From assembly GCA_030431635.1 (NCBI GenBank), contig JAUIIL010000004.1, forward strand, positions 248,001 through 312,000: a stretch of DNA of 64,000 bases, given 5' to 3'. The DNA comes from Bacteriovoracia bacterium (GTDB taxonomy: Bacteria > Bdellovibrionota > Bacteriovoracia > Bacteriovoracales > Bacteriovoracaceae). Every line of letters starts with the position of its first letter. Within the stretch, counting starts at the first letter, position 1. Made by a program: the position numbers and the translations under genes. The notes beneath the pieces are model-generated. The model ran no database searches. It saw only the letters and a list, made by a program, of their open reading frames with translations, and was not told the DNA's origin. Positions 1 through 64,000 of the stretch are shown piece by piece.

Positions 1-1
1 T

Positions 2-223
2 TGTATTGCAGTTAAGCAATATGGATCAACCAATGGTCATTTCAGAGTAAGAAAACTCTCAAGTGGAATGGGAGTTGAAAGAGTTTTTCCTTTTCATTCT
101 CCTGCTGTTGCAAAAATTGAAGTAACCTCTCGTGGGAAATCCAGAAGAGCGAAACACTTTTACCTAAGAGAAAGAACAGGTAAGAGAGCAAGAATTGCTA
201 TTGATTACGATAGAAAAGAATAG
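2..223 (+). CDS. rplS: 50S ribosomal protein L19, C-terminal part
   Basis: This is the last 73 codons of a gene cut by the left window edge; the frame is open from base 2 to the TAG at 221-223. The encoded end matches ribosomal protein L19: a [13 protein letters not shown] segment, then [19 protein letters not shown] and TGKRARI. L19 is a structural protein of the large subunit near the 30S interface. In many bacteria rplS closes an rpsP-rimM-trmD-rplS operon and is followed by rnhB, as here. A strong intrinsic terminator starts 25 bases after the stop. Confidence 0.93.
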
Positions 224-247
224 TTTTATTCAACACGTGTGTTGACG

Positions 248-277
248 AAAAAGGCTCCTTTATGGGAGCCTTTTTTT
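248..277 (+). terminator. Intrinsic terminator after rplS, overlapping the rnhB ribosome binding site
   Basis: The hairpin has arms GGCTCC (253-258) and GGAGCC (265-270), extended by A/T pairs and followed by seven T. The 3' arm contains GGGAG, which lies at Shine-Dalgarno distance from the ATG at 278. The same bases can therefore end rplS transcription and start rnhB translation. Confidence 0.85.
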
Positions 278-994
278 ATGAGAGAGTTTGACGAAAGTCT
301 CTATTTTCAAACATTACAGGAAAAAAACTACGATCTGATCGTATGCGATGAAGTGGGCAGAGGACCTATCGCTGGCCCTGTCGTTGCAGCTAGTATTCTT
401 ATTCCTTCTAAATTTCTCACTGACAAATTATTAAGTGAATTAAGAGAGCTGGGAGTTAAAGACTCAAAAAAACTTTCAGAGAAGAAGAGACAGCAAATCC
501 TTGCTGCCATTGGGTTCACAATTGAAAAACTCAATAGCTCTGAGGTTCTATTAGCTGAAATATCGGAGCATAAGATTTATATAAAAATAGAAGAGAAGTC
601 TCCTAAGCAGATTGATGAGAGCAATATTTTAAGAGCATCTCTCAATTGCATGAAAGAAGGGGCCCTTTGCTTATCAAAATCTTGTGGAACAAAGAAGGGA
701 ATTATTCTTATTGATGGTAATCAAAAGTTTAGTTGGCCTGATAGTTCGATGGGAGTTGTTTCTCTTATTAAAGGAGACTCAAAATCTCTTTGTATTGCCC
801 TGGCTTCTATTATTGCAAAAGAATTTAGAGATCGGGTGATGAAGGAGATGGATAAAAAATTTCCAGGCTATGGGTTAAAAAATAATGCAGGATATCCTAC
901 AAAAGAGCATAAAGAAGCAGTCAAAGAACTCGGAGTTTTACCCATCCACCGCAAAAGTTTTAAAGGCGTCAAAGAATTTGTCCAAAATCTCTAA
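278..994 (+). CDS. rnhB: Ribonuclease HII
   Basis: RNase HII removes the RNA strand of RNA-DNA hybrids and single misincorporated ribonucleotides. The 238-residue protein shows the DEVGRGPIAGPVVAA motif (residues 24-38, first two metal-binding acids), DSKKLSEKKR, LIDGN (third acid) and ASIIAKEFRDRV (fourth acid), so the active site looks complete. I chose ATG 278 because GGGAG stands about ten bases upstream and the family begins shortly before the first motif. A longer frame from GTG 239 would run through the terminator and adds residues atypical of the family. The gene follows rplS, a common arrangement, and overlaps the next gene. Confidence 0.93.
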   Translation: MREFDESLYFQTLQEKNYDLIVCDEVGRGPIAGPVVAASILIPSKFLTDKLLSELRELGVKDSKKLSEKKRQQILAAIGFTIEKLNSSEVLLAEISEHKIYIKIEEKSPKQIDESNILRASLNCMKEGALCLSKSCGTKKGIILIDGNQKFSWPDSSMGVVSLIKGDSKSLCIALASIIAKEFRDRVMKEMDKKFPGYGLKNNAGYPTKEHKEAVKELGVLPIHRKSFKGVKEFVQNL

Positions 995-1313
995 AGGAGA
1001 TGTTTCTGAATCTCAGGTAAGTTTATGGTTCCACCAAGAAGGGGTTGGAGTCCTTGTTTCCTCACTAGTACTTCGTTCCCGCGGTTGTGGGCAAGTCGAT
1101 GTGGCCAGAATCATCCAAAAAGATAAAAAGTTGAGAATTCAAGTCGGAGAAGTGAAGTCTTCAGTTATTGGGAAAAATTGTGTTAAAATAAACCAAAGAA
1201 AAAGGTTATTAAGAAGCCTTGAGTTGTTAGCACAGATTTTTAGTCTAGAGTGTGAGCTGAAAGTGATTAACTCTTCAAAAAGGAAGAAATCAGATGTTAA
1301 GAAAGAGTGTTAA
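978..1313 (+). CDS. YraN-like (UPF0102) putative endonuclease-fold protein
   Basis: About 111 residues if read from TTG 978; the only in-frame ATG (885) would overlap rnhB by 110 bases. After GDVSESQ, a helix, VLRSRG, then GQVDVARI and LRIQVGEVKSS align by eye with the YraN pattern N-x-R-x5-GEIDLI...FVEVK. The GEID glutamate is replaced by Q, while the D and the E-V-K remain. This is the D...ExK arrangement of the restriction-endonuclease-like fold. Position after rnhB supports YraN, since rplS-rnhB-yraN is a recurrent order. The match is divergent, the start is uncertain, and no substrate is known for most of the family. Confidence 0.6.
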   Translation: MSKISKGDVSESQVSLWFHQEGVGVLVSSLVLRSRGCGQVDVARIIQKDKKLRIQVGEVKSSVIGKNCVKINQRKRLLRSLELLAQIFSLECELKVINSSKRKKSDVKKEC

Positions 1314-1806
1314 AATTTTTATATTGTTTACGTTCATTTTTTCAAGTTCTGCTTTTTATAATCAGGCCCAAGCCCAAATGAATCCTAAGTTGAAAGCATT
1401 TCTTATTTGTTCTGGGTATGGTGCCGCCTTAGGTGGTTTATTAGGGGTGGCTTCGCTTGCTTTTGATGCAAAGGAGAGGGCAGTAGCTCAGGGAGCTTCC
1501 TTAGGTTTATATGCTGGGATTATATTTGGAATCTATGTCATTAATTCTTATGGGAAAGGGCAACCTCCAGAGCCAGGGACATATCAAGATGGGGTGACGC
1601 CTTATCAAGGAGATAATATTCCTCCTCCAGATGATCCATATAGTGACGAATCTGCTGGAGGCGGTGGGCTTTTTGACGAACCAGGGCCAGGGGGCGGTTT
1701 TAGAATCCAAAGCATTAATCACAATGAGGATTTTTCTCAGTTTGAAACCAAGTCTCATCCAAACTCTATTCCTTTATACTTAGAGCTGGCCAGATTTAGT
1801 TTTTAA
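1294..1806 (+). CDS. Secreted or periplasmic protein with glycine-zipper-like segment, unknown function
   Basis: The 170-residue product starts with a signal peptide (basic LRK, hydrophobic core, likely cut after AQA near residue 28). Two glycine-rich hydrophobic stretches follow (GYGAALGGLLGVASLAF and GASLGLYAGIIFGIYVI, about residues 42-83), resembling glycine-zipper membrane hairpins. The second half is rich in Pro, Gly and Asp and looks disordered. AAGGAAG lies upstream of the ATG, and the gene overlaps the YraN-like gene by 20 bases, suggesting co-transcription. I do not recognise the family. Confidence 0.7.
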   Translation: MLRKSVKIFILFTFIFSSSAFYNQAQAQMNPKLKAFLICSGYGAALGGLLGVASLAFDAKERAVAQGASLGLYAGIIFGIYVINSYGKGQPPEPGTYQDGVTPYQGDNIPPPDDPYSDESAGGGGLFDEPGPGGGFRIQSINHNEDFSQFETKSHPNSIPLYLELARFSF

Positions 1807-1813
1807 GAGACAA

Positions 1814-2212
1814 CTAGTTCTCAAAAGTTCGTTTTCTGTTACCAAAAACAGTGTTGAGGTGAGATGTTTGATCATTATTCATGTCAAAGTCATCTTCGTA
1901 AAGCTCGTAGGCATCTAAATTGAAAAGTTTGAAAACTTTTTTGAATTCATCGTTCACATTAGAGAGGTTTAGACCATTTCCACCTTTAGACTTATGAATG
2001 ATTTTAACGGTTTCAACAAAATGAGAAATTCCAGAAGAGCCGACAAAATCCATTCCAGCAAGGTCAATAGTGATACTAACCTGAGGGTGCTTAGTGATAA
2101 TTTCATTAAGTTCATCTCGCAGAGGAATACAGTACTCATAATCCAGACCACCTTGCATACGAATGGTGATGTTTCCAAAAGAATCTCTTTGAATTACTGA
2201 CTTCATGCTCAT
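1814..2212 (-). CDS. STAS-domain protein (anti-sigma-factor antagonist type)
   Basis: A 132-residue protein with one STAS fold: an N-terminal strand region (ITIRMQGGLDYEYCIPLRDEL), SITIDLAGMDFVGSSGISHFVETV around the normally phosphorylated serine loop, then a C-terminal helix. Proteins of the SpoIIAA/RsbV type bind anti-sigma kinases and are switched by serine phosphorylation; the Ser-Ser-Gly-Ile segment retains a candidate serine. The start MSMKSV was chosen because AGGAGG lies eight bases upstream. An acidic/polar tail follows the domain. No partner kinase or phosphatase gene is adjacent, so the pathway is unknown. It converges on the secreted-protein gene with a 7-base gap. Confidence 0.82.
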   Translation of the reverse strand: MSMKSVIQRDSFGNITIRMQGGLDYEYCIPLRDELNEIITKHPQVSITIDLAGMDFVGSSGISHFVETVKIIHKSKGGNGLNLSNVNDEFKKVFKLFNLDAYELYEDDFDMNNDQTSHLNTVFGNRKRTFEN

Positions 2213-2350
2213 GTCTTGTTCCCTCCTGATAAACTTAACACTCATCATATCATCGGAACTTTAAAAGAATGGATGAGTGGAAAAGAGTTCCTTGGTAAAT
2301 TTTGCCCTTCGAAAAGCTAAATCATTGAAGATATTTGGCGAAGAGCAATT

Positions 2351-3190
2351 ATGGGAAAATTAACCTTAGTGACATTACCGATTGGCAATCTTGAAGATAT
2401 AACTCTTAGGGCCTTAGACTTTCTTAAAAAAACCTCTATTGTTTTATGCGAAGATACAAGAAGTTTTAAAGAGCTTCTTAAAAAGTATTCTATTTCATAT
2501 GAAGGGAAAACGATTATCTCTTTTCATGATCATAGTAGTGAAGAAAAGTTACAAAGTATAATCGAGCGCTACTGTGAAGACGAGGTTTGTTGTGTCTCAG
2601 AAGCAGGAAGCCCCTATTTATCTGACCCCGCTTATCCTTTATTGGTTAAGGCCATTGAAGCTGGTTATGAAGTCACTTCGTTTCCTGGTGTAAGTGCTTT
2701 TACAATGGCGCTGGAATTAAGCGGACTACCAGCAATTCCGGCGACTTTCTTGGGATTTTTTCCTAGAGAAAATAAGAAAAAAAACGAGTTTGTAGAGAGA
2801 ATTTCCTCTCAAAAAGGAACTTATGTTTTTTTTGAAGGAGTAGGAAAGGTAGAAAAAACGATGCAGTTCTTAGTAGAGAAGTTTCCAAAGGCCCAGTTCA
2901 GTATCGCTAGAGAAATGACTAAGATGTATGAAAGTGCTTATAGGTTCCGTGGAAATGAGTATGAAGAGATAAAAAAGGAAATCGTCTTTAAAGGAGAGTT
3001 TACAATTTGCCTCTACCACAATAACGAAGGACCATTATTAGGTTCAGGTAACCTCAAAGAGTTGGCCCAAGACATCTATCAAGATGGACTTAATCAGAAA
3101 AAACTCTCTCAACTTCTAGGTGAGATTCTGGGAGTCTCAAATAAAGAGATTTACAACCATCTAAATACCAACAAGAAAAAAACGAAGTAA
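2351..3190 (+). CDS. rsmI: 16S rRNA (cytidine-1402 2'-O) methyltransferase
   Basis: RsmI 2'-O-methylates C1402 of 16S rRNA in the P site using SAM. The 279-residue protein has the family start LVTLPIGNLEDITLRALDFL, then CEDTR, SFHDHSSEEK, VSEAGSPYLSDPAYPLLVKA and SFPGVSAFTMALELSGLP, the standard order of tetrapyrrole-methylase-fold RsmI proteins. The length is typical. It is transcribed alone, divergent from the STAS gene. A short Lys-rich C-terminal end is ordinary for this genome. Confidence 0.93.
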   Translation: MGKLTLVTLPIGNLEDITLRALDFLKKTSIVLCEDTRSFKELLKKYSISYEGKTIISFHDHSSEEKLQSIIERYCEDEVCCVSEAGSPYLSDPAYPLLVKAIEAGYEVTSFPGVSAFTMALELSGLPAIPATFLGFFPRENKKKNEFVERISSQKGTYVFFEGVGKVEKTMQFLVEKFPKAQFSIAREMTKMYESAYRFRGNEYEEIKKEIVFKGEFTICLYHNNEGPLLGSGNLKELAQDIYQDGLNQKKLSQLLGEILGVSNKEIYNHLNTNKKKTK

Positions 3191-3244
3191 TTTACTCAAG
3201 AGAAGCCTTGGGAAAAACTTTTCGGCCCCGTATTTCATTCTTTC

Positions 3245-3273
3245 TTGTTTACCAGTAAAATTAAGACTAGATA
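3245..3273 (+). promoter_or_regulatory. Candidate sigma-70 promoter for the MBL-fold phosphodiesterase gene
   Basis: TTGTTT (3245-3250), a 17-base spacer and TAGATA (3268-3273) stand just ahead of the gene, followed by AAAGGA as ribosome binding site. Both hexamers are imperfect. Confidence 0.45.
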
Positions 3274-3287
3274 GAAAAAGGATTTTT

Positions 3288-4055
3288 ATGCAAGTGAAGG
3301 TGATCGGTGCTCACGGTGGAATTGCTGCTGGTTATAAGGCCACTTCTTTTCTCATCGATCATAAAATTCTCATTGATGCTGGTTCAGTGGCAAGTGGTCT
3401 TGGAGTAGAGGATCAAAAAGGAATTGATCATATCTTTATCTCTCATGCTCATCTTGATCACATTAAGGATTTGGCCTTCATGTGTGATAATTGTTTTGGA
3501 ATGAGAGAGAACCCTTTTGAAGTTTATTCTCATCCGACAGTAAAAACGGCTATTAAGACCCACTTAATGAATGATGTGATCTGGCCTGATTTTTCAAAAA
3601 TTCCGAATGAAAATAACCCAACGATTCGCTTTAATGAAATTCTTCCTGAGAAAAAAATAGAAGTCGCTGGATATGAAATTCTCCCAATCCCGGTGAATCA
3701 CCCCGGAGATACGTTAGGGTATGTTATCTCGAAGGGTAATACGACTTTGCTATTTACTCTTGATACATCAGCAACAGAGAGAATCTGGGATGTGGCCAGA
3801 AGTCTGAAAAACTTAAAAGCCATTTTTACCGAAGTGAGTTTTCCGAACAGATTACAAAATGTGGCCGAAATCAGTTTTCATCACTGTCCGAAAACTCTGG
3901 CCAAAGAGATGAGAAAAATGCCTCCTAATATTCCTATTTATGTAGGTCATCTTAAACCTCAGTACCATACGGAGCTTATTAATGAGATTAAGGATCTCGA
4001 TGATGAGAGTCTTAATATTCTTGATCAAGACGGACTTATTTTAAATTTTGACTGA
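3288..4055 (+). CDS. Metallo-beta-lactamase-fold hydrolase, class II cyclic-nucleotide phosphodiesterase type
   Basis: A 255-residue MBL-fold enzyme. The metal motif is HAHLDH (near residue 57) in the frame IDHIFISHAHLDHIKDLAFMCDN; further ligands are in PVNHPGDTLGYVI, TLDTSATERIW and the C-terminal GHLKP. The order GAHGG...ILIDAG...HAHLDH, and the absence of a tRNase Z exosite, fit the class II cAMP phosphodiesterase (PDE1/CpdP) group better than RNase Z. Hydrolysis of 3',5'-cAMP or cGMP is inferred from the family. A cyclic-nucleotide-binding protein is encoded 30 kb away. Its TGA abuts the stop of the convergent downstream gene with no spacer. Confidence 0.75.
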   Translation: MQVKVIGAHGGIAAGYKATSFLIDHKILIDAGSVASGLGVEDQKGIDHIFISHAHLDHIKDLAFMCDNCFGMRENPFEVYSHPTVKTAIKTHLMNDVIWPDFSKIPNENNPTIRFNEILPEKKIEVAGYEILPIPVNHPGDTLGYVISKGNTTLLFTLDTSATERIWDVARSLKNLKAIFTEVSFPNRLQNVAEISFHHCPKTLAKEMRKMPPNIPIYVGHLKPQYHTELINEIKDLDDESLNILDQDGLILNFD

Positions 4056-6158
4056 CTAGGCACCTGTTCCATCACCTTTGGCTTTTGGAAGTACTCGTCT
4101 AAGTTGATTAGGTGGTGGTGGCATCTGCATTCCGCTGTTAGGATTACTCTTTTTCTTCTCAGTTGAAAGAGCAGGAATCTTGATTTTTTTCTTACACCCA
4201 TTTGCATGAGTTGCTGTGACTTCAAAGTCGTAGTTTTGTTTATAGCCCGTAAAAAGATTTTTACTTTCTCCTGGATAGGCCCTTTCAAACATATCTCCTT
4301 CTTTATAGTCTTCTGTATCACTTTTAGCTGTTCCTGTTTCTTCATCTCCCGCTTTCAAAGGAACGTCTCGCGACCAAGAGACATTCAAGTCTTCGACTTC
4401 TTTAAGTTCTCCACTTTCATCTTTGGCTTTAATACTCTCTACAGTGAGCTTAAATTTATCTTCTCCTTCATCATCAACTTTGATGTTTATTTCACAATCT
4501 TCTGCAATTGTTTCAGTGGGAGAGTCTTCTGGTTCTTTAACGACGTATTCAGCGCTTTGACAGGTTATTTGAGGATCGGTTGGCTTGAGAGAAACAGCGA
4601 TAACAGTTCCTGGAGAAACACTTTCATTTTGCATTTCAAAAGATAACTTGGGACCTTCTCCTTCAAGGCTTGGATCTTGCCCATTCAAGCTCCATTTGAT
4701 TTCATCAGTAGGTTGGAGCTCATAGTTTTCTATTTGAAGAGATATTTGGCTAAATTCTTTATCTTCTTCCGAAGTATTGAAAGAAATAATGAGTTTACAC
4801 TCCTTAACTTCCTCAGGTTGTGGGGACTGTTCAGGACTTGCTAAAGCTCGATGAGGGTCTGAGCTTGGGTCATAATCTTCAATAGAGCAATCTTGTTTTG
4901 AAGTAGGATCCCCTCCAAAAAGAGTAATAAGCTCTTCAGGTGGATTTTCAAAATAGTCTTTGTATTGTCTTTCAAACTCTTTGTTATCGATTGTTGGTTC
5001 AGAGTTTGAGATGGAATTCTTTAATTCTTGGACAAGCTCTTGCTGATTTTCGCTATGAAGGTATTCTTTTCCTGAAGCGGCCGCGGCGGCAGCAAGTCTT
5101 GCTTCTATGTTATTGTGAACTTTTCCACTGACTTGATTCATAAAGTGATAAAGTGGCATCTCTTGATCATTAATATTAATTTTCGTTTCACAAATACCTA
5201 CATCAAGGTTTTTGATAGTAGAGAGGTTTGTTTGTGCTTGCTCCATTAAGGAAAAACAGGTTCTATGATAAAACATTTTTTGAGCGTATTTTTGGCTTAT
5301 CCCTTTGGCATCAGCACAAACACACATTTGAAAAGCCGTATTCATCACTTCAGCAAAATAGGTGGCCATCTCTGAGTTAGAAAGAACATTCTCGAGTAAT
5401 TCATTTGCTAATTGAGGATCTTCTTTTTTGAGTTTTTGGTACTCTCCCATACAGGCCAGGGAAGAGTTTCGAGAATAATGATTCTCTCCATCAATACCAG
5501 AACTCACACAAGCAGTGATATTACCAAACATCGCCGGATTACAGGCAATCTTATGAAATCCTTCGCTCTGACAAGTATTCTCATTTTCTTGGGAGAATTT
5601 ATTCTTTTGTTCAAGATAGGCCACTCGGATTGGAGAGCTCTCTTCTAATCGTTCCGGGTGTTGGCAATACCCTCCACTCATCAGTGAAATCCAACCAGCA
5701 TACATACAAGTATCAGTTTGGGATTGAATTTGATTAAGGTAGTTAGTCCATCCTAGTCTTTTTTGTTTTTCTTTAATAAGCGTTGCGGCCATGTTGGCAG
5801 CTAAGCCAAGTCCTGGAACAAGAGGAGATTGCGTAACAGCTTCAGTCGCTAGCTGAGTTTGGTCCTCTTGAGCTTGTGCACTGGCAACAAGAAGATTCAT
5901 CAGAAAAACAAATCTTTTTTCAAGCTCTCGTGGAGAGTAAAAACTTTGGCGTTCAATAGGAGAAGCTTGAGGAACTTGAGCTTCCCAGGCCACGGCCAAA
6001 GACTGAAGGTTTTCGATGACTTTGATTTGTTCTTTTTTACTCATCTGTTTAAAATCTTCAAACTTTAATTCGTAATGAGAACTCGCACGAGTGTGCTGGC
6101 TGATTCCAAGAATCATGCAGAACAAAAAAGTGGATTTTAATAAACTTCTCAATCTCAT
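4056..6158 (-). CDS. Large secreted protein with two C-terminal Ig-like segments, unknown function
   Basis: The 700-residue protein has a signal peptide cut near TRASS (residue 25). Residues 30-390 are mainly helical with many cysteines, in pairs that suggest disulfides (for example CMYAG...GGYC, CVCADAKG). After an acidic linker, two similar beta-rich segments begin CKLIISFN and CEINIKVD and carry spaced W and C residues like bacterial Ig-like folds. The end is proline-rich. The protein should act in the periplasm or outside the cell. I recognise no catalytic motif. The gene stands alone, and its stop codon is directly adjacent to that of the convergent phosphodiesterase gene. Confidence 0.7.
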   Translation of the reverse strand: MRLRSLLKSTFLFCMILGISQHTRASSHYELKFEDFKQMSKKEQIKVIENLQSLAVAWEAQVPQASPIERQSFYSPRELEKRFVFLMNLLVASAQAQEDQTQLATEAVTQSPLVPGLGLAANMAATLIKEKQKRLGWTNYLNQIQSQTDTCMYAGWISLMSGGYCQHPERLEESSPIRVAYLEQKNKFSQENENTCQSEGFHKIACNPAMFGNITACVSSGIDGENHYSRNSSLACMGEYQKLKKEDPQLANELLENVLSNSEMATYFAEVMNTAFQMCVCADAKGISQKYAQKMFYHRTCFSLMEQAQTNLSTIKNLDVGICETKININDQEMPLYHFMNQVSGKVHNNIEARLAAAAAASGKEYLHSENQQELVQELKNSISNSEPTIDNKEFERQYKDYFENPPEELITLFGGDPTSKQDCSIEDYDPSSDPHRALASPEQSPQPEEVKECKLIISFNTSEEDKEFSQISLQIENYELQPTDEIKWSLNGQDPSLEGEGPKLSFEMQNESVSPGTVIAVSLKPTDPQITCQSAEYVVKEPEDSPTETIAEDCEINIKVDDEGEDKFKLTVESIKAKDESGELKEVEDLNVSWSRDVPLKAGDEETGTAKSDTEDYKEGDMFERAYPGESKNLFTGYKQNYDFEVTATHANGCKKKIKIPALSTEKKKSNPNSGMQMPPPPNQLRRVLPKAKGDGTGA

Positions 6159-6250
6159 TTCACCTCAATATGTCTTATCGGATAAAGAGGACTTAAACTA
6201 AATAGTATCTAATTTCAGATAGTTAAGTTCTTTTAAAGGAAGCTCAAAAA

Positions 6251-6280
6251 TTTACACAATGGAGTGAATTAGTTTAAAAT
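6251..6280 (+). promoter_or_regulatory. Candidate sigma-70 promoter for accD-folC-lptD
   Basis: TTTACA (6251-6256), an 18-base spacer and TAAAAT (6275-6280). Transcription would start near 6287, giving a very short leader that contains AAGAGG ahead of the accD ATG. Confidence 0.55.
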
Positions 6281-6300
6281 AGCTCTCAAGAGGTACACTT

Positions 6301-7149
6301 ATGGGCTGGTTTAATACAGTTAAAAACCCAAAAATTAAAACACTTAAAAAAGTGAGTAGCAACACTCCAACAGGTCTTTGGAAAAAGTGCACGAATTGTG
6401 GAGAAATTCTTCAGACAGAAAAACTAGAGCTCAATGGACAAATTTGTCCTTACTGTGAGCATCACTTTCGTGTAAGCGCTACAAAGAGGATTGAAACACT
6501 TATTGATGAAGGAACATTTAAAGAATTCTCAAAAGATCTTAAAACAACAAACCCTCTAAAGTTCACAGATAGAATGACTTATTCAGAGAGGCTTGAAAAA
6601 GCTTATCAAAAAACGGGAATGAATGATGGAACTATCTGTGGTGAAGGAAAGATTGATGGGCAAGAAGTTTCTCTGGCCGTAATGGACTTTCATTTTATGG
6701 GAGGTTCCATGGGAGTCGTGACTGGAGAGAAAATCGCGGCCGCGATGGACTTTTCTTATAAAAAGAAAATTCCTTGTATTGTTATTTCTTGTTCTGGTGG
6801 AGCAAGAATGCAGGAAGGAATCCTTTCTCTCATGCAGATGGCTAAAACTTCGGCCAGTAGAGCAAGGCTAAAAGAAGTAGGGGTTCCTTATATTTCCGTA
6901 TTAACTGATCCAACGACTGGAGGATGTGCTGCGAGTTTTGCGATGCTTGGTGACGTGAATATTGCTGAACCCAAGGCTCTCATAGGTTTTGCTGGCCCAA
7001 GGGTTATTGAGCAGTCGATAAGACAAACTCTTCCTGATGGTTTTCAGCGTTCTGAATTTCTCCTACAGCACGGATTTATTGATAGAATTGTTCATCGTAA
7101 AGATTTAAAGGCAGAGCTTAGTTTTTTTCTTAAAATGTTTACAAAATGA
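6301..7149 (+). CDS. accD: Acetyl-CoA carboxylase carboxyltransferase beta subunit
   Basis: AccD, with AccA, transfers CO2 from carboxybiotin to acetyl-CoA in the first step of fatty acid synthesis. The N-terminal zinc ribbon is visible as C30, C33, C49 and C52 (CTNC...CPYC). The crotonase-like core follows with GGSMGVVTGEKI, SCSGGARMQEG and DPTTGGCAASFAMLGD, then GFAGPRVIEQ. Length (282 residues) is typical. Its stop overlaps the folC start as ATGA, and accD-folC is a widespread pair. Confidence 0.97.
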   Translation: MGWFNTVKNPKIKTLKKVSSNTPTGLWKKCTNCGEILQTEKLELNGQICPYCEHHFRVSATKRIETLIDEGTFKEFSKDLKTTNPLKFTDRMTYSERLEKAYQKTGMNDGTICGEGKIDGQEVSLAVMDFHFMGGSMGVVTGEKIAAAMDFSYKKKIPCIVISCSGGARMQEGILSLMQMAKTSASRARLKEVGVPYISVLTDPTTGGCAASFAMLGDVNIAEPKALIGFAGPRVIEQSIRQTLPDGFQRSEFLLQHGFIDRIVHRKDLKAELSFFLKMFTK

Positions 7150-8357
7150 CAGCAGACGAGTGGCTCACGCTCAATTACCATAAAGAGTTTTTTTCTCCCA
7201 ATCCGGAGAGTTTTAACGAACTTGTTAAACCTTATACTCATTTGCAGCCTGGTTCTCATATCATTACAGTCGGTGGAACAAATGGAAAGGGCCAGACTTG
7301 TCGATTTTTGGCCCAACTTCTAAATAAGGAGAAGAAAACTTTTTGTTTGTGGACTTCTCCTCATCTCAAATCAGTGACAGAGAGATTTGTTTCTCATAAA
7401 GGACAAATAGCAGATGAAGAGCTTTTAGAGTTATTTCAAAGAAAAAAACAACAAACAGGAGAGAGTCAACTCAGTTATTATGAATTTCTTTTTTTATGTT
7501 TTTTAGATTTTGTTCAAAGTTTAAAACCAGAATATCTTATTCTTGAAGTAGGAATGGGGGGAAGACTGGACGCTGTGAACTCTCTTGATTGTGATCAGGC
7601 GGCCATCGTTTCCGTAAGTCGAGACCATCAAGAATTTTTGGGGAAAAATCTCAAACAAATTCTTTTTGAAAAAATGGGAATCGCTCGTAAGGGAAGAAGA
7701 TTAACAACATCTTTTGAATCAGATTATCTGAGGAACTTATGCTCTGAGCGCTCTTTACAGGAAGGGGTTATCCATAAAGATCTCTTCTCAGAGGGAAGAG
7801 TTGGGAAAAAAGATGATTTCCCAAAAAGAAATGCTCAGCTCTCTATAGAGCTTTATGAGCATTCTTTAGGGAGAAAATTAGAAGAGAAAAACAGAGAGGA
7901 CTTCCTAGAGGAGCTTTTAGAGAATGAGGTTGCTTTTATTGAGAAAGAGTTGGGAGGAAGGACGCTTTTTTTAAAAGGGACACATAATGTAGACGGGATG
8001 CGTAAACTAGTTCATTTTTTGTATTCACAACTCTATAATAGAGGAGAATGTAGAGGAGAGGACCGGTTACTACTATCTTTTTCTAAGAGATCTCAGTCAG
8101 ATCTAGAAAGCATGGTGAAGATTGCCAAGGCCTATCCTTGTTTGTTTAAAGATATAACTTTGTATGCGGGAGAATTCCATAAAGCGTGTGATAAAAAAAC
8201 GATTGAATCTTTGGCCAATAAGTTTGAGATTCAGTGGACTCAAGATTGGAAGCAGTGGATATACTTGGCCGCACCAGGGGAGAGAATTTTTATCACTGGA
8301 TCAAATTATTTTGTGGGTGAAGTGTGCTCTCATCTCGATTCTTCTTTTTCCTCATAG
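7146..8357 (+). CDS. folC: Dihydrofolate synthase / folylpolyglutamate synthase
   Basis: FolC adds glutamate to dihydropteroate and extends the polyglutamate tail of folates. The 403-residue protein has the Mur-ligase-type P-loop VGGTNGKGQT (about residue 42), the metal and substrate region TSPHLKSVTERF, LEVGMGGRLDAVN and VSVSRDHQEFLGKNL. The C-terminal ligase domain contains LKGTHNVDGM and a FITGSNYFVGEV end. It overlaps accD by four bases and lptD by about 40 bases, so the three are likely one transcript. The P-loop lysine is present. Confidence 0.9.
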   Translation: MTADEWLTLNYHKEFFSPNPESFNELVKPYTHLQPGSHIITVGGTNGKGQTCRFLAQLLNKEKKTFCLWTSPHLKSVTERFVSHKGQIADEELLELFQRKKQQTGESQLSYYEFLFLCFLDFVQSLKPEYLILEVGMGGRLDAVNSLDCDQAAIVSVSRDHQEFLGKNLKQILFEKMGIARKGRRLTTSFESDYLRNLCSERSLQEGVIHKDLFSEGRVGKKDDFPKRNAQLSIELYEHSLGRKLEEKNREDFLEELLENEVAFIEKELGGRTLFLKGTHNVDGMRKLVHFLYSQLYNRGECRGEDRLLLSFSKRSQSDLESMVKIAKAYPCLFKDITLYAGEFHKACDKKTIESLANKFEIQWTQDWKQWIYLAAPGERIFITGSNYFVGEVCSHLDSSFSS

Positions 8358-10725
8358 CTCTTTTTCTCAAAAACAAAATCTTCAAATTAAATTTGGTGAT
8401 GAAGTCAGTGTTTTTTCAGATAAGGCCTATAGAAAAAGGGCCGGTCAACTTTTTGAAGCAGTTGGTAACGTTGTTATTCTACACAAAGATGAAACGCTTT
8501 ATGGGCAGTCAGCTTCTTTTGATTTAGATAGTGGGGTTTTTGAAATAAAAGGTAACGTCCGCTACGTTTCTCAAGGGGTAACTCTTTATGGCTCAGAGAT
8601 GAAGTACAACATGAAAACTGATTACCTCATCATGAAAAACTCTCGAATTGTTTCTGAAACTTTTAATATTGTGGCGCTTAAAATAGAGAGACTGAGTAAA
8701 GATCACTATAAAGCAGAAGATGCTGAATTCACTACCTGTCGCAATTGTCCTGAATCTTGGGCCATCTATGGGGAGGAAATCGATCTGACTGTTGGTGGTT
8801 ATGTCACAATTGTAAATGGACTTATTAAAGTTAATGGGACTGGAATCATGATTGTTCCCTATATTGTTTTGCCAGTAAAAAGAGGAAGAGAAACAGGACT
8901 TCTTTTTCCTAAACTGACATCTCGTTTTTCTGAAGGAGTTGTTTTTGAGCAACCATGGTTTTGGGCCATCGATGATAGCCGGGATTTAACTCTTACTCCA
9001 ACATTTTGGGCCACAAGAGGGTATGGAGCAGACGTTCAGTATAGACATATCTTTGGAGAAAAAAAATGGGTAGAGTTTAATACAAGGCTTATTAATGATG
9101 AAATTTATTTACCAGGTAAACTAGATACTTCTGAATCAGGTGAAGATCGTTTTCGCCACGTCTCTGAAGTTGAGTCACACATGCAGTGGACTCAAAATTT
9201 TTCTCAGCATTTTAGGTTCACTGAAGTTCGAGATCTTGATGCTATCCAAGACTTCTCTGTTTATTCAGATCCTCTTGTGAGAGGAAGTGAAGTGGGTCTT
9301 ACAACTTATACTGAGTATCGCCACGATTATGCGACGGCAACACTTTCTGCGGAATTTAATAGAAACCAGTTAATTAACGTCGCTGATGCTTTTGACCATG
9401 ATTATGTCCAAATTATGCCCCAAATAGAAGTTTCAACTATTCCTTTTGAAATTTTTAAATCTAAACGTCGTTTTTTTAATAATGTTAGTTTTGGTGCGAA
9501 TTCGACTTTTACTAACTTTCGTCAAAATATCCCCAGCGAAGATACGACTTCTCGTAACGCTCAAAGAACAACAGTTACTCCATATATCGATTGGAATTAT
9601 TTCCAACTTGGTGGGTTTGAGATGAGCTCTCGATTTAAACATGAGTTTATGTATTATGATTTTCGAGGAGAGAATGATGGTCATTTTGCGAAAAGAGCTA
9701 ATATTTTACGTACTGAGTTCTCTTTTGGCCTAGAGAAAATCTTTGGTCTTTCTTATGAAGAAGAAGTTCCTATTGAAAACGTTTCTGATGAGCAGATAAA
9801 AAAAATTCGGCAAAAAAAGACTGAACAGGCAAAAAAGAAGAAGACAACATTAGAAACAATTGGAATTTTACCTGACTTTGAACGCTCTCTTAAAGATGAT
9901 TTTGTTGTGGCAAAAAGAAATTCTTATAAACATAATCAGGATTACAAATTAATTCATCACTATATCTTTGATGAAGGAGAAAATGGTGATTCAAATCATG
10001 GACTTAATATTTCATCATCAAACACAAACTGGTTTGACTATGATGATGCAATTAGGAGTGAAGAGAATAGATTAGGAAGTAACGACACAAAAATAACAAT
10101 TCCAAGGAAGAATACATTAGAACTTCAGTGGAATAACTCTCTTATTAAAAAAACACCCAAGAAATTCTCCTATAAAGTGGATCAGCAGTACTTAAAAGAT
10201 CATTTTTCTTATTCAAGAGTAGGGTACTTTAATATTTCTCAAGGGATGCGCTTAGAAGATGGATTAGAGTCTTCGAGAAATAAGTTAACCAGACTTTATG
10301 TTGCTTCAGGGGTTAGTGTTTTTAATTGGGAGCTAAGTTTTGACGAGTATTACTTTCATGATACAAATAATAATATTTTTAGTAGTTCTCTCGTTAAGAA
10401 ATGGGATAAACTTGAACTTCTCACTAGGTATAACAGAAACAGTTTTGAAGCGTCAGACTTAGAAACTCTCTCGTTTGGTGCCCAAATTAAACCTCTCGAT
10501 CTTTTTCGATTCTCCTTCATTCAAGAGTTTGATATTTCAGCAGATGAAAATACAAGAAGTATTTTTGAAGTTGATTATATTCCTTCTAATAATTGTTATG
10601 TGTTTAATCTTAACTATCGTGAAACACTCGTTGATGAAAGAGTTTCTTTTAATATTGCATTTAATTTCGGGGGAGAGAGCTTTAAAAGGGCCCAGCAGGG
10701 AACAAATTTAAAAGAGAAATACTAG
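8317..10725 (+). CDS. lptD: LPS-assembly outer membrane protein LptD (OstA)
   Basis: LptD inserts lipopolysaccharide into the outer leaflet of the outer membrane. I chose GTG 8317 because it gives a signal peptide (VKCALISILLFPHSSFS) with cleavage before QKQN; the frame upstream encodes nothing like a leader. The OstA-type N-domain (about residues 20-150) shows the repeated pattern of VFSDKAYRKRAGQLFEAVGNV and LYGQSASFDLDSGVFEIKGNV, and C175-type TTCRNCPESW follows. The remaining 600 residues alternate in beta-barrel style. At about 802 residues it is of normal size. A Lys-rich insertion (around KKIRQKKTEQAKKKK) sits mid-barrel. It overlaps folC and abuts the next gene. Confidence 0.88.
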   Translation: MKCALISILLFPHSSFSQKQNLQIKFGDEVSVFSDKAYRKRAGQLFEAVGNVVILHKDETLYGQSASFDLDSGVFEIKGNVRYVSQGVTLYGSEMKYNMKTDYLIMKNSRIVSETFNIVALKIERLSKDHYKAEDAEFTTCRNCPESWAIYGEEIDLTVGGYVTIVNGLIKVNGTGIMIVPYIVLPVKRGRETGLLFPKLTSRFSEGVVFEQPWFWAIDDSRDLTLTPTFWATRGYGADVQYRHIFGEKKWVEFNTRLINDEIYLPGKLDTSESGEDRFRHVSEVESHMQWTQNFSQHFRFTEVRDLDAIQDFSVYSDPLVRGSEVGLTTYTEYRHDYATATLSAEFNRNQLINVADAFDHDYVQIMPQIEVSTIPFEIFKSKRRFFNNVSFGANSTFTNFRQNIPSEDTTSRNAQRTTVTPYIDWNYFQLGGFEMSSRFKHEFMYYDFRGENDGHFAKRANILRTEFSFGLEKIFGLSYEEEVPIENVSDEQIKKIRQKKTEQAKKKKTTLETIGILPDFERSLKDDFVVAKRNSYKHNQDYKLIHHYIFDEGENGDSNHGLNISSSNTNWFDYDDAIRSEENRLGSNDTKITIPRKNTLELQWNNSLIKKTPKKFSYKVDQQYLKDHFSYSRVGYFNISQGMRLEDGLESSRNKLTRLYVASGVSVFNWELSFDEYYFHDTNNNIFSSSLVKKWDKLELLTRYNRNSFEASDLETLSFGAQIKPLDLFRFSFIQEFDISADENTRSIFEVDYIPSNNCYVFNLNYRETLVDERVSFNIAFNFGGESFKRAQQGTNLKEKY

Positions 10726-11309
10726 TGAGAGTAGTTGTTGTCGATTTTGAAGATAGCTTTACGTATAATATTGCCTGTGAATTAAAATTAATTGGGCTCA
10801 ACCCTGTTGTTATCCATCATAAAGATTTTTTTTCTTTCAAAAAGAGTTGGCCAACAAAAGATGAAAAAATGGCCGTTGTTTTGGGCCCAGGTCCTGGTCA
10901 TCCCGACGAATATCTCTATTGTTTAGAAAAAATAAAACGATTAAAAGAAATGGAGAATGTTTATTTGATGGGAGTTTGCTTGGGGCATCAACTTATTTGG
11001 AAGTCATTGGGGGCAGATATCAAACAGATTGAAAAACCCCTTCACGGACAGACCAAAGAGATCTATCTGAGTGGCAAGATAGGCAAATTTTTATCCCCTT
11101 CAAATCCTCAAGTAAAAGTCCAAGTTTATAATTCTCTTAAAGTCGAGCTATCAAGTGAAATCTTAAAGGCTTATGAATTTATTTTATCTGATGATGGGCC
11201 AATGATAGGAATGGCCGAGAGAATGATAACTTATCAGTTCCATCCAGAATCAATAGGAACATCTTACCGTCGCCTCTTCTTTGGTCCTATAAAGGGTTTT
11301 CTCGTATAA
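10725..11309 (+). CDS. Class I glutamine amidotransferase, anthranilate / aminodeoxychorismate synthase component II type
   Basis: A 194-residue glutaminase that releases ammonia for chorismate amination. It opens with VVVVDFEDSFTYNIACEL, the TrpG/PabA signature, followed by LGPGPGHPDE (oxyanion region), GVCLGHQL with the nucleophile Cys, and QFHPESIGT with the His and Glu of the triad. The GTG start overlaps the lptD stop by one base. TrpG and PabA cannot be separated from sequence alone. Component I is not in the window; the folC link three genes upstream suggests folate (PabA), but that is inference. Confidence 0.82.
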   Translation: MRVVVVDFEDSFTYNIACELKLIGLNPVVIHHKDFFSFKKSWPTKDEKMAVVLGPGPGHPDEYLYCLEKIKRLKEMENVYLMGVCLGHQLIWKSLGADIKQIEKPLHGQTKEIYLSGKIGKFLSPSNPQVKVQVYNSLKVELSSEILKAYEFILSDDGPMIGMAERMITYQFHPESIGTSYRRLFFGPIKGFLV

Positions 11310-11316
11310 TGAGAGA

Positions 11317-11964
11317 ATGGATTTATGGCTTAGCGGTGTTTACGACCAAAGTACTTTCAATTTTTTAAGAACAAATGAAGTTGAAACATATATTTTTGAT
11401 TTAAGACCAACAAGTTTGAACTTCATTCAAGAATATAAGCTCCTTGAAATTTTAGAAAAAGAACAAAAATCATCTCTACAATTTCAACTCCTTTTTGAAA
11501 ATGAAAAAGACTTTGTTATTGATAAAATCCTTAGTGATGCTAAACAAAAATCAGCAGGTGACATTTTTCTTGAGTTTACAGGTAATCAATCAAGGGAGCA
11601 GATGGAAGCCCATAGAACGAAATTTTATTGGCATTTCAATACTTATTCACCCTATGAAGAAATAATAAATTCTCCTTATTTAAAAGGAATTATCTTTCAT
11701 ACAAAAGATCTGATGGAACTTGCTAAGCATAATGACTTCCATCAGTTTTTTCACCAAATAGTCACTTCTATGGAGTCATCTAAAAAATCGGTTCATTTAT
11801 TTGCTGATGAAGGTTGTGACTTCTTTAAATCTATTATTGATTTCTACCACTTTAAGTCTCTTATACTTCCTATTACATCAAAGTTTGAAAATAGTTATAG
11901 AGATATTAACGTTAATCTCCTTGCTGAGGGTATGGCTATTGCAAGTAAAAGTTTAGAGTTTTAG
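11317..11964 (+). CDS. Unknown protein, faintly like a phosphoribosylanthranilate isomerase start
   Basis: A 215-residue cytosolic protein lying between the TrpG/PabA glutaminase and surE, 7 bases after the former. The opening (LWLSGVYDQST...NEVETYIFDLRPTSLNFI) resembles the TrpF pattern of a GI-turn followed by a strand and a P-x-S-x-R turn, which would suggest a TIM barrel. The TrpF catalytic Cys and Asp are not evident, so enzymatic TrpF function is doubtful. The rest shows alternating helices and strands without a motif I know. Confidence 0.6.
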   Translation: MDLWLSGVYDQSTFNFLRTNEVETYIFDLRPTSLNFIQEYKLLEILEKEQKSSLQFQLLFENEKDFVIDKILSDAKQKSAGDIFLEFTGNQSREQMEAHRTKFYWHFNTYSPYEEIINSPYLKGIIFHTKDLMELAKHNDFHQFFHQIVTSMESSKKSVHLFADEGCDFFKSIIDFYHFKSLILPITSKFENSYRDINVNLLAEGMAIASKSLEF

Positions 11965-11972
11965 GAGAGAGT

Positions 11973-12731
11973 GTGAGGATTCTTCTTTCAAATGATGATG
12001 GAGTCTTTGCTCCGGGGATAACCAACCTAAAGAAAAGACTTTCAAAAGAACACGAAGTCATCGTTGTGGCCCCTTTAGATGAAAAGTCTTCAACAGGACA
12101 TAGTTTAAGTTTGGATAGACCCATTCGTTTAAGAGAGATTGAAGAAAATGTTTATGGAGTGAGCGGGTTTCCTGCTGATTGTATTTTAATGGGGCTTGCT
12201 CATGTATGTAAGGAACAAAGACCTGATATTGTCATTTCAGGAATCAATAGAGGGGCCAACCTCGGACAAGATCTTTACTATTCAGGAACCATTGCTGCTG
12301 CTAGAGAAGCTAGCTTTCATGGACTTCCCTCCATTGCAGTCAGTTTAGTCTGTGGTTTTCATTCTGAGGACTTTCATTGGGATAATGCTAGTAATGTTAT
12401 TCAAAAAATACTGCATGAAGATATTCATAAGGCCATTCCTCAATTTAGCCTTCTCAATATTAACGTTCCCAATCTACCTGCGGAGCAATTAAAAGAATGT
12501 AAAATAACGACGATAGGTTTTAGAGACTATGAGGAATTTGTCGAACAAAGAGTTGATACAAGAAATAGAGAATATTTTTGGGTTGCCGGAGGTTTGAGAG
12601 GACATCATGAAATTGAAGGAAGTGATTGTATGGCCGTTGCGAATGGACATATTTCATTTACTCCTCATCAATTAATCGGCTCAATGCCTAGGGACTTCAG
12701 TGAGATAGAAAATATTTGTAAAAGATTATGA
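11973..12731 (+). CDS. surE: 5'-nucleotidase SurE
   Basis: SurE is a metal-dependent nucleoside 5'/3'-monophosphate phosphatase linked to stress survival. The start MRILLSNDDG contains the metal-binding Asp pair, and the rest follows the family: PGITNLKKRL, VVAPLDEKSSTGHSLSL, GFPADCILMGLAH, PDIVISGINRGANLGQDLYYSGTIAAAREA and GLPSIAVSL. The GTG start has AGGAGAG at good distance. The overlap with a downstream murein peptidase lipoprotein echoes the surE-pcm-nlpD order of enterobacteria. Length (252 residues) is normal. Confidence 0.95.
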   Translation: MRILLSNDDGVFAPGITNLKKRLSKEHEVIVVAPLDEKSSTGHSLSLDRPIRLREIEENVYGVSGFPADCILMGLAHVCKEQRPDIVISGINRGANLGQDLYYSGTIAAAREASFHGLPSIAVSLVCGFHSEDFHWDNASNVIQKILHEDIHKAIPQFSLLNINVPNLPAEQLKECKITTIGFRDYEEFVEQRVDTRNREYFWVAGGLRGHHEIEGSDCMAVANGHISFTPHQLIGSMPRDFSEIENICKRL

Positions 12732-13276
12732 GATATTTGTTTTTTTTATTATTTACAATGAGCTGTGCTCAGATGAAGAGTGGGCGGTATGTGAAGAATC
12801 CAAATGGACAATGGGTTTTTATTGCTGAAGAATCTGGACTCATACAGCTCTTTGATTCAGAAGAGCCTTCTATGGGTTACTGGAATGGAGATCTTGCTTG
12901 GCCAGTTCCTGCAATTAGGAAAGTAAGCTCAGGTTTTGGAAAAAGATGGGGAAGGCCACATCAAGGAATTGATATCCCTGGCCCAGTGGGAACAACAGTT
13001 GTTTGTGCTGATGATGGAAAAGTCGTTTATTCAGGACGAATGAGAGGATATGGGCGCATTATTATTGTTGCTCACGGGAGAAATATGAAGACTGTTTATG
13101 CTCATAACTCTCGCTTACTAGTTGGAAAGGGTGAAAAAGTTCATAGGGGACAACCAATCGCTAAACTTGGTAGTAGTGGGAAATCAACAGGGCCACACCT
13201 ACATTTTGAAGTAAGACATCGAGGTTATGCAAGAAATCCTCTGCCTTATTTTACAAAACGCTTAGCTAATCGTTAG
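12728..13276 (+). CDS. M23-family peptidase lipoprotein (NlpD/EnvC type)
   Basis: A 182-residue protein with a short hydrophobic leader ending in a lipobox-like MSC (Cys near residue 13). The M23 (LytM) domain is complete: SSGFGKRWGRPHQGIDIP supplies the zinc His and Asp, then YAHNSRLLV and GPHLHFEVR the HxH. There is no LysM domain, unlike NlpD. The intact zinc site suggests a true peptidoglycan endopeptidase rather than an amidase activator. It overlaps the surE stop as ATGA, so the two are translationally coupled. In a predator such an enzyme could act on its own or on prey murein; the sequence cannot tell. Confidence 0.85.
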   Translation: MRYLFFLLFTMSCAQMKSGRYVKNPNGQWVFIAEESGLIQLFDSEEPSMGYWNGDLAWPVPAIRKVSSGFGKRWGRPHQGIDIPGPVGTTVVCADDGKVVYSGRMRGYGRIIIVAHGRNMKTVYAHNSRLLVGKGEKVHRGQPIAKLGSSGKSTGPHLHFEVRHRGYARNPLPYFTKRLANR

Positions 13277-13880
13277 GTGCTTCCATCAAATCTTTTAAAT
13301 GAACAAACTTTTTTAAAAGCTTCATATACAAAATAGCGGTATTTTTAGCATCTTCAAGGGCCGTATGGGCCACTTCTCCCAGTCCAAAATAATCCATTAA
13401 AACAGAACCTGAATCGGAATCAGTTGGTAGGAGACCCATGTCAACAAGCCCTTTACAAAAACTAGTAAGATCAAGAGTTCGGTGATGAAATCTTGTTCGC
13501 ATAAAATCCCATCCCAAGTCGCGGCTCAGGAAAGGAATATCAATAGAGTTCATGGACTTACCAAAAAGAGTAATTCTTTTATTTTCAAAATAGTCTTTTA
13601 CTTTTCTGTCTTCCACATAAGAAATCATTTTACTTCTAAATTGAGCACTGGTTAGCCCCTCATTATGGGCCTTATTAATGAGTTCTTCAAGATTATCAAT
13701 AACCCATTTATCCAAATCTGGTTTTAGCTCTTCAAAGGGAGGACACTTAACTAAAAAATCGAGTTTCAAATCTTCCTCGAAAGTCATTGTTTCAGTATCA
13801 AAAGGAATGCAAGCAAATTCTATAATGTGGCAACTTTCATGAAGTCCAGTTGCCTCAATATCAAAGGATAGGTATTTCAT
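13266..13880 (-). CDS. DEDDh 3'-5' exonuclease (DnaQ / RNase T superfamily)
   Basis: A 204-residue exonuclease-fold protein. Exo I is LSFDIEATGL (Asp and Glu metal ligands), Exo II is NSIDIPFLSRDLGW, and Exo III is HTALEDAKNT with the His and last Asp, so all DEDDh residues are present. HHRTLDLTSF before Exo III is typical of epsilon-like proteins. Substrate (DNA proofreading, RNA trimming, or oligonucleotide salvage) cannot be assigned; no polymerase or BRCT/UvrC domain is fused. It is convergent with the M23 peptidase gene, overlapping it by 11 bases. Confidence 0.85.
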   Translation of the reverse strand: MKYLSFDIEATGLHESCHIIEFACIPFDTETMTFEEDLKLDFLVKCPPFEELKPDLDKWVIDNLEELINKAHNEGLTSAQFRSKMISYVEDRKVKDYFENKRITLFGKSMNSIDIPFLSRDLGWDFMRTRFHHRTLDLTSFCKGLVDMGLLPTDSDSGSVLMDYFGLGEVAHTALEDAKNTAILYMKLLKKFVHLKDLMEAPND

Positions 13881-13922
13881 GGGAATAGAATAAACGATTC
13901 CCTCTTACTTGAAAAACCTTTT

Positions 13923-14828
13923 CTAAAAAGCCGCTGAAATAGGACAGTGGTCACTAACTTCAATATAAGTTTTCCCAAGAACTTGGGGAGCAGCTGGTTT
14001 ACAGCTTAGTGCCTTACAGTGAGAAGCTTTTTGAGAGATGTATTTGTTCCCTAGCTCTCTGACAAGAGACTCACTCATGAGAACATGATCGAGCTGAGAA
14101 GGGTACTCAAGCCCGTCATTCACTCCTCCCCACCAGTAGCTAGAGCAACCAACATCTTCAGTTAAGTTCACTAAATCGTGGGCCTCAACGAATTTGTTAA
14201 ATTTTTGATGAAATGGATTCGCAGCCCCTTTAATATACTCGGTTGTATTGAGATCCCCCATGATAACATAAGGGCCGTATTTGCCTCTGAGTTTTGTTAG
14301 AATCTTTGAGAGAGTCGCAAACTGAAAATATCTTTTGTTAATACTTTGAGAGTTCCCACCAGCTTTTAGGTGAAGGGCGATAGCGACGAAATGCTCCCTT
14401 CTTGGGCTATTGATAACAAACTGGGCCATCATCGCTGGTCTGGAGCCTTGGTTACAAGAGGGTTGTTGATTTGGCTTTGTCACGCTTAAAGCATCTTCTT
14501 CATGCTTCCATTTCATGATGAATTTATTCTTGTTATAAACAAACCCTAGTTTTTGTGAGCTTCCTCCACCGCATTCGGAGAGAACAACTTCATAGAAAGG
14601 GAAGTTTTCTTTCATTAGTTTAATGAAGTCTTCTTTCTCTACAATCTCTTCAACTGAGAAGAAATCATATTTCATTGCGTTAATTATCTGAACAAGCAGC
14701 TTCTTATTAGTATGGACATTGGCCCTGTTATCATAACTGTAATTTCTAATATTGAAGGCCCCGAATTTGAGTGAGGCGAAAGCAGGTGTTAAAAGACTGA
14801 TAAATAAAGCAATTTTAATAATCTTCAT
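13923..14828 (-). CDS. Secreted endonuclease/exonuclease/phosphatase-family protein (DNase I-like)
   Basis: The 301-residue protein has a signal peptide (cut near AFASL, residue 19) and an EEP fold: FGAFNIRNYS (Asn ligand), FSVEEIVEKED (metal Glu), ALHLKAGG, VIMGDLNTTEYI (catalytic Asp and Asn), SQLDHVLMS and VSDHCPISAAF (final Asp-His). All catalytic positions look intact. Three or more Cys pairs fit an exported protein. A periplasmic or extracellular nuclease is the likely role, plausible for prey DNA digestion. A 17-bp palindrome overlaps the -35 region of its likely promoter. Confidence 0.85.
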   Translation of the reverse strand: MKIIKIALFISLLTPAFASLKFGAFNIRNYSYDNRANVHTNKKLLVQIINAMKYDFFSVEEIVEKEDFIKLMKENFPFYEVVLSECGGGSSQKLGFVYNKNKFIMKWKHEEDALSVTKPNQQPSCNQGSRPAMMAQFVINSPRREHFVAIALHLKAGGNSQSINKRYFQFATLSKILTKLRGKYGPYVIMGDLNTTEYIKGAANPFHQKFNKFVEAHDLVNLTEDVGCSSYWWGGVNDGLEYPSQLDHVLMSESLVRELGNKYISQKASHCKALSCKPAAPQVLGKTYIEVSDHCPISAAF

Positions 14829-14862
14829 GATTTCTCCCTATAATCCTTGAGCATAAGAATCA

Positions 14863-14893
14863 ATTATAGCTCTTATAAGTATTTCTAATACTT
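14863..14893 (-). promoter_or_regulatory. Promoter with palindromic operator for the secreted nuclease gene
   Basis: On the minus strand a perfect TATAAT (14868-14863) lies about 35 bases before the ATG. A palindrome, AAGTATT-TCT-AATACTT (14877-14893 on the plus strand), covers the place of the -35 box, which itself is poor (GTATTA). A dyad here is typical of a repressor or activator site. Confidence 0.55.
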
Positions 14894-15001
14894 GATATAC
14901 CAATTCAATCTTTTTTTTATGATACTGGCAACAGATAATTATTTATTTATTCATTTCTTAACAAAGTTTTTCTGACATCAACTAATCATATTTATAGAAA
15001 A

Positions 15002-15244
15002 TTAAAGATAATCGACTTCAATTTTAAAAGACTCAGATGAAATATCGGCTGGAGAAAGCTGGCAGCTGAGTTGAGATCTATTAATAAGACAGCGCTTGCA
15101 AACTCCTTCTCCGAAACAAGAAGAAGCAATAGTGATTCCTCTGTCTTGGAGTATCTCTAAAAAGTTTTGTTGGCTTGTTTGCTGAGTAGTGAATTTATCA
15201 ATTTGCTTCCCTGAGGCCAGGCCAAAAACTTCTACTTCAAGCAA
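15002..15244 (-). CDS. Small [2Fe-2S] ferredoxin-like protein
   Basis: An 80-residue protein with the plant-type ferredoxin ligand pattern SSCFGEGVCKRC (Cys-x5-Cys-x2-Cys) and a fourth Cys further on (LSCQLSP). The family normally has Cys-x4/5-Cys-x2-Cys-x~n-Cys, so an Fe-S cluster is likely though the last spacing is short. ITIASSC preceded by FLEILQDRG matches the helix ahead of the loop. Its start overlaps the upstream lipoprotein gene by 13 bases, suggesting one operon. The partner reductase is not in the window. Confidence 0.75.
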   Translation of the reverse strand: MLEVEVFGLASGKQIDKFTTQQTSQQNFLEILQDRGITIASSCFGEGVCKRCLINRSQLSCQLSPADISSESFKIEVDYL

Positions 15245-16509
15245 CTTATTTCTCCTGGTCTTCTATCATCGATAAGAAAATGATCTTGTCCTTGGGGAAA
15301 ATCGATGTAGGACCAAATTCTTCCCAAGGAAACGGCGTTATAGATAGGAATATTGAGAGTTAAGAGGTCGTTGAGTTGTTCTTGATTTCCTCTTTGGGAT
15401 TCAAAAATAAGCCTTAGAGGATCGGAGAGAAAAAGATGGCGAGAAAAACGCAAGAGAGTATCAAGATCTTCAACGCTTTCAACTTGTTTAGGATCGTACT
15501 GGTAGAGGTGATAGAGATGCTGCCCAGGATCTCGACTCAAGCTAGAACTAAGCCACATAGAAAAAGAGTTTGTTTCTTTCTTATAACTAAAGCGGCATAA
15601 GCTTGGCATTGGAACATGAGAGCTCCCTTGAATAAGGAGTGTCGTCTTAAAGGGGGAGAGACTTTGAATTTCTTGAGCGTTTGAGGCCAAATAGACAAAG
15701 TTTTTTTCTTTGAGGCCATATTGATGGGTTTTGACTTCATGTTTATTAATCAGAAAGATAGATTTGGAGTAGAGGTTCATATCAATATTGCAAGAAATTT
15801 GAGTTGTTTGTGTATTTTTGAACTCAAAAAGTTTATCAGTCTTAATAATATGGTAGTTCTTTTTATTATCAAGGTAATGTCTAACTAAATCAGTAAAACG
15901 AAGCTTAGGGATCCTTTCTCCCGTTTTTAGGAGTTCTTGTCCTCTGGTATAGAAAGAGGATAGAACAGGAGATTTAAGGATAATGCTTCTATTTCTTTGC
16001 AGAAACTTACTAAAGTCTTGCTCAATAAAAAAAGAATTGGGGTAATACAAATCAATGAGCCTGGCCAGGGAGAGGAGCGTTCTTGAGCCATTAGAGTATT
16101 TTTTTAAAATATAATTAAGTCCATAAAGAAAGGGGAGAGACTGATCTTTTTCAGAGGACTTGAAATCATAAAAGTGCTCTTGACCATTGAGTTTAAACTG
16201 AACTTGATAACGTGATGTTGCTGAAGCCAGGTCAGGCCTTGAGTTAATTTGTAGCAAGGACCAAATAATACTTTTCTCAACAGAGTTTAGATAAATCTGA
16301 CGCTCTGATAGTTTCGTCATAAATTCCTTGAAAGCTTCTTGAATTTTTGCGTTTGTACTAATAAGGACTAATTCATTCTTTCCTTGTTCTTTACAAAAAG
16401 TTTGCTTTTGCGTTTTAAGTTTTATTTCTTCATTTTCTTTTTTCTGAAGTTTCTCAATAAAGAATGAGCAAGAGCTCAGGAAGAGAAGAATAAAAGGAAG
16501 TTGTTTCAT
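15232..16509 (-). CDS. Predicted lipoprotein, unknown function
   Basis: A 425-residue protein opening with a lipoprotein signal (KQLPFILLFLSSC, lipid Cys near residue 14). No motif I know is present. The body mixes helices and strands, with a segment LARLIDLYYPNSFFIEQDFSKFLQRNRSI and a beta-rich second half. Genes on either side touch it: its ATG overlaps the stop of the upstream small protein by one base, and its end overlaps the ferredoxin gene. It probably faces the periplasm. Confidence 0.65.
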   Translation of the reverse strand: MKQLPFILLFLSSCSFFIEKLQKKENEEIKLKTQKQTFCKEQGKNELVLISTNAKIQEAFKEFMTKLSERQIYLNSVEKSIIWSLLQINSRPDLASATSRYQVQFKLNGQEHFYDFKSSEKDQSLPFLYGLNYILKKYSNGSRTLLSLARLIDLYYPNSFFIEQDFSKFLQRNRSIILKSPVLSSFYTRGQELLKTGERIPKLRFTDLVRHYLDNKKNYHIIKTDKLFEFKNTQTTQISCNIDMNLYSKSIFLINKHEVKTHQYGLKEKNFVYLASNAQEIQSLSPFKTTLLIQGSSHVPMPSLCRFSYKKETNSFSMWLSSSLSRDPGQHLYHLYQYDPKQVESVEDLDTLLRFSRHLFLSDPLRLIFESQRGNQEQLNDLLTLNIPIYNAVSLGRIWSYIDFPQGQDHFLIDDRRPGEISCLK

Positions 16510-16844
16510 TAAATGGTCTCTATTTCGATTTCATTATTAGTATGCTCAGTATTTAAACCATTGCTATAGTCAAAGTTAAGATCTAGTTCTTTCGCCTGCT
16601 GCGTTTTTGCCCCTAATTCAAAAATAACCCACATCCCAGAACTTTGTTTTGTATTAAGAGCCTGGGTATGGATAGAGAGAATATCATGCCCTTTTTGAAT
16701 GAGTTCAAAAACGAGTTTATCGAACTGTTTTTCGCGGTACCCTGTACTTCGACTAGGTGGGGCAGGGATAAAGTAAGTAAAAGTTTTTATTCCCAAGTAT
16801 TTGTCTCGGCTATTTTTTTCCCTGCTATTACAGAACAATCCCAT
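16509..16844 (-). CDS. Small cytosolic protein, unknown function
   Basis: A 111-residue protein. I chose the start MGLFCNS because GGAGAC lies four bases upstream; the frame also opens earlier without such a site. It contains KTFTYFIPAPPSRSTGYREKQFDKLVFELIQKGHDILSI and MWVIFELGAKTQQAKELDLNFD, which looks like one alpha/beta domain, and an acidic, Asn/Glu-rich end. It is first in a three-gene minus-strand operon with the lipoprotein and ferredoxin genes. I do not recognise the family. Confidence 0.6.
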   Translation of the reverse strand: MGLFCNSREKNSRDKYLGIKTFTYFIPAPPSRSTGYREKQFDKLVFELIQKGHDILSIHTQALNTKQSSGMWVIFELGAKTQQAKELDLNFDYSNGLNTEHTNNEIEIETI

Positions 16845-16997
16845 TTCTGTCTCCTTTTCTAGCAATGTCTTTCCAATATGATACATAGGAAATAAGAGAA
16901 ATGACAGCTAAAGCACGACTAAATTTATTTTCTTAGAAGACTCATTTGGAAAAGTTTTCCCTTTGAGGTTTTCTCTTTTTATTATTTCTGGTTTAGG

Positions 16998-17003
16998 TAT
17001 AAT
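16998..17003 (+). promoter_or_regulatory. -10 box (TATAAT) for the candidate small RNA
   Basis: A perfect TATAAT ahead of the three-hairpin RNA; transcription would start near 17010. I see no good -35 box at 16-18 bases, so an activator may be needed. Confidence 0.55.
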
Positions 17004-17009
17004 TAAATT

Positions 17010-17090
17010 GTAGGGCAATAGGAAGTTGCCTTGTGGTAGACAGGACGTCTAAAAAGAAGGGAGCCATGCAGGAGGCTCCCTTTCTTTTTT
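17010..17090 (+). ncRNA. Candidate CsrA-sequestering small RNA (RsmY/CsrB-like)
   Basis: An 81-base region between a perfect TATAAT and a T-run folds into three hairpins. Hairpin 1 pairs 17012-17018 with 17026-17032, loop TAGGAAG. Hairpin 2 pairs 17037-17041 with 17047-17051, loop AGGAC. Hairpin 3 pairs GGGAGCC (17059-17065) with GGCTCCC (17074-17080), loop ATGCAGGA, and acts as terminator. All three loops contain AGGA. CsrA binds GGA in hairpin loops, and ACAGGACGT in hairpin 2 is close to the known high-affinity site ACARGGATGT. CsrB, RsmX, RsmY and RsmZ RNAs titrate CsrA with repeated motifs of this kind. No csrA gene lies in the window. Strand, ends and function are inferred. Confidence 0.6.
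17052..17090 (+). terminator. Intrinsic terminator (third hairpin of the small RNA)
   Basis: GGGAGCC (17059-17065) and GGCTCCC (17074-17080), extended outward by A/T pairs, followed by TTTCTTTTTT. It insulates the following MurQ/GckR-like gene from upstream transcription. Confidence 0.85.
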
Positions 17091-17129
17091 TAAGCTGTTT
17101 TATTCTTCTTTTTTTTCTATACTTATTCC

Positions 17130-18665
17130 ATGTCAGAACACATATTAAATGCAGAAAGTTTTTTGCGAATCTATAAAGAGTTTCAACTAGGACAACTTCC
17201 AACTGAAGGCTTTCATCCTTTAAGTTTAGATTTATCCGAGTTGGCCAAAAATAATTTAAGTGAAGCTCTTAATGTATTAAAAAAAATTGATATTCAAGCC
17301 CTGAACATCTTAGATAAAAAACTTAATGACATTTATCATTTAAGTTCAGAAATTCACAAGGCATTTGATAGTGGTCAAAAAGTTTTTCTCTGTGGCTGTG
17401 GAGCAACTGGAAGACTCTCTCTTGCTCTTGAAACTCTCTTTAGACAAAAGGGTTTGGGAGAACAAGTCATCTCTTTTATGGCCGGAGGGGATACCGCTTT
17501 AATTAAATCTATTGAGAGTTTTGAAGATAAGGTTTCATATGGAGCAAGACAATTATTGGAGCTTGGCTTTAGAGAAGGGGATTTAATGATAGGAATAACA
17601 GAAGGGGGAGAGACTCCTTTTGTTATAGGGGCCACAGAAGAAGCACTTAAGCATTCTGAAAAAAATCCTTTCTTTATTTATTGCAATCCTGCTGACATTC
17701 TTTGTAAAGTTGCCGTTAGAAGTAAAAAGATTATAGAAAACAAAAGAATTCAAAGCCTTGAACTTCAGACTGGGCCAATGGCCTTATCTGGAAGTACACG
17801 AATGCAAGCTTCAACTGTTCAAATGTTTGCCGTTGGTCTTGCACTTCTTTATCGTTTTGAGAGTTTTTCTTTATTTGAAGAGAGGTTTCAATTGATTAAA
17901 AATATTCTTTTAGAAACGAACTACTCTTTTCTTGAGTCTTTTATTGAACTTGAATCCTCAATTTATCAAAAACAAGAGCGCCTTCTTTACCAAACAGATT
18001 CCCACCTTGGAATAACGATACTTACAGATACAACAGAGAGATCTCCTACTTTTAGCCTTCCTAGTTTTGAAAATGAAGAAGATGAAAAGGTGGCGACTAG
18101 TTTGTGTTATTTGACTTTACAAGATTGCCATCATTCAAAGGAAGCTTGGGAGAAGATGCTCTCAAGACCTCCAAGGGCACTTGAGTGGGCTGAATTTGAA
18201 GGTCGTATTGGGCAGAGAAGACTTTTGGGGTTTGATATCTCATCTGAAGCTCACAGAAAAAGAGCCCAAAGAGGTGTTCCTAAACAACACCGCTTCATTA
18301 TTAATCAAGAGCAGGGTATTCTTTGTTTTCAACTGTTAGATAAAAAATACCAAATGAAACTTGAGAGTGATGATAATTTTATTATTCATCTTCAATTGAA
18401 ACTTCTTCTGAATTCTCTCTCAACTCTTATTATGGGAAGGCTAGGGCGCTTTGAAAGCAATATGATGACTTGGGTAAGACCCAGTAATTACAAATTAATT
18501 GATAGGGCCGCTCGCTATATTGAAAAACTCCTTAAAAATAAGGGGATTATGTTGGCCTACGAAGAGATTATTCATCTTATTTTTGATGAACAAAAGCACC
18601 TTTCAGATAAGGACTCAATTGTGATGAATGTTTTTCAAAAAGTCTGTAAAGAGTTCAAAGATTAA
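17130..18665 (+). CDS. Double-SIS sugar-phosphate protein of the MurQ/GckR group
   Basis: A 511-residue protein. The first SIS domain (about residues 70-260) matches N-acetylmuramic acid 6-phosphate etherase (MurQ): VFLCGCGATGRLSLALETL, SFMAGGDTALIKSIESFED, IGITEGGETPFVIGATEEAL, IYCNPADILCKVA and TGPMALSGSTRMQASTVQM. The second half resembles another SIS domain, as in glucokinase regulatory protein (GckR), which is about twice the length of MurQ. MurQ opens MurNAc-6-phosphate to GlcNAc-6-phosphate plus lactate in murein recycling. Several MurQ positions differ (ITEGGETP for the usual IAASGRTP), so it could be an etherase, an isomerase or a regulator. The upstream RNA ends 40 bases before its ATG. 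Confidence 0.7.
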   Translation: MSEHILNAESFLRIYKEFQLGQLPTEGFHPLSLDLSELAKNNLSEALNVLKKIDIQALNILDKKLNDIYHLSSEIHKAFDSGQKVFLCGCGATGRLSLALETLFRQKGLGEQVISFMAGGDTALIKSIESFEDKVSYGARQLLELGFREGDLMIGITEGGETPFVIGATEEALKHSEKNPFFIYCNPADILCKVAVRSKKIIENKRIQSLELQTGPMALSGSTRMQASTVQMFAVGLALLYRFESFSLFEERFQLIKNILLETNYSFLESFIELESSIYQKQERLLYQTDSHLGITILTDTTERSPTFSLPSFENEEDEKVATSLCYLTLQDCHHSKEAWEKMLSRPPRALEWAEFEGRIGQRRLLGFDISSEAHRKRAQRGVPKQHRFIINQEQGILCFQLLDKKYQMKLESDDNFIIHLQLKLLLNSLSTLIMGRLGRFESNMMTWVRPSNYKLIDRAARYIEKLLKNKGIMLAYEEIIHLIFDEQKHLSDKDSIVMNVFQKVCKEFKD

Positions 18666-18745
18666 GCAAAAATAATCAATTTTTTATCCCATTGTGTTAC
18701 TAATTTTAATGCCTTTTTAAGTAACTAAAAAATGTAGACTAAAAT

Positions 18746-19378
18746 ATGTTCAAGATTTTTTTCTTTATTTTTTTCATAATTTCACAATTTGGAGGACATG
18801 AGGCCCATGCGGACCTCATTAGCCTCAATTGTAAACGCCTCTTTATGACCAACTCTCTTGAGGAAAAATATGTTGAACCTTTTTTAGAGCTTTATTTCCC
18901 TAAAAACATTCTGCCTGAAATCCTTGATGTTCTTAAAATAGATAAATCTCAAACGAGTTTATTAAATGTGGTCGATAATTATTTCCTAGCAGGCTACCTT
19001 GTTCAGCATTTTAACAAACCTGGCAAAGTAATCACTTATGATGAAATAAAATTATTAGAAAAAAATGACTCAATGATAAAATACTTATCCAGTGAAAACT
19101 TTGTGACTTTAACAGATTATATTTTATACGCAGAAGCTATTCTAGACAAATCTGATTTGGCCAAAATTCTCGGCCAGGAGTGGAGCCAATTTAAAGGTAT
19201 CGAGTTTGGTGATGTTTTCTTCAAAAATTACATGAGAGATAAGCAGTTACTTTTTGCTCAAATTTTCTCTGAGCTGACTGAAGAAGAATTACATTTTTTT
19301 CTCAAAGATCTTGTGATTGCCAAAAGAAAAAATCAAGCTGAAAAGTTTATTGTTAATTTTCTAATTGATAGGGTTTAA
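18746..19378 (+). CDS. Secreted protein, unknown function
   Basis: A 210-residue protein with a hydrophobic signal peptide (KIFFFIFFIISQFGGHEAHA, cut near residue 23). The mature part is mostly helical, with one Cys and no recognisable motif. It follows the MurQ/GckR-like gene by 80 bases and may have its own promoter. It is convergent with tatA, from which only 12 bases separate it. Confidence 0.6.
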   Translation: MFKIFFFIFFIISQFGGHEAHADLISLNCKRLFMTNSLEEKYVEPFLELYFPKNILPEILDVLKIDKSQTSLLNVVDNYFLAGYLVQHFNKPGKVITYDEIKLLEKNDSMIKYLSSENFVTLTDYILYAEAILDKSDLAKILGQEWSQFKGIEFGDVFFKNYMRDKQLLFAQIFSELTEEELHFFLKDLVIAKRKNQAEKFIVNFLIDRV

Positions 19379-19390
19379 AAAAACTAACTT

Positions 19391-19540
19391 TTAATCCTTA
19401 TCCTCTTCACTGGCCCCTTTCTTAAATTCACCAATGGATTTTCCCATGGCCTTCCCAAGACCAGGCAGCCTTTTGGCCCCGAAGAAGAGCATAATAATAA
19501 GAGCAAGAATGAGGAGTTCACCAAAACCAAGTCCAAACAT
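19391..19540 (-). CDS. tatA: Sec-independent translocase protein TatA
   Basis: A 49-residue protein read on the minus strand from ATG 19540 to TAA 19391. It has the whole TatA/E plan: MFGLGFGELLILALIIMLFF (transmembrane helix), the FGAKRLPGLGKAMGKSIGEFKKG amphipathic helix with the F-G hinge, and a short acidic tail ending EEDKD. TatA multimers form the pore that passes folded twin-arginine proteins. It stands alone here with no tatB or tatC next to it. It is unusually short for TatA (commonly 60-100 residues) but keeps the essential regions. Confidence 0.92.
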   Translation of the reverse strand: MFGLGFGELLILALIIMLFFGAKRLPGLGKAMGKSIGEFKKGASEEDKD

Positions 19541-19686
19541 GGCCTTACTTTAATCAAAGAAGAGAGAATTGACTAGTTTTTTTATTGCGCAGAGAGTTGT
19601 AAAGTGTTCATAAGTTTGTGAACTCTTTCTCATGGCCGCATAGAGTTGATTTTGCTAGATTAATAGCATGAAAAAAGTGAGAAATT

Positions 19687-22074
19687 ATGCACACGGGTTT
19701 TAATAAAACCAAGGTTATTATCGCTCAATTAGGTTCTCCCAAAACACCTCATCCTAAGGATGTGAAAGTTTATCTAAAAGAGTTCTTAGGGGATCCTCGG
19801 GTTGTTGATATTAACCCTTTCGTATGGAAAATCATTCTTCACTTATTTGTTCTTCCTTTTAGGCCAAAAAGCTCGGGAGAGAAGTACGCTAGGATTTGGA
19901 ACGGAAAAAGCTTCCCTCTTATTGATAACACAATTCATTTTACAAACTCTCTTAGAAAGTACGTCGATAAAAATATAGAACTCAATCATTGTTTTCTGCT
20001 CTCTCCTCCTCGTGTTCCTGATATTTTAGATGAGTGGGAAAAAGAGGATGAACTTCAAAGGGCCCAAAAAGTTTTTGTCATCCCTCAATTTCCTCAATAC
20101 TCAGAAAGCACTATTGCTTCAGTTTATGATGGAATAGGGCGCTCTTTAGAGGGGAGAGTTAACATTCCAAGCCTCAGTGTCCTTAATTGTTTTCATCGCT
20201 CTAAAGCCTTTATTGATAATAGTGTGAGATTAATTAATCAGCATACCAAAGGAAAAAGTTTCGACGCTTTGATTATTTCCTTTCACGGAATTCCTCTTAG
20301 ACGTTACCTGCAAAAAAAAGATATTTACTACCGACATTGTTATGAAACGTTTTCTCTTATTTATGATCAAGTTGATTTTGATAAAGAAAAAATTCATTTT
20401 TGTTTTCAATCGCGCTTTGGTTCTGAGCAATGGTTAGGCCCTGATAGCGAAGAGTTTGCTATTGAAATGTGCAAAAACTCTCAGGCCAAGAGTTTTGCTG
20501 TTTATTGTCCTAGTTTTACAGCGGACTGTTTAGAAACTACTGATGAAATTGGTTTTGAAATGAAAGAGGCTCTCCATGAAGTAGGAGGAGAGGTTTACCA
20601 TATTCCCTGTTTAAATGATGATGAGAGTTGGTGCGAGGATTTTGGGAAGCTTATCAATGCTCATGTTAATGAGAGTGCTCAAGAGATAGAAAAACAATAT
20701 TATAAGATTGATGAGGAAAAAATAATGAAAGATCTCCCTGAACAAAAACAAATAAGTCCTCCTTTAAGTAGTGAGGCCAAACAAACAATCAAGGTGATTT
20801 TCCTGACAATCTTTCTTGATATTGTGGGCTTTTCAATTATTTTTCCGATGTTTCCTAAGCTCGCTAAATACTACCTTAGCATTGACCCAGATAACTTTTT
20901 TCTTAAGACCATTTTAGGCACCATTGATTCAGTCACTCAAGCTGGTGGTCAAATGGGAATGAGTCCAATTGTTTTATTCGGAGGAGCTTTAGGAGCTCTC
21001 TACTCTTTACTACAGTTTATTGCGGCTCCAATTTGGGGAGGGATCTCTGATAGGATAGGGAGAAAGCCTGTTTTAGTTTTCTCTATGTTTGGAATGTTTT
21101 TAAGTTATATCATTTGGTTTTTTGCAGGAAATTTTTCAGTGCTTATTTTAGGAAGATTAATTGGTGGTTTGATGGGAGGAAGTATTTCAACAGCTTCCGC
21201 TGTTGTCGCTGATGTCACTCAAACTAAGAACCGCTCGAAAGGTATGGCCTTTGTGGGGATTGCTTTTGCTCTCGGGTTTATTTTTGGGCCAGCAATAGGG
21301 GGAGCTCTAACTCAAGTTAATTTAGAAGAGATTTTTCCGGCTTGGGTTCAATATGGAGTCAATCCTTTCTCTGCTCCAGCTGCCTTGGCCGCTATTTTAA
21401 CTCTTTTTAATCTTTATAGTTTAATTTTTAAGTTTAAAGAAACACTTCCAAAAGAAAAAAGAGGAGAAGGCGAAATTCATCGGAGTGCCAACCCTTTAAA
21501 ACTCTTTGCTCCACTTCCAGTAAAAGAAACAAATCAAACGAATCTTGCGTATTTCTTTTTTCTTTTTGCTTTTTCAGGAATGGAGTTCACTTTAACTTTT
21601 CTCGCAGTTGAAAGGCTTAGTTATACACCACTTCAAAATGGGTATATGTTTATTTTTATAGGAGTTTTAATTGCTCTCACTCAGGGAGGATATGTTAGAA
21701 GAAAAGCGGCTCAAGTCGGTGAGCAAAAAATGGCCTTTCAAGGACTCGTAAGTATTATCCCAGGTCTTATTTTAATTGCGTACTCCCATTCAAGTTTCAT
21801 GCTCTATACTGGTTTGTTTTTTCTCTCTCTTGGCTCGGCCATGATTATACCTACTCTTACTTCCCTGGTTTCTCTTTATACACCTGAAAAGTTACAGGGA
21901 AAATCTCTTGGGATTTTTCGCTCTCTAGGTTCCCTGGCCAGAGTGATTGGCCCACTGGTAGCAAGTCTTCTTTATTGGAAATATGGAGCAACAATGGCCT
22001 ACTTATTAGGAAGCTTTAGTTTATTATTACCTTTATACTTAGTTAAAAAATTACCTCAACCTCATCATGAATAA
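19687..22074 (+). CDS. hemH: Ferrochelatase fused to a major facilitator superfamily transporter
   Basis: A single uninterrupted 795-codon frame joins two full domains. Residues about 8-350 are ferrochelatase, which inserts Fe2+ into protoporphyrin IX: QLGSPKTPHPKDVKVYLKEFL, FPQYSESTIAS, the catalytic His200 in SFHGIP and Glu283 in FTADCLETTDEI. After a charged linker (about 340-365), residues 367-795 are a DHA1/TetA-like MFS transporter with about 12 membrane segments, motif A as GGISDRIGRKPV and motif C region GFIFGPAIGG. Each half has normal family length, so neither is truncated. A role in exporting heme or porphyrin as it is made is tempting but unproven. An ATG at 19687 follows a weak AGTGAGA site. 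Confidence 0.85.
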   Translation: MHTGFNKTKVIIAQLGSPKTPHPKDVKVYLKEFLGDPRVVDINPFVWKIILHLFVLPFRPKSSGEKYARIWNGKSFPLIDNTIHFTNSLRKYVDKNIELNHCFLLSPPRVPDILDEWEKEDELQRAQKVFVIPQFPQYSESTIASVYDGIGRSLEGRVNIPSLSVLNCFHRSKAFIDNSVRLINQHTKGKSFDALIISFHGIPLRRYLQKKDIYYRHCYETFSLIYDQVDFDKEKIHFCFQSRFGSEQWLGPDSEEFAIEMCKNSQAKSFAVYCPSFTADCLETTDEIGFEMKEALHEVGGEVYHIPCLNDDESWCEDFGKLINAHVNESAQEIEKQYYKIDEEKIMKDLPEQKQISPPLSSEAKQTIKVIFLTIFLDIVGFSIIFPMFPKLAKYYLSIDPDNFFLKTILGTIDSVTQAGGQMGMSPIVLFGGALGALYSLLQFIAAPIWGGISDRIGRKPVLVFSMFGMFLSYIIWFFAGNFSVLILGRLIGGLMGGSISTASAVVADVTQTKNRSKGMAFVGIAFALGFIFGPAIGGALTQVNLEEIFPAWVQYGVNPFSAPAALAAILTLFNLYSLIFKFKETLPKEKRGEGEIHRSANPLKLFAPLPVKETNQTNLAYFFFLFAFSGMEFTLTFLAVERLSYTPLQNGYMFIFIGVLIALTQGGYVRRKAAQVGEQKMAFQGLVSIIPGLILIAYSHSSFMLYTGLFFLSLGSAMIIPTLTSLVSLYTPEKLQGKSLGIFRSLGSLARVIGPLVASLLYWKYGATMAYLLGSFSLLLPLYLVKKLPQPHHE

Positions 22075-22084
22075 GGAGTGAAAA

Positions 22085-22717
22085 ATGAATAATATTAAAG
22101 AAGCTCTTAACTGGAGATACGCTACAAAAGAATTTGATAAGAATAAAAAGATTTCCTCTGAGGATCTAAAAACTTTAACTGAGAGTTTGAGATTATCTCC
22201 CTCTTCGTTTGGTCTGCAGCCATGGAAGTTTTTTGTCGTTGAATCTCAAGAGATTAAAGAGCAATTACTTGCTCACAGTTGGAATCAGAAACAAATCGTT
22301 GATGCTTCTCATGTTATTGTTCTGGCCCACAAACTTTTGGTTTCGGGGCATGATATAGATGTTTACATTCGTGATATCGCTAAACAAAGAGGCGTGGATG
22401 AGGCTTCTTTAGATGGTTATAAGAAATTTATGCAAGATTTTATTCTTCCTATGGATCAGAAAACTCAAAGAGCATGGATGAAAAATCAAGTTTATATTGC
22501 GTTAGGTACTTTAATGACAACTGCTGCATTTATGAAAATTGATACTTGTCCGATGGAAGGATTTTCTTCAGCTGATTATGATAAAGTTCTTGGTTTAACT
22601 CAACAAGGTTATGCCTCTTGTGTTGTTTGCCCTGTTGGTTACAGGAATCAAAGTGATAAGTATGCAAGTTTAAAAAAGGTTCGCTTTAGTGAACATGAGA
22701 TAATTAAACGGCTCTAG
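22085..22717 (+). CDS. Nitroreductase-family NAD(P)H-dependent oxidoreductase
   Basis: A 210-residue flavoprotein of the NfsB/FRase group: the FMN-binding start LNWRYATKEFDKNKKIS, SPSSFGLQPWKFFVVES, then QVYIALGTLMTTAAFMKIDTCPMEGFSS and GYASCVVCPVGYRN. Such enzymes reduce nitro groups, quinones or flavins with NAD(P)H; the natural substrate is usually unknown. It begins ten bases after the ferrochelatase-MFS gene and is probably co-transcribed. It is convergent with the carboxypeptidase gene, overlapping by four bases. Confidence 0.88.
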   Translation: MNNIKEALNWRYATKEFDKNKKISSEDLKTLTESLRLSPSSFGLQPWKFFVVESQEIKEQLLAHSWNQKQIVDASHVIVLAHKLLVSGHDIDVYIRDIAKQRGVDEASLDGYKKFMQDFILPMDQKTQRAWMKNQVYIALGTLMTTAAFMKIDTCPMEGFSSADYDKVLGLTQQGYASCVVCPVGYRNQSDKYASLKKVRFSEHEIIKRL

Positions 22718-23766
22718 TTATTTACTTGGGCCGCTTTTTTTTTCTGCTCAAATCGAAAATCTTGCTCAATAGCATGATGAATAGCAGGAGAGAATCGCTC
22801 CCAATAAAGATCTGTTTTGGTATGATCTGATGTTGGGAGCTCTAGAGTGTAAGTAGGGATACTGCGCTCATTTCCAGCCCAATTTCCAAGACTACCTGGG
22901 AAGTAGGGGTAATTAGAAATTTTATAGCCTTTGGCTTTTTCACTCATAGAAACCAAAAGCCTACTCGCATGAAGAGCATTCATCTTCGTTTCTTCTTTCT
23001 TATCATTGATACTTGGCCCATCGTAGTCAAGAATAGTTAGAGGAGCGTGAACAGAGATGACTTTGTTTGGATTGTAGCGTTTGATAAGATTAACTTGAAA
23101 AATTGTTTCTTGCTCAGAATTAGGCCTTGTTCCTGGATTTCTTCTTTGAGCAGCAGCGTATCTATTCTTCCACTCTTTAATGGCCTTTGCATGCCAATCG
23201 TTGGTTGGAAAATTTCTGTTAGGATCGACGCCTCTGGCATTTGTTCTCGTTGGAACTTTTCTAAAAAAGCCATCCGGATTAACTAGTGGAGCAACAATGA
23301 CTAGATTATCTTTGAATTTATGATGAGTCTTTTTTAAGTCTTCAATGACATCAAAACAAAATTTTACAGGGGTTATTTCGTCACTATGAACGCCACACAT
23401 GATAAGAGTTGTGTTGCGAGGAGTTGTCTCGTGGTCCTGTTCGTTTCCAAAGACTGTCCAAACAATAGGGTTTCCATAATAAGAATCCCTTACGTGATTC
23501 CATTGTGTTTTCTCACAATGACTCTCTCCCCAGTTGTATTTAGAGAAATATTGGTTGAGCTTTTGGCAATGCGCAATAACTTCTTGCGAGTTTTTTACTT
23601 CTACTTCTTGAGAAGTATGAGCTGGAGTGAGTTCTTCACTTAGTTGCTTCTCTTGTGTTGTTGGTTGAGTCAAAAGCTCTCTCTCCTCGCTCTGAGGGCC
23701 ATTAAAGAGGTCTTCTATCTGTGAGCAAGAGATTAAAAATAGTAGAGCGAATAAGGTTCTTATCAT
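22714..23766 (-). CDS. M14-family zinc carboxypeptidase lipoprotein (MpaA-like)
   Basis: A 350-residue protein with a lipoprotein signal (FALLFLISC, lipid Cys near 14) and a disordered region to about residue 60. The catalytic domain has CGVHSDEITPVKF (zinc His and Glu), VNPDGFFRKVPTRTNARGVDPNRNFP (substrate-binding Asn-Arg), VISVHAPLTILDYDGP (third zinc His) and TYTLELPTSD (catalytic Glu). This set matches murein peptide amidase A and related M14 enzymes that cut gamma-D-Glu-diaminopimelate bonds. Location on the periplasmic side as a lipoprotein is unlike cytosolic E. coli MpaA and suggests action on intact murein. Confidence 0.82.
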   Translation of the reverse strand: MIRTLFALLFLISCSQIEDLFNGPQSEERELLTQPTTQEKQLSEELTPAHTSQEVEVKNSQEVIAHCQKLNQYFSKYNWGESHCEKTQWNHVRDSYYGNPIVWTVFGNEQDHETTPRNTTLIMCGVHSDEITPVKFCFDVIEDLKKTHHKFKDNLVIVAPLVNPDGFFRKVPTRTNARGVDPNRNFPTNDWHAKAIKEWKNRYAAAQRRNPGTRPNSEQETIFQVNLIKRYNPNKVISVHAPLTILDYDGPSINDKKEETKMNALHASRLLVSMSEKAKGYKISNYPYFPGSLGNWAGNERSIPTYTLELPTSDHTKTDLYWERFSPAIHHAIEQDFRFEQKKKAAQVNN

Positions 23767-23941
23767 GGCTTCTATTATAAGAAGAAAGAGAAACCTTTGT
23801 CCTTAAAAAAAAGAGAAAAACAAAAGAAGAGTAAAAAAGTCGGTCAATATCAGAAGTGACAACTTTTTTTGCCAATAGGGCTAATACTTTATTTTTTAAT
23901 ACCGAAAAGAGAGGTGGAACTTGCCCAAAGGAAGGAGTTTT

Positions 23942-25891
23942 ATGTTTACTTCTCTAAAAGAATTTAAATTTTATCAAGCTTTCAGAATTCCAGTGGAATC
24001 TAGTGATGATGTTCGTTTTTTACTAGATCATGAGGATTCAACGGGAAACTTTGAGTATATAGAAGATGCAAAGCTATTGGATATTAGTTTAACTGGTCTA
24101 GGTTTTTCATCAGAATTTAAATTTTCAGTTGGAGAATATGTTCGTTTTTCCATTCAATACAAAAGATTACGTTTTGATTTAAATGCCAATATTGTAAGGG
24201 CGTTTGGTAAAGATTTAGATGATGAGCGCATAACTTATGGTGCAGAAATTGATGAAGAAGATACTAAGATGATGAAGCGCTTTATCGAGCAGTATATTAT
24301 GAGTTTTCATCCAGATAGAGCAAGAGACAGCCTTATTCAAATGGCCTTATCTGAGCGCTATAAAAGTGCCACAGAAGGTTTTGAAATGTTTAGTCTTCTT
24401 TTAAATCTCTACAAAGATATTACAAAGTTTGGAAATCAAGAGAACTTCGTTCAGGCCATGCTTGAAGAAGTGTGTCGTGTTGTTAATGCGCAAAGAGCGA
24501 GTATTTTTCTTATTAACCCTGAAACAAATGAACTAGAAGCTGTGGCGGCCTTGGGTCTTGATAAATCCCTTCTGAAATTTGATTACAGAAAAGGAATTGC
24601 AGGTTCTGTTTTCACGACAGGACATTTTCTTAATATTGATACAACATCAGATCAGGTGCGTTTTTCTCGTCATATGGACGAAATTACTGGCTTTCAAACG
24701 AAGTCGATTATGTGTTCACCGATCTCAAATAGGGAAGATAAAATTATTGGTGTTATTCAGGTTTTAAATAAAAGAAATGAAGATAGATTTACTGAAGAAG
24801 ATGAAAAAACAATGAAAGTCCTCTCCCTCATTTTCTCATCTGTTTTCCACAACTTTAACCCAATGTCTGAGAACTCTCTGATTAGAAGATTTAGTACTCC
24901 TTATGATAGAGAGTTTGCGATTGTTGGACATTCTCAAAATACTCAGGATATTAGACAGGCCATTGTTAAAGTGAAAGACCTTGATTCTTCTCTTATTATC
25001 GAAGGTGAAGTTGGTGTGGGAAAATCACTCCTGGCCAGAATTATTCATAACGAAGGAAAAAGAGGGCTTGGAGTTTGGGAAGAAGTCTATTGTGATGGAA
25101 CTGATCATGCGACCATTGAAGCAGAGATCTTTGGTTCAGAAACAACTAAGAGTAAGTTCGAAACTTGTATGAGAGGAAGTATTTTGTTTCATGAAATTGG
25201 TTTTCTCCCTCTTGATTTACAAAAAAGACTTTATCATGTTTTAAAAGAGAGAAAGATTCCAGGAAGCACAATTACTTTTGATGTAAGACCAATTTTTACA
25301 ACAAGCCAGAATCTAAAACAAATGGTGGATGAGACAGGGGAGTTTTATCCTGATCTTTATGAGTATATTTGCAATAGTATTGTTTCTATAGAGCCTTTAA
25401 GGAAGAGAAAAACAGACCTTGACGATCTGACTAGCTACTTTTTAAGAAAAGAATGTAAAAAACAAGGGCTTCTGTTAAAAGAGTTTTCTCCTGAAGTAAT
25501 GGAAACATTTAATGATTACCACTGGCCAGGAAACGTTGCTGAATTAGAAAGAGCAGTTCACAGACTTGTTCTCTATAATCCAAAATCTCACATTATTGAT
25601 TCAACAAAAACGGGAGCAATGCCATTATTTGAATCTTCACCTGAAGCTCTTCAAATGTTTGATGAAATCCCGCACGCAAAAGATCCATCTATTATTTTAA
25701 AAGATAGAGTATCTCTTGTTGAAAGAGAGATGATTCTAGCTGAGATTAAAAGAAATAAAGGCAATAAATCTAAGGCGGCCAAGGCAATGGGAATTTCAAG
25801 AGAAGCTCTAAGAAAGAAGCTCTTACAAAGTGATGAAATTCTTAAAAATCTAGAAGCCGATGTTATGCCTGAAGTGAAAAAGGCTTCTTAG
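23942..25891 (+). CDS. PilZ-GAF-AAA-Fis regulator, degenerate sigma-54 activator
   Basis: A 649-residue protein; ATG 23942 was chosen for the GGAAGGAG site, not the TTG 21 bases earlier. Order: PilZ-like domain (residues 10-120, DISLTGLGF, but the usual RxxxR is not clear), GAF (about 155-305), AAA+ domain (about 335-560) and a Fis-type helix-turn-helix (NKSKAAKAMGISREALRKKL). The AAA part has Walker A GEVGVGKS and the WPGNVAELERAV arginine-finger region. However, the GAFTGA loop that contacts sigma-54 is absent (EIFGSETTKSKFETC), and Walker B reads ILFHEIG with His for Asp. It is therefore unlikely to open sigma-54 promoters; a repressor or co-regulator role is inferred. Confidence 0.85.
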   Translation: MFTSLKEFKFYQAFRIPVESSDDVRFLLDHEDSTGNFEYIEDAKLLDISLTGLGFSSEFKFSVGEYVRFSIQYKRLRFDLNANIVRAFGKDLDDERITYGAEIDEEDTKMMKRFIEQYIMSFHPDRARDSLIQMALSERYKSATEGFEMFSLLLNLYKDITKFGNQENFVQAMLEEVCRVVNAQRASIFLINPETNELEAVAALGLDKSLLKFDYRKGIAGSVFTTGHFLNIDTTSDQVRFSRHMDEITGFQTKSIMCSPISNREDKIIGVIQVLNKRNEDRFTEEDEKTMKVLSLIFSSVFHNFNPMSENSLIRRFSTPYDREFAIVGHSQNTQDIRQAIVKVKDLDSSLIIEGEVGVGKSLLARIIHNEGKRGLGVWEEVYCDGTDHATIEAEIFGSETTKSKFETCMRGSILFHEIGFLPLDLQKRLYHVLKERKIPGSTITFDVRPIFTTSQNLKQMVDETGEFYPDLYEYICNSIVSIEPLRKRKTDLDDLTSYFLRKECKKQGLLLKEFSPEVMETFNDYHWPGNVAELERAVHRLVLYNPKSHIIDSTKTGAMPLFESSPEALQMFDEIPHAKDPSIILKDRVSLVEREMILAEIKRNKGNKSKAAKAMGISREALRKKLLQSDEILKNLEADVMPEVKKAS

Positions 25892-25898
25892 AGATGAA

Positions 25899-25932
25899 AA
25901 AAAACTGAGATAAAAAGTATATCTCAGTTTTT
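25899..25932. terminator. Bidirectional terminator between convergent genes
   Basis: AAAAACTGAGATA and its near-perfect complement TATCTCAGTTTTT flank a short A-rich loop. A-runs and T-runs on both sides allow termination in both directions. Confidence 0.85.
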
Positions 25933-25944
25933 AATTAAATATGG

Positions 25945-26814
25945 TTATGCCTCGTAAGAGTTATTTCTTCTTACTTTAATATTGCCTTCATCTTGAATAT
26001 TCTCATAATCATTTCTCATACTATTATCAATCATTCCCTTCCAATCGATAATATGAAGTTTCCCGTCTTCACGTATTGGACGATTTTTTATGATTGAATC
26101 AAGAGTATTATTTAATGCTTTTTTATCATTTAGTTCATCAAGCATCTTTTGTTCTGTCATTTCAATTACTAAAGCCAGCATCTGTTCATAACCCGCATTT
26201 TCGCATGAACTTGTGACTTGGTTCCAAGTATGCTGACTATTACTTAAGTTTTTCTCAGCTTTATATGCTTCATTAAAATACTTTGGGCGAAGAAATTTCT
26301 TAAGAACTCTGTATTCTTCACTTAAAGCTGCTGTTGAAGTTTGACTAAGTCTAGATAGTGCATCTGGTAATTTATTAAGGATTTCTTTGTTGACTTCATT
26401 GTGCTCAGCAGATAAGCCATTTAACACAAGGGTACAGCTTTTAAATACTTTCTTATTCCCTGCTGGATAGGATGAAACTTCTAACTCTACACCTAGGGAG
26501 AGTAAATTGTTTTTCAAGATAAAATCACTTAAAGCACTATCTTTAGAGTTTCTGAGTGCTTGATAAAAACTTGAGACGTCATTGACATAGTTTCTTAATC
26601 GATTATTTTCACTATCGAAGTCTCCATTCACTTCTTGTAAAAACTTCTCTTTATTTTGGGAAATAAAATAAGTTACTCCAGAAGCACCATCAGGTCTAAG
26701 TGATAGTTTGATATCAATATTTTCAACAGATAAAAGTTTATTTGAATCGTCTTGGCTTTGAGCAAAGCTGTTAATATTAAGTATTAACAATAAGGTTGGT
26801 ATTAAATACTTCAT
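25945..26814 (-). CDS. Secreted protein, unknown function, behind a sigma-54-type promoter
   Basis: A 289-residue protein with a signal peptide (IPTLLLILNINSFAQ, cut near residue 19). The mature part is hydrophilic, largely helical, with two cysteines (KSCTLVLNG and SSCENAGYE) that may form a disulfide. I recognise no family. AAGGAGTC precedes the ATG. The likely promoter is of the -24/-12 class (26843-26858), so expression probably needs sigma-54 and an activator. Confidence 0.65.
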   Translation of the reverse strand: MKYLIPTLLLILNINSFAQSQDDSNKLLSVENIDIKLSLRPDGASGVTYFISQNKEKFLQEVNGDFDSENNRLRNYVNDVSSFYQALRNSKDSALSDFILKNNLLSLGVELEVSSYPAGNKKVFKSCTLVLNGLSAEHNEVNKEILNKLPDALSRLSQTSTAALSEEYRVLKKFLRPKYFNEAYKAEKNLSNSQHTWNQVTSSCENAGYEQMLALVIEMTEQKMLDELNDKKALNNTLDSIIKNRPIREDGKLHIIDWKGMIDNSMRNDYENIQDEGNIKVRRNNSYEA

Positions 26815-26842
26815 TCATGACTCCTTAGTTTAGCTGGAATCA

Positions 26843-26858
26843 TGCAGGTGTTATGCCA
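26843..26858 (-). promoter_or_regulatory. Sigma-54-type promoter for the secreted-protein gene
   Basis: The minus strand reads TGGCATAACACCTGCA: GG at -24 and GC at -12 with exactly ten bases between, differing from the TGGCAC-N5-TTGCA consensus at two positions. Transcription would start near 26832, 18 bases before the ATG. Confidence 0.6.
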
Positions 26859-27212
26859 ACTAAATTCGATTTATGAAAGCTTAAAGCACTGAAATAAGAG
26901 CCTTTATAAAGGTTTGTATTTGTTTTTTTTAACAGTTTTTGAACTTTTGACTAAAAAATAGACAAAAAACTCACCCTTTAACAAAAAAGGTTAAGCTCTT
27001 GATCTTCTGAATCAGAACCAGAATCAAGTCACAGTGGACAGTTTCGATGAAGCAGATACAGTTGAGCTCCGATTGTAGAATTCGGGTAGATGGGTGACAC
27101 TTCGCTAGCTTCTTTATAAAGAATCCCAAAAAACATGATTAGCTTTAGACAACTTGAAAGTGAAGAAGGCTTCTTAGAGCTTATTGTAAAATGATGTTTT
27201 GTTAATTTCTCA
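26859..27212. other. Non-coding interval with palindromes
   Basis: I see no convincing gene here. It holds CCTTTATAAAGG (26901-26912) and TTCTTTATAAAGAA (27110-27123), two palindromes sharing the core CTTTATAAAG; the first lies about 50 bases upstream of the sigma-54-type -24 element. A hairpin (26998-27003 with 27023-27028, plus an inner stem 27005-27009 with 27013-27017), followed on the minus strand by T-runs, may end the coiled-coil operon. Confidence 0.4.
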
Positions 27213-27707
27213 CTATTGCCCAATAGCTTCAACCGCTTTTAAATAGCGTGTTTGCATTCTCTTGGGAGCATCCTCTGGAAGACGTCCTTGAGAGATAGAA
27301 CTATCAACTGTTTCAATTTGCATGATTTCATTTTCGCATTCAGCGAGTTTTTCTTTTAAATGACTTATTTTTTCTCCATTTAACTTTTGATTGTTTTGAA
27401 GAGTCTTTTTAAGTTCCTCGAGTTCAAGAGTTAATTGTGGGTTCTCTTTTTCTAAGATTGAGAGTTCATCCTCTATTTCTTTTTTGAGATAAGCTTCCTG
27501 GGCCTTATTTAAAAAAATCTCATATTGAGAGAAATTAACTTGGCAATGGCTTTTATCGCACTTAAAAAAATCACTGAGATTCTCTTGAGCTGATTGGGGA
27601 GTTTTATTCTTATCAATAACGAGGTTATTGCCTTTAATAAAGAAGCTTTGAGAAAAAACTGTCGTTGAGATCAAACATAGAACCATCAGAGTATAGAGGT
27701 TATTCAT
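27213..27707 (-). CDS. Small secreted coiled-coil protein, third gene of a secreted operon
   Basis: A 164-residue protein with a signal peptide (LYTLMVLCLISTTVFS, cut before QSFF). The mature part has a Cys pair (FKCDKSHCQVNF) followed by a long coiled coil (about residues 65-135, EELKKTLQNNQK and similar heptads). It overlaps the upstream gene by eight bases and is last of three secreted-protein genes. Function unknown; the layout suggests the three proteins work together. Confidence 0.65.
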   Translation of the reverse strand: MNNLYTLMVLCLISTTVFSQSFFIKGNNLVIDKNKTPQSAQENLSDFFKCDKSHCQVNFSQYEIFLNKAQEAYLKKEIEDELSILEKENPQLTLELEELKKTLQNNQKLNGEKISHLKEKLAECENEIMQIETVDSSISQGRLPEDAPKRMQTRYLKAVEAIGQ

Positions 27708-28500
27708 TTTTTTCTCCTTTTAGCTTTTCTTTGAGAGAGTCGTAGAACTCATTAAGATAGAACCACTTCTTTGATGTAAAATATTGTTTTATCTGAGACT
27801 CTCTGGCCTCGAGTTGATGTTTCTTTTTTGTACAGGCAAGGGTTCTTTCATTTAAAAACTGCTCTTCTTTACTTGTTTTATCATCCAACTGAAGAAGACT
27901 TTCTTTTAATCTTTGAATTTCTTTTCTGAGTTGTTGATTTCTTTTCTTCTCTTGTGATGCCTTCTCTTTAAGTTTATCGTAGCTAATTTTTTGCAGATTA
28001 GGGTCATTAATAAGTGAGACCATCTGGTTATAAATGCTGAAGTTAAAAGAGCAGTCTTCTATACTAAGAAGGGGAAGTTTTTCTTTTTGAGTTTCAAAAT
28101 AATAGCTTTCACATTGGAAAATTTTGAAAGAGTCTTTGAAGCTTATTTTTTGATGTGAATTGCTATCGATAGCTAGGAGATCGCTTCCTCGATAAGGCCT
28201 TTTTTGATAAATGATGAGTTCAGATTGAGATTTTGAAAAACTCTTCTCTAGCAGCTTAAAAAAATTGCCGTTGGGCTTAATACTTTGAGGGCTCTGAAAG
28301 ACATCAAAGCTAAGGGTTTCATTTTTAAGCTTAAGTTCACTCTTATCACTTTTATAATAATCCTGATAGCCACCTTGAACCCATTGTTCACTTTTGCCTG
28401 AAGTTTCAAACCACCAACCTCTCTTGTAACCCTGAGCAAAAACTGAGGAATAACAGAGGGTGAGAAAACAGAGTAGAGTGCTTCTTTTAAATAAATCCAA
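27700..28500 (-). CDS. Secreted coiled-coil protein, second gene of a secreted operon
   Basis: A 266-residue protein starting at TTG 28500, with GGGGAG eight bases upstream. A signal peptide (STLLCFLTLCYSSVFA, cut before QGYKRG) precedes a beta-rich region and then a coiled coil (about residues 170-240) rich in Lys and Glu. Cys residues are spaced as in its neighbours. It starts two bases after the stop of the 794-residue protein gene. I recognise no family. Confidence 0.65.
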   Translation of the reverse strand: MDLFKRSTLLCFLTLCYSSVFAQGYKRGWWFETSGKSEQWVQGGYQDYYKSDKSELKLKNETLSFDVFQSPQSIKPNGNFFKLLEKSFSKSQSELIIYQKRPYRGSDLLAIDSNSHQKISFKDSFKIFQCESYYFETQKEKLPLLSIEDCSFNFSIYNQMVSLINDPNLQKISYDKLKEKASQEKKRNQQLRKEIQRLKESLLQLDDKTSKEEQFLNERTLACTKKKHQLEARESQIKQYFTSKKWFYLNEFYDSLKEKLKGEKNE

Positions 28501-28502
28501 AA

Positions 28503-30887
28503 TTATCTCCCCTTAATATCACAAATTTCATCAAGTTTTTTTTCTCTTTTTCTAATATCATTGAGCTTTTTAAATAAAAGACTCTGATCACTTTGAAAAT
28601 CAATAAAAAACTCTCTCATTTTTTCTTGTTCGATAATAAAAGCTTCATAATTAGTATATTGATTAGCTTGAATTAACTTATCCTCTTCTTTTTGCTTTTT
28701 TATTTCTTGAATATGTTCTTCAAACTTTGTGGGATTTACTGTTTGAAACTGAGCGGCCTGATTAAGCATATAGAAAAAGTTACTATAATCAGGGGCTGAT
28801 TTTTTAGTACGATTTCCCATTGATTCATTGAGTTCTTTTATCTTTGTATAAAGAGTATAGAGAATAGAATCTTTCTGACTATAGATTGGAAAATTTTCAC
28901 TAAGAACTTTCAGCGGGTCTTCTCTAAATTCTTGAGAGAAAATAGTTTCATCGCAAAATGCTTTTCTTAATTTTTTCTCCTCTTTACTTAACTTCGCCTG
29001 AGATAATTGTTCATGTTCTGAAATAAACATATGTTTACAAGAGCGAACTGTTTTATAAATAAGAAATTCTCCTTCTTCATTACTCATCCGTAGTAGTTTT
29101 TTATTGTTACTTTGACTACTTCTTTTCTTTTTTCTCGCGTCACTGGCGGCATCTTCTCTAACTTCTTGGTTTCTTTTTGCTGTTTCAAGTTGATTAATTT
29201 CTAACTGAGCAAGGACAGCTTCTTCATTATCGGCCATGATGGCCCTCATATGCTGTAAGGATGATTCAAGTTTAAGAATTGTTGCTATTTTCTCCTTAAA
29301 CATTTGGCAAACACTTTTTTTGTTCTCTTCATAGGATTCAAGAGCACCAATATGTTTCTCTATCTCTTTAAGTTCGTTTTGCTCTTGGACAACACATTCA
29401 GCAAACTCTTTTTCATAATCAGTTCCTAGCTGAATTTTTTCAAATCTCTCAAGAAGTTGATTGATTTTTTTCTGTTGAACAAGTTTCTCAACCTTAAAAT
29501 AATTAAGAAGCTCTTCGATATTATTAAGATCTAAATTCTCATTGCCTTGTTCTTTAAGACCCTTTTTAATTTGATCGGCCATTTCAACTTTAAGAAAAAA
29601 TAAATCAATAGACTCTGCGACTTTTTTGATTTCGTCTTGCGTTTTCTCATAGCTTTCGCGAGCTTTTTTGAACTCTTCGACAAGTTCCTCCCGCTTCATC
29701 TTTTTTAAATCTCCACTGATCCAACGAGCGGCTAAAGTGACGAGGGACTTTACTCCACTTAAAACAAGGTTTGTGGCGAAACCTCCGAGGACAGCAATAA
29801 CAGTAGAAATAGCTGCAGTTTTACGAATATTATCTGGGTCACCGAGGCGTTTGATAATCTCTTGCCACTCATCAGATTCTGTTTTCAAGACATCAATTCC
29901 ATTTTGGGCAGTAAGATTAAGTTTATCAACACCTTCCAAGAGTTGATCCCGAGTCACACCAAAAGTTTCTAGGATTTTATTAACTTGATCATTTGTTGCA
30001 TCGAGAATTTGATCTCTTGTTAGTCCAAACTCTTTAATAATGAGGGCCGAGTTATCATCTATTGATGCAAGGAGATCATTGGAAGAGATACCGACCTGAT
30101 CTAAAATATCTTTCAGGTATTGATTAGTATTATTAAGAAGAAGTCTTGAAAGAAAGTCTGATTGGGCGAGGATAAGATCAGTTTGTTCTTTAAGAGTTTG
30201 ATTATTTCTATCAAGGCCACCAGTGATACTATTAAGGGCATCAATAAGGTCGGTTAGAGTTCCAAGTTCAATAGGATTTCCGTTACCATCTGTGAGAGGT
30301 TCACCTTCTCCTCCATTTTGAATACAAATAAGATAGCATAACTGAAGTCCACCACAAACATCAGCGCAGTTTATTGATTGGGCATAAGCATGAGAGAGAA
30401 AAAAATCACTGAGAGAGTGATAGAGAGAAACTTTCTTTTTAGGTTTTTCATAGCTTTGATGGAGAAGGCGATGGATAACTTCGATCTCCGTACTAATTTG
30501 ATTACCATAAGAAAGTCTATAACTTGAAGTTGATGTAATAAGATAATCATTTTTTTGAGTGACAAAAACTTTGACTTCTTTTGCTCCTTTAAGCCAATGG
30601 GAGCTAAAACTATGAGTTTGTCCTATTGTACGATGAAAGAATTTAATCCCATAGGCCTTCTCGAGGTCTTCTTTGAGTTTTGAAAAATCAGTCTTCTCGT
30701 TTGAGGGGAGTTTTTGGTAAATGATATCGGCTACAGGAAAAATAGCTTTCTCTGAAAGGATCATTCTTCTAAAGGCCTTTGTATTATTTGAAGAAGTGGA
30801 CATCCATTTCTTCATAAAAGGAAGCTTCTGAGTTAACTCAGAACTATGAACTAAAATGGGCAAAAGCAGCACCAGTAAAAGCTTCAC
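28503..30887 (-). CDS. Large secreted helical protein with a central hydrophobic segment, first gene of a secreted operon
   Basis: About 794 residues from GTG 30887, chosen because GGAGG lies just upstream and it starts a clean signal peptide (VKLLLVLLLPILVHSSE). After a cysteine cluster (NCADVCGGLQLCYLIC, near 170-185) come related helical repeats (FGLTRDQILDATNDQV, FGVTRDQLLEGVDKL). A hydrophobic stretch follows, TAAISTVIAVLGGFATNLVL (about 350-370), and then some 400 residues of charged coiled coil. A membrane-inserting helix amid coiled coils recalls alpha-pore-forming toxins, but this is structural analogy only. Two further secreted coiled-coil genes follow directly. Confidence 0.65.
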   Translation of the reverse strand: MKLLLVLLLPILVHSSELTQKLPFMKKWMSTSSNNTKAFRRMILSEKAIFPVADIIYQKLPSNEKTDFSKLKEDLEKAYGIKFFHRTIGQTHSFSSHWLKGAKEVKVFVTQKNDYLITSTSSYRLSYGNQISTEIEVIHRLLHQSYEKPKKKVSLYHSLSDFFLSHAYAQSINCADVCGGLQLCYLICIQNGGEGEPLTDGNGNPIELGTLTDLIDALNSITGGLDRNNQTLKEQTDLILAQSDFLSRLLLNNTNQYLKDILDQVGISSNDLLASIDDNSALIIKEFGLTRDQILDATNDQVNKILETFGVTRDQLLEGVDKLNLTAQNGIDVLKTESDEWQEIIKRLGDPDNIRKTAAISTVIAVLGGFATNLVLSGVKSLVTLAARWISGDLKKMKREELVEEFKKARESYEKTQDEIKKVAESIDLFFLKVEMADQIKKGLKEQGNENLDLNNIEELLNYFKVEKLVQQKKINQLLERFEKIQLGTDYEKEFAECVVQEQNELKEIEKHIGALESYEENKKSVCQMFKEKIATILKLESSLQHMRAIMADNEEAVLAQLEINQLETAKRNQEVREDAASDARKKKRSSQSNNKKLLRMSNEEGEFLIYKTVRSCKHMFISEHEQLSQAKLSKEEKKLRKAFCDETIFSQEFREDPLKVLSENFPIYSQKDSILYTLYTKIKELNESMGNRTKKSAPDYSNFFYMLNQAAQFQTVNPTKFEEHIQEIKKQKEEDKLIQANQYTNYEAFIIEQEKMREFFIDFQSDQSLLFKKLNDIRKREKKLDEICDIKGR

Positions 30888-30952
30888 AATATCTCCCTCC
30901 ATGCTATCTATCGGTAAATAGGAGAGATAAAGTGAGGGTTAAACCAGTTTAC

Positions 30953-33211
30953 TCAGACTTTGAAGTTTTTTAGTTTTCCAAAAGGGTTATTAATAGTTTT
31001 TTGTTGTTCAGGACGTTGAGAGTTTTTTGCTTTTTTACCCACTGATGAGTGAACCTGAGCGTCGCTTTTACAAGATAATGAGAGTCTTCCTCTTTCTTTA
31101 TCAACTTCTATGACTTTCACTCTTAATTCTTGTCCTACCTTGACTATATCCATCGGGTTTTCGACGAAAGTATCTGAAATTTGTGAAATATGGACTAGCC
31201 CGCTCTCCTTTATTCCAATATTAACAAAGGCACCAAAGTTAGTAATATTTCCAACAACACCTGTATACCAAGCGCCAATTTTAACATCTTCAATACTTTT
31301 GAGAGATTTATCAAACTCAGTACTTTTAAAAACGGTCCTTGGATCTTGTGAAGGAGCTTGAAGAGATTTCACAATATCATTGAAAGTAAGTTCTCCCATT
31401 TTTTCTTTTAGGTCCTTATCTTGAGAAAACTTACTAATATTTTCTTTTGATTCAACAAGCTCTTTTAAGTTGAGACCATTAGTTTTGCACCACTGCTCAA
31501 TTTCTTTAAATCTTTCAGGGTGAACGAAAGTTGAATCAAGAGGATTCTCTCCATCATAAATACGAAGAAAACCTGCTGCTTGTTCAAAAACTTTCTCACT
31601 TAAGCGGGACACTTCAAGCAGCTGCTTTCTATTTTTAAAAGGACCACTTTTTTGTCTATGTTTAACAATATTTTTGGCCACAGTTGGACCGATACCAGAA
31701 ATAAAACTCAAAATATGATAGCTGGCCGTATTTAAATCAACCCCAACATAGTTAACACAATCTTCCACAACGAATCCCAGTCCTTTTTTGAGTTTGAGTT
31801 GATTCAAATCATGCTGGTACTGGCCAACTCCAATAGACTTAGGATCGATTTTAACAAGTTCACTTAAAGGATCTTGAAAACGTCTGGCGATTGAAATGGC
31901 TCCTCGGACGGTAACATCTTTATCGGGAAACTCTTCTTTGGCCGCAGGAGAAGCCGAGTAAACAGAAGCTCCTGCTTCTGAAATCATTGTAATACTTACC
32001 TGTGAACTTTTCACTTGCTTAATATTCTCTTCTATAAAGCTTAAAGTCTCTCTGCCATAAGTTCCATCACCAACACAAATATATTCAATTTTAAAAGCAT
32101 CAATCATGGCCTCAATTTCAGCTTTGGCCCGAACCATTTTGTCACTTCCTTGTGAGAGGAAGATAACATGATCGACCAAAAGCTTTCCTGTCGAATCAAT
32201 AGCAACAACTTTACAACCAGTTCTGATACCTGGATCAATAGCAAGAACATTTTTGGCCCCAAGGTAGGGAGCGAGTAGAAGGTTTTTAAGGTTTTTTCCA
32301 AAGACGTTAATAGCAGTTTCTTCAGCAAAATTCTTCAAGTTCGTGAAAAGTTCATTTTCTATAGAAGGATGAATCGCAGTTTTAAAGGCCACTTGCTTGC
32401 AGTCTTCTACCACTTCAGGGCATCCTGTCTTAACTTTAAGGTGAGATGAAATAATATTAAAACAATGATCAGTATCAACTCCTAGTGAAAACTTAATAAC
32501 TTTTAAAGCTTTGGCCCGGTTAATTGCCAAAAAACGGTGTGAAACTTTCTCATTGAGAAGATCTTTATAGTTTTGAGAAAACTCGAAGTAGTCTTTAAAA
32601 TTTAAATAGTCTTTTACTTTCTCCGCATCTTTAGTTTTGGAGCATTCAAAACAAGCACTCTTTTGGTAAAAATCTCTTAAGTCATTTTTTATTTCTTGGT
32701 TGTGAGCGATAGTTTCAGTCATAATAAACTTTGCTCCTTCAAGGGCCTCAGCGAACGTTTTTACTTTATCAGTAGGTTTAAAATTTGCTTCAAGTTCACT
32801 GATTGTTTTTCCAGAACCTAAAATATCTTTTGCGAGGGGTTCAAGTCCATTTTCCTTAGCTATCATCGCTTTTGTTTTTTTCTTACTCTTATATGGAGCA
32901 TAGATATCTTCTAGTTCATTAAGACTTTGGGCCTTTTCAATTTGTTTTTGAAGTTCTGGAGTGAGTTGTTCCATTTTCTTGATGGAGTCAAGTATATAGG
33001 CCCTTCTTTTTTCTCTTTCAAGGTAGGTTTCGTATGCTTCTTGAATATCTCTTATTTGAGTTTCATCAAGATTACCGGTGACTTCTTTTCTATATCTTGC
33101 GACAAAAGGGACAGTACATTCTTCCGTTATAAGAAGAGTGAGAGTTCGTTCTATTTGCTTAAGTGAAATATTGGTTTCTTGATGACAGTAGTTAAGAGCT
33201 TGTAAGTCCAT
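30953..33211 (-). CDS. tex: Tex-family RNA-binding transcription accessory protein
   Basis: A 752-residue protein with the complete Tex plan: N-terminal helical region (TVPFVARYRKEVTGNLDETQI, DIYAPYKSKKKTKAMIAKENGLEPLA), a YqgF/RNase H-like domain (VLAIDPGIRTGCKVVAID, YICVGDGTYGRET), helix-hairpin-helix elements (SYHILSFISGIGPTVAKNIVKHR, GPFKNRKQLLEVSRLSEKVFEQAAGFLRI) and a C-terminal S1 domain (GVVGNITNFGAFVNIGIKESGLVHISQ). Tex binds nucleic acids and influences transcription and virulence gene expression in several bacteria. The gene stands alone. Confidence 0.95.
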   Translation of the reverse strand: MDLQALNYCHQETNISLKQIERTLTLLITEECTVPFVARYRKEVTGNLDETQIRDIQEAYETYLEREKRRAYILDSIKKMEQLTPELQKQIEKAQSLNELEDIYAPYKSKKKTKAMIAKENGLEPLAKDILGSGKTISELEANFKPTDKVKTFAEALEGAKFIMTETIAHNQEIKNDLRDFYQKSACFECSKTKDAEKVKDYLNFKDYFEFSQNYKDLLNEKVSHRFLAINRAKALKVIKFSLGVDTDHCFNIISSHLKVKTGCPEVVEDCKQVAFKTAIHPSIENELFTNLKNFAEETAINVFGKNLKNLLLAPYLGAKNVLAIDPGIRTGCKVVAIDSTGKLLVDHVIFLSQGSDKMVRAKAEIEAMIDAFKIEYICVGDGTYGRETLSFIEENIKQVKSSQVSITMISEAGASVYSASPAAKEEFPDKDVTVRGAISIARRFQDPLSELVKIDPKSIGVGQYQHDLNQLKLKKGLGFVVEDCVNYVGVDLNTASYHILSFISGIGPTVAKNIVKHRQKSGPFKNRKQLLEVSRLSEKVFEQAAGFLRIYDGENPLDSTFVHPERFKEIEQWCKTNGLNLKELVESKENISKFSQDKDLKEKMGELTFNDIVKSLQAPSQDPRTVFKSTEFDKSLKSIEDVKIGAWYTGVVGNITNFGAFVNIGIKESGLVHISQISDTFVENPMDIVKVGQELRVKVIEVDKERGRLSLSCKSDAQVHSSVGKKAKNSQRPEQQKTINNPFGKLKNFKV

Positions 33212-33299
33212 ATCCTTCCTTTTTGATAAAGAAAATCTTAATGGATTTCTCTCAATGATTAAAGCTGAAAATAGGGAGTCTTCTGATTAAACAAAATTT

Positions 33300-33989
33300 T
33301 TAGTGAACAAAATAAGTCGCTATCATTGCCAAAATAATAGCTGGAAGAAACTGACCCACAGGTATTTTTTTGATGCCACTGACGTCAATTCCAATCATAA
33401 GTAATAAAATTCCTCCAACTCCGCTTAAATCATTCATGACAGCGGGTTCGGAGAGGTAGTCGACTTGAGCGGCCAGAAGAGAGAGACTCCCTTGGTAGAG
33501 GAGGACGCTTGCAAAAGATAAGGCCACACCAATTCCATAGACAGGAGTGAAAGTCAGGCAAATAAAACCATCCAAAATGGCCTTAGTATAAAGTACTTGG
33601 TGGTCTAGTTTGACGCCAGATTCAATTGAGCCAATAATGGCCATTGAACCAGTGCAAAAAAGAATAGAAGCAGCAATGAAACCCTCACTAAGCCCTTCAC
33701 TTTTTTGACTTTTGGCCAAAATTTTGTTCACAAAATTTTTCAAACGGCTTTCAAGTTCAACCACTTCACCTAAAATCCCTCCAAGTATTACGCAAAAGAC
33801 GACGAGAAGAACATGATCAAAACTCATGGCCATCCTTGCCCCTAAAATAAGAACACTAAAACCACAACCGGTACGAATGATTTGCTCAACTCTGGGATTT
33901 AGATATTTTTTGATCAACAGACCTAAGAAACTACCTAAAATGACGGCCAAGGCATTGATAAGCGAGCCTTTTAAAATTTCAAAAACCAC
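33300..33989 (-). CDS. DUF554 family membrane protein
   Basis: A 229-residue integral membrane protein with about six to seven hydrophobic segments. The start LKGSLINALAVILGSFLGLLI, the GAILG-like VILGGILGEVVELE and FIAASILFCTGSMAIIGSIESG match the DUF554 (YdfK/YqgA) family. The GTG start at 33989 is likely. The function of the family is not established. Its nearest neighbours (tex upstream, the cyclic-nucleotide-binding gene downstream) do not suggest a pathway. Confidence 0.8.
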   Translation of the reverse strand: MVFEILKGSLINALAVILGSFLGLLIKKYLNPRVEQIIRTGCGFSVLILGARMAMSFDHVLLVVFCVILGGILGEVVELESRLKNFVNKILAKSQKSEGLSEGFIAASILFCTGSMAIIGSIESGVKLDHQVLYTKAILDGFICLTFTPVYGIGVALSFASVLLYQGSLSLLAAQVDYLSEPAVMNDLSGVGGILLLMIGIDVSGIKKIPVGQFLPAIILAMIATYFVH

Positions 33990-34077
33990 GATAAATCCTC
34001 ATTCAAATAGAGTTTGAAGACTTACTCTAGCATTCTTTTTTTTAGTTGGATATGAGATGTTTAGCTGTAAGAAAAAA

Positions 34078-34518
34078 CTAAGAGGCTTTTTTAAGATCTT
34101 TGATTTGTTCTCCAGCTTGTTTTAATCTTCCTGCTAAAATTCTGGCCAAGTTTAAAATTAAAATAGAGAAGATTTTTGGCGAAGATTCATAAAGGTTAAA
34201 AATATCACTGTATTTCATAACCAAGATATCGCTAGTGACTTCTGTTATAATGTCAGCATTTCTGATATTTTCATTGAGAAGTACAAGTTCTCCAAAGAGA
34301 TCTCCTTTCTTAAGTTTTGCCAGGTTCACACCTTCTTTTCTTACTTGAGCGCATCCAGTGAGCATAAGAAAAATCTCATCTCCGTTTTCACCATCTTTAA
34401 AAATAGCTTCACCAGGCTCTAAACTCATGACGGAGCATTTCTCAACAATGGAGAGAATCTCCTCATCATACAGTTCATAAAATAGCGGGCTTCCTTTAAC
34501 AATGTTAAGAACACTCAT
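34078..34518 (-). CDS. Cyclic-nucleotide-binding domain protein
   Basis: A 146-residue single-domain protein of the CRP/PKA fold without a DNA-binding part. The phosphate-binding cassette is visible as GDLFGELVLLNENIRNADI, keeping the Gly-Glu and the Arg that contact cyclic phosphate. EPGEAIFKDGENGDEIFLMLTGCAQV is the beta-roll before it. The final helix (LARILAGRLKQAGEQIKDL) is amphipathic. It lies nine bases after the MotA-like gene and ends that operon, so it may tune the motor-like complex by cAMP or cGMP; this is inference. A possible cyclic-nucleotide phosphodiesterase is encoded at 3.3 kb. Confidence 0.82.
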   Translation of the reverse strand: MSVLNIVKGSPLFYELYDEEILSIVEKCSVMSLEPGEAIFKDGENGDEIFLMLTGCAQVRKEGVNLAKLKKGDLFGELVLLNENIRNADIITEVTSDILVMKYSDIFNLYESSPKIFSILILNLARILAGRLKQAGEQIKDLKKAS

Positions 34519-34527
34519 ATAAACCTC

Positions 34528-35424
34528 TTAGCTTGCTTTTTTCTTCAAATTTTTATCTTCCATTTGAGAAGAAATCGATTTTAAAGTAGAGAGCATTTCT
34601 TTAAATATTCTTCTATCCTCTTTATCCTCTTTATTAGAATCACTTTGAATATGATACCAAAGCATCTGAAGACAAACTTCGACTTTTTTAAATATTCGAT
34701 GCCTCATAGTTTTAATAGGGTAGAGAGTATTAAGAAAAGTAAGAACAAGAGAAAAGAAAATCCCAGCGATAGAAGTTTTCATGGCAAAAGTAACATTAAC
34801 AACAAAGTTTGTTAATGTTTGCCCTGAACCATCGATATTACTAAAATCGATTTTAGCAATTTCAGGTAAGGCCATACTTATTCCAATAAAAGTCCCAAAA
34901 ACTCCTAATACAATAAAAATACTTGGAAGAACATCTATCAGACGAGAAAGACCATCAATTGGTAAACGTCCCATCAATTTTGACCAATGAGTGTCTTGGT
35001 CCATGATTCGATAGGTGAGTTCGGTGAAATTAGGGGGAGTTTTATTATTATAAACACTACTTTCTGCTTGAATACTTGCAATCAGCCCATTTTTACTTTT
35101 AACAAACTCCCTTAAAGAGATATCCCTCGACTCTTCTCTATTAACAGATTTGTTTTTAGAAAAACGAACATGCCTGTGAGGAAGTTTTTTATTCACTCTT
35201 CCTAAAATATCACTAAGATAAATATCAACATCTTCAATCATGACTTGAGAGTGCTTATCTCTTTCGATATTGGCTTCAATTTCGCGAGTAAACTTTGTAA
35301 AGTAGGCTTCGTCTGACTTACTACTCCTAAAAGTTAAAAACCGAAAAACAAGAGCACTTGCAAGTAAGAACATCATAAACTCAATCAAGTACTTACTAGA
35401 AAAAGTGAGAATAAGTTCAATCAT
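34528..35424 (-). CDS. MotA/TolQ/ExbB-family proton channel subunit
   Basis: A 298-residue protein with an N-terminal membrane segment (YLIEFMMFLLASALVFRFL), a cytosolic region of about 130 residues, then the MotA/ExbB core: VLPSIFIVLGVFGTFIGISMALPEI and FAMKTSIAGIFFSLVLTFLNTLYP. The Thr residues facing the channel are in expected places. A short basic coiled tail ends the protein. It lies seven bases after the MotB-like gene, so the pair forms a proton-driven complex. It differs from flagellar MotA, which has four closely spaced helices and a motor-binding loop. Confidence 0.82.
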   Translation of the reverse strand: MIELILTFSSKYLIEFMMFLLASALVFRFLTFRSSKSDEAYFTKFTREIEANIERDKHSQVMIEDVDIYLSDILGRVNKKLPHRHVRFSKNKSVNREESRDISLREFVKSKNGLIASIQAESSVYNNKTPPNFTELTYRIMDQDTHWSKLMGRLPIDGLSRLIDVLPSIFIVLGVFGTFIGISMALPEIAKIDFSNIDGSGQTLTNFVVNVTFAMKTSIAGIFFSLVLTFLNTLYPIKTMRHRIFKKVEVCLQMLWYHIQSDSNKEDKEDRRIFKEMLSTLKSISSQMEDKNLKKKAS

Positions 35425-35431
35425 AAACCAC

Positions 35432-37693
35432 CTATTTGTCTTTTAGATTCATTAATTTCTCTAATACTTTAGGGTCATCTTTCAAAGTAAAACTAAGTTC
35501 AACCCTTTGACTGAGTCCGCAATCGTATTCTTTACAGTCTCTTAATCCAATAGAAGCAGGGCCCCTTAACTGTTCGTCAGTTTTAGACACTGGTCTCATG
35601 AAACCTAGTCCGATAGAGCGAGTTAGTTTTCTCATATAGAGTTTGGACTCAAAATCCTTAGGGCTTTCACTAAAAATATAGCTCGTAATAGCAGTGGCCC
35701 TTCTGGCTGAAAGATCAAGGTTATAACTATAGGGAAGACCTGCTACTTCAAAAGGTTTGACATATTCTCCCTTAAAACTTGGGCTCGCATGTCCTTCAAT
35801 ATTAAAACTCGCGACTTTATTTTTGATCCATTCACTACTAAAAAGAACATCGGCAAAGATAGGGATAATGGCATCAAGTTTTTCTTTTGCAAATTCACTT
35901 AACTCAGAACTGTCGGTTTTAAATAAAAGATTTTTATCCATCAGTAGAGTTACGTTTCCTGTTTTAGGATCAACCTTTGCCTCTATGTTAGATTGTTTAA
36001 ATTTACCTGCAAGATTCTTAGCGATATTGGCCCTAAGGTTTTTCTTTTCATGAGTAATGGTATTGCTGATATTTTTAATTCTATCTTTAAGATTATCATT
36101 TTGAGAAACGAGGTTTTCTTTTTCATTGCTACAAACAGTGAGTTTTTTATGATTCTCCCTCTGATCGTTTTGACAAGTCAGAAACTCTCCCTTAAGTGAT
36201 TTGTTCTCGTTCATGGCCTGAGCGAGTTTATCAGAAAGACCTTTGTTTTCGCCTTCAGACCCTTTAAGTTTTCCTTCAAGTTCACCAATCTTATCTTTCG
36301 CTCCGCCGAGATCTCCTTTTAATTTCCCAATAGTTTTTCCAGCCTGAGCGAGTTTATCAGAAAGACCTTTGTTTTCACCTTCAGACCCTTTAAGTTTTCC
36401 TTCTAGTTCGCCAATCTTATCTTTCGCTCCGCCGAGATCTCCTTTTAATTTCCCAATAGTTTTTCCGGCCTGAGCGAGTTTATCAGAAAGGCCTTTATTT
36501 TCACCTTCAGACCCTTTAAGTTTTCCTTCTAGTTCGCCAATCTTATCTTTCGCTCCGCCGAGTTCTCTTTTTAACTGATCATTTGTTTTATCTTTCTGAG
36601 AAAGAGTCGTTGAAAGACTTTCTTGTTTTTGATGAGAATCTTTTAGTTTTGATGTCAGCTCTTTTATATTTGATTGGGCCTGAGTTAATTTTTGGGTAAG
36701 CTCAGATATTTTTTTCTGGGCTTCACTATTTGAAGAAAGGTTTTGTTGTTGTTTTTCTTGGAGTTGAGAGACTTTTTGCTGAAGCTCTTTAATAACTTCA
36801 TTATCGGCTTTTGTCATTTGAATTAGTTGACTTTGAACTTGCTCTTTTTGTGTCATCAAAAATGTGTTTTCTCTCTCTTTACTTAAAAGAGATGTTTGAA
36901 GCTTGCTATCAAGTTTTAACTGAATCTCCATCTGTGCTGAAAGTTCTTTTACTTTTCTTTCTTGAAGCTCTATTTGATTTTGTTGCTGTTTGAGAGCTTC
37001 TTGTTGTTTAAGAATTTCTTGTTGCTGATGTTTAGAGACTTTTTTTATTTGTTGTTCTCGTCTTTGTGACTCATTAACTTGTTCAGAAAAACTCTCTATT
37101 TGTGTTTTTAGTTCTTGTTGGATTTTGCTTTTTGATTCAAGTTCTTGTTGCAATTGAGAAAGAGCTTCTTTCTTTTGCTGAAGCTGACTTTCTATATTGG
37201 CCAGTTGAGTTTGCTTGTTTTTAATGAGTTCTTCTTTTTCTTTAAGTTCAGCTTGAGATTCAGAGCGCAGCTTCTTTTGTTTTTGAAGCTCTTCAGTCAT
37301 TTTTTCATTAAGAACTGTTTCTTTTTGAACGTCTTGAATTAGTTTTGTGACTTCTTTCTTATTTTTTTGCATCTCAAGGACAAACTTTCTTAACTCATCC
37401 ATTTTTTGTTCGACACTCTTTTCAACTTCATCAAACTTATCAATTGAATCGGTGATACTTTTAACTCTTTTTTGAGATTGCTCCTTAACTTCCTCCGGAA
37501 TAAGTCCTCTGAGTTCTTGCTCATGTTTTTTCTGTTGGGCCATTCTTTCCACTGTAGAAACTCCAACCTTAATCATAGCAAAAACGAACATAACTAAGAA
37601 AACAATAGCAACTGTTGTAAACATGTCACTATAGGAACTCCAAATGCTTCCATCTTCTTTGTGCTCATCATTATCTTGATCGAATCTATCCAT
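35432..37693 (-). CDS. MotB/OmpA-like protein with a very long coiled coil
   Basis: A 753-residue protein with the MotB plan: about 20 cytosolic residues, Asp23 at the start of a single membrane helix (DMFTTVAIVFLVMFVFAMIKVGV), a periplasmic body and a C-terminal OmpA/MotB peptidoglycan-binding domain (about 575-745: LLFKTDSSELSEFAKEKL, FNIEGHASPS, NLDLSARRATAITSYIF). Between them lies an uninterrupted Gln/Glu/Lys-rich coiled coil of about 500 residues, including a 42-residue repeat. Flagellar MotB is about 300 residues with a short linker. It is first in the operon with the MotA-like and cyclic-nucleotide-binding proteins. Power source and task are inferred. Confidence 0.85.
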   Translation of the reverse strand: MDRFDQDNDEHKEDGSIWSSYSDMFTTVAIVFLVMFVFAMIKVGVSTVERMAQQKKHEQELRGLIPEEVKEQSQKRVKSITDSIDKFDEVEKSVEQKMDELRKFVLEMQKNKKEVTKLIQDVQKETVLNEKMTEELQKQKKLRSESQAELKEKEELIKNKQTQLANIESQLQQKKEALSQLQQELESKSKIQQELKTQIESFSEQVNESQRREQQIKKVSKHQQQEILKQQEALKQQQNQIELQERKVKELSAQMEIQLKLDSKLQTSLLSKERENTFLMTQKEQVQSQLIQMTKADNEVIKELQQKVSQLQEKQQQNLSSNSEAQKKISELTQKLTQAQSNIKELTSKLKDSHQKQESLSTTLSQKDKTNDQLKRELGGAKDKIGELEGKLKGSEGENKGLSDKLAQAGKTIGKLKGDLGGAKDKIGELEGKLKGSEGENKGLSDKLAQAGKTIGKLKGDLGGAKDKIGELEGKLKGSEGENKGLSDKLAQAMNENKSLKGEFLTCQNDQRENHKKLTVCSNEKENLVSQNDNLKDRIKNISNTITHEKKNLRANIAKNLAGKFKQSNIEAKVDPKTGNVTLLMDKNLLFKTDSSELSEFAKEKLDAIIPIFADVLFSSEWIKNKVASFNIEGHASPSFKGEYVKPFEVAGLPYSYNLDLSARRATAITSYIFSESPKDFESKLYMRKLTRSIGLGFMRPVSKTDEQLRGPASIGLRDCKEYDCGLSQRVELSFTLKDDPKVLEKLMNLKDK
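36216..36562. repeat. 126-bp tandem repeat, about 2.75 copies, inside the MotB-like gene
   Basis: Landmarks recur every 126 bases: GCCTGAGCG at 36216, 36342 and 36468, and CCTTCAGAC at 36252, 36378 and 36504. The unit encodes 42 residues, six heptads, so the copies keep the coiled-coil register. The copies are nearly identical, pointing to recent expansion. Confidence 0.95.
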
Positions 37694-37884
37694 TGTAAAT
37701 TCCTCAAATAGAGTGAAACTACGATTTTAAAACTTGGCCATTATGCCACAACTCAGATGGGTTCAATTTTTCAAGAGAATTTGTTGGTAATGAGAATTCA
37801 ATTTCAAGGGGTTAAAAATTAACAATAAAGAACTTGACTCAATTTTGCCAATCTCAAATGGCAGTGACCAAATTTTTTGGCAAC

Positions 37885-38304
37885 TTAATATCTAAAACAA
37901 GTATATCGAGTAATAAGGTAAGCTTTTTTTTGCGTATCCCAGAAAGGGGAGAGGATTGTTTTAACAAAATCTCCATGATGAGATTTTAAATCTCTGGCAT
38001 ATTTTGCAGCTTTTAAATATTGTTTTTTATAGCATTGATAGTTTTCATCTCTTAACTCAGCAAGAAAAGTTGTTTTTTCGATGACTTTTTGATTGGTCTC
38101 AGACATTTGCTCAATAAATGTTCTCGCTTCTAAGGCATAATCTTCAATTTTAAGATCTACAATGACTGTTTCTAAGCAACCATTTTTCAAAATGTTTGAA
38201 TACACAGTTTGTGCTTCGTAATCAACTAACAAAAGATTTTTTTCTTGAGCTAAAGCTGAAACAGAAACAAAAGCAATTAATATTAGATGAATATAACTTT
38301 GGAT
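37885..38304 (-). CDS. Small secreted protein lacking a standard start codon
   Basis: The frame encodes a signal peptide (IHLILIAFVSVSALA, then QEKNLLL) and about 120 mature residues with three cysteines and a helical look. The first standard start is TTG 38232, which falls after the signal peptide. Upstream, before an in-frame TAA, I find only ATT (38292), GTT (38310) and ATC (38304). ATC has GGGGG five bases before it, so I propose it as start. A sequencing error or a decayed gene is possible. Function unknown. Confidence 0.5.
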   Translation of the reverse strand: MQSYIHLILIAFVSVSALAQEKNLLLVDYEAQTVYSNILKNGCLETVIVDLKIEDYALEARTFIEQMSETNQKVIEKTTFLAELRDENYQCYKKQYLKAAKYARDLKSHHGDFVKTILSPFWDTQKKAYLITRYTCFRY

Positions 38305-38445
38305 AGTAACCCCCGTGTCGTAAATTGTTTTTTATTTAATATGTCTTGATTGGTTGAGCAATAGAGGATGTATTAATTTCTTAAAAGTCTTAAACAGTTT
38401 CTTTGTAACTTGTTGAAATCTTAATGATAAAGTCCCGGGCCTTAG

Positions 38446-38469
38446 TTTCCGATAGGTAACTATAGGAAA
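38446..38469 (+). promoter_or_regulatory. Hairpin sequestering the cdaA ribosome binding site
   Basis: TTTCC pairs with GGAAA and ATAG with CTAT around a GTAA (GNRA) tetraloop, with one G-A mismatch. The AGGAAA serving as ribosome binding site five bases before the cdaA ATG is the 3' arm. Translation should be low until the stem is opened. Confidence 0.55.
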
Positions 38470-38473
38470 TTAA

Positions 38474-39277
38474 ATGTACTCAATACCTAACTATCTCGAT
38501 AACTTCGCGTTAACCGATCTCGCAGACATCCTGATTGTTGCTTTTATTTTTTATCGCTTTCTTCTTCTCGTTCAAGGAACGAGGGCCGTTCAAATGATTG
38601 TTGGGATTTTAATAGCGGGCTCTATGTATTGGCTCAGTATTACTTATAAACTCTATTCTCTTAATTGGGTTCTTAATCATTTTTTTCAATATTTTTTTAT
38701 TGTTCTTATTATTCTTTTTCAAGAGCAGATAAGAACGGCCTTAATATCTGCTGGAAAGGTTGGTTGGATTAAGCGTGGGGGATCTCTACATGAAGAACAT
38801 GTAGAGGAAGTGATAACTGCTTGTGGAGTTCTTTCAAAAGAGCACAAAGGGGCCATCATTGTTTTTGAAAAAAGTAGTGGGCTAATGAATTATGCTGATA
38901 CCGGAACAACACTTAATTGTGATATTCACTCTGATCTGCTTTACTCGCTCTTTCAGACCCATTCTCCTTTGCATGATGGGGCTGTTATCATTTCAGGTCA
39001 AAAAATATTATCAGCAGGGTGCTTCCTTCCTTTATCTAAGAACGTTGAAATTGATAGACATTATGGGACTAGACATAGGGCCGCTCTCGGTTTAACCGAA
39101 CTGACTGATGCTGTGGTCATTACAGTGAGTGAAGAAACAGGAAAAATGAATATTTGTCATGGGGGTATTTTTTATCCTATGGAAAATGAGAAAATGTTAA
39201 GAAAGTCCATTAGAGAATTTCTTATTAAGGATGCGAGCGCAATAAGTAGTAAGCTAATGACACTCAAACAAGAGTAG
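38474..39277 (+). CDS. cdaA: Diadenylate cyclase CdaA (c-di-AMP synthase)
   Basis: CdaA condenses two ATP to cyclic di-AMP. The 267-residue protein has about three N-terminal membrane helices (ILIVAFIFYRFLLLV, MIVGILIAGSMYWLSI, FFQYFFIVLIILF), then the DAC domain with the catalytic HSPLHDGAVII and GTRHRAALGLTELTD motifs, both intact. c-di-AMP commonly controls potassium and osmolyte balance and is best known in Gram-positives, though also found in some diderms. The gene leads a run with cdaR and glmM, the same order as in Firmicutes. Confidence 0.95.
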   Translation: MYSIPNYLDNFALTDLADILIVAFIFYRFLLLVQGTRAVQMIVGILIAGSMYWLSITYKLYSLNWVLNHFFQYFFIVLIILFQEQIRTALISAGKVGWIKRGGSLHEEHVEEVITACGVLSKEHKGAIIVFEKSSGLMNYADTGTTLNCDIHSDLLYSLFQTHSPLHDGAVIISGQKILSAGCFLPLSKNVEIDRHYGTRHRAALGLTELTDAVVITVSEETGKMNICHGGIFYPMENEKMLRKSIREFLIKDASAISSKLMTLKQE

Positions 39278-39279
39278 AT

Positions 39280-40188
39280 ATGGATGTTGTAAGAAATAAA
39301 AATTTTTTAAAAATTGTTTCTTTGCTTTTTGCATTTGCTATGTGGACTTATGTTATTGGAACGGCAGATACTCAGTTAGAGAAGGTTGTCAATGTACGCT
39401 ATATCCTTCCTAACAATCAATCCATTGCTAATGAGGACGTTAAAGAAGTTGTTTTTCATTTAAATGGTCCTCGTGCTTTTATTAGAACAATTCAGGAAAA
39501 GGAAGAGTACATAACCGTTGATCTGACAAAAAGAAAAAGAGTCGTGAAGGGAAAGGTTGAAGTTAAGTTTAAATCAAGAGATATATCACTGCCATTTGGT
39601 GTGAAAGTAACCAAAATTGAGCCTTCTCGAATTTACCTTGATATTGAACAAACACTTACTAAAAAAGTTCCTGTCAAAATTAATACCTTAGGCGAACTAC
39701 CATCGATTCAAAAGATGGTTTACTCAAAAGTTGAGCCCAAGTCAGTCTTAGTTAAAGGTCCTTTTTCTGTAGTTAATGAGCTTGCTCATGTTGAAACAGA
39801 AGCAGTAAGTTTAAATGAGCTTAAAGGGGAAGGCAGCAGACCTCTAAAGTTGGCCCTAGATGATGGGAGAGTCTCTGTCGTTGATACCTCTGAAGTGGAA
39901 TACTCTTTTCATGTTAAACCTACTCAGGCCAATCTTGTTTTAAAGGATATTCCTATTAAGTTTCTCACCTCAAAGATTATCTCTCAAGCCGAAAAACGCA
40001 AGGTGTCACTGATTGTTTTATCTGAAAAACCAGGTAACGAAGAGCTTGATGTCAGTAAAGTCCAAGTTATTGCCGAGATTCCGGATACGGCCAAGGGAAG
40101 AACGATGGTAGAGCTCAAGGCTTCCTTGCCCACTGGACTACAGCTTGTAGAGATTCAACCCAACAAGATATTTGTCTATGTCAAATAG
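39280..40188 (+). CDS. cdaR: CdaR/YbbR-domain regulator of CdaA
   Basis: A 302-residue protein with one N-terminal membrane helix (FLKIVSLLFAFAMWTYVIG) and an extracytoplasmic part of YbbR-type beta domains (repeated pattern VNVRYILPNNQ...VVFHLNGPRAFI, VPVKINTLGELPS...VLVKGPFSVVN). CdaR binds CdaA and modulates c-di-AMP production. It starts two bases after cdaA, so the two are tightly coupled. Sequence conservation in the family is low and assignment leans on both pattern and position. Confidence 0.85.
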   Translation: MDVVRNKNFLKIVSLLFAFAMWTYVIGTADTQLEKVVNVRYILPNNQSIANEDVKEVVFHLNGPRAFIRTIQEKEEYITVDLTKRKRVVKGKVEVKFKSRDISLPFGVKVTKIEPSRIYLDIEQTLTKKVPVKINTLGELPSIQKMVYSKVEPKSVLVKGPFSVVNELAHVETEAVSLNELKGEGSRPLKLALDDGRVSVVDTSEVEYSFHVKPTQANLVLKDIPIKFLTSKIISQAEKRKVSLIVLSEKPGNEELDVSKVQVIAEIPDTAKGRTMVELKASLPTGLQLVEIQPNKIFVYVK

Positions 40189-40228
40189 ATAGGCTACCTT
40201 TTGTTCATATAAAATAAAAGGATAGGCT

Positions 40229-41587
40229 ATGTCTGAATCAAGGCAGTTTTTTGGAACAGATGGAATTCGTGGAAGGGCCAACCGTCATCCTATGACATGT
40301 GAAACGGCCCTCATGCTTGGACGAGCAGTAACTCAATATTTTAAAAAAGAGCATCAAGAGCCTTTAATTGTTATTGGAAAAGATACTCGTTTGAGTTGTT
40401 ATATGTTTGAACATGCTTTTTCTGCAGGGGTCTGTTCTCAGGGGGGAAAAGCCATTTTTACAGGTCCTCTACCGACACCGGCCGTTGCGTTTGTCACTCA
40501 ATCCATGCGAGCAGATGCAGGAGTCATGATTTCTGCTTCTCATAACGCCTATTATGATAACGGAATTAAGATCTTTGATAGAAACGGCTATAAGCTCCCT
40601 GATAATGTTGAGCTTGAGCTTGAGAATATGATTTTAAATCCAGAGCTTCTTAATCAAACTGGAGATAACGAGCTTGGAAGAGCAAGAAGACTTGATGAAG
40701 TGATTGGGAGATATATTGTTCATGCCAAGTCATGCTTTAGTAATGAATTTAATCTTGAAGGACTTAAAATTGTTGTTGATTGTGCTCACGGAGCTGCTTA
40801 TAAAGTTGGGCCAATGATTTTTGAGGAACTAGGAGCGGAAGTTATTACTCTGGGAGCAAATCCTAATGGACGCAATATTAATGATAATTGCGGAGCTCTC
40901 CATCCACAAAATTGCGCCAAAGCGGTCGTCGAGAATAAAGCAAACCTTGGTTTTTGTTTCGATGGGGATGCGGATAGATTAATTATTATTGATGACAAAG
41001 GGGAAATCCTTCAAGGAGATTTATTAATAGGTCTTCTCGCTAAATTTTTAAAAGATAGAAATCATCTGGGAGCTGCTAACGAGGTGGTTGGAACTGTCAT
41101 GTCCAATCTAGGACTTGAAAACTATTTAACCAAAAATGATATTAAATTTACTCGGACAAAAGTGGGAGATAGGTACCTGATTGAAAGAATGAGGGCTTCT
41201 GGAGCTTTGTTTGGAGGAGAGAACTCAGGCCACCTTATTTTTGGTGAGTATGCGACAACAGGGGATGCGATTATTGCTGCTTTGAAAGTCATTGAATGCG
41301 CCTATTACTATAAGGATAAGCTTAAAAACATTATTGCAGATATAGAATTGTACCCTCAAATTTTAAAGAATGTTAAAGTAAAGAAAAAGATCCCTTTTAA
41401 AGATTCTAAGGAAATTCAAAGGGCGATTAATGAAATAGAAACTGAATTTGATGGTAATGGGAGGGTTTTACTGCGCTATTCAGGTACAGAAAACTTGGCC
41501 AGGGTAATGATTGAAGGTAAAGATAAAAAGCTCGTCGAAGAGAAATGTCAGCAGCTAGCTAAACTTGTTGAGAAAATTTTAAACTAA
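40229..41587 (+). CDS. glmM: Phosphoglucosamine mutase
   Basis: GlmM converts glucosamine-6-phosphate to glucosamine-1-phosphate for UDP-GlcNAc, hence murein and LPS. The 452-residue protein shows FFGTDGIRGRAN, the phosphoserine loop ISASHNAYYDNGIK (Ser near 104), the metal loop FDGDADRLI and the sugar-phosphate sites GGENSGHL and RYSGTENLARVM. GlmM is known to interact with and inhibit CdaA in Gram-positives, and the operon here keeps all three together. Length is typical. Confidence 0.96.
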   Translation: MSESRQFFGTDGIRGRANRHPMTCETALMLGRAVTQYFKKEHQEPLIVIGKDTRLSCYMFEHAFSAGVCSQGGKAIFTGPLPTPAVAFVTQSMRADAGVMISASHNAYYDNGIKIFDRNGYKLPDNVELELENMILNPELLNQTGDNELGRARRLDEVIGRYIVHAKSCFSNEFNLEGLKIVVDCAHGAAYKVGPMIFEELGAEVITLGANPNGRNINDNCGALHPQNCAKAVVENKANLGFCFDGDADRLIIIDDKGEILQGDLLIGLLAKFLKDRNHLGAANEVVGTVMSNLGLENYLTKNDIKFTRTKVGDRYLIERMRASGALFGGENSGHLIFGEYATTGDAIIAALKVIECAYYYKDKLKNIIADIELYPQILKNVKVKKKIPFKDSKEIQRAINEIETEFDGNGRVLLRYSGTENLARVMIEGKDKKLVEEKCQQLAKLVEKILN

Positions 41588-41596
41588 AGAGGAAGT

Positions 41597-42337
41597 ATGG
41601 CCAGGTTAGGAATTAATATCGATCACGTAGCAACTTTAAGACAGCAAAGAGATGAAGGTTATCCTTCTCTTGCTGAAGCCGGGCGTATTTGTCTTGAAAA
41701 TGGAGCCGATCAAATAACGATTCACTTGAGAGAAGACAGAAGGCACATTCAAGACACCGACGTTAGTACAATTAAATTAGTGACTCAAAAATTTAGTAAA
41801 CCTCTTAATTTAGAAATGGGATGTGCCAGTGAAATTGTAGACATCGCTATTGAAACTAAGCCTGATTGGATTTGTCTTGTGCCTGAAAAAAGAGAAGAGA
41901 AGACAACTGAAGGTGGGCTTAATCTTTTAGACACACATCAATTAGAGAAGGTCGCAGCGACAATCAAAAGATTAAGAGAAGCGATTCCTGAAACAAAAAT
42001 CTCTCTTTTTGTTGAAGCTAGGGAAGAAGTATTAGAAAAATGTATTGCATTAGGCTGTGACGCGGTTGAAATTCATACAGGGGAATATGCCAGGGCCTAT
42101 CTCGAAGGAAATGATATCAGTAAATATCTTGAGCAGTTTGCAATAGGGCACTCACTGATTAAAGCTCAAAATATTGGCTACCATGCAGGACATGGAATTA
42201 CTGATAAAAGTTTGGCCCCTCTAGTTGAGCAAAATCTTTTTGAAGAATATAATATTGGTCATTGGGTGATTTGTCAGAGTCTTTTTGACTCACTGGGAAA
42301 TGTGGTGAAAAGACTTAAGGAGCTAACTCCAAACTGA
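41597..42337 (+). CDS. pdxJ: Pyridoxine 5'-phosphate synthase
   Basis: PdxJ joins 1-deoxyxylulose 5-phosphate and aminoacetone phosphate derivative to pyridoxine phosphate, the last ring-forming step of DXP-dependent vitamin B6 synthesis. LGINIDHVATLRQQR, ITIHLREDRRHIQDTDV, NLEMGCASEIVDIA, CLVPEKREEKTTEGGL, VEIHTGEYA and GYHAGHGI are all present across 246 residues. The active-site His and Arg residues are intact. It starts nine bases after glmM. Confidence 0.96.
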   Translation: MARLGINIDHVATLRQQRDEGYPSLAEAGRICLENGADQITIHLREDRRHIQDTDVSTIKLVTQKFSKPLNLEMGCASEIVDIAIETKPDWICLVPEKREEKTTEGGLNLLDTHQLEKVAATIKRLREAIPETKISLFVEAREEVLEKCIALGCDAVEIHTGEYARAYLEGNDISKYLEQFAIGHSLIKAQNIGYHAGHGITDKSLAPLVEQNLFEEYNIGHWVICQSLFDSLGNVVKRLKELTPN

Positions 42338-42346
42338 GGTTTTGTT

Positions 42347-43945
42347 ATGAGAATTGTTTCTAAAGATGAGATGAGAGATATAGAAAAGAGGGCCAATGAG
42401 GAATTTGGTTTGTCTGAAGATCTTATTAACGAGAATGTTGGTCGAGAAGGTGCACGCTATATTGATGAAGAACTCTTAAGTGAAATGCCTAACTCTGAAG
42501 TGCTACTACTGGTTGGTAAGGGTAATAACGCCTCTGATGGAATGGCCATTGCAAGACATTTAGTGAATAAGGGACATATTGTGAGGGCCTTCACTCTTTT
42601 TCCTGAAAATGAGTGGAGTAGTGAGCTGACAAAACAGATGTCGATGGCCAAGGCCTTTGGAGTAAGGGTATCGGCCATCAATGAAGTTGAGCAAATTGAA
42701 GGGTATTTGGGCCAATCACAATTTAATCCATTTGTTATTGATGCTATTTTTGGTACAGGAGTGAGACTCCCATTATCACAACTGCACTACAATATCATTT
42801 CTCTTATCAATAAACTCTCTAGTTTCACAGTATCAATTGATATTCCTTCAGGAGTTGATAGTGATAGTGGACTCATTCAAGGTAATGCTGTTGAGGCCGA
42901 TTTAACTCTTGCGATAGGTTTACCCAAAGTTGGTTATTATATGGCCGATGGCTCAAGATTATCGGGAAGAATTAAAGTGATTGAAGTCGGTCTTCCTATG
43001 AAAACTCTGGCCAATGGAGATAAGTTTTTACTTGATATAGATGATGTTCTGGAAACAGCGAATAGAAGAGATAAGTTTGCTGATAAAAAAGTTTTTGGGC
43101 ACACTCTTGTTTTAGGAGGAAGCCACGGACTGACTGGAGCTCTTGTGATGGCCAGTCAATCTGCTTTGAAAGCTGGAGCAGGACTTGTCACGGGTGCGAC
43201 TTGGGAGAATCAATACCAAGAATTTATCGCTCGTTTAATCCCTGAAATAATGACTGGCTATATCCCAATGGATCAAAAGGGATGGCCTCGTATTTTAAAA
43301 GATATCAATAAATATGATGCTATTGTGATGGGACCTGGGTTAGGTCGTTCAGTGCGATCGAGAAGTCTCGTGTTAGAGATCTTGACCAATTTTAAAGGGC
43401 CTGTTGTTTTAGATGCCGATGCTATTAATGTTCTCTCTTTGGCCGATGATGCTAAGGTTTTTGCTCAAAGAGGAGCCCCTACAGTTCTTACTCCTCATTT
43501 TGGGGAATTTTGCAACTTTACAGGGGTAAAGAGAGCTGATCTTAACCAAAGACCCCTTTACCATCTTAAAAATCTAATGGATCAAATTAGTTGTACGATT
43601 ATTCTGAAAGGTCCGTGTACTTATATCGGGCTCACCTCTGGAGAAGTTCTCTTTAATTATTCCCCCAACGACGGGATGGCCACTGGTGGAGTAGGAGACG
43701 TGCTCGCTGGTATTATCGGTGGATTACTCAGCCAAGACCAATCAGTTAAAAATAATAGTTCTCTTTTTAATGCTTACGAAAATTTTGACAGAACTATTTG
43801 TCTTGCGGTGACGATTCACTCCCTTGCTGGTCAAATAGCGGCCAAAGAACACGGTGTGAGGGCCATGACTGCGACTTCTTTGATTTCTGCTTTAGGGAAA
43901 ACTTTCAGTGAAGTGGATAAGAGAATTGAGTTTCTTAATCCTTAG
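42347..43945 (+). CDS. nnr: Bifunctional NAD(P)H-hydrate epimerase / dehydratase
   Basis: A 532-residue two-domain repair enzyme. The N-terminal YjeF domain (about 1-215; LLVGKGNNASDGMAIARHL, DAIFGTG, SIDIPSGVDSDSG) epimerises damaged NAD(P)HX. The C-terminal ribokinase-like domain (about 220-532; VLGGSHGLTGALVMAS, VMGPGLGR, VLDADAINVLS, LTPHFGEF and the catalytic NDGMATGGVGDVLAGIIGGLL) dehydrates it using ADP or ATP. Fused forms like this are common. It lies between pdxJ and tsaE, a frequent neighbourhood. Confidence 0.94.
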   Translation: MRIVSKDEMRDIEKRANEEFGLSEDLINENVGREGARYIDEELLSEMPNSEVLLLVGKGNNASDGMAIARHLVNKGHIVRAFTLFPENEWSSELTKQMSMAKAFGVRVSAINEVEQIEGYLGQSQFNPFVIDAIFGTGVRLPLSQLHYNIISLINKLSSFTVSIDIPSGVDSDSGLIQGNAVEADLTLAIGLPKVGYYMADGSRLSGRIKVIEVGLPMKTLANGDKFLLDIDDVLETANRRDKFADKKVFGHTLVLGGSHGLTGALVMASQSALKAGAGLVTGATWENQYQEFIARLIPEIMTGYIPMDQKGWPRILKDINKYDAIVMGPGLGRSVRSRSLVLEILTNFKGPVVLDADAINVLSLADDAKVFAQRGAPTVLTPHFGEFCNFTGVKRADLNQRPLYHLKNLMDQISCTIILKGPCTYIGLTSGEVLFNYSPNDGMATGGVGDVLAGIIGGLLSQDQSVKNNSSLFNAYENFDRTICLAVTIHSLAGQIAAKEHGVRAMTATSLISALGKTFSEVDKRIEFLNP

Positions 43946-43948
43946 CTA

Positions 43949-44413
43949 ATGGAAAAACAACTTTTAAAAAAATGGGGAAAAGTTTTTGAAGATGATCTTA
44001 ATCATCTCATTAACGAATTAGAAGAGTTTGTTGATTTGCCCGCTCTTATTGTTCTAGAAGGTGAAGTTGGTGCTGGGAAAACAACATTTACCAGGCATTT
44101 TTTGAAAAACGAGGGAGGACTCTCTCCCACTTATTCCGTTCTTACTGAAACATCAAATACTTTGCATGCTGATTTTTATCGTTTAGAAAACGCGAGTGAA
44201 ATTTTTGGTCTTGAAATTCCACTTTACCTAGAGGAGAAAGAGTATTTTTTTGTTGAATGGGGAATGAAATATATCAAGGAGCTTTGGAGAGAAATCCCCG
44301 AGGATTTTTCTTGTTATCTTTTAGAGATTGAAATGAACGAAGCCCCTAAAAACTTGAGTGATTCGGGCAAAATTTCTCGGAATTTTTTCTTTCATTCTCT
44401 TACTTTCGATTAA
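43949..44413 (+). CDS. tsaE: tRNA threonylcarbamoyladenosine synthesis ATPase
   Basis: TsaE is the ATPase partner of TsaB/TsaD in making t6A37 in tRNAs that read ANN codons. The 154-residue protein has the P-loop LEGEVGAGKTTFTRHFL, SPTYSVLTE (switch-like region), HADFYRLE and FFVEWGMKYI, all in family order. It starts three bases after nnr and ends the operon. tsaB and tsaD are not in the window. Confidence 0.92.
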   Translation: MEKQLLKKWGKVFEDDLNHLINELEEFVDLPALIVLEGEVGAGKTTFTRHFLKNEGGLSPTYSVLTETSNTLHADFYRLENASEIFGLEIPLYLEEKEYFFVEWGMKYIKELWREIPEDFSCYLLEIEMNEAPKNLSDSGKISRNFFFHSLTFD

Positions 44414-44754
44414 TATTTTCCTTTTTTGTGGAAAATTATTCCGAGTGAAAAACTTTACTCACTTTTTTACATATTGGTTCAAATTGGCACTGGCAATGAA
44501 ATCTCTTCATTTTCCAGAGGTTAAAAAGAGTGCGGTTTCACTATGGCACTAGATGTAAGAATTAATCTTTTTTAAGATAACTTCACAAAAGAAAAAGTTG
44601 ACGAGAATAAGCTAATAAGGTCATACTATTTAGGAGATGTTTTTGGTCTGACAAGGAACACCAAAACATTTCAGAAGGGTATACAAGGAGTGCTTTACCC
44701 ACTCTACGTAGCATTTCTAAAAATTTATTTAGTATTGTGAACGTTAATTGAATT
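44414..44754 (+). promoter_or_regulatory. Promoter and structured leader of the Rrf2 regulator gene
   Basis: No gene is seen here. TTGACG (44598-44603) with a 17-18 base spacer and a weak CATACT is the likely promoter, giving a leader of about 120 bases. The leader can form a hairpin of ATGTTTTTGGT with ACCAAAACAT, then overlapping alternatives GGGTA/TACCC and GAGTG/CACTC around an AAGGAG. Mutually exclusive hairpins suggest leader-mediated control. Upstream of the promoter I see nothing but short A/T runs. Confidence 0.4.
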
Positions 44755-44766
44755 ATGGAGGATGAA

Positions 44767-45357
44767 ATGAGATTAACATCGAAAGGACGTTACGCTGTTC
44801 GAGCCATGCTCGACCTAACTTTTAACTCAAATGGCAACCCTGTCAGGCTTCAAGAAATTTCTACAAGACAAGCGATTTCTTTACACTACTTAGAGCAGTT
44901 GTTTAGAAAACTTAGAACTGGAAAAGTTGTTAAGTCTGTTCGTGGACCAGGCGGTGGTTATGTACTTTCTCGCTCAATGGATGAAATTTCTGTAAGAGAT
45001 ATCCTAGAGTGCGTTGGTGAGAATATTAACCCAGCTAAAGACATTAGTGGAGCACCAAGTTCTGGTGTAGACGCTTCTGCTTATGCCGATGGAGCGAGAG
45101 TTTCTACTGTTGAGTTTAGTTTAACAAGAAATTATTTCAGAAATCTTGGAGTTATTATGCAAGAGTATCTTGCAACGACAACTCTAGGTGATCTATTTAG
45201 AGAAGGAAAAAGTGCTGCTTCAGCTATTACTGCCGAATCTTCATCAGAAGCTTCTTCTGCATTTTCTGCGAACGCTAATAATGCTTCTAGCGACAATGCA
45301 AATGCAAACAGTAATATCTCAGCTATTCGCCCTTCAATTGGAGAAGTGAATCAGTAA
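44767..45357 (+). CDS. Rrf2-family transcriptional regulator, IscR-like without the cluster cysteines
   Basis: From ATG 44767 (GGAGG five bases upstream) this is 196 residues. The winged helix is typical: MRLTSKGRYAVRAMLDLTF, LQEISTRQAISLHYLEQLFRKLRTGKVVKSVRGPGGGYVLSR. In IscR three Cys and a His bind a [2Fe-2S] cluster in the following loop; here that loop (NPAKDISGAPSSGVDASAYA) has none, and the only nearby Cys is in LECVGE. A Ser/Ala/Asn-rich tail of about 40 residues ends the protein. A cysteine desulfurase gene follows, so Fe-S or cysteine control is likely, sensed differently from IscR. Confidence 0.85.
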   Translation: MRLTSKGRYAVRAMLDLTFNSNGNPVRLQEISTRQAISLHYLEQLFRKLRTGKVVKSVRGPGGGYVLSRSMDEISVRDILECVGENINPAKDISGAPSSGVDASAYADGARVSTVEFSLTRNYFRNLGVIMQEYLATTTLGDLFREGKSAASAITAESSSEASSAFSANANNASSDNANANSNISAIRPSIGEVNQ

Positions 45358-45416
45358 TTGATTGATTCTCTGATAACTCACTGGACAACCTCCATAGGTG
45401 AGCATATACATAGCTG

Positions 45417-46505
45417 ATGAATCAAATTTATTGTGATTATAATGCTACATCCCCCTTAGCGGACTCTGTAAAGGAGTACTTAGCGAAGGGGGATTTTTTC
45501 TTTGCTAATCCTTCATCAGTTCATTCCATGGGAAAAGCGGCTGCATTTTCTATTTTTCAAGTATCTGAATACCTCAAAAAGACTTTCTCGCTACCAGAGC
45601 ATGAACTTTTTTACCATTCCGGAGCAACTGAAGGGGTCAATACTGTTTTAAGAAATTTCGATCATCTTTTTTATTTCTCAAGCGATCACCCATGTGTGAC
45701 TGAGCTTTCTTCTGAGCTGGACTCAACAGAGCTAAAAATAGGGGCAAATGGGTTTTTTGATAAAGAAGAAATCATTGAGAAGATAAAGAAGGTAGAGGGT
45801 AGAGTTATTCTCAACTTTACTTGGGTTCACAATGAGACAGGAATTGTGTGGGATCTTTCTACGGCCCAAGAGATTAAAGAGCGAACAGGATGTTTTATTC
45901 ATGTTGATGCTGCTCAAGTTATTGGTAAAGTGAGAAACTTCACAAAATTAAATTCTTTTTTGGATTTTTATACTTTCTCTGCTCATAAATTTGGGGCGAT
46001 GAAAGCAGTGGGATTTACTTTCTACAATAAACACTCTTCTTTAAGACCTCTACTTTTTGGGGGAGGTCAGCAAAAAAATCTTCGCTCTGGAACTTTGAAT
46101 GCTCCTGGAATAAAAAGCATAGAACTAGCGCTCACTGAAGTGATCGAGCACTTTAATCCCGAAGAGATTGAGAGAAAGAAGAATTTTATCGAGAGAGAGT
46201 TGAAAGCTCTCTCCAAAGAAGAAATTGTTATTTTAGGGGAAGGCTCTTCTAGGAACTTAAATACGATTAACTTTCTTTTCAAAAAAGAGAAGGCCGACAT
46301 TGTCTTAAGTGCTCTTGATATGAACGGTATTGCAGCTGGTTCAGGTTCTGCTTGCTCGTCAGCGTCTGTGAAAAAAAGCCAAACCCTGATAGATATGGGG
46401 TATGAGAAGTTTGCTCACCATGGAATTAGGATTTCTTTTGGGGCCAATTTTGATGAAATCTTGATTGCCGAGCGTCTCAAAAAAACCTTTGCCTCTCTAC
46501 TCTAA
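45417..46505 (+). CDS. Cysteine desulfurase (IscS/NifS type)
   Basis: A 362-residue PLP enzyme releasing sulfur from cysteine for Fe-S clusters and tRNA thiolation. It shows YCDYNATSPLADSVKEYL, the HSGATEGVN loop, HNETGIVWDL, HVDAAQVIGKV, the PLP lysine (Lys191) in FSAHKFGAMKAVG, and the mobile persulfide Cys313 in GSGSACSSAS. These fit group I desulfurases. No iscU, iscA or hsc genes follow. It lies 60 bases after the Rrf2 regulator gene, which may control it. Confidence 0.92.
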   Translation: MNQIYCDYNATSPLADSVKEYLAKGDFFFANPSSVHSMGKAAAFSIFQVSEYLKKTFSLPEHELFYHSGATEGVNTVLRNFDHLFYFSSDHPCVTELSSELDSTELKIGANGFFDKEEIIEKIKKVEGRVILNFTWVHNETGIVWDLSTAQEIKERTGCFIHVDAAQVIGKVRNFTKLNSFLDFYTFSAHKFGAMKAVGFTFYNKHSSLRPLLFGGGQQKNLRSGTLNAPGIKSIELALTEVIEHFNPEEIERKKNFIERELKALSKEEIVILGEGSSRNLNTINFLFKKEKADIVLSALDMNGIAAGSGSACSSASVKKSQTLIDMGYEKFAHHGIRISFGANFDEILIAERLKKTFASLL

Positions 46506-46549
46506 AGCGTATCCTTGAAGAGAAAAGTTAATTAAGCTATGATTCTTCT

Positions 46550-47335
46550 ATGCTTAAAAAATACGTTTTTCTTTTCTTTTTATTTTCCTGTTCAAGTTTA
46601 AAACTACCACAAACTCAAGTGACTTATATTCATGGGGCCCATTTCAATTCTAAGTCCTGGAATGAGCTCAGAGATGAACTTGGGATAAAAAACTCAGTTG
46701 CAGTGAACCTCCCTGGTCGAGGAAACTTAGAGGACTACTCTTTTATTGATCTTAATCTCATGTCTTTGTCTCTGTGTGATCAGCTGTCTCTTTATGAAGC
46801 GGAACATGTTCTTATCGCACACTCTCAAGCAGGAGCAGTTGTTAATAATATGTTAAGTCTCTGTCCTTCTTTGAAAATAAAAAAGATTATCTACGTGAGT
46901 GCTGTCATTCCTTTTCCTGGGGAGAAACCTTTCGATCTGCTTTCAAAAGCAGATGAGAGAAATTATTTTCAAAGCGTAAAACTGAATAAGAAGAAAAAAC
47001 TTTTAGAAGTAAATGATCATGAGAAGTTTTTAGAGTTTTTTGCTCCTGAAGCTTTAGAAGAAAAGGACTTAAGAGAAGAGGTGCTAAAAAGCTTAACTAG
47101 TGAGCCGGCCAATATTTCTCAAGACCTTGTTCAGTATAGTCTTTCCGTCTTAAACTCTATTAAGAAATATTATGTCTTTACCACCCAAGATAAAATCGTC
47201 TCATTGGAATCTCAGAAAAAAACGGCCAGTCGTTTTCGTTTCGAAAAAACATTTCAAATTGAGTCCGGGCATTTACCTATGATAACTCATACAGATAGGC
47301 TTGAGGATATTATCGAAGAGATCTTAAAAAACTAA
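46550..47335 (+). CDS. Alpha/beta-hydrolase lipoprotein
   Basis: A 261-residue protein with a lipoprotein signal (VFLFFLFSC, lipid Cys near 14). The fold is alpha/beta hydrolase: YIHGAHFNSKSW (oxyanion region), nucleophile Ser in LIAHSQAGAVV, Asp in FTTQDKIVSLES and His in IESGHLPMITH, so the triad is complete. It resembles small esterase/lipase proteins of the RsbQ/salicylate-esterase style group. Substrate is unknown. A strong terminator follows 13 bases after the stop. Confidence 0.82.
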   Translation: MLKKYVFLFFLFSCSSLKLPQTQVTYIHGAHFNSKSWNELRDELGIKNSVAVNLPGRGNLEDYSFIDLNLMSLSLCDQLSLYEAEHVLIAHSQAGAVVNNMLSLCPSLKIKKIIYVSAVIPFPGEKPFDLLSKADERNYFQSVKLNKKKKLLEVNDHEKFLEFFAPEALEEKDLREEVLKSLTSEPANISQDLVQYSLSVLNSIKKYYVFTTQDKIVSLESQKKTASRFRFEKTFQIESGHLPMITHTDRLEDIIEEILKN

Positions 47336-47347
47336 GAGCGCATAGAC

Positions 47348-47375
47348 AAAAAGGCCATTGGCGATGGCCTTTTTT
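47348..47375 (+). terminator. Intrinsic terminator after the hydrolase gene
   Basis: AAAAAGGCCAT and ATGGCCTTTTTT flank the loop TGGCG. It separates the hydrolase gene from the RNA unit that follows. Confidence 0.9.
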
Positions 47376-47401
47376 GCACCATCAGGTCCCAAAAGGCATT
47401 T

Positions 47402-47466
47402 TGTCACCGACTTCTTTGCTGTGATTTTAAGGGGTTAGTGAATATTAAACTTGGCATGTGGCCTGC
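47402..47466 (+). promoter_or_regulatory. Sigma-54-type promoter and upstream dyad of RNA copy 1
   Basis: TGGCATGTGGCCTGCT (47452-47467) has GG and GC ten bases apart, two mismatches to the -24/-12 consensus. A dyad TCAC-N13-GTGA (47404-47424) lies centred about 39 bases upstream of the GG, a plausible activator site. Expected start near 47478. Confidence 0.65.
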
Positions 47467-47477
47467 TTATTAGTGTG

Positions 47478-47652
47478 GTAAGCAAGGCCAGAAGAGTAAA
47501 ATAATATTTGCTCTGGTCCGGGTTAAAGGAAAAAAGCTTTCTCACCCATCCACAAACTGGCCAACACCGAGTCATTTTGAATGAAAGGACTCTCCCACAC
47601 CCCATCACACACACATCTTAGAAAACTTTTTTATCTCCGGACCAGAGCAAAA
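47478..47652 (+). ncRNA. Structured RNA, copy 1 of a tandem pair, unrecognised family
   Basis: About 175 bases. A perfect 15-bp closing stem pairs 47507-47521 with 47637-47651. Next, 47532-47544 pairs with 47621-47633 at 12 of 13 positions by eye. An inner hairpin pairs GAGTC (47569-47573) with GACTC (47588-47592) and TTTT with GAAA around a GAAT loop. Between these lie C-rich unpaired strands (CTCACCCATC 47541-47550 and CTCTCCCACACCCC from 47590). GGCCAG (47486-47491), outside the stem, can pair with CTGGCC (47557-47562), a possible pseudoknot. No open reading frame is plausible. It may act like Qrr or CrcZ RNAs (also sigma-54 dependent), or be a 6S-like rod; I cannot place it. Confidence 0.75.
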
Positions 47653-47725
47653 ATTTTCTTCGTTTTTCAATGTAAAAGTTCCAATTTGACTCCCATTTTT
47701 TCCCAAAAAAAGACCAGTGTCTTTT

Positions 47726-47791
47726 TGTCACCGAGTCATTTAGTGTGATTTTAATAGGTTAAAAAGTATTTAAATTGGCACAGACCTTGCT
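47726..47791 (+). promoter_or_regulatory. Perfect sigma-54 promoter and upstream dyad of RNA copy 2
   Basis: TGGCACAGACCTTGCT (47776-47791) matches TGGCAC-N5-TTGCW exactly. The dyad TCAC-N13-GTGA (47728-47748) is at the same distance as in copy 1. Expected start near 47802. An inverted repeat GACCTTG (47783-47789) / CAAGGTC (47806-47812) overlaps the -12 element. Confidence 0.75.
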
Positions 47792-47801
47792 TTATATAAA
47801 G

Positions 47802-47973
47802 GTAACAAGGTCAGGAAGAGTATAAGTATTTGCTCTGGCCCGGGATAAGAAGATAGAGTTTTCTCACCCATCTACAACCTGACTAACCCCGAGTCATCTC
47901 GAAGGAGAGGACTCTCCCAAATCCTATCACCATTCATTTCTTGAAAGTTTTACTTCTTCGGGTCAGAGCAAAC
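47802..47973 (+). ncRNA. Structured RNA, copy 2 of a tandem pair, unrecognised family
   Basis: The closing stem pairs 47829-47842 with 47959-47972 (14 pairs, one G-U). AAGAAG then pairs with CTTCTT inside it. The inner hairpin pairs GAGTC (47891-47895) with GACTC (47910-47914) and TCTC with GAGA around GAAG. Compared with copy 1, the hairpin has U-A and U-G replaced by C-G pairs, and the closing stem has U-A replaced by C-G. The outer GGTCAG (47809-47814) still matches CTGACT (47879-47884). CTCACCCATC (47863-47872) is identical in both copies. The RNA ends 14 bases before the stop of a convergent lipoprotein gene, and I see no T-rich terminator. Confidence 0.75.
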
Positions 47974-47986
47974 TTATTTATTAAGC

Positions 47987-48772
47987 TTAGTCTCTTCTAA
48001 AAAGATTTCGAGGAAAGATTTTATCTTTTTTGTTTTCAATGAGCATCTCGTCCGGAGCACCAACACAGCCGGGGAGTTGGGTTGAAGATTCATAGCTCAC
48101 TTCAACAATATTATTAACTGGAATCCAATCTCCAAAGATTTCCTTCTTATCAGAGTTATACAGAGCAAGTTCAACTTGATAACGTCCCATGAGTTTTAAT
48201 CCTCCATTAAAATCTGGAGGAACAATTTTGTTAATTTCAGCAGGTCTATTGAGGGGGCGAGGTTTATCAGTTGTCAGAGAGTAATTACCAAAATCTCTAG
48301 GGATTATCTTAATATCATCAATGAGGAGGTTGTGGTTATAAGCAGGACAGTTGAAGTTTCTTAGGTTCGCCGAAATCATGGCCGCATAGTTAATTCTAAA
48401 AGAGATACTTTTCGTCTTAATAAAAGATTTTCCAAGACGAATATGTTGAGAGAAAAAAGGAGTATAGCTGTAACCAATATCTTCTCTACTGGCCCCACTA
48501 ACTCTGCGCACTCTCATAAGCCATGAGTTAACATGAAATTTTCGAGATAATGCTTCAGCCGACTCTTCTTTGATGGGATTAAGGCCAACTTCAACGAGGA
48601 AGCCTCTGGAAACTTCTTGAGTTCTAGATGGCCCAACTTTAATCTCTAAAATATCTGCTCTAATAATTTCAGCTTTGACATTATCAATAGTTGCTAATGA
48701 GTCGTTATCAGTAAAACCCGCGTATTTTTGGCACGACAAAAGAGTAAATAAAACAAGGAAAATAAGCTTCAT
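47987..48772 (-). CDS. Predicted lipoprotein, unknown function
   Basis: A 261-residue protein with a lipoprotein signal (IFLVLFTLLSC, lipid Cys near 14). The mature part is beta-rich, with LEIKVGPSR, FLVEVGLNPIKEE and GGLKLMGRYQVELALYN as strand-like segments and two further cysteines (NCPAYN, PGCVGAP). I recognise no family. It is transcribed towards the RNA pair and ends just beyond copy 2. Confidence 0.65.
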   Translation of the reverse strand: MKLIFLVLFTLLSCQKYAGFTDNDSLATIDNVKAEIIRADILEIKVGPSRTQEVSRGFLVEVGLNPIKEESAEALSRKFHVNSWLMRVRRVSGASREDIGYSYTPFFSQHIRLGKSFIKTKSISFRINYAAMISANLRNFNCPAYNHNLLIDDIKIIPRDFGNYSLTTDKPRPLNRPAEINKIVPPDFNGGLKLMGRYQVELALYNSDKKEIFGDWIPVNNIVEVSYESSTQLPGCVGAPDEMLIENKKDKIFPRNLFRRD

Positions 48773-48820
48773 GTGCTTATTATGACATAGAGAGCTAATT
48801 GAGGGAAGAGAGTGAACTAA

Positions 48821-49453
48821 TTACTCAATATCGTGGACATTAATATCAGCAGCAATTCTGACGCCATTAACGACTTCAACCGACTCCTTAATAAAGGCGA
48901 ATTTGATAGGCTCTAGCCCTTTAAAACTCTCACCAAAAGAGACTGTTATTGTTTTAGGGATAAAATCTGTCAGAGAGGTTAAGTAGTAGTTTTCCGGGAG
49001 ATCGAGGTTTGGAGTGATTTCTTCTTGCTCATCTATTTCTTGAAAAACATTGTCTCCAACGGGGGATGGAGCGGTATTTTTCACAATCAGGGCCCCTTGA
49101 ACTCTATCTTGAGGGAGATCCTTAGTGTTTTTCCAGGTATTGACGTTGAAAAAATCTAAGTGAAAGGTGGACTCACCGTATTTGAGTTTTCTAGGCAAAA
49201 GTAGCTTATAGAGAAACTTTCTTGTTGTCTCATCTTTGGCCTTTCTGGCCAATTTTTCGGCCAAATAGCTGTCTTGAAGTCTTATAATGTAATGTCCAGC
49301 CTTTTTCGTAGAGCGAAAAAGAAGGTACTGAAAAGCAATACTAAAGAGTGTGAAGAGCTTCTGTTGATTAAGCTGGATATGTTGATGCTCAGTTTCCACC
49401 AAAGTTTTAACAGCTTCATAGAGGTGTTCGCGTGAAATGTCTTTTTTTCCCAT
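48821..49453 (-). CDS. Unknown protein, divergent from fusA
   Basis: I place the start at ATG 49453 (MGKKDISREHLYE), giving 210 residues; the frame stays open further upstream but there crosses the fusA promoter. The first half is helical (LYEAVKTLVETEHQHIQLNQQKLFTLF, then basic RKAKDETTRKFLYKLLLPRKL), the second half beta-like with an acidic linker and NYYLTSLTDFIPKTITVSFG. There is no signal peptide. Family and role are unknown. Confidence 0.6.
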   Translation of the reverse strand: MGKKDISREHLYEAVKTLVETEHQHIQLNQQKLFTLFSIAFQYLLFRSTKKAGHYIIRLQDSYLAEKLARKAKDETTRKFLYKLLLPRKLKYGESTFHLDFFNVNTWKNTKDLPQDRVQGALIVKNTAPSPVGDNVFQEIDEQEEITPNLDLPENYYLTSLTDFIPKTITVSFGESFKGLEPIKFAFIKESVEVVNGVRIAADINVHDIE

Positions 49454-49534
49454 AAGCTCACTTATATTATTCAAGTGAAAAACTTTGGCAAGAATTTTAA
49501 AGCTATTTTTTGCAATATTTATAAGGAGTAAGCG

Positions 49535-49563
49535 TTGACTCTGGCGTGTAATTCTTCTATGAT
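49535..49563 (+). promoter_or_regulatory. Sigma-70 promoter of fusA
   Basis: TTGACT (49535-49540), exactly 17 bases, then TATGAT (49558-49563). The start would be near 49570, giving a leader of about 50 bases. This is the best sigma-70 promoter in the window, as expected for a highly expressed gene. Confidence 0.75.
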
Positions 49564-49621
49564 GCGATGGTAAATTGCAACAAATTTTGATGACAATCAC
49601 ACTTAAACCAGTGGAGTAGAA

Positions 49622-51787
49622 ATGAGCAAAGATCTTGCGAAAACTAGAAATATTGGGATTTCGGCCCATATTGATTCTGGTAAAACAACCCTAACCGAAA
49701 GAATCCTTTTTTACTGTGACAAAATTCACAAGATTGAAGATGTCCGTGGTGGTGGAGATGGCGCCAAGATGGACCACATGGAACTTGAAAAAGAAAAAGG
49801 GATTACAATTACTTCAGCTGCAACTACTGTTCACTGGAAAGGTTCTCAGAATGATGGGATTACATTTGCTGAAGGCGGCGGAAAAGATATCAAAATTAAT
49901 ATTATCGATACTCCGGGACACGTTGACTTTACTGTAGAAGTTGAGAGATCTCTTCGTGTTCTTGATGGTGCGATTCTTGTTCTTTGCTCTGTTGCTGGTG
50001 TTCAGTCTCAGTCAATTACTGTTGATAGACAAATGAGAAGATATAGAGTTCCTCGTCTTGCTTTCCTTAACAAAATGGACAGAATGGGGGCCAATCCTTT
50101 TAATGGTGTTAAAGCATTAAGAGAAAAATTGAATCATAATGCTGTTCTTATGCAGCTTCCAATTGGTTCAGAAGACCAGTTCTCTGGAGTTATCGACCTT
50201 ATTACAAAGAAAGCGTACTATTTTGACGGAGATAACGGAGAGAAAGTTCGCATTGAAGACGTTCCGGCTGATATGGCCGATCAAGTAGAAGAGCACAGAG
50301 AAGCGATGTTAGATGCTGTTTCTGAGTTTGATGATACCTTAATGGAAAAACTGCTTGAAGGTGAAGAGCCAACAGAAGAAGAAATCCACAACGCAGTAAG
50401 AATTGGTGTTAACACTTTAAAACTAACTCCGGTTTATATGGGGTCAGCTTTCAAAAACAAAGGTGTTCAGACTTTAATTGATGCTGTTTCAAGATACCTT
50501 CCTTCTCCGCTTTCTTGTGAAGCTCCTACAGCGAAAAAAGATGTAGATGGTAAAGAAGAAGTCATGAAGCTTGAACCTAAAGACGATCTACCACTTGTTG
50601 CGATGGCGTTTAAAATTACTGATGAGCAGTTTGGTCAGCTTACTTATACGAGAATTTATCAAGGGACTCTCAATAAAGGTGATACGATTTTTAACACACG
50701 TACAAAGAAGAAAGTACGTGCTGGACGTCTTGTTCGTATGAACTCAGATGACAGAGATAATATTGATTCTGCTGGAGCAGGGGACATCATCGCTATGGTT
50801 GGTGTTGACTGTGCTTCAGGGGATACTTTTGTTGGAAACGATAATTACCTCAATGTTTCTTGTGAAGGAATCCACGTTCCAATTCCAGTTATCGAGCTTT
50901 CTGTTAAGGCCAAAGATAAAGATGCTCAAGCTCGTATGAGTAAAGGTCTTGCTCGTTTCCGTAAGGAAGACCCGACTTTTCATGTTTACACAGATGAAGA
51001 ATCAGGTGAAACAAGAATCGCAGGTATGGGTGAGCTTCACCTTGAAATCTATGTTGAGCGTTTAAAGCGTGAGTATAAGGCTGAAGTTGAAGTAGGTGCT
51101 CCACAGGTTAACTACCGTGAGACAATTAGAACTGAAGCGAAATATGATTATACTCATAAGAAGCAAACTGGTGGTTCTGGTCAGTTTGGTCAGGTTGTTG
51201 GGTTTATTAGACCACTTGCTGAAGATAAAAAAGAGCGTGAAGACCAAGTTTTTGCTTTCAACAATAACATCAAAGGTGGATCGATCCCTGGTGAATTTAT
51301 TGGAGCTTGTGAAAAAGGTTTCCAAGACGTTATGGATAAAGGACCTCTTGCGGCCTTCCCAGTTATTAACGTAGAGGTTGATCTTAACGATGGTAAGCAC
51401 CACGATGTTGACTCTTCAGATATGGCCTTTAGAATTGCTTCTCGTCAAGCAATGAGACAAGCGATTAAAGCAGCTAGTCCAGTTCTTCTTGAGCCTTATA
51501 TGAAAGTTGAAGTTGAAACTCCTGATGAGTACCAAGGGTTTGTTATTGGTGACCTTTCTTCACGTCGTGGAATTATTCAAGGTTCAGAGGCCAATGATAA
51601 CGGAGATGCTATCATTAACGCTCTTGTTCCTTTGAGTGAAATGTTTGGTTACGCTACTGAGCTTCGTTCAGGTACAGCTGGAAAAGCTGGATATACAATG
51701 GAATTTGCTGAATACAAAGAGTGTCCATCAAATATCCAAGAACAAGTAATGAAAGAGCGTGCTGAAAAACTTGCTGCTGAAGAATAA
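49622..51787 (+). CDS. fusA: Elongation factor G
   Basis: EF-G drives ribosomal translocation with GTP. The 721-residue protein has all five domains; the G motifs are AHIDSGKTT, the [12 protein letters not shown] switch, [12 protein letters not shown] and GSAFKNKG. Two traits are unusual: Ser in AHIDSGKT, where most bacterial EF-G has Ala, and about 15 extra residues ([15 protein letters not shown]) just before DTPGH. Both are seen in some non-canonical EF-G lineages. It stands alone, not in a str operon with rpsL, rpsG and tuf, so a second EF-G elsewhere is possible. Confidence 0.94.
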
Positions 51788-51810
51788 GAATTAAGAACAT
51801 TGATAAAATA

Positions 51811-51840
51811 AAAGGCCCTGTTTGAAACGGGGCTTTTTTT
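51811..51840 (+). terminator. Intrinsic terminator after fusA
   Basis: AAAGGCCCTG pairs with CGGGGCTTTT (one or two G-T pairs) around TTTGAAA, followed by a T-run. It touches the stop of the convergent barrel-protein gene. Confidence 0.85.
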
Positions 51841-52604
51841 TATTTTGAACCAGGTTTACGTCTAACAAGAAACTGTTCTTTCTCGAAAAGTCTCTTGGTT
51901 ATGCCTATCGTGAGAGTTTCCCAAGCATCATTTCGCTGATCTCCCTCTGGGCCAGGTAGATCCATTCCAAAATTATCGATTTTATCGTGTGCGGCCCAGA
52001 CCTTATTGGCCTTAAGCTCTAGGGTATACTTATCATTAAGTTCATATTTGGCCCCAAGACCTAATCCATAAGAGATAGAGAAAACATGGTCATCATCAAT
52101 TTTTTCATCTGGATCGATAAAGTTAAGAGGATCGTTTAAATCGACATTTGTTGTAACAAGTCCTCCAAAGTCTGCCTGAATAAAGGGATAGAGTTTGGCG
52201 TCTTCATCAAACTTAAATTGGTATCTAACAAAACCCATGAGGGCCAGAATATCAGAGCGAAAATTGGCCCCACGAGGGTAGCGACTTGTTTCAGGAGAGT
52301 TCAAATCATCTTCAGTAACTTTTGTTAAAGAAAGATTGGCCCCATATTCGAAATTATTTTTAAGTCGAGAGTACCCAACACCAAAAGTTCTCCCAAGAGT
52401 TGCTTGAAGTCTTTTTTGTGTTGAAATATCTAGTTCCGATTGACTAACCCCAAGAACTATTCTTAGAAACTCATCAACTTGCTCTTTATCAACAACAACT
52501 AAACTCTCTTCCCCAATCTCTAAGCAATCAGCACCAGTCTCTTGCCCTTTGACCTGGGCCAAGACTGAGAAAATGAGAAAAGAAAAGAAAAAGAGAATTT
52601 TCAT
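51840..52604 (-). CDS. Outer-membrane beta-barrel protein, sigma-54-type promoter
   Basis: From ATG 52604 (AGAGG upstream) the product is 254 residues with a signal peptide (ILFFFSFLIFSVLAQVKG, cut near 20). The mature part alternates as an eight-stranded OmpW/OmpA-like barrel: FGVGYSRLKNNFEYGANLSLTKV, ILALMGFVRYQFKFDEDAKLYPFIQADFGG, FSISYGLGLGAKYELNDKYTLELKANKVW. The final LTIGITKRLF is strand-like, but the protein ends basic rather than with the usual aromatic residue. Ligand is unknown. A perfect -24/-12 promoter precedes it. Confidence 0.78.
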   Translation of the reverse strand: MKILFFFSFLIFSVLAQVKGQETGADCLEIGEESLVVVDKEQVDEFLRIVLGVSQSELDISTQKRLQATLGRTFGVGYSRLKNNFEYGANLSLTKVTEDDLNSPETSRYPRGANFRSDILALMGFVRYQFKFDEDAKLYPFIQADFGGLVTTNVDLNDPLNFIDPDEKIDDDHVFSISYGLGLGAKYELNDKYTLELKANKVWAAHDKIDNFGMDLPGPEGDQRNDAWETLTIGITKRLFEKEQFLVRRKPGSK

Positions 52605-52632
52605 TGTTACTACCTCTATGCTTTTAAATAAG

Positions 52633-52648
52633 AGCAATAAGGGTGCCA
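52633..52648 (-). promoter_or_regulatory. Perfect sigma-54 promoter of the barrel-protein gene
   Basis: The minus strand reads TGGCACCCTTATTGCT, an exact match to TGGCAC-N5-TTGCW. The start would be near 52622, 18 bases before the ATG, the same spacing as for the gene at 25945-26814. Confidence 0.75.
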
Positions 52649-52805
52649 TTTTTACACAGCTAAGCTCTTAAAATGACGAGGGCTTAAATGTCTAAATGGT
52701 GTATTATAGCTAGTTCTTGAACTAATTGGAGATAGTTTTCAATACTTTACATCGCTGTTCTTACAAGATAAAAATTTAGAATTAAGTTTTGAGAGAGGAG
52801 GGTTT

Positions 52806-53882
52806 ATGAAAGCTTTAGTATTGTTGTTCATGACTTTATTTGCAACTAGTGTTCAGGCCAATTTTGGTCAAATAGTCGATTGTCCAGATGTTTTAAGTCA
52901 ATTTAAGGATGAAAAGAGCCGGGCCCACTGTCGTCTTGCACACGGATCAGATATTAGTTTTTATAGTGAAAAAGAAACCAAAATTTATATCAAAAAAAGC
53001 AATGGAGAGCTAAAGGTCTTAGATTTTGATGCAAATAAAGCTTATCACTTACTAGATCTTAACCCCAGGAATTCATTCACAGATGTGATGTATAATGAGG
53101 AAATAGAAAAATGGGTTGTTTACAATGCCCTCGGTCATCTCTACGGGATAGATGCTCTTTATTTATTTGATAAGGATTACGATTTTAGTAAGTTCGTCCT
53201 TACCTTCCTTCTTGAAGGCAGTAGAGTGCCTCTGAATGAGCTGCTGACATTTGATGGGACAAAAGTAAAACTGACAGATGAGAACGGTAAAGACTTTTAT
53301 ATTGATACGAAAGTACCAACTCTTGAAGAGATCAAAGAAGAAGCTTTTAACTATTTTGAAACCCGCTCTACAAGCTGGACATTTCTTAAAAATGGTCTAG
53401 GTGAATATCCTTCTTATAAAAAAGTCACTGCTATTTTTGAAAAATGTGAAGCGATAGAAAAGGATAAGAAAAGAGAGAAGTGTTTTAAGAATGAAGGCCA
53501 ACTCCTTCAACTAGATATCCTAGAGTACGTGAAAGAAAATTTCGAAGATAATTATAATACTCGTGATCTAATTAAATACTTAGGTAATGAAGATAAACAT
53601 AGGTTTGAAGAGTTCTATATAGCACGTAGCCTTTTTAGACATTATAAATACATGAGGGAGTCAGAATTATTAGATCTTGAAAACCCATGGACTGGTTTTT
53701 CACCTGTTTTAAATACTCTAAGTAGTTTTGGGTCAAAGCCAGCGATACAGTTTTCATATTTTTTAAATAGAGGGACTAGTTTTCTCTCTATAGGAACATT
53801 TCCGAATAAGCCAGCTGGTTATAGTGTTCGTTATGCTTACTATCCCGTTGGAGTGATTCCGTGGGAAGAGATAAAAGAGTAA
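52806..53882 (+). CDS. Secreted protein, unknown function
   Basis: A 358-residue protein with a signal peptide (LVLLFMTLFATSVQA, cut before NFGQ) and GAGAGGAGG ahead of the ATG. Early cysteines (VDCPDVL, AHCRLAHG) and a later pair (EKCEAIEK, EKCFKNEG) suggest disulfides. The first half is beta-rich, the second helical. It converges with the deiminase-fold gene with ten bases between. No family is recognised. An inverted repeat TAGTTC-TT-GAACTA (52711-52724) upstream may be regulatory. Confidence 0.65.
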   Translation: MKALVLLFMTLFATSVQANFGQIVDCPDVLSQFKDEKSRAHCRLAHGSDISFYSEKETKIYIKKSNGELKVLDFDANKAYHLLDLNPRNSFTDVMYNEEIEKWVVYNALGHLYGIDALYLFDKDYDFSKFVLTFLLEGSRVPLNELLTFDGTKVKLTDENGKDFYIDTKVPTLEEIKEEAFNYFETRSTSWTFLKNGLGEYPSYKKVTAIFEKCEAIEKDKKREKCFKNEGQLLQLDILEYVKENFEDNYNTRDLIKYLGNEDKHRFEEFYIARSLFRHYKYMRESELLDLENPWTGFSPVLNTLSSFGSKPAIQFSYFLNRGTSFLSIGTFPNKPAGYSVRYAYYPVGVIPWEEIKE

Positions 53883-53892
53883 ACTCTCTAAG

Positions 53893-54816
53893 TTATTCAG
53901 TTGTTGGTATATTTTTTGAGATACAATGTAGAGAGCCATTTAATCCATCTGGGCGATCGAACTCTATAAAATGTACTTTTGAAAAAAACTTTGAATATAT
54001 TCTTTCAACGGCGCGATCGAGTTCTCGGTATTTATCGAGATTTAATGTTGGAATAAAAACGCTATCGTTTACAATTAAACTATTTAAATAATTAAAGTGA
54101 GGAAACTCTGTGATTTTAGGGACTAAGAAAACTTTAAAATCATAGCTCTCGAGGATTTTCTTATAAGAGAGATCATCCGTTAAAACGACTTTATCACTAA
54201 GAAATTTAATCGATTCGTCAGCATGGCCTATTCCTCTTTTATTATAATCTAGTTCTAATATACTAGAGCAACCTAACGTTTTTAATAAATCTGAGCTAGA
54301 TGCAGTATCTCTTTTAATTGTAATACAGAAGCCTTCAGCATTACTTATGAGGTTGCCTCCTTCTAAAAAACTCGAACTCAATTCAAACTGATGATTTTCT
54401 TCGAAAAGATCAATAAATGAGTTCATCATATTTTCTTTAAAAGGAGACTGTCCTGTACCTTGAAGCCACTTAACTTCTTTGTGATTTGAGTTTATCAATG
54501 GAATAGGTAAAGAATCTCTTAAGTAGACAGCTCTGGCCGGTCCAAGGAAGGGAACGAAAGTGACATTACTTTTATTTTCTATCTCTTGAGGGATAAACAT
54601 TTCTAATCCAATTGGATAATACAAAAAGATAGGAAAATTTTTTGGCAGAAGAGAGATTATCTTATGAATAGCATTTGAATGAACTTTCTGGCGAGGAAGA
54701 TACCCAAGCATAATTCCTTGGCTTGGCAAGTATTCAGGCCAGGGAATATATTCATCTGATAAAGCATTTTTCAAACTAAAAATATGGAGTAAAAGGAAAA
54801 AGAGCCACTTCTTCAA
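53893..54816 (-). CDS. Secreted enzyme of the peptidylarginine / agmatine deiminase superfamily
   Basis: A 307-residue protein with a signal peptide (WLFFLLLHIFSLKNALS) and the guanidine-modifying fold. Visible landmarks in order: EYLPSQGIMLGYLP, YLRDSLPIPL (Arg-Asp), SFLEGGNLI (Glu-Gly-Gly-Asn), GIGHADESIKFL (catalytic His with Asp and Glu) and SLHCISKN (catalytic Cys near the C-terminus). This matches bacterial PAD (PPAD/agmatine deiminase) enzymes, which convert arginine-type guanidines to citrulline or ureido groups. Export makes peptidylarginine or a small guanidine outside the cytosol the likelier substrate; this is inference. All key residues appear present. Confidence 0.78.
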   Translation of the reverse strand: MKKWLFFLLLHIFSLKNALSDEYIPWPEYLPSQGIMLGYLPRQKVHSNAIHKIISLLPKNFPIFLYYPIGLEMFIPQEIENKSNVTFVPFLGPARAVYLRDSLPIPLINSNHKEVKWLQGTGQSPFKENMMNSFIDLFEENHQFELSSSFLEGGNLISNAEGFCITIKRDTASSSDLLKTLGCSSILELDYNKRGIGHADESIKFLSDKVVLTDDLSYKKILESYDFKVFLVPKITEFPHFNYLNSLIVNDSVFIPTLNLDKYRELDRAVERIYSKFFSKVHFIEFDRPDGLNGSLHCISKNIPTTE

Positions 54817-54847
54817 TTGATGTCCTTACTTTTTTATAACTTTGACT

Positions 54848-55279
54848 TCAAAATGTATTTTTCGAAAGATCTTTGTATAGACGAACTCCATCCTTATCAA
54901 AATCTGTAGGGTCAAATATTTCTTTTTCAAGATCAAGTATTGTATATAGGCAACCCTCATCTTTCATAGCATTGCTCAAAATTTCTCTATCGCCATCAGA
55001 CCAAGAATCTATTCGAGTCCCTCCTCTCTTGCTGTCTTTTATCTCTCTATCGACTGTACCATCAACGACTTCACTCTTCTTAAGTCTTTCTAGAACTGAT
55101 ACTCCTAGAGTAGAACGTACGTAACCATCATGATGTCGGTCGAGCCCAACAGCATCAAAATTTTTTCCATCAACTTCTATTGTTTTATTCAGATCGCATG
55201 CCTTAGCAAAATATCTACCAACAGGAGTTGAAAAGGCAGTTGAAGTAAGCAGTAATGACCCTAATAATAGTTTATTCAT
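54848..55279 (-). CDS. Small secreted protein with EF-hand-like calcium loops
   Basis: A 143-residue protein with a signal peptide (LLLGSLLLTSTAFS). Near the C-terminus DFDKDGVRLYKD matches the 12-residue EF-hand loop (D-x-D-x-D-G...D), and LDRHHDGYVRSTLG near residue 47 resembles a second, weaker loop. Two Cys (KACDLN, EGCLYT) may bond. It lies just upstream of the deiminase-fold gene on the same strand, 31 bases apart, and may be co-transcribed. PAD enzymes can be calcium dependent, which makes the pairing suggestive only. Confidence 0.65.
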   Translation of the reverse strand: MNKLLLGSLLLTSTAFSTPVGRYFAKACDLNKTIEVDGKNFDAVGLDRHHDGYVRSTLGVSVLERLKKSEVVDGTVDREIKDSKRGGTRIDSWSDGDREILSNAMKDEGCLYTILDLEKEIFDPTDFDKDGVRLYKDLSKNTF

Positions 55280-55494
55280 TTTTATAATCCTTAGTTTTAG
55301 CTCAATTTAAAAATAATTTTTTATCACAATGTACGCATTCTTTCAGACTTTAAGGTTTAGGGCCACAAGCCTTAAAACATTTACAAAAGATTGTATAGAT
55401 TTTTGACACACAAGCGTACTATAGATTTTTCCTATTTCTCTTTTGGGATAAAAGAAGACATCATGATGAAAGAAATTATTTTTAAGGAGAAAAT
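55280..55494. promoter_or_regulatory. Divergent promoter region with repeats
   Basis: Between the EF-hand and SDR genes. It holds a dyad TTTAAGG (55349-55355) / CCTTAAA (55370-55376) and the direct repeat TATAGATTTTT twice, 26 bases apart, around a TTGACA. A promoter for the SDR gene lies here, but I cannot fix its -10. Confidence 0.35.
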
Positions 55495-56166
55495 ATGAGT
55501 GTTGTTGTTATTACTGGGGCCAATAGAGGTATTGGATTAGAATTGACGAAAAAATTCTTGAGTGAAGGGGATAATGTTATTGCTCTTTGCCGTCAAAGTT
55601 CTGAGGAATTAAGAAAAACGCAAGCTCAGATTATTGAAGGAGTAGATGTTACGGATTTCTCCTCAATTGAGAAGGCCCGTAAGCAAATAAAGGAAGAGAG
55701 TATTGATATTTTAATTAATAATGCCGGGGTATGGAGTAGCGAGTCTCTTGAGTTATTAAATGAGAGGGCCTTTGAAAAAATGAAGAAGACTTTTGACGTG
55801 AATACTCTTGGGCCTTTAAGAGTGACCTCTGTTCTTCTTGAGAAAATGAATGCGGGTGGCAAAATAGCTGTCATTACAAGTCGTATGGGCTCCATTGCTG
55901 ATAACACTTCTGGTGGACGTTATAGCTACCGCTTTTCTAAAGCTGCCGTAAACGCGGCGTTTAAATCACTGGCCATTGACCTTGCACCTCAAGAGATTTC
56001 AGTGGCCCTTCTGCATCCAGGCTTTGTTCAGACAGATATGACCGATCATCAAGGAGATCTTAAAGCTAGTGGATCAGCGCAGCATCTGTATGAAAGGATT
56101 AAAAAACTTTCACCACAGAATTCAGGAACTTTTTGGCACTGCAAAGGAGAAGTTCTTCCTTGGTAG
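55495..56166 (+). CDS. Short-chain dehydrogenase/reductase (CsgA/C-factor-like)
   Basis: A 223-residue Rossmann-fold enzyme: TGANRGIG (cofactor loop), NNAGVWSS, the catalytic Ser in VITSRMGSI, and YRFSK (Tyr-x3-Lys), then HPGFVQTDMT. The compact size and TGANRGIGLEL start resemble the C-factor group named after Myxococcus CsgA, but substrate is unknown. AAGGAG lies at good distance from the ATG. It appears to be transcribed alone. Confidence 0.88.
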   Translation: MSVVVITGANRGIGLELTKKFLSEGDNVIALCRQSSEELRKTQAQIIEGVDVTDFSSIEKARKQIKEESIDILINNAGVWSSESLELLNERAFEKMKKTFDVNTLGPLRVTSVLLEKMNAGGKIAVITSRMGSIADNTSGGRYSYRFSKAAVNAAFKSLAIDLAPQEISVALLHPGFVQTDMTDHQGDLKASGSAQHLYERIKKLSPQNSGTFWHCKGEVLPW

Positions 56167-56245
56167 GGCCTGGGTAATTCAATCGGAGCTTCTTGTCAGT
56201 AACGAAAATTCTTGAGACACTTTTATTTCTCAGAGAGGGGATTGG

Positions 56246-58684
56246 GTGTTTTTTCTTTTTTTACTGACGTATTTTATTCAGCCGTTGTTTGCTCAAAGTT
56301 ATGAAGCTGATTTATTATTAAATTCATTTAAAAATTATTGCCCTCAAGATTTCTCTCAAAACGAAAGACTTCTTACAACCCAAACTGATGCATTGATTTC
56401 AACTTTGAGTAAATTAAAAGAGAGAGAGGAATGCCAGTTTAGTGATATTCTCTCTCTTCATGCCGAGAATTATCAGAAAGCCGTTGGGCTTTATTCTAAT
56501 TTTAACGATCAGAAACTCAAAAGGCTCTCTCTCGAAAAACAAATGATTAGCTACACTCAAATGATTGATAGTGGGAACTATACAGAGACAGAAGTAGGGT
56601 ACTTAGAAAATGCTCTCTTTAACGCCCAGTTAGAAATTCTTGGTATTCAAGATAAAGAAATGAGGCGTTTTACTTTCATTGGGTCAAAAGCAGAAAATGC
56701 CTCTCAGGCCTTTATTAGTGAAGTGAATACTTTTCTTGAACTCAATAAAAAAAATCCTGATTGCTACTCAAACGCCCAACAACTCTCATCTCTCATTTCG
56801 GGGACGATAGGTGGAGCTTCTTTTTTCCTCTCTCCGGTGACTTCAATCGCAGTTAACACCGTCGCAGGACTTGGGCAGAGATTAGCAGAGGTTTTTAGAC
56901 AAAAGCGCTACAACCGATCGATTCGTCAGTTTAACCAAGCGAAGATGATTGATGCTCTTCAATGTTCGTCCCTCACTTTGTCTAGGAATTATTGTGATGC
57001 AGATAACTCAATTCGTGTGATTGATAATTATATTCAAATGAAGAAGAAGAAAACGAAAACTCTTTTTGGAATTGATTTACTGGGAAGAAAACTAATTAAC
57101 ACTGATAACTGGCTCAGGAAAGTGGTCTCTGGTTCTGTGATTAGGCGCTCTGGAAATTTTCAAGATTGGCAGAACAGACAAAGAGAGGTTGATCTTCTAA
57201 GAATCATGGCCCAAGAACTTAGTACTTTTGAGTTTGAAAGCCGTCAGTTCTGGCAATTTATCACTGATGGAAAACAACTCTCTCAAGCTGTTATTAATGG
57301 AATCAACGATCTTCTTGCTGGGCCAATGCGTGCTTTTAACAATTCAAATCCTGTCTTTAGAACTAGAGATGTAAGTCTATTTGCGTTTCAGTTACTCACT
57401 CCTTCTCTTAATGCAATTCCTTTGTGCCCATATGAGAGAGGACAACCGACAGATTCAAACTCATCTCAGTGCTCCATTATTGATTATGTTGATAGAGTTT
57501 ATAAAAAACAGTTCCTCGATCTTGAGGATTGGAGAATCATCATCAAGAGAGCGAAAGAGGTAGTTGAGTTTGAATTTTTAAATGCTCAGTCAAACTTACG
57601 TAGAGTCAGAACTCTTGATCCTGAAACTCTTTTTTCTAATACAAAACTCATGAATGGAGAGTTTAGAAATGTGAGTGGAGAGCTAGAAAATGTCATCAAA
57701 ATCCTCTCACAAATAAAGAATTACTTAAGTGATAGGGGCTGTCTGAATAAGGGAGATGCTTGTCGAGCAAAGTTAACAGCTGATCATCCCCATTATGATG
57801 TGATTGATGATATCGACAAGACCTCTCAAATGACTCTTGATGTCTCTAAAATGATTAAAAGTGCTCTTCATATTAGTAACCCTCTTTATTATCCTAAGCA
57901 GTGCTCATTTATCTTTGAAGAGATTTATGTTGCTTCAAAGACATGTGATAAAGATGGAGAAAATTGCCAAGAAGTGAAGAGAGTAAGAGCTAAGCCATCC
58001 TTTAACCAAGATTTAAAACAAAGGGCCTATGCTCTGGCCGATTGTATCTCTCAGATCCTTGAACTTGATGAGAGGGGGAATCTGATCTTTTTTGATAGGT
58101 TAAAATTTGTGGTTCAGTATGAACTTGAGTCAAGACTGAAAGATGGTGATTTTAGTAATCATGTGGAAGAGCTTCTATTTGAATCAAGAAGTGAATTAAT
58201 TGAGAACATTAAGTTTCAAAACCAAGGCTCACTTTCTTTGGCCAGAGACCAATTGGAGGAAACCAAAGAGAAGTCAAAACAAGCGCTTAAGAATTACTGG
58301 GCCGTTTTCGAAAAATCATTTATTAAACTTTTAGAGTCTTATGAATTAGAAACTTATAATCTAAGAAGTTTATGTTTAAGGTCTCTTACTTATCTTCCTT
58401 TAGAAAAAGATAATAAGAAAAAAAATGAAGAGAAAAATACTAAGTGGAGAGAAAGAAAAATTGATGAGTTTTTCTCTCAAATCTATCCTTATTGCTCTGG
58501 GGTTAATCTGACTCATTACGAGCAAGGGCCATCAATCAAGTGGGCCGATTATATAGAAAAAAGAGACGGACTTTATCAATTTTCTCAAAAGCCAGAAAGA
58601 CAAAGATTATGTTTAACTGATATTTATAATAGAAGAGTTCGCATCTATGAGGATCGTGAGCTCGAAGGAATAAATGGGGAGTAA
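56246..58684 (+). CDS. Large secreted helical protein, unknown function
   Basis: An 812-residue protein from GTG 56246 with a signal peptide (FLFLLTYFIQPLFA, cut before QSYE). A hydrophobic stretch (LISGTIGGASFFLSPVTSIAVNTVAGL, about 185-210) sits within otherwise helical, charged sequence, and many cysteines are scattered in the rest. The plan, a long exported helical protein with one internal hydrophobic segment, recalls the 794-residue protein at 28.5-30.9 kb, though I see no sequence identity. No catalytic motif is recognised. It is followed two bases later by the Mpo1-like gene. Confidence 0.65.
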   Translation: MFFLFLLTYFIQPLFAQSYEADLLLNSFKNYCPQDFSQNERLLTTQTDALISTLSKLKEREECQFSDILSLHAENYQKAVGLYSNFNDQKLKRLSLEKQMISYTQMIDSGNYTETEVGYLENALFNAQLEILGIQDKEMRRFTFIGSKAENASQAFISEVNTFLELNKKNPDCYSNAQQLSSLISGTIGGASFFLSPVTSIAVNTVAGLGQRLAEVFRQKRYNRSIRQFNQAKMIDALQCSSLTLSRNYCDADNSIRVIDNYIQMKKKKTKTLFGIDLLGRKLINTDNWLRKVVSGSVIRRSGNFQDWQNRQREVDLLRIMAQELSTFEFESRQFWQFITDGKQLSQAVINGINDLLAGPMRAFNNSNPVFRTRDVSLFAFQLLTPSLNAIPLCPYERGQPTDSNSSQCSIIDYVDRVYKKQFLDLEDWRIIIKRAKEVVEFEFLNAQSNLRRVRTLDPETLFSNTKLMNGEFRNVSGELENVIKILSQIKNYLSDRGCLNKGDACRAKLTADHPHYDVIDDIDKTSQMTLDVSKMIKSALHISNPLYYPKQCSFIFEEIYVASKTCDKDGENCQEVKRVRAKPSFNQDLKQRAYALADCISQILELDERGNLIFFDRLKFVVQYELESRLKDGDFSNHVEELLFESRSELIENIKFQNQGSLSLARDQLEETKEKSKQALKNYWAVFEKSFIKLLESYELETYNLRSLCLRSLTYLPLEKDNKKKNEEKNTKWRERKIDEFFSQIYPYCSGVNLTHYEQGPSIKWADYIEKRDGLYQFSQKPERQRLCLTDIYNRRVRIYEDRELEGINGE

Positions 58685-58686
58685 GC

Positions 58687-58992
58687 ATGGAATTTAAAAG
58701 TTTTAAAGATTTTTATCCTTATTATCTCGGAGAGCATAGTAACAAGACTTGCCGCTGCCTTCATTTTCTAGGAACAACTCTACTTATTGCTTTACTTGGT
58801 TATAGCTTGATAAATCAAAATTATAATTACCTTTGGTTTCTCCCTGTTATTGGTTATGGTTTTGCTTGGGTTGGTCACTTTGTTTTTGAAAAAAACCGCC
58901 CTGCGACCTTTAAACATCCTCTCTACAGTCTGATGGGAGATTTTAAGATGTTTTGGGATATCTTGAGAAACCGTAAAATAATGTTCAACTAA
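58687..58992 (+). CDS. Mpo1-like (DUF962) membrane protein
   Basis: A 101-residue membrane protein with the full DUF962 signature: FYPYYLGEHSNKTCRCLHFLGTT, two membrane segments, GYGFAWVGHFVFEKNRPATFKHPLYSLMGDFKM. The conserved His residues (EH, LH, GHF, KHP) are intact. Yeast Mpo1 is an Fe2+-dependent dioxygenase in alpha-oxidation of 2-hydroxy fatty acids; bacterial members may do similar lipid chemistry, which would fit an organism making hydroxy-sphingolipids. It is two bases after the upstream gene. Confidence 0.88.
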   Translation: MEFKSFKDFYPYYLGEHSNKTCRCLHFLGTTLLIALLGYSLINQNYNYLWFLPVIGYGFAWVGHFVFEKNRPATFKHPLYSLMGDFKMFWDILRNRKIMFN

Positions 58993-59070
58993 ACTCTGTA
59001 ATTTTTACAATTCGTTTTTTTTCGTTGCAATTCTCGTGAAACACTGCGTTGGCTGAGGTATAGTCCTCCA

Positions 59071-59970
59071 ATGATTGAAACGTCTTCACTACAGACATTA
59101 ATGGCCATTAATAAGGTAAAGAGCTTCTCTAAAGCTGCAGATGAGTTAAATGTTACTCAATCGGCCATTAGTCAGAGTATTAAAAACCTTGAGAAAAAAA
59201 TAGGTGTTAAGCTTATTACTCGCTCTGGAAAACAAGTCTCTTTAACTCACGAAGGATTGAAACTCTGCTACTTAGGAAAAGACTTTTTCAAAAAATATGA
59301 TGTTGTCATGTCTCAAATCCTGGCCGAAAAACAAAAGGTCATGGGAAAGCTAACAGTTGGAACTTTAAACGGAGTAGGGAAATCCTGGGTTTCAAGCAGT
59401 GTGATAGAGTTTGCGACTCAATACAATGATGTTGACGTGAATATTATTATGGATTTCCCTGAGAACTTAATTGAGAGGTTTAACTCTAGTGATATTGATG
59501 TTCTTATTGTGCCTGAATCTCTAGTTCCAGTGAATGCTAACGGGCTTGAGCTAGAAAATGAATACTCAACACTTTGCTATCCTAACAGCCATGATTTTAA
59601 ACTAACTGATGAAATGGCGCTAAAAGATATTACTCAATATCCACTTATTTTCTTTGAAGAGAATGATCCCCTCTTTTTTAAGTGGTGTCGACAGCGTTTT
59701 GGCACAATCCCGCGAAGCATTAAGCCCAGAATTGTCGTAAACTCTTTTGGGCATATGCTAAAGGCCGTTCATCACAATTTAGGGATTGCCGTAGTGCCAA
59801 CTCATGTTTTTGAGAGGTCTTATTACAGAGATAAGGTACTTACACTTGGAGCCAATCAACTTGTATTTAACGATCGGTTTTATTTCGTCTATCATGAAGA
59901 TGCATTCGAGCTTTTAAAGGTAAAAACGCTCTATGACTTTATGAAAGAGCATAAACAAACGATCCAGTAG
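59071..59970 (+). CDS. LysR-family transcriptional regulator
   Basis: A 299-residue LTTR. The N-terminal winged helix is clear (LQTLMAINKVKSFSKAADELNVTQSAISQSIKNLEKKIGVKLITRSGKQVSLTHEG), followed by the substrate-binding domain (LTVGTLNGVGKSWVSS, IDVLIVPESLVP, GHMLKAVHHNLGIAVVPTHVFE). Most LysR proteins regulate a divergent gene; here no divergent gene is adjacent and it runs directly into the CCA/PAP gene, so its target is unclear. Confidence 0.92.
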   Translation: MIETSSLQTLMAINKVKSFSKAADELNVTQSAISQSIKNLEKKIGVKLITRSGKQVSLTHEGLKLCYLGKDFFKKYDVVMSQILAEKQKVMGKLTVGTLNGVGKSWVSSSVIEFATQYNDVDVNIIMDFPENLIERFNSSDIDVLIVPESLVPVNANGLELENEYSTLCYPNSHDFKLTDEMALKDITQYPLIFFEENDPLFFKWCRQRFGTIPRSIKPRIVVNSFGHMLKAVHHNLGIAVVPTHVFERSYYRDKVLTLGANQLVFNDRFYFVYHEDAFELLKVKTLYDFMKEHKQTIQ

Positions 59971-61281
59971 ATGAGAGAAGAGGCAATTGCAGAAGAGTTT
60001 CGGGAAGCCATCCCACGAAAACTCTTTAAATTTTTAAAAATTCTTTGGGAAAAGCAATACCATCCTTATTTTGTGGGAGGATCGGTTCGTGATTTTATTC
60101 TTTTAGGAAAAATTCCAACTGATATAGATATCGAAGTTCATTCCTTAGTTCCTATGAAAGAGGTGCAAAGAAGTGAAAATTGGCAGCAGCTTAAACTCAT
60201 CTTAAGCGAATCTTATGAATTAGAAGAAGTGGCCTATGAGATTCTCAAGGTCAAAGTAGGTGAATATGAAGTTGAGCTCTCTCCTCCTCGAATTGAAGAG
60301 TTTGAAAACCATCTTACAACTCATCATAATTTTAACTGTCGTTTATTTTCTCGTCTGAGTGTGAGTGAAGCTTTCAAAAGAAGAGATTTTACGATAAATG
60401 CTATGAGTGTTCTTATTGAATCAGAGTCCAAGAGCTCCTTCATCGACCCGTTTGGTGGGCTCTATGATTTAAAAAACCGCGAATTAAAAGCATGTTCAAA
60501 TGACTTTGTGAAAGACCCGGTTCGCTTTCTAAGGGCCATTCGTTTTTATTTTCGCTTTGGGTTTCGCCTTAATCCAACTCTTCAACATATGTTAGAGATG
60601 ATGGACTTAACTGGGATTTCTCATTTCTATGTTTGGAGAGAAGGGATAAAGTCTGGGCGTTTTTTTCTTTTTCTAAGAAAGATAGCTCAGGTTTCTCATC
60701 AATTACCGCAAAACCTTGCAACTTGTCTTTTATCTATTAAAGAACAAGAAGAAAAATTAGATGATTGGTTTTCTAGGCTCTTGAGATACTTTCCTAAAGA
60801 AGAAAAAGAGAGAATAATCTTTCTCGTTCTAGGACTTGATAACCTCATCAGTTCTCAAAGTAAGAGAGAGTTTTGTTCTTATTTTCAAACTTCTTTTAAG
60901 AGCGTTGAAAAAATAGAAAGTCTGAAGAGATTAGTGAGAAGTATTTTTAATCATGAAGAGGCGGTTAAACTTTTTCAAATAGAAAACGAAGAATTTTCTT
61001 CTTTTAGTGATGAGTTTTTGAAGGCCCTTTTACAGTTGAAAAGTCTTCTTGAGACACTTAACTGGCCTAGAAATGAAAAAGCCGATAAGGAACTTCTCGA
61101 AGAAATTGAAATGCTTATTAAGCCTGAGTTTTATTTTGAAGCAAAAAATGCTTTTTTCCTCTTCTGGGTTTTGAGAAACAAAATACAAGTTTCAGATGAA
61201 GTGTATCAAAAAGAAAAAATTGCTCCCAATCAGAGGAGTCTTTTTCAAATTTATCAATTACTCAAAAAATACTATGCATGA
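59971..61281 (+). CDS. Class II CCA-adding / poly(A) polymerase-type nucleotidyltransferase
   Basis: A 436-residue enzyme starting directly after the LysR stop. The head has FVGGSVRDFILLGK and TDIDIEVHSL (catalytic Asp-x-Asp), RRDFTINAMSV and FIDPFGGLYDLKNRELKAC; the neck has KDPVRFLRAIRFYFRFGF. These define class II tRNA nucleotidyltransferases and PcnB-type poly(A) polymerases, which sequence motifs alone do not separate. The C-terminal 200 residues are helical and divergent, with no HD domain that I can identify. It overlaps the GNAT gene by four bases. Confidence 0.85.
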   Translation: MREEAIAEEFREAIPRKLFKFLKILWEKQYHPYFVGGSVRDFILLGKIPTDIDIEVHSLVPMKEVQRSENWQQLKLILSESYELEEVAYEILKVKVGEYEVELSPPRIEEFENHLTTHHNFNCRLFSRLSVSEAFKRRDFTINAMSVLIESESKSSFIDPFGGLYDLKNRELKACSNDFVKDPVRFLRAIRFYFRFGFRLNPTLQHMLEMMDLTGISHFYVWREGIKSGRFFLFLRKIAQVSHQLPQNLATCLLSIKEQEEKLDDWFSRLLRYFPKEEKERIIFLVLGLDNLISSQSKREFCSYFQTSFKSVEKIESLKRLVRSIFNHEEAVKLFQIENEEFSSFSDEFLKALLQLKSLLETLNWPRNEKADKELLEEIEMLIKPEFYFEAKNAFFLFWVLRNKIQVSDEVYQKEKIAPNQRSLFQIYQLLKKYYA

Positions 61282-61778
61282 TTGTTAGAAAATATCACTT
61301 AAAAGATAGACAAAGACTTAAAGAAATCTTTTTTGAAACAAGTACTCGAGTGAATTTTAGTAATGAGTGTGAAAGAGAGTCTTTCTTTCAAATTTATCTA
61401 GGACATTACCTTGATAACTATTTTGAATACACTTTTGTGTTAGAAGGCAGTGAAAGAGTGCTAGGTTATATCTGTGCTTGTCCAAATTCTTACAAGGACT
61501 CTTATCTTTATGAAGAACTCTCTCACTATGGACTATTTGAAGATCTCTATACTCTTTATCCAGCACACTTACATATTAATTTAACTCAGCAAGCTCAAGG
61601 CAAGGGAGGGGGAGGGAAACTCATTGAAGCTCTGATTACAGAACTTCAAAAACATCAATGCCAAGGCATCCATCTCATCACGGCCCCAACAGCAAGAAAT
61701 AGAAGCTTCTACCTTAAGAACTACTTTCAAGATGAATACGAACGTCAGAAGAAGCTTTTTATGGGGCGCAGACTATAA
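61278..61778 (+). CDS. GNAT-family N-acetyltransferase
   Basis: A 166-residue protein. The acetyl-CoA loop is visible as LTQQAQGKGGGGKLIEALI (Q-x-x-G-x-G/A pattern), preceded by a strand LHINL and followed by GIHLITAPTARNRSFYLKNYF, typical of motifs A and B. The N-terminal half begins VRKYHLKDRQRLKEIFFET as in many GNATs. The overlap with the nucleotidyltransferase gene suggests one transcript. Substrate is not predictable. Confidence 0.82.
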   Translation: MIVRKYHLKDRQRLKEIFFETSTRVNFSNECERESFFQIYLGHYLDNYFEYTFVLEGSERVLGYICACPNSYKDSYLYEELSHYGLFEDLYTLYPAHLHINLTQQAQGKGGGGKLIEALITELQKHQCQGIHLITAPTARNRSFYLKNYFQDEYERQKKLFMGRRL

Positions 61779-61791
61779 AAAGCGCTAGTTT

Positions 61792-61818
61792 TGCCTGAAA
61801 TAAATGGCACTTTTTTTT
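61792..61818 (+). terminator. Weak terminator after the GNAT gene
   Basis: A short TGCC/GGCA stem with a ten-base loop is followed by eight T. Confidence 0.35.
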
Positions 61819-61990
61819 GTTTTTAATTGAGTCGTTTACTGGCCTAAAAGTGAGTCCTTCTAACTCTTTGAAATAACTCATAAAAATAACCAATTATCTT
61901 TTGAGCTTTGCTCTGCCATTTTGGCTTCATAATAAAGATAACTCGTAAAAGAGTCGATAAGTTTCATTGTATTAGGTGGATTAAAACGAG

Positions 61991-64000
61991 ATGGCATTAG
62001 AGGATTTGGGACTTAAATCTTTAGTAAAAAGTGCGCTTACTGTTGGAGTAGTGGCCGGTGCTACTTATTTTGCTGCTGAGAAAAGCTCCTTTACTCTTAA
62101 TGAACCAGTTAAACAAGAAAGCTCTCAAGAAAAACCAAAACCATCAAAACTAGATCCCACAAAAGCTAAAAAAGAAAAATCTAAAAGAGAAGGAAGGCGT
62201 GTCGCGAGCTCAGAGAAAGCACAGGCCCCAACTCTTAATACTACCCGTAAATCAACCAGGGCCTTAAGAGGAAGTGAAGAATCAGGAACAAAATCCTCGA
62301 GTCTTGCAGCTACTTCTTCAGTTGCTCCAGCTTTGTCTGGAGGATCTTATAGCGCTAGTTTCGATCCTGTCACTCCTTACCGCAGGCCACCACCTCCTCC
62401 TAGTTTTTTTGAACCAAGACCTTTTGATTTTGAAGAGGCCTTCTCAGCTTCAGCGGGCCCTCAACAAGGTCAGTGCTTTGGAGCGGGATGCTCGAATAGT
62501 GCATTAGATAAGAATATAGATAACACTGAGCCGATTTCAAGTTCCTATGTTGTTGCAACTCCAGTGGATACGCCTCCAGCGCCATCAACATCAAAGGCCC
62601 AAATCATCTCTGTGGGCTCACCTAAAACACCTAACGGAACATACTCAGCAGGGGATCCTGATATTCTTATTGAGATTCTCTTTACTGAAAAAGTAAGTGT
62701 CCTAGGAATTCCAAGGTTGACTCTAGAGACAGGTGGAATTGATAACGAAGCTGTTTACTCCTCTGGTTCAGGAACTGATACGCTTGTTTTTAATTACAAG
62801 ATTGGAAATGGAGATATCACCTCTGACCTTGATTATGAATCTGTGGCCGCTCTTAATTTATCAGGAGGAGCCATCCAAACTCTTGCTTCTAATTTACCGG
62901 CCAATCTTGCTCTTCCTCCTCCAGGAGCTGGAGGTAGTCTTGCTTTGGTTAAAGATATTGTCATTACTGATAGTATTTCCCCAATAATATCATCTATTGA
63001 ATCAGTCCAGAGCGGTGGGCGTTTTGGTAATACAGATAAAATTGATATTAGAGTTTACTTTGATGAAGTTGTAAATGTTGTTGGCGGAACTCCTGAAATT
63101 GATATTGATAGCTCGGCCACGAACGTTGCGATGACTGGAGGTTCAGGAAGTAATGTTCTAGAATTTCTCTATACGGTAGCTGCTGGTGAGAATAGTTTAG
63201 ATTTGGCCGTGACAAATTTCTTGTCTGCTGGAGCGACGATAACGGACGCCAGTGGAAATACCGCGGTTCTGACTCTTCCTCCAGCTGGAAAGCGACTTGA
63301 GGATACCAGAAATTTAATTGTGGATTCTGTTGCTCCATCAATTGTAAGTGTATCGACACCCTTGTCCGATGGAATTTACGGAATAGGTTCAGTAATTCCC
63401 ATTGAAGTTAAGTTTAATGAAAAAGTCATAAAAGTGGCCTTTCCTGATGTTACCACAAACACTGATATTCCTGTTTTGGTTAAATATTATGGAGGAAACT
63501 CAACTGATACTTTGACTTTTAACTATACCGTGGGTGTTGGAGAGGATTCTGCTGATTTGGATATCACTGCGATTGGTGCAGGTGGGGGAATTAGTGACCT
63601 TGTTAATAATGCTGCAAATTTAGCGACTCTTAAAACAGGGGCCGATCCAAATTCAATGATGAGTTTAAAAAATATTGTGATCGATGGAACAATCCCTCAA
63701 GTCTCAAGTATCACTCCTCCAGCGAACAAAACTTATCATCATGGCGAAGCCATGGACTTTGCTGTCAATTTTTCTGAAGTTGTAAATGTGACAGGAGTCC
63801 CAAGACTTAAACTTAATATTTCTGGTGTTGTCAGATATGCTAATTATCTTACTGGAAGTGGAACCAACTCTCTCACTTTCCGCTACACTCCACAAAGTCC
63901 CGATGTTGATAGTAATGGAATAGCTTTTAGTACGACTGATATTGAATTTAATAGTGGAACAATAAAAGATAATGCCAAGAACACTATTAACACAAGTTTC
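61991..64000 (+). CDS. Large repeat-containing surface protein, N-terminal part
   Basis: From ATG 61991 the frame stays open to the window edge (670 codons, no stop). The start has one membrane-like helix (LVKSALTVGVVAGATYFAAE), then about 200 residues of Lys-, Ser- and Pro-rich linker including RRPPPPPSFFEPRP. From about residue 215, similar beta-rich units of 110-120 residues follow. Each has a strand pattern such as ISVGSPKTPNGTYSAGD...F-x-E-K-V...SGSGTDTLVFNY, and is joined to the next by DIVITDSISP, NLIVDSVAP or NIVIDGTIP. Such Ig-like units occur in very large bacterial adhesins. The anchor is unlike a standard signal peptide. Full size is unknown. Confidence 0.8.
   Translation, partial: MALEDLGLKSLVKSALTVGVVAGATYFAAEKSSFTLNEPVKQESSQEKPKPSKLDPTKAKKEKSKREGRRVASSEKAQAPTLNTTRKSTRALRGSEESGTKSSSLAATSSVAPALSGGSYSASFDPVTPYRRPPPPPSFFEPRPFDFEEAFSASAGPQQGQCFGAGCSNSALDKNIDNTEPISSSYVVATPVDTPPAPSTSKAQIISVGSPKTPNGTYSAGDPDILIEILFTEKVSVLGIPRLTLETGGIDNEAVYSSGSGTDTLVFNYKIGNGDITSDLDYESVAALNLSGGAIQTLASNLPANLALPPPGAGGSLALVKDIVITDSISPIISSIESVQSGGRFGNTDKIDIRVYFDEVVNVVGGTPEIDIDSSATNVAMTGGSGSNVLEFLYTVAAGENSLDLAVTNFLSAGATITDASGNTAVLTLPPAGKRLEDTRNLIVDSVAPSIVSVSTPLSDGIYGIGSVIPIEVKFNEKVIKVAFPDVTTNTDIPVLVKYYGGNSTDTLTFNYTVGVGEDSADLDITAIGAGGGISDLVNNAANLATLKTGADPNSMMSLKNIVIDGTIPQVSSITPPANKTYHHGEAMDFAVNFSEVVNVTGVPRLKLNISGVVRYANYLTGSGTNSLTFRYTPQSPDVDSNGIAFSTTDIEFNSGTIKDNAKNTINTSF

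What the first reader, a model, noticed from the sequence alone, without database searches (positions are those of the whole stretch)
47402..47973. Two tandem structured RNAs of an unrecognised family
Two diverged 324-base units each hold a promoter and an RNA with the same fold: a 14-15 bp closing stem, an A/T-rich inner stem, a hairpin with a GAAN loop, and C-rich unpaired strands. Differences between copies keep the pairing (TTTT/GAAA against TCTC/GAGA in the hairpin, T-A against C-G in the closing stem). That is direct evidence of selection on RNA structure. I know no family with this layout; C-rich strands such as CTCTCCC could pair with ribosome binding sites.
Basis: partly seen in the sequence, partly recalled or inferred. 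Interest (0 to 1): 0.88.

Follow-up and report, generated by a model that had tools for sequence, protein, structure and literature searches.

The report
New structured RNA family in predatory bacteria
Two neighbouring stretches of this genome encode copies of a previously uncatalogued folded RNA, found in at least 26 genera of one predatory-bacterium family, always behind the same special type of promoter, and probably acting as a regulator that soaks up another molecule rather than coding for a protein.

Summary
In detail: two 322-nt direct repeats (72% identical) each encode a foldable RNA. The decisive evidence comes from relatives. A covariance model built from 15 other genomes, without the window, finds both copies independently (E 2e-7 and 2e-6). 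Members occur in at least 46 of 129 Bacteriovoracaceae genomes (26 genera), mostly in the interval before the EF-G gene. On 39 members, 92% of paired cells keep a standard pair, and covariation exceeds all 500 shuffles. All 39 have a sigma-54 -24/-12 promoter at the expected distance (9% by chance). No Rfam family matches.

The C-rich loops are real and nearly G-free, but their conserved word is UCCYACC, not the anti-Shine-Dalgarno CCUCC, which is absent from all 39. Ribosome-binding-site pairing is therefore unsupported. The most likely mechanism is a free-standing, sigma-54-controlled RNA that displays UCCYACC motifs to sequester an unknown RNA-binding protein; this is inferred, not shown. 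Copy 1 also carries a 20-bp match to the seed of a second conserved sigma-54 sRNA found here.

The parts
47399..47410 (+). copy 1: conserved upstream element TTTTGTCACCGA (candidate enhancer-binding-protein site)
   Evidence: Identical in copy 2. TCACCGA also upstream of the promoter in G087 and G136 and, inverted, in G073: 5 of 39 against 1% by chance.
47451..47466 (+). copy 1: sigma-54 -24/-12 promoter TTGGCATGTGGCCTGC (GG-N10-GC)
   Evidence: Sequence; equivalent element at the same distance in 39 of 39 family members, 9% by chance.
47478..47671 (+). copy 1: predicted transcript (start about 12 nt after the -12 GC, end at the T-rich stretch after the closing stem)
   Evidence: R3 match 47483-47657; ends inferred from promoter and U-rich tail, no transcript data.
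47486..47491 (+). copy 1: pseudoknot 5' strand GGCCAG (pairs with 47557-47562)
   Evidence: pairing kept in all 39 members.
47507..47521 (+). copy 1: closing stem P1, 5' strand (pairs with 47637-47651)
   Evidence: covariation.
47527..47542 (+). copy 1: inner stem P2, 5' strand (pairs with 47620-47636)
   Evidence: visible in copies 1 and 2 and in G087 only, not in the family consensus.
47557..47562 (+). copy 1: pseudoknot 3' strand CUGGCC
47569..47592 (+). copy 1: hairpin P3 with GAAU loop
   Evidence: GAAU invariant in the 15-sequence alignment A7.
47593..47619 (+). copy 1: G-free 3' loop strand with ACCCCAUCACACACACAUC, complementary to the GU-sRNA seed
   Evidence: Duplex -34.8 kcal/mol, 0 of 500 shuffles as good.
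47637..47651 (+). copy 1: closing stem P1, 3' strand
47723..47734 (+). copy 2: conserved upstream element TTTTGTCACCGA
47775..47790 (+). copy 2: sigma-54 promoter TTGGCACAGACCTTGC, exact match to the consensus searched
   Evidence: 8 exact matches in the genome; 57 with up to one mismatch against 9 for the reversed pattern.
47802..47985 (+). copy 2: predicted transcript
   Evidence: R3 match 47807-47978; ends inferred.
47809..47815 (+). copy 2: pseudoknot 5' strand GGUCAGG (pairs with 47878-47884 CCUGACU)
47829..47843 (+). copy 2: closing stem P1, 5' strand (pairs with 47958-47972)
47848..47863 (+). copy 2: inner stem P2, 5' strand (pairs with 47943-47957)
47878..47884 (+). copy 2: pseudoknot 3' strand
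47891..47914 (+). copy 2: hairpin P3 with GAAG loop
47915..47942 (+). copy 2: G-free 3' loop strand
47958..47972 (+). copy 2: closing stem P1, 3' strand
47987..48772 (-). convergent lipoprotein-like gene that follows the RNA (context, not part of it)
   Evidence: same neighbour in G087.

Best explanation
Each unit is an independent gene for a roughly 170-190-nt non-coding RNA. It is transcribed by sigma-54 RNA polymerase under an enhancer-binding protein. It folds into a closing stem (P1, which with a following U-rich stretch probably also ends transcription), a hairpin with a GAAU-type loop (P3), and a pseudoknot that ties the 5' end (GGUUGG) to the internal loop (CCAACC). This holds out two long, nearly G-free strands carrying UCCYACC-type motifs. 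SHOWN computationally: family, fold, pseudoknot, promoter type, conserved loop motif, conserved position. INFERRED: it acts in trans, most likely as a decoy whose repeated UCCYACC motifs sequester an RNA-binding protein when the sigma-54 signal is on, in the manner of the sigma-54-controlled decoy RNAs CrcZ/CrcY or GlmY. That a family member exists here is about 97% likely; the protein-decoy mechanism is about 40% likely.
For: A model built without the window finds both copies. 39 members: 92.1% of cells paired, covariation 0.501 against 0.175 in shuffles (0 of 500), slid structures at most 48%. Sigma-54 element in 39 of 39. Pseudoknot of 5-11 bp at the same place in 39 of 39. UCCYACC in the 5' loop of 27 of 39 (about 1 expected, at most 5 in 2000 shuffles) and in the 3' loop of 12 of 39 (0.4 expected, at most 3). 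Loops 6.5% G. The next gene is on the opposite strand in 25 of the 37 members with one in reach, so these RNAs are mostly free-standing. T-run after P1 in 27 of 39 against 15% by chance. Precedents for sigma-54-driven decoy RNAs: GlmY sequestering RapZ (PMC7073468); RpoN-dependent CrcZ/CrcY relieving Hfq-Crc repression (PMC6292655).
Against: No transcript data, no known protein partner, and no binding test. A conserved motif plus a pseudoknot could equally be an aptamer or a base-pairing platform. The window's own copies lack the exact UCCYACC word: copy 1 has CACCCAUCCACA in the 5' strand and CACACACAUCUU in the 3' strand, and copy 2 has CACCCAUCUACA. The detected family covers about a third of the genomes, so it is not essential to the whole group or is too diverged to see there.
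Confidence: 0.5

Rival explanations
1. Base-pairing small RNA: the C-rich strands pair with ribosome binding sites, or the 5' GGUUGG strand is a seed for mRNA targets, exposed when the pseudoknot opens.
For: Long unstructured G-poor strands suit pairing. The pseudoknot lies right behind the predicted 5' end, where many sRNA seeds lie (general knowledge).
Against: CCUCC absent from the loops of all 39 members. SD duplexes no better than with shuffled loops. The conserved A in UCCYACC interrupts pairing with AGGAGG. The second form (5' seed) was not tested.
Confidence: 0.15
2. Sponge for another sRNA: the RNA binds the 5' GUGUGUGUGUUGGGGUUA seed of the sigma-54-driven GU-sRNA found beside pal.
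For: 20 bp with one mismatch to the copy 1 3' loop, -34.8 kcal/mol, 0 of 500 shuffles. A seed-like pattern with up to 2 mismatches matched only that locus in the genome. The GU-sRNA is conserved. CACACA in the 3' loop of 10 of 39 members, 1.3 expected.
Against: Copy 2 pairs only weakly (19% of shuffles as good). Family-wide, only 10% of loops reach p<0.05 and the median p is 0.63. A pattern scan of the pal locus found no GU-sRNA in several genomes that have the RNA (G016, G063, G010, G078, G007, G002), though it could lie elsewhere. CA/GU repeats are low in complexity, and the match was noticed before it was tested.
Confidence: 0.13
3. Small-molecule-binding RNA (a free-standing aptamer or reservoir), like merRNA of Bdellovibrio.
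For: Pseudoknot plus conserved unpaired nucleotides. Precedent of a massively expressed c-di-GMP-aptamer RNA in Bdellovibrio (PMC3627812).
Against: No match to c-di-GMP or any other riboswitch model. Long, variable, G-free strands are unlike compact aptamers.
Confidence: 0.12
4. Cis-acting leader of the downstream gene.
For: In 12 of 37 members the next gene is on the same strand; 19 and 33 nt away in G128 and G006.
Against: Next gene on the opposite strand in 25 of 37, including the window. The downstream gene differs between genera. T-run after P1.
Confidence: 0.05
5. 6S-like RNA that binds RNA polymerase.
For: Closing stem, large internal loop and terminal hairpin are a superficially similar layout (inference).
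Against: No Rfam 6S match. The internal loop is C-rich, knotted by a pseudoknot, and not promoter-like.
Confidence: 0.03

Closest known systems
CrcZ / CrcY (Pseudomonas, Azotobacter)
   Same: Sigma-54 (RpoN)-dependent sRNAs, sometimes more than one per genome, acting as decoys for a translational repressor complex (PMC6292655).
   Different: No Rfam match. The repeated motif here is UCCYACC in G-poor loops, not the A-rich Crc/Hfq motif. A pseudoknotted fold is conserved here.
GlmY / GlmZ (enterobacteria)
   Same: Sigma-54-controlled structured sRNA; GlmY works by sequestering an RNA-binding protein (PMC7073468).
   Different: No Rfam match; no RapZ link tested; different fold.
Qrr sRNAs (Vibrio)
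   Same: Sigma-54-dependent, multiple copies (general knowledge).
   Different: Qrr are base-pairing sRNAs; no Rfam match here.
CsrB / RsmZ type decoys
   Same: Repeated short motif displayed by a structured RNA to titrate a protein (general knowledge).
   Different: CsrB-type RNAs use GGA in hairpin loops; the loops here are about 6% G and carry C-rich motifs.
merRNA and APsRNAs of Bdellovibrio bacteriovorus
   Same: Abundant non-coding RNAs of a predatory bacterium in the same phylum (PMC3627812).
   Different: merRNA contains a c-di-GMP riboswitch. Three of those sRNAs have a FliA motif. No family hit outside Bacteriovoracaceae was confirmed here.

Membership tests
The RNA family defined here (model R3) | Covariance-model match to relatives, model built without the window | tested here: met
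   Copies at E 2.3e-7 and 1.9e-6.
The RNA family defined here (model R3) | Sigma-54 -24/-12 element starting 22-39 nt upstream of the match | tested here: met
   39 of 39 members, both window copies included.
The RNA family defined here (model R3) | Leader-to-loop pseudoknot just before P3 | tested here: met
   39 of 39; GGCCAG/CUGGCC and GGUCAGG/CCUGACU in the window.
The RNA family defined here (model R3) | UCCYACC motif in the 5' loop (common, 27 of 39; not treated as a defining requirement) | tested here: not met
   The window copies carry diverged forms.
Any Rfam 15 family | Match at or above the gathering score | tested here: not met
   0 matches in the window; best sub-threshold match 19 bits against a cut-off of 50.
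CrcZ/CrcY | Sigma-54 promoter | tested here: met
   Sequence level only.
CrcZ/CrcY | A-rich Hfq/Crc-binding motifs | not tested
   The loops are C/A/U-rich, but Hfq binding was not examined.
CsrB/RsmZ | Multiple GGA motifs in hairpin loops | tested here: not met
   Loop G content 6.5%; the only conserved hairpin loop is GAAU-type.
Anti-Shine-Dalgarno (C-rich) sRNAs | CCUCC-type anti-SD motif in unpaired loops | tested here: not met
   0 of 39 in either loop, about 5 and 2 expected.
6S RNA | Match to the family model | tested here: not met
Protein-sequestering RNA (functional class) | Binds and titrates a protein in vivo | not testable with these tools
   Needs pull-down and genetics.

The most novel reading that the evidence does not exclude
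A previously unknown post-transcriptional switch in Bacteriovoracaceae: a sigma-54-induced pseudoknotted RNA that titrates an unidentified RNA-binding protein recognising UCCYACC, with copy 1 of this lineage additionally sponging a second conserved sigma-54 sRNA.
Probability: 0.3. Interest if true: 0.78.

Novelty: new variant of a known kind. Interest (0 to 1): 0.64.

Why it matters
Nothing was found in the papers searched on regulatory RNAs of Bacteriovoracaceae (the library is partial). Here is a strongly supported RNA family, absent from Rfam, with a defined promoter class, fold, pseudoknot and loop motif, in at least 26 genera. It gives a ready bait (UCCYACC loops) for finding an RNA-binding regulator, and a sigma-54 regulon containing at least two conserved sRNAs. 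It is a family worth depositing, and it makes testable whether these predators use decoy RNAs in their regulation.

Tried and rejected
DNA-level BLAST in 39 relatives gave only chance-level matches of about 20-35 nt outside the window's genome; homology is visible only with covariance models and gene order. The two-sequence model R1 found one homolog, G087. R2 found five more, but one of its weak hits (G141:C1, L200) was in fact the GU-sRNA. R3 hits outside the family (G185, G204, G213), in G106 and G116, and second hits in G010 and G062 lack a sigma-54 element at the expected place and were rejected. RBS pairing tested and not supported. GU-sRNA sponge tested: strong for copy 1, not family-wide. 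The idea that the RNA replaced the sigma-54-driven small secreted-protein gene that many genera have beside the same lipoprotein gene was considered and dropped: the shared neighbourhood of the RNA is the NifS-like-to-EF-G interval, and the protein gene exists elsewhere in G000 and G087. Rho-site mimicry and 16S-tail mimicry of the C-rich loops were considered, with no test that could decide; the CCUCC absence argues against the latter. No close relative was found with the neighbouring hydrolase in genome contigs, and viral contigs gave none with the lipoprotein.

Full report
WHAT IS THERE. The window lies in a Bacteriovoracaceae genome (Bdellovibrionota). Relatives that share the neighbouring lipoprotein gene carry titles such as 'Bacteriovoracaceae bacterium isolate new MAG-398' (the contig of G087) and 'Bacteriovorax sp. 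DB6_IX'. Between a small alpha/beta-hydrolase-like gene (46550-47335 +) and a convergent lipoprotein-like gene (47987-48772 -) there are two direct repeats with a 322-nt period. No ORF of 80 aa or more lies in the repeats.

PROMOTER. Each repeat has a GG-N10-GC sigma-54 element. In copy 2 it is one of only 8 exact TTGGCACN5TTGC sites in the genome; with up to one mismatch there are 57 sites against 9 for the reversed pattern, so sigma-54 promoters are in real use in this genome.

HOMOLOGS. A two-sequence model (R1) found one homolog among 129 family genomes, G087, in the same place before the lipoprotein gene and EF-G. Adding it (R2) revealed G128, G006, G098, G022 and G084. G128, G006 and G022 have the RNA in the same interval between a NifS-like gene and the (-) gene that precedes EF-G, and in G098 it lies about 2 kb from the same (-) gene. 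Sixty of these intervals were fetched and scanned for sigma-54 plus stem plus GAAN hairpin plus pseudoknot, which uncovered the family proper. Fifteen members, none from the window, gave alignment A7 and model R3. R3 recovers both window copies at E 2.3e-7 and 1.9e-6 and G087 at 1.7e-6; this is the independent test of homology. In the phylum search R3 matched 49 of 369 genomes at E<=0.01. The three outside the family and two inside it (G106, G116) were inspected and rejected for lack of a sigma-54 element at the expected place. With G000 and G087 that leaves at least 46 of 129 family genomes in 26 genera; the weakest accepted ones were inspected, and several mid-scoring ones (E 1e-12 to 1e-21) were not examined one by one. 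G020 also has a tandem pair and G084 has two copies on different contigs.

STRUCTURE. On A7, 89.6% of cells pair against 75.5% in shuffles and at most 51% when slid, and the covariation score exceeds all 500 shuffles. On 39 members (A8) the figures are 92.1% paired, covariation 0.501 against 0.175, and 19 of 24 pairs with two-sided changes. A8 is fitted to P1 and P3 and so leans towards them, but the pseudoknot was not in the model. The pseudoknot joins the leader, GGUUGG in most, to CCAACC 3-12 nt before hairpin P3 in all 39. Because GGUUGG itself is well conserved, most of its covariation comes from the divergent members, which keep the pairing with other sequences: GGCCAG/CUGGCC and GGUCAGG/CCUGACU in the window, UGGCCGG/CCGGCCG in G010, GAUUGGCC/GGCCAAUC in G093, GUUGAAGA/UCUUCAAC in G084. 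Inner stem P2 is seen in copies 1 and 2 and in G087 only. The mean folding z-score of the 39 is -3.2 against mononucleotide shuffles.

TRANSCRIPTION UNIT. All 39 have the sigma-54 element, ending about 10-16 nt before the model start in most, so the transcript should begin within a few nucleotides of the pseudoknot strand; random stretches have such an element in 9%. A run of four or more T follows P1 in 27 of 39 (15% by chance), so P1 probably doubles as terminator. Candidate enhancer sites upstream are TCACCGA (5 of 39, 1% by chance) and GGCCAAAA (11 of 39, 4% by chance). The next gene is on the opposite strand in 25 of 37, so it is mostly a free-standing RNA gene.

LOOPS. The strands left open contain 6.5% G. 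UCCYACC occurs in the 5' loop of 27 of 39 (expected about 1) and in the 3' loop of 12 of 39 (expected 0.4). CCUCC occurs in none, and SD duplexes are not better than with shuffled loops. Relatedness of the members inflates such counts, but the genera are diverged enough that stems have changed sequence. So a specific word is under selection, and it is not an anti-SD. Several motifs per molecule, held open by a pseudoknotted frame, fit a protein-titrating RNA best. This step is inference. Sigma-54-controlled decoy RNAs exist elsewhere (GlmY, PMC7073468; CrcZ/CrcY, PMC6292655). The word itself is diverged in the window copies.

A SECOND sRNA. Another sigma-54 site, divergent from pal (G000:C9:52768), starts a roughly 100-nt RNA, 5'-GGUGUGUGUGUGUUGGGGUUAUAAG..., with a strong terminator. 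It is strikingly conserved at the pal locus of G087 and six other genomes checked, and occurs at another place in G141; it is not in Rfam. Its seed pairs with the copy 1 3' loop over 20 bp with one mismatch; copy 2 and most relatives do not show this. It is a good lead for copy 1 only.

KNOWN OR NOT. No Rfam family matches. The papers searched describe attack-phase sRNAs in Bdellovibrio, and nothing of this kind was found for Bacteriovoracaceae (partial library). I therefore rate it a new family of a known general kind, sigma-54-dependent structured regulatory RNA.

Noticed in passing
G000:C9:52768-52885 (L043:3768-3885); homologs in L049, L180, L182, L185, L187, L191, L192, L193, L200: A highly conserved sigma-54-driven sRNA of about 100 nt with a GUGUGUGUGUUGGRGUUA 5' seed, a UUCUCCUUAUGUCUCUCG segment and a terminator, usually divergent from pal (elsewhere in G141). 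Not in Rfam.
   Followed up: partly
L083, L092, L094, L095, L097, L106 and many of L112-L168; G000:C3:164066-164356; G087:C14:24636-24971: A conserved sigma-54-driven gene for a secreted protein of about 112 aa ending GHE(I/M)TYPL.C, usually convergent with the lipoprotein gene homologous to window 47987-48772.
   Followed up: partly
G000:C2:173458 (L029) and G000:C14:136756 (L019): Sigma-54 transcripts with several GGA-containing stretches near the 5' end (possible CsrA-type leaders); L029 also has an ACCGAG upstream element similar to the RNA genes.
   Followed up: no
L018:713-868 (-) and L049:712-850 (-): Sub-threshold Rfam match to the CpoB/ybgF thermometer in the cpoB-pal region of both genomes (33-35 bits, cut-off 51).
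   Followed up: no
L282:126-284 and 436-592 (G020): An independent tandem pair of the RNA in another genus, about 310 nt apart.
   Followed up: partly
L332 (G003:C55:71757-71879): A divergent member with a sigma-54 element in which GGUUGGG appears to pair with CCCAACC at the 3' end instead of in the loop.
   Followed up: no
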